From NCBI GenBank assembly GCA_937890045.1, contig CALBXV010000056.1:1-5702 (forward strand): 5,702 bases of DNA, in the 5' to 3' direction. This stretch comes from an uncultured archaeon (lineage in GTDB: Archaea > Thermoproteota > Nitrososphaeria > Nitrososphaerales > CALBXV01). Every line of letters starts with the position of its first letter. Within the stretch, counting starts at the first letter, position 1. The notes beneath the pieces are model-generated. The model searched no databases and was not told the origin of the DNA. It worked only from the letters and a program-made list of their open reading frames with translations. Below are positions 1 through 5,702 of this stretch, in pieces. Both the position numbers and the translations under genes were made by a program.

Positions 1-297
1 GTTTGGATACCAAGAGTAAATACAGTTGAAGGTATTACACAGGAACATATAGACAAATGGGGATGGAAAGTTAGTAGTAAAGGTTGGGTAAACTATCCAG
101 ATTATCAAGCACGAGTATATAGAAATGTAGATTCAATTCATTGGACAAGAAAAGTTCATGAATATATTGTAGGAACTAAAGAATATTCACATCTTCCACC
201 ACATGAAGAATTAAGTTTATATCATCATAAGACAATAGATAAACAAGAACAACAAAACAGGTTATATAGTGATATTTTGGAGAATAATAGACAATAA
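1..297 (+). CDS. Glycosyltransferase family 2-like protein, C-terminal part (5' end outside window)
   Basis: Frame 1 is open from the first base to TAA at 295-297, giving the last 98 residues of a protein that starts upstream. The visible part resembles the C-terminal half of GT-A inverting glycosyltransferases of family 2 (WaaE/SunS-like and TPR-associated types). It has a Pro-Asp-Tyr-Gln-x-Arg-Val motif (visible residues 33-39), an Ile-x-Trp followed by Val-His-Glu (46-54), and a His-His pair near the end (75-76). In this family the PDxQxR and VHE segments lie after the catalytic core and help shape the acceptor site. The nucleotide-sugar-binding half with its DxD motif is off the window, so donor and acceptor cannot be read. 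The last 29 bases overlap the next gene. The product is probably cytoplasmic, as no hydrophobic segment is visible. The GT2 assignment is fairly secure from the motif spacing; the substrate is unknown. Confidence 0.8.
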   Translation, partial: VWIPRVNTVEGITQEHIDKWGWKVSSKGWVNYPDYQARVYRNVDSIHWTRKVHEYIVGTKEYSHLPPHEELSLYHHKTIDKQEQQNRLYSDILENNRQ

Positions 298-1138
298 ACT
301 TTATCACGTAGATGAGGTTGAAAAATTAGGGTTTGAACAATCTGAGGGATTACGGATACCAGATGAGTATTTAGAATCTCAACAATTTACGATTTTAAGA
401 ATGGCGCACGGTATCGGTGATTGGGGAATTATATCTGCAATGCCTCGATTACTTAAAGAAAAGTATCCTGATTGTAAAGTTTATGTATCATCAAAAGAAA
501 TGGTTTACTCGTTACTTAGTTATTCACATAATAATATGGAAATCATTTTTAAAAATAATCCTTATGTAGATTCATTTAAGGATTATATTCGTGGTGAAAT
601 ATTTCATGACCATTATCGTATATATGAGAAAGATAATCCTAATGTTCCTTTAGTTGAACAAATTTTAAAATTCTGGCAATTTGAACCAAATGAGTATGTA
701 GATAATAAACCTGAGTTATATTGGTCTGATAAAGAAATAGGTATTGGAGATTCAATCATAAGTGAAACAGTTGGTAGTGATGAATTTGGAGCACTTTTAA
801 TTTCTGATAGGTTTGGAACTCAATGTGGAAAGTATGATGAAAAATCTTATAATAGTGATACTGAAAAGATTACGAAGGTATTAAAAGATAATCCACTTCC
901 GTATTTTTATTATTCTTTTAAACAGTTAAAAGATACACCATTTAATTTTATAAATAAGGCTTTGGATTTAAGACATATGGATATACGAATACAATTGTAT
1001 ATTAGATCAAAGGCAAAGTTAAATGTAGGAAATCAATGTGGTACTATGCAAACTGTATGTAGATATTCAGAGGTGCACACAGCACAAAGACAATTTCCTA
1101 TTGGGGGTAATTTTATTAAAAATGAAATTTATTTATGA
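269..1138 (+). CDS. GT9 / heptosyltransferase-like GT-B glycosyltransferase
   Basis: A 289-residue protein. After a short N-terminal extension, a beta strand and glycine turn (Thr-Ile-Leu-Arg-Met-Ala-His-Gly-Ile-Gly-Asp, 41-51) leads into a helix ending in a Pro-Arg-Leu-Leu-Lys-x-Lys-Tyr-Pro pattern and the strand 'KVYVSS' (70-75). This is the opening typical of ADP-heptose:LPS heptosyltransferase-like GT-B proteins, as is the Asn-Pro-Tyr-Val-Asp at 97-101. Near the C-terminus, Arg-Ser-Lys-Ala-Lys-Leu-Asn-Val-Gly-Asn-Gln-Cys-Gly-Thr-Met (246-260) matches the donor-site element, where a typical member has Ser-Gly in place of Cys-Gly. At 289 residues it is somewhat shorter than bacterial GT9 enzymes (about 320-350). 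I took the GTG at 269 as start: the frame is open only from 239, a weak AGG lies at 259-261, and the next in-frame ATG (401) would cut into the first beta strand. The gene overlaps its upstream neighbour by 29 bases and the next by ATGA. Sugar and acceptor are unknown. Confidence 0.68.
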   Translation: MIFWRIIDNKLYHVDEVEKLGFEQSEGLRIPDEYLESQQFTILRMAHGIGDWGIISAMPRLLKEKYPDCKVYVSSKEMVYSLLSYSHNNMEIIFKNNPYVDSFKDYIRGEIFHDHYRIYEKDNPNVPLVEQILKFWQFEPNEYVDNKPELYWSDKEIGIGDSIISETVGSDEFGALLISDRFGTQCGKYDEKSYNSDTEKITKVLKDNPLPYFYYSFKQLKDTPFNFINKALDLRHMDIRIQLYIRSKAKLNVGNQCGTMQTVCRYSEVHTAQRQFPIGGNFIKNEIYL

Positions 1139-2781
1139 GCTATTTGGTCAAATATATGAACAGTAAAGTTATATATACAACTATATTTGGTGATTATGAC
1201 ACTTTAGTAGATCCACATTTTATTGATAAAGGGTGGGACTACATTTGTTTTACTGATAGTGAAAATTTAAGTTCAGATGTATGGGAAATTAGGAAGTGTA
1301 CACCTTATTATACAGATTTAACGAGAAGTGCTAAAAGATATAAAATTTTACCACATAGGTTTTTAAATGAATATGAGTATAGTATTTTTATAGATGGTAA
1401 CTTAACAGTTAGGGGTAATATAGATCAGTTAATTAATAGTTGTAATGTATCTTTCTTTGATCATGCACAGAATAAACTTGACCCTAGAAATTGTATTTAT
1501 AAGGAAGCTGATGCTATTTTTCAATTAGGTAAGAAAAATAATGGTAATTATAAGGATAATCCTGTATTAATAAAAAATCAAATTGATAGATATAAAAAAG
1601 AAGGATATCCTAAGAATAATGGTTTAATTACAGGAATGATTATATTACGGAAACATAATGAAAAAGATTGTATTGAGACTATGGAAGAGTGGTGGAATGA
1701 AATAAAGTATAACAGTAAAAGAGATCAATTAAGTTTTAATTATGCGGCGTGGAAAACTGATTTAAAATTTAGTTATTTGGAAGGTGATTCAAGAAACAAT
1801 AAATGGTTTTTAAGTTTAGGAAAACATACAGGAAAAGGAAAGAAAACTAAAATTGAATACGAACCTATTAATTTAGATTATTTTTTACAAATGGAATTAC
1901 AATCAGGTGGCGGTGGAAAGGAAGTTATTTTAAATGACTACAAGTTAAAAACAGTTGGTGATGTTGTAAATTATTGGAAGAATGAAAAAAATAGACAGAA
2001 GGTTAAATTAGATTCAACTAATTGGCAATATTATAATACAATGATGGCTGGATTTAAGTATGATATTGATGACCATCATGAGATTGGATGGCATAATTTA
2101 ACTGAAGATTATTTTAAGAAAAGGAAAGATATGTCTGATTTAGATATAGAAAAGTTTCTTAGAAATAGTCCTGTAGAGTTTGATAATGGATTTATTAGAC
2201 ACGGTTATCATAGAGCCTGTGCTATGATAGGCAGGTTAATAAGGGGTGAAAAATATTTTCCTTTTTATATGTTAAAGGATAATATTTATAATAAACCACG
2301 TAAGAAGGATGGTATACATAGAGTTTATTCTCCAGTTTCTAAACTTAGAAATATTTTAGAATTGGATTCTATGGGATTTCCGAGGGAAGAATATACTTTA
2401 ACACAAAGTGCTATTCTTACATTAATGGGAATTAGACAAAATGATGATGTAGATGTAATAGTTTCTACAGCACTGAGAAATCAGTTATTAGGTGGAGAGG
2501 TTGAACATATTAAGAAAGGAAATGTAGAAATATTTTCACTCAATAGATTAAAATTTGCATACTTTGATGCACAGAGTGATGATGATTTAATAAAAAATTA
2601 TAGTAAAATAATTGATGGTTATAACTTTTTACAACCACGGTTTTATTTCGCTAGAAAAAATAAATCCAGTGAAAGAGATAAAACAGATTGGGAAGGAATT
2701 TATAATTTCAAAGTTAAGGAATTATATAAGGGTTATCCATTTAATGTATTTACAAAAGAAGAATGGGGTTTTAATGAATAA
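1135..2781 (+). CDS. Multidomain protein: DUF616/TOD1-like glycosyltransferase domain fused to ParB/Srx-like and nucleotidyltransferase-like regions
   Basis: A 548-residue protein. Residues 11-240 look like the DUF616 (TOD1/MUCI70 glycosyltransferase-like) domain: 'VIYTTIFGDYD' at the N-terminus, 'ICFTD' (37-41), Lys-x-Leu-Pro-His-Arg (70-75, KILPHR), the acidic Phe-Ile-Asp-Gly-Asn (85-89) where GT-A enzymes place their DxD-type metal site, and 'RDQLSFNYAAWK' (196-207). A Ser-Gly-Gly-Gly-Gly stretch (257-261) may be a linker. The middle part has His-Gly-Tyr-His-Arg-Ala-Cys-Ala (356-363), recalling the G-x-H-R motif of ParB/sulfiredoxin-like domains. The last part has Asn-Asp-Asp-Val-Asp-Val-Ile-Val-Ser (436-444), then 'GYNFLQPRFYFARK' (495-508) and Arg-Asp-x-x-Asp (514-518), suggesting a LicD/minimal-nucleotidyltransferase-like fold. 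No membrane segment is seen. The start at 1135 overlaps the previous stop as ATGA. An ATG at 1156 (residue 8) is a possible alternative, since the domain's first strand begins only at residue 11. The N-terminal call is good; the functions of the other two regions are inference. Confidence 0.72.
   Translation: MSYLVKYMNSKVIYTTIFGDYDTLVDPHFIDKGWDYICFTDSENLSSDVWEIRKCTPYYTDLTRSAKRYKILPHRFLNEYEYSIFIDGNLTVRGNIDQLINSCNVSFFDHAQNKLDPRNCIYKEADAIFQLGKKNNGNYKDNPVLIKNQIDRYKKEGYPKNNGLITGMIILRKHNEKDCIETMEEWWNEIKYNSKRDQLSFNYAAWKTDLKFSYLEGDSRNNKWFLSLGKHTGKGKKTKIEYEPINLDYFLQMELQSGGGGKEVILNDYKLKTVGDVVNYWKNEKNRQKVKLDSTNWQYYNTMMAGFKYDIDDHHEIGWHNLTEDYFKKRKDMSDLDIEKFLRNSPVEFDNGFIRHGYHRACAMIGRLIRGEKYFPFYMLKDNIYNKPRKKDGIHRVYSPVSKLRNILELDSMGFPREEYTLTQSAILTLMGIRQNDDVDVIVSTALRNQLLGGEVEHIKKGNVEIFSLNRLKFAYFDAQSDDDLIKNYSKIIDGYNFLQPRFYFARKNKSSERDKTDWEGIYNFKVKELYKGYPFNVFTKEEWGFNE
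2765..2768 (+). promoter_or_regulatory. Shine-Dalgarno-like GGGG deciding the start at 2774
   Basis: A purine-rich GAATGGGG lies 5 bases before ATG 2774, inside the end of the upstream gene. It favours 2774 over the in-frame ATG at 2612 as the start of the GT8-like gene and suggests that ribosomes finishing the upstream gene restart here. Confidence 0.55.
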
Positions 2782-3538
2782 TGTAGTATTCATTCCAGCT
2801 ATAAAAATAAGTGAAAGAGGTTCTTCTTATGACTATTCTATTGATAGTTGGAAACAATGGTGTAATAAAAATAATAGTGAATTGTTAGTATTAGATGAGT
2901 TATTATATCCAATAGATTATATGAAAATAACTTGGCAAAGATATTATTTGTTTGATATATTAGAATCTAATAATATTGAATATGACCAAATTCTTATGGT
3001 TGATGCTGATACAATAGTTCATCCAGATTGTTCTAATTTCTTTGAAGAATCTGAAGGTAAATATTGTGGAGTGATGAATGATGGAGATTATGAATGGGTA
3101 TTAAGAAGTATAAAAGGATTTGGTGAAGAGTTATTTGATAAAAGGAAGGTTAAACCTTGGACATATATTAACGGAGGGTTTCAGATTGTCAATGATTCAC
3201 ATAAAGGGTTTTTTAATACTATGAGAGAATATTATTCTGATAATAGTGATTGGATTAATAAAACTATTAGTAAGTTAAAAACGGCTACAGACCAAACTAT
3301 ATTGAATTTTATGTTAAATAAAAATAAGGTTGATGTAAAAATATTACCAAATTGCTATAATTTACAGGATTTATTTAGAAAAAATTTATTATATATAGAT
3401 AAACAATGTTGGTGGACTGATGAATTACATTTTTTAGATGCAGGTTGGGTATATCATTTTAATGCTATACCACAAAATGATATGGGTAGAGATGCAAATT
3501 ATTGGATAAGAAGAACTTATAAGGAGTTATACGGATGA
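2774..3538 (+). CDS. GT-A fold glycosyltransferase, GT8-like
   Basis: A 254-residue protein, most likely a cytoplasmic retaining-type nucleotide-sugar transferase. The first strand is 'NNVVFIPAIKI' (2-12). A helix around residues 50-66 (Lys-Ile-Thr-Trp-Gln-Arg-Tyr) precedes the metal-binding strand 'QILMVDADTIVHP' (72-84), whose Asp77-Ala-Asp79 is the DxD motif that holds the divalent metal and the donor diphosphate. Tyr-Ile-Asn-Gly-Gly-Phe-Gln (131-137) and Thr-Asp-Gln-Thr (172-175) correspond to the donor/acceptor-site 'NxG' and 'DQ' elements of GT8-like enzymes. Leu-Pro-x-x-Tyr-Asn (191-196) and the late 'VYHFNAIPQND' (226-236) complete the fold pattern, with a C-terminal metal-site His at 228. 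The start is ATG 2774, not the in-frame ATG at 2612, because the extra 54 residues lie wholly inside the upstream gene, look like out-of-frame translation, and GGGG at 2765-2768 is well placed for 2774. It overlaps the previous gene by 8 bases. Donor sugar unknown. Confidence 0.8.
   Translation: MNNVVFIPAIKISERGSSYDYSIDSWKQWCNKNNSELLVLDELLYPIDYMKITWQRYYLFDILESNNIEYDQILMVDADTIVHPDCSNFFEESEGKYCGVMNDGDYEWVLRSIKGFGEELFDKRKVKPWTYINGGFQIVNDSHKGFFNTMREYYSDNSDWINKTISKLKTATDQTILNFMLNKNKVDVKILPNCYNLQDLFRKNLLYIDKQCWWTDELHFLDAGWVYHFNAIPQNDMGRDANYWIRRTYKELYG
3522..3526 (+). promoter_or_regulatory. Shine-Dalgarno sequence AGGAG for the gene starting at 3535
   Basis: AAGGAG with an 8-base gap to ATG 3535 is the strongest ribosome-binding site in the window. 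It lies within the last codons of the GT8-like gene and supports both the 3535 start and a bacterial or phage type of translation. Confidence 0.75.
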
Positions 3539-4443
3539 AAGTAGCATTCTTTTCAGAAACAGGGGATAATAAAAAGTATCCAAAAAACTTTCCAAACTCT
3601 CGTACAGAAGTGGCATGGTGTTTGGCACTCGATGCACCAATGTGTAGTTTACATGCCAGACCACAGGAACATTTTGATTTAGGTATTGTTATTATTCCAA
3701 AGGAACAACCAAAAGTAAGTTTAAATTATATACGAGGTTGTTGTGATAAGGTGGCAGTAATGCAAGAAGGTCCACATTGGTACTTTCAAGATTATGAGAT
3801 AGATAAGCAGTTTCATTATTATAATACCTTGATGGATGCAGATTGGGTTTATTGTCATAATGAATCTGATGTAAATTATTATTTAGGATTAGGTTGTAAG
3901 GATGTAAGAGTGATGAGAAGTTTGATGATACCATATAACTTAGTTCCAAGAAGTGAGTGGGGTGATGCAGTTATCATTGGTGGAAACTTTGTTAGTTGGT
4001 ATGGTGGATTTGATTCTTATATTGTGGCGAGAGAAATAGGTGATCCAATTTGGGCCCCGTCTATGGGAAGAAAACAACCTCAAGAGGATGCAATTGAAGA
4101 TATTAAGTATATGCCTTATATGAATTGGAGAGAATGGATTGTAGCACTTAGTCAGTTTAATATAGGTGTTCATTTAATGAGAACACATGCTGCTGGAACA
4201 TTTGCTATGAATTGTGCTTGGCATGGTATTCCTTGTATTGGTTATAAAGGATTAGATACGCAGGAGAATTGCCATCCACTTACTACAGTAAAAGTTGGTG
4301 ATTTGGATCATGCAGTAGAAATTGCTAATAAGTTAAAACAGAATAAATTTTATAATATGTGTAGTCAAACTTCTCGAGAAAGGTTTGAAAGATTTTATAC
4401 TGAAGAAGAATGGTTAGAAAATTGGGAGTTACAATGGAGATAG
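3535..4443 (+). CDS. GT-B-like glycosyltransferase (GT4/GT1-type C-terminal domain)
   Basis: A 302-residue protein. The N-terminal half (about 1-135) has alternating strands such as 'KVAFFSETGD' (2-11), 'HFDLGIVIIPKE' (46-57) and 'KVAVMQEGPHWYFQDY' (72-87), consistent with an acceptor-side Rossmann-like domain. The C-terminal half begins with 'DAVIIGGNFVSWYGGFDSY' (144-162). It then has a helix and 'FNIGVHLMRTHAAGTFAMNCAWHGIPCIG' (208-236, summarised by its Ala-Ala-Gly-Thr-Phe and His-Gly-Ile-Pro-x-Ile-Gly elements). In GT-B enzymes such as GT4 this region places small residues against the donor phosphate and ends in G-x-P-x-I/V-G. 'RERFERFYTEEEWLENW' (281-297) is the final helix, typical of the GT4 end. 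The classical E-x7-E motif of retaining GT4 enzymes is not evident, so the family call is by fold only. The start is ATG 3535, which overlaps the previous stop (ATGA) and has AGGAG at 3522-3526. It could instead be a glycan-binding relative without catalysis. Confidence 0.66.
   Translation: MKVAFFSETGDNKKYPKNFPNSRTEVAWCLALDAPMCSLHARPQEHFDLGIVIIPKEQPKVSLNYIRGCCDKVAVMQEGPHWYFQDYEIDKQFHYYNTLMDADWVYCHNESDVNYYLGLGCKDVRVMRSLMIPYNLVPRSEWGDAVIIGGNFVSWYGGFDSYIVAREIGDPIWAPSMGRKQPQEDAIEDIKYMPYMNWREWIVALSQFNIGVHLMRTHAAGTFAMNCAWHGIPCIGYKGLDTQENCHPLTTVKVGDLDHAVEIANKLKQNKFYNMCSQTSRERFERFYTEEEWLENWELQWR
4424..4428 (+). promoter_or_regulatory. Shine-Dalgarno sequence GGGAG deciding the start at 4434
   Basis: GGGAG stands 5 bases before ATG 4434 and lies downstream of the alternative ATG at 4410, so it can serve only the later start. 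This agrees with the family N-terminus beginning directly at the Rossmann strand. Confidence 0.65.
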
Positions 4444-5309
4444 GTATAATAGGATTTGGTTATGTAGGAAAGGCTATGCATTCGGTTCTTTCACCACATT
4501 ATAAAGTTAGAACATATGATACAAATGGTAATGGGTCGAGTACTAAAGTTGATGATGTAATTAAAAAGTCAGAAGTTATATTTGTATGTGTTCCAACGCC
4601 AATGAAAAAAGATGGTAGTTGTGATACATCTATAGTAGAGAAAGTAATTAAAGATATTAATAAAACTGCTAAAGGTAGATGGTATAATCCAGATTCAGAA
4701 TTAAAAACAGTAGTAATAAAATCAACTGTTCCACCAGGAACTACTGAAAGGTTGAATAAAGAATATAAAAAGAAACGAGGAGTAGTTACTGTAGTTTTTA
4801 ATCCTGAATTTCTTACTGAAAGACACTTTTTAGAAGATATAAAAAATCCTAAACGTATTATACTGGGAGGTCCGAGACCACAAACTACAACTCTTAAACA
4901 ATTATATTCAAGAATATATCCTACAACACCTATTATTAAAACAGGTTCAAATACGGCAGAAATGGTTAAGTATTTTATTAATGCATTTTTGGCAACAAAA
5001 GTATCATTTGCTAATGAAATTTATAAGATTTGTGAGAAGTTAGATATAGATTATGATAAGGTTGTAGAGTATGTTTTATATGATGATAGGATAGGCAAAT
5101 CACATTTAACAGTTCCAGGTCCAGATGATGAGTTTGGATTTGGTGGACATTGTTTACCCAAAGATTTAAATGCACTAATAAGTGTAGCTGTAGAAAATTC
5201 GTTAGGTCTTTATATTAATGTTTTATCGGGAGTATTAGAAACTAATGATAAGGTTAGAAAAAATAGAGATTGGGAAGAAATGAAAGGGAGAGCAGTAGTA
5301 GATGAATAA
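4434..5309 (+). CDS. UDP-glucose/GDP-mannose dehydrogenase family protein, short form without C-terminal UDP-binding domain
   Basis: A 291-residue protein of the family that oxidises the C6 hydroxyl of a nucleotide sugar to a carboxylate in two NAD-dependent steps. The Rossmann domain opens with Gly-Phe-Gly-Tyr-Val-Gly (7-12), and Asp29 ends the second strand, as expected for NAD. Next come 'VIFVCVPTP' (48-56), Ser-Thr-Val-Pro-Pro-Gly-Thr-Thr (97-104) and Asn-Pro-Glu-Phe-Leu (123-127), whose Glu125 lies at the catalytic-site position. The central helical domain has 'AEMVKYFINAFLATK' (175-189), with Lys179 and Asn183 matching the substrate-binding Lys and Asn. The catalytic loop is Gly-Phe-Gly-Gly-His-Cys-Leu-Pro-Lys-Asp (235-244), with Cys240 as the nucleophile. 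Usual members are 390-460 residues; this one stops right after the central domain. The start is ATG 4434 rather than 4410, since the family begins at the 'IGIIGFGYVG' strand and GGGAG at 4424-4428 fits. It overlaps the upstream gene by 10 bases. Family certain; substrate open. Confidence 0.9.
   Translation: MEIGIIGFGYVGKAMHSVLSPHYKVRTYDTNGNGSSTKVDDVIKKSEVIFVCVPTPMKKDGSCDTSIVEKVIKDINKTAKGRWYNPDSELKTVVIKSTVPPGTTERLNKEYKKKRGVVTVVFNPEFLTERHFLEDIKNPKRIILGGPRPQTTTLKQLYSRIYPTTPIIKTGSNTAEMVKYFINAFLATKVSFANEIYKICEKLDIDYDKVVEYVLYDDRIGKSHLTVPGPDDEFGFGGHCLPKDLNALISVAVENSLGLYINVLSGVLETNDKVRKNRDWEEMKGRAVVDE
5286..5290 (+). promoter_or_regulatory. Weak, distant Shine-Dalgarno-like GGGAG for the gene starting at 5302
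   Basis: AAAGGGAG ends 11 bases before ATG 5302, longer than the usual 5-9 base gap. Initiation here probably depends on coupling with the upstream gene, whose stop overlaps the start by 8 bases. Confidence 0.4.
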
Positions 5310-5702
5310 ATATCAATTATCAGAATTAGACTTAAAGAAGTGTGCATTAATAATAAATAAATTAGATAGAGTTGTTAGAGATTTAAGTACTTCAAATAAT
5401 GAGAGTATAAATCACGGTAGAGCAGTTTATTGGGATAAGAAAAATAAACTTTATTATAAGGTTTTTAATAAGGGTTATATTAGAAGACAGAATTTTATAA
5501 CTGCATATGAGGCTGGATTTTTTGATAAATTAGCTCCAGCTCTTATTGGTTTAATTTACGATGATGAAGATGTAGTTGGATATGTAACTAAAGAGGGTAA
5601 ACTATTATCAGACTCAGAATTCGATTTTAAGGTGGTTCCTGAGGGTTTCCTGACACTTTTAAAAGAGACTATTAAAGATACTAACCTATTTTATTACGAC
5701 CT
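5302..5702 (+). CDS. Possible protein kinase/phosphotransferase-fold protein, N-terminal part (3' end outside window)
   Basis: The frame from ATG 5302 is open to the window end, giving 133 full codons with no stop. After a helical N-terminus (about 7-32), there is a strand pair 'RAVYWDKKNKLYYKVFNK' (40-57) with Lys53 in a Tyr-Tyr-Lys-Val-Phe context. A helix follows containing Glu70 ('FITAYEAGFFDKLAPAL', 65-81). Then 'LIGLIYDDEDVVGYVTKEG' (81-99) resembles the last N-lobe strands and hinge of aminoglycoside-phosphotransferase or small-molecule kinase folds, and the final visible residues Phe-Tyr-Tyr-Asp (130-133) could be the start of a catalytic loop of D-L-x-x-x-N type. Spacing from Lys53 to Asp133 (80 residues) is plausible for a kinase. 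The ATG overlaps the previous gene by 8 bases (stop TAA 5307-5309), and GGGAG at 5286-5290 is somewhat distant. It could act as a sugar or lipid kinase in the same glycan pathway. This is a fold-level guess, as the decisive C-lobe is missing. Confidence 0.45.
   Translation, partial: MNKYQLSELDLKKCALIINKLDRVVRDLSTSNNESINHGRAVYWDKKNKLYYKVFNKGYIRRQNFITAYEAGFFDKLAPALIGLIYDDEDVVGYVTKEGKLLSDSEFDFKVVPEGFLTLLKETIKDTNLFYYD

Follow-up and report, generated by a model that had tools for sequence, protein, structure and literature searches.

A two-part module with a predicted nucleotidyltransferase half, fused to glycosyltransferases and accompanied by a kinase-like domain in uncultured phages

We studied a gene of an uncultured phage, located at positions 1135..2781 (plus strand) of a 5,702-nucleotide stretch of DNA (the window), whose 548-aa product joins a GT-A glycosyltransferase to a module with a ParB-like and a nucleotidyltransferase (NTase) part; this anatomy is well supported. 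The main new finding, missed in the preliminary description of this DNA, is that the module has a constant kinase-like partner. Our strongest evidence is that module and kinase-like domain, as additions to two separate genes of one island, were gained or lost together, and this joint behaviour suggests that they act in one process.

Results

The gene and its glycosyltransferase domain

The ORF first described at these positions was open over its whole length from an ATG start. It shared 4 bases with the upstream ORF and 8 bases with the downstream gene (our own reading of the sequence, taking the downstream start as 2774). Since M8 aligned with the start residue of most full-length homologues and residues 1-7 were predicted with pLDDT <50, translation may in fact begin at 1156 and not at 1135. 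A length of 530-575 aa was found for 104 of the 120 listed homologues (393 matches in all).

Residues 5-232 (1147..1830, plus strand) are, by profile and structure prediction, a GT-A glycosyltransferase of family PF04765 (DUF616/TOD1/MUCI70). The PF04765 HMM matched residues 56-209 with E 1.1e-15 and 58.2 bits, against a gathering cut-off of 21.4; the predicted structure of residues 5-232 had the GT-A fold, and the D-x-[DEN] motif reads DGN here. The earlier assignment of the N-terminal ~240 residues to DUF616/TOD1 was thus borne out.

Conservation, distribution and partners of the module

Judged from its sequence, the region of residues 241-548 is one conserved and undescribed module. In the window protein it matched no Pfam family above cut-off and gave nothing below E 0.3 in PHROG; a search with residues 245-548 returned 393 metagenomic and genomic proteins at E<=0.001, Tara Oceans being among their sources. 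A pattern scan located 31 module loci among IMG/VR contigs, having overlooked at least six module records that turned up among kinase-bearing records (see below), and a pattern scan covering genomes from 84,980 species led to a single confirmed locus, that of the MAG 'bacterium TMED198'. There were zero matches among 50,697 annotated phage records (tblastn, E<=1). From these three results we take the module to be, within reach of the searches made, a phage-borne family known from metagenomes.

The motifs HGYHRACA (356-363), NDDVDVIVS (436-444) and GYNFLQPRFY (495-504) lay exactly where first reported. Poor conservation among homologues had been named as what would speak against them; the opposite was found, as 13 residues of the module (H356, H359, R360, S425, R434, N436, D438, D440, D483, F498, P501, Y504 and F505) were each present in 174/174 distinct module sequences. 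In the same set, position 357 was S in 152, G in 15, N in 6 and C in 1, and position 465 was E in 163, D in 9 and H in 2.

Gene architecture was compared in 31 loci (L013-L043), excluding L002-L010 (on contigs shared with these), L044 (cut by a contig end) and L045/L052; near-duplicates are likely within the sample (L018/L019, L021/L022, L025/L026 and others). The module followed DUF616 in 10 loci and GT2 in five, and in two more DUF616, module and kinase-like domain formed one chain. Module plus kinase-like domain was found in three loci, the same pair preceded by an extra N-terminal, GT8-like domain in four, and the order kinase-like domain then module in two; DUF616 and module plus kinase-like domain were adjacent separate genes in four, and the module stood alone in one. 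Partners were therefore swapped among DUF616, GT2, GT8-like and kinase-like domains, and the two halves of the module, with the whole module as query, were unsplit in all 31 loci. For this reason the three-part fusion of the preliminary description is better seen as a glycosyltransferase plus one two-part module: its glycosyltransferase and NTase parts stand, and its two C-terminal parts become one. The survey proposed there for parts occurring as separate neighbours gave a divided answer, with DUF616 separable (the four loci above) and the ParB-like and NTase halves, searched for as one query, together throughout these loci.

The two halves of the module

The first half, residues 241-393 (1855..2313, plus strand), may be ParB/sulfiredoxin-like. 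It contains HGYHRACA (2200..2223, plus strand), with H356, H359 and R360 invariant. Compared with the Box II pattern GxxR, or the G-x-H-R proposed earlier, HR was kept in 174/174 sequences and G in 15/174, so the glycine of the proposal is not conserved. The ParB/sulfiredoxin fold is weakly supported, plausible rather than proven. No match to PF02195 was found in the contig at E<=10, a search of low sensitivity since it also missed the second ParB-NTase-like gene described next. Two further motifs occur in a helical part inserted into this half: GGGGKE (residues 258-263, 1906-1923), with G258 and K262 in 174/174 sequences, and a DHHxxGW-type motif (residues 314-319, 2074-2091), with H314, H315, G318 and W319 equally constant.

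This second gene, outside the window at 4320-5330 of the contig (L011, minus strand), encodes 336 aa with ParB/Srx-like and NTase-like features, DGDHR followed by DYDDLD, and belongs to a small family of its own (22 matching proteins). Its profile gave two PDB rows at E<=10, both of SbnI (E 0.63 and 0.77) and both aligned at DGDHR, and the gene scored 30.0 against a ParB profile and at best <=18.0 against three other profiles. SbnI is a ParB/Srx-fold serine kinase. On the strength of the SbnI rows and the ParB score, the ParB part of this gene seems fairly clear. The order of motifs is the same as in the window's module; sequence comparison of the two did not reveal homology. The gene was present in one of the 31 module records, that of the window, and also near the module in L045/L052.

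The second half, residues 400-548 (2332..2778, plus strand), is predicted to be a minimal nucleotidyltransferase, a supported assignment; NMP transfer is its putative activity. The stretch 2407..2529 (plus strand) encodes S425, D438 and D440, the NTase residues, as well as acidic E465 (E or D in 172/174 sequences), so that the half combines a small residue, D-x-D and a third acid, presumably E465. A PDB search gave 44 rows at E<=10 (best E 0.13), 40 of them of the NTase superfamily, as classed by title or recall, and four unrelated. In the VIA rows for residues 400-548, TM1012 came first, with MenT1 and LnuA near and FKRP well below. The NTase-like part first read from the D-D-x-D motif thus received a predicted fold as well as invariant residues. 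NTP_transf_5 (PF14907) had no match anywhere in the contig at E<=10.

The kinase-like partner

A gene for a kinase-like domain fused to GT2 begins ~2.5 kb downstream of the 548-aa ORF, at 5302..5702 (plus strand), where the window end cuts it; in the contig (L011:6372-8138, minus strand) it encodes 588 aa, with a further C-terminal region beyond GT2. K53, D133 and D150 of the kinase-like domain were invariant in 17 rows, together with YD...N-type and ID motifs; we take these residues to be the Lys, catalytic Asp and metal-binding Asp of protein kinases. A Pkinase match was found in one of the 17 rows (weak, E 0.067), and Ser/Thr kinases in the PDB also matched weakly (E 0.08-0.7). The domain had no match in the 50,697 annotated phage records (tblastn).

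In the 31 module-bearing virus records (the window's own and those of L014-L043), the kinase-like domain was found once each in 29, the two misses being fragments of 24.7 and 14.7 kb. It was fused to the module itself in 15 of the 31 loci, and here to GT2 instead. Where it lay off the module (14 records), it was fused to GT2 in 13, the own record and twelve others, the L014 record falling outside this count. Altogether, 37 of 38 kinase loci were fusions, 18 with GT2 and 19 with the module, and one domain stood alone. Thirteen further kinase-bearing records were found; six held the module, and the seven without it were all <=14.6 kb.

Two island genes served as controls. The best 80 of 319 GT2 loci comprised 16 kinase-fused and 64 bare copies; the record was known to hold the module, i.e., was listed by our module searches, for 10/16 fused and 0/64 bare loci (Fisher 4.9e-9, resting on pattern-scan lists). 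The other six fused loci were in records <=14.6 kb, and none of the 64 bare ones was listed by a whole-collection scan for the kinase-like domain, which recovered 25 of 28 non-own known positives. The 19 loci of the GT8-like control divided into nine with the module and 10 without, and none of these 10 contigs was in the whole-collection kinase list. Six of the 10 preserved the island together with a PF04765 gene, which was bare, 229 aa long and flanked by the same genes in the five listed cases, and in the remaining four GT2 was a bare 395-405-aa gene; in one record, 3300030106_006270 (95,890 bases), both were bare (PF04765 in L206, GT2 in L244). The kinase-like domain was seen in none of the 19 stretches, even the nine with the module, because it sits farther off in those records; as they are uninformative on this point, we relied on the whole-collection scan and the GT2 control. 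A Fisher value of 5.9e-8 (29/2 vs 0/10) mixes two different scans and is indicative only. The joint gain and loss was observed by pattern scans in mostly fragment records, many closely related, in which other island genes co-occur strongly too.

The phage and its sugar island

The window is within a virus record of 29,152 bases that also encodes a DNA polymerase of family B, an AAA protein resembling clamp loaders, whose Gp44_lid match fell just below cut-off, and a PD-(D/E)XK nuclease. From the polymerase and clamp-loader-like genes we infer a probably T4-like phage. The surroundings form a sugar island with GDP-mannose dehydratase, epimerase, DegT aminotransferase, methyltransferase, UDP-glucose dehydrogenase and several glycosyltransferases. 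The GT8-like neighbour at 2774..3538 (plus strand; the start is our own reading, TTG 2612 being the one listed) matched PF01501 below cut-off (E 1.1e-4) and had a relative in 29/31 module loci, in four possibly as the fused domain. A 289-aa gene without Pfam match (window 269-1138), presumably resembling GT9, had relatives in 27/31 loci, and a 302-aa gene without Pfam match above cut-off (window 3535-4443), in our view resembling GT4, in 25/31.

In related islands we noticed genes for a carbamoyltransferase, a PIG-L deacetylase and an asparagine-synthase-like protein (L002:8054-10291, L007:8770-9405, L006:6630-8009), possibly for further sugar decorations. In the module-less L202, L203, L205 and L206 a small cytidylyltransferase-looking gene follows the GT8-like gene and possibly provides an alternative activation step; its MHPGH is what we assume to be the cytidylyltransferase motif. 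A CTP_transf_like gene is also present in the module-bearing L002.

Discussion

That glycosyltransferases of a sugar island carry a kinase-like domain and an NTase points to a phosphorylation step and, after it, nucleotidyl or phosphoryl transfer. Our working interpretation, held with middling confidence and with its chemistry drawn from these resemblances, is that the phage encodes a kinase/NTase cassette by which a surface glycan would receive a phosphate-linked decoration. The kinase-like domain would put a phosphate on a small alcohol or on a hydroxyl of a sugar; the NTase half would use an NTP either to turn the phosphorylated group into an NDP-linked donor or to couple it to the glycan under construction; the ParB/sulfiredoxin-like half would possibly bind NTP; and the glycosyltransferase domain would add a sugar as carrier or acceptor of the group. 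The infected cell would thereby acquire a surface glycan decorated with phosphate or phosphodiester. The anatomy, the conservation and the paired occurrence of module and kinase-like domain are computational results; the catalysis itself, the sequence of steps, the substrate, the donor and a role at the host surface are presumed. LnuA and ANT move AMP onto hydroxyls of sugar-like drugs, and as they are among the nearest NTases, direct nucleotidylylation of a sugar would also be possible. More tentatively, the cassette may be an obligate and hitherto undescribed glycan-decoration system of T4-like uncultured phages, in which an NTase, a kinase-like domain and a ParB/Srx-fold domain that became an enzyme combine with interchangeable DUF616, GT2 or GT8-like enzymes. 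It would make a phosphate-linked substituent and attach it to the host surface, and the divergent second ParB-NTase gene of the island would perform a parallel step.

Two alternatives concern the folds. Residues 241-399 could be a helical domain of some other fold, the NTase half alone having been read correctly, a reading to which we give appreciable but lesser weight: the succession of helix, PVxF, strand, HxxHR helix and PFYM strand agrees by eye with the ParB/Srx core, the single VIA row over the first half was a CTP-bound ParB-family protein, three BFVD rows were named ParB, and in the contig's second gene a more clear-cut ParB motif precedes a DDxD motif. The NTase half could instead be a phospho-alcohol transferase of LicD/FKRP type that passes phosphocholine-like groups straight to a glycan in a Lic1-like system. 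This seems unlikely, as FKRP fell well below TM1012, MenT1 and LnuA, LicD PF04991 had no match in the contig at E<=10, hhalign of LicD with the NTase part gave noise level, and the LicD-relative consensus GTLLGaiRDkkLIPWDHDlD (motif GTLLGxxR...WDxDxD) is unmatched by the window's QSAILTLMGIRQNDDVDV. Hence the earlier proposal of sugar transfer with activation or attachment of a second group keeps its glycosyltransferase and NTase components, the LicD type given as its example being unsupported.

The other two concern function. The module could be non-catalytic in glycan building, a nucleotide-sensing or scaffolding regulator of the glycosyltransferase and the kinase-like enzyme; its swapping among partners and the capacity of ParB folds to act as NTP switches, described in the relevant sections of PMC12704722, would fit. 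The main text of that paper does not contain the words nucleotidyltransferase or glycosyltransferase. A regulatory domain in decay would not usually keep S425, D438 and D440 invariant, and module-less relatives retain bare glycosyltransferases while lacking the kinase-like domain, which makes a regulator improbable. That nucleic acid or protein (for example tRNA or a phage DNA base), and not a surface glycan, is the target of the cassette is more doubtful still: CCA-adding enzymes and poly(A) polymerases, NTases acting on RNA, were among the fold rows, and passages of PMC7029224 mention DNA as target of some phage glycosyltransferases, but the fused partners seen were glycosyltransferases or the kinase-like domain, and GDP-mannose dehydratase, UDP-glucose dehydrogenase and DegT genes surround the module.

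Module and kinase-like domain, gained and lost jointly, form a concrete and testable unit; if active, they would give a ParB-like fold an enzymatic role and phages an encoded route to phosphate decoration. To our knowledge, marine phages have many sugar genes whose effect on the host surface is mostly unknown.

The setting resembles the O-chain/glycosyltransferase islands of pelagimyophages, marine myophages whose genes include GT8, UDP-glucose dehydrogenase and others of LPS type, and whose glycosyltransferases are proposed to change the O-chain of the host and to keep competing phages out (parts of PMC7029224). ParB is absent from the main text of that paper, and neither module nor kinase-like domain was found in those parts. 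With LicD/FKRP the window protein shares the NTase superfamily and a glycan setting; it differs in its weaker structural match and in lacking PF04991 and the LicD motif. The kinase-like domain near the NTase is reminiscent of LicA. As in SerK, SbnI, sulfiredoxin and ParB-CTPase, an HR motif tentatively opens a helix between two strands, but the module mostly has S for the motif's G, a long helical insertion and an NTase fusion. TM1012, MenT1, LnuA and ANT(2'') share the predicted fold of residues 400-548 and the S...D-x-D motif, whereas here, without a sequence-level PF14907 match, the fold is joined to glycosyltransferases and a kinase-like domain. Finally, residues 5-232 are like the TOD1/MUCI70 (DUF616) family of PF04765 in sequence and fold and, unlike the bare 229-aa gene of related phage islands, are fused to the ParB-like/NTase module.
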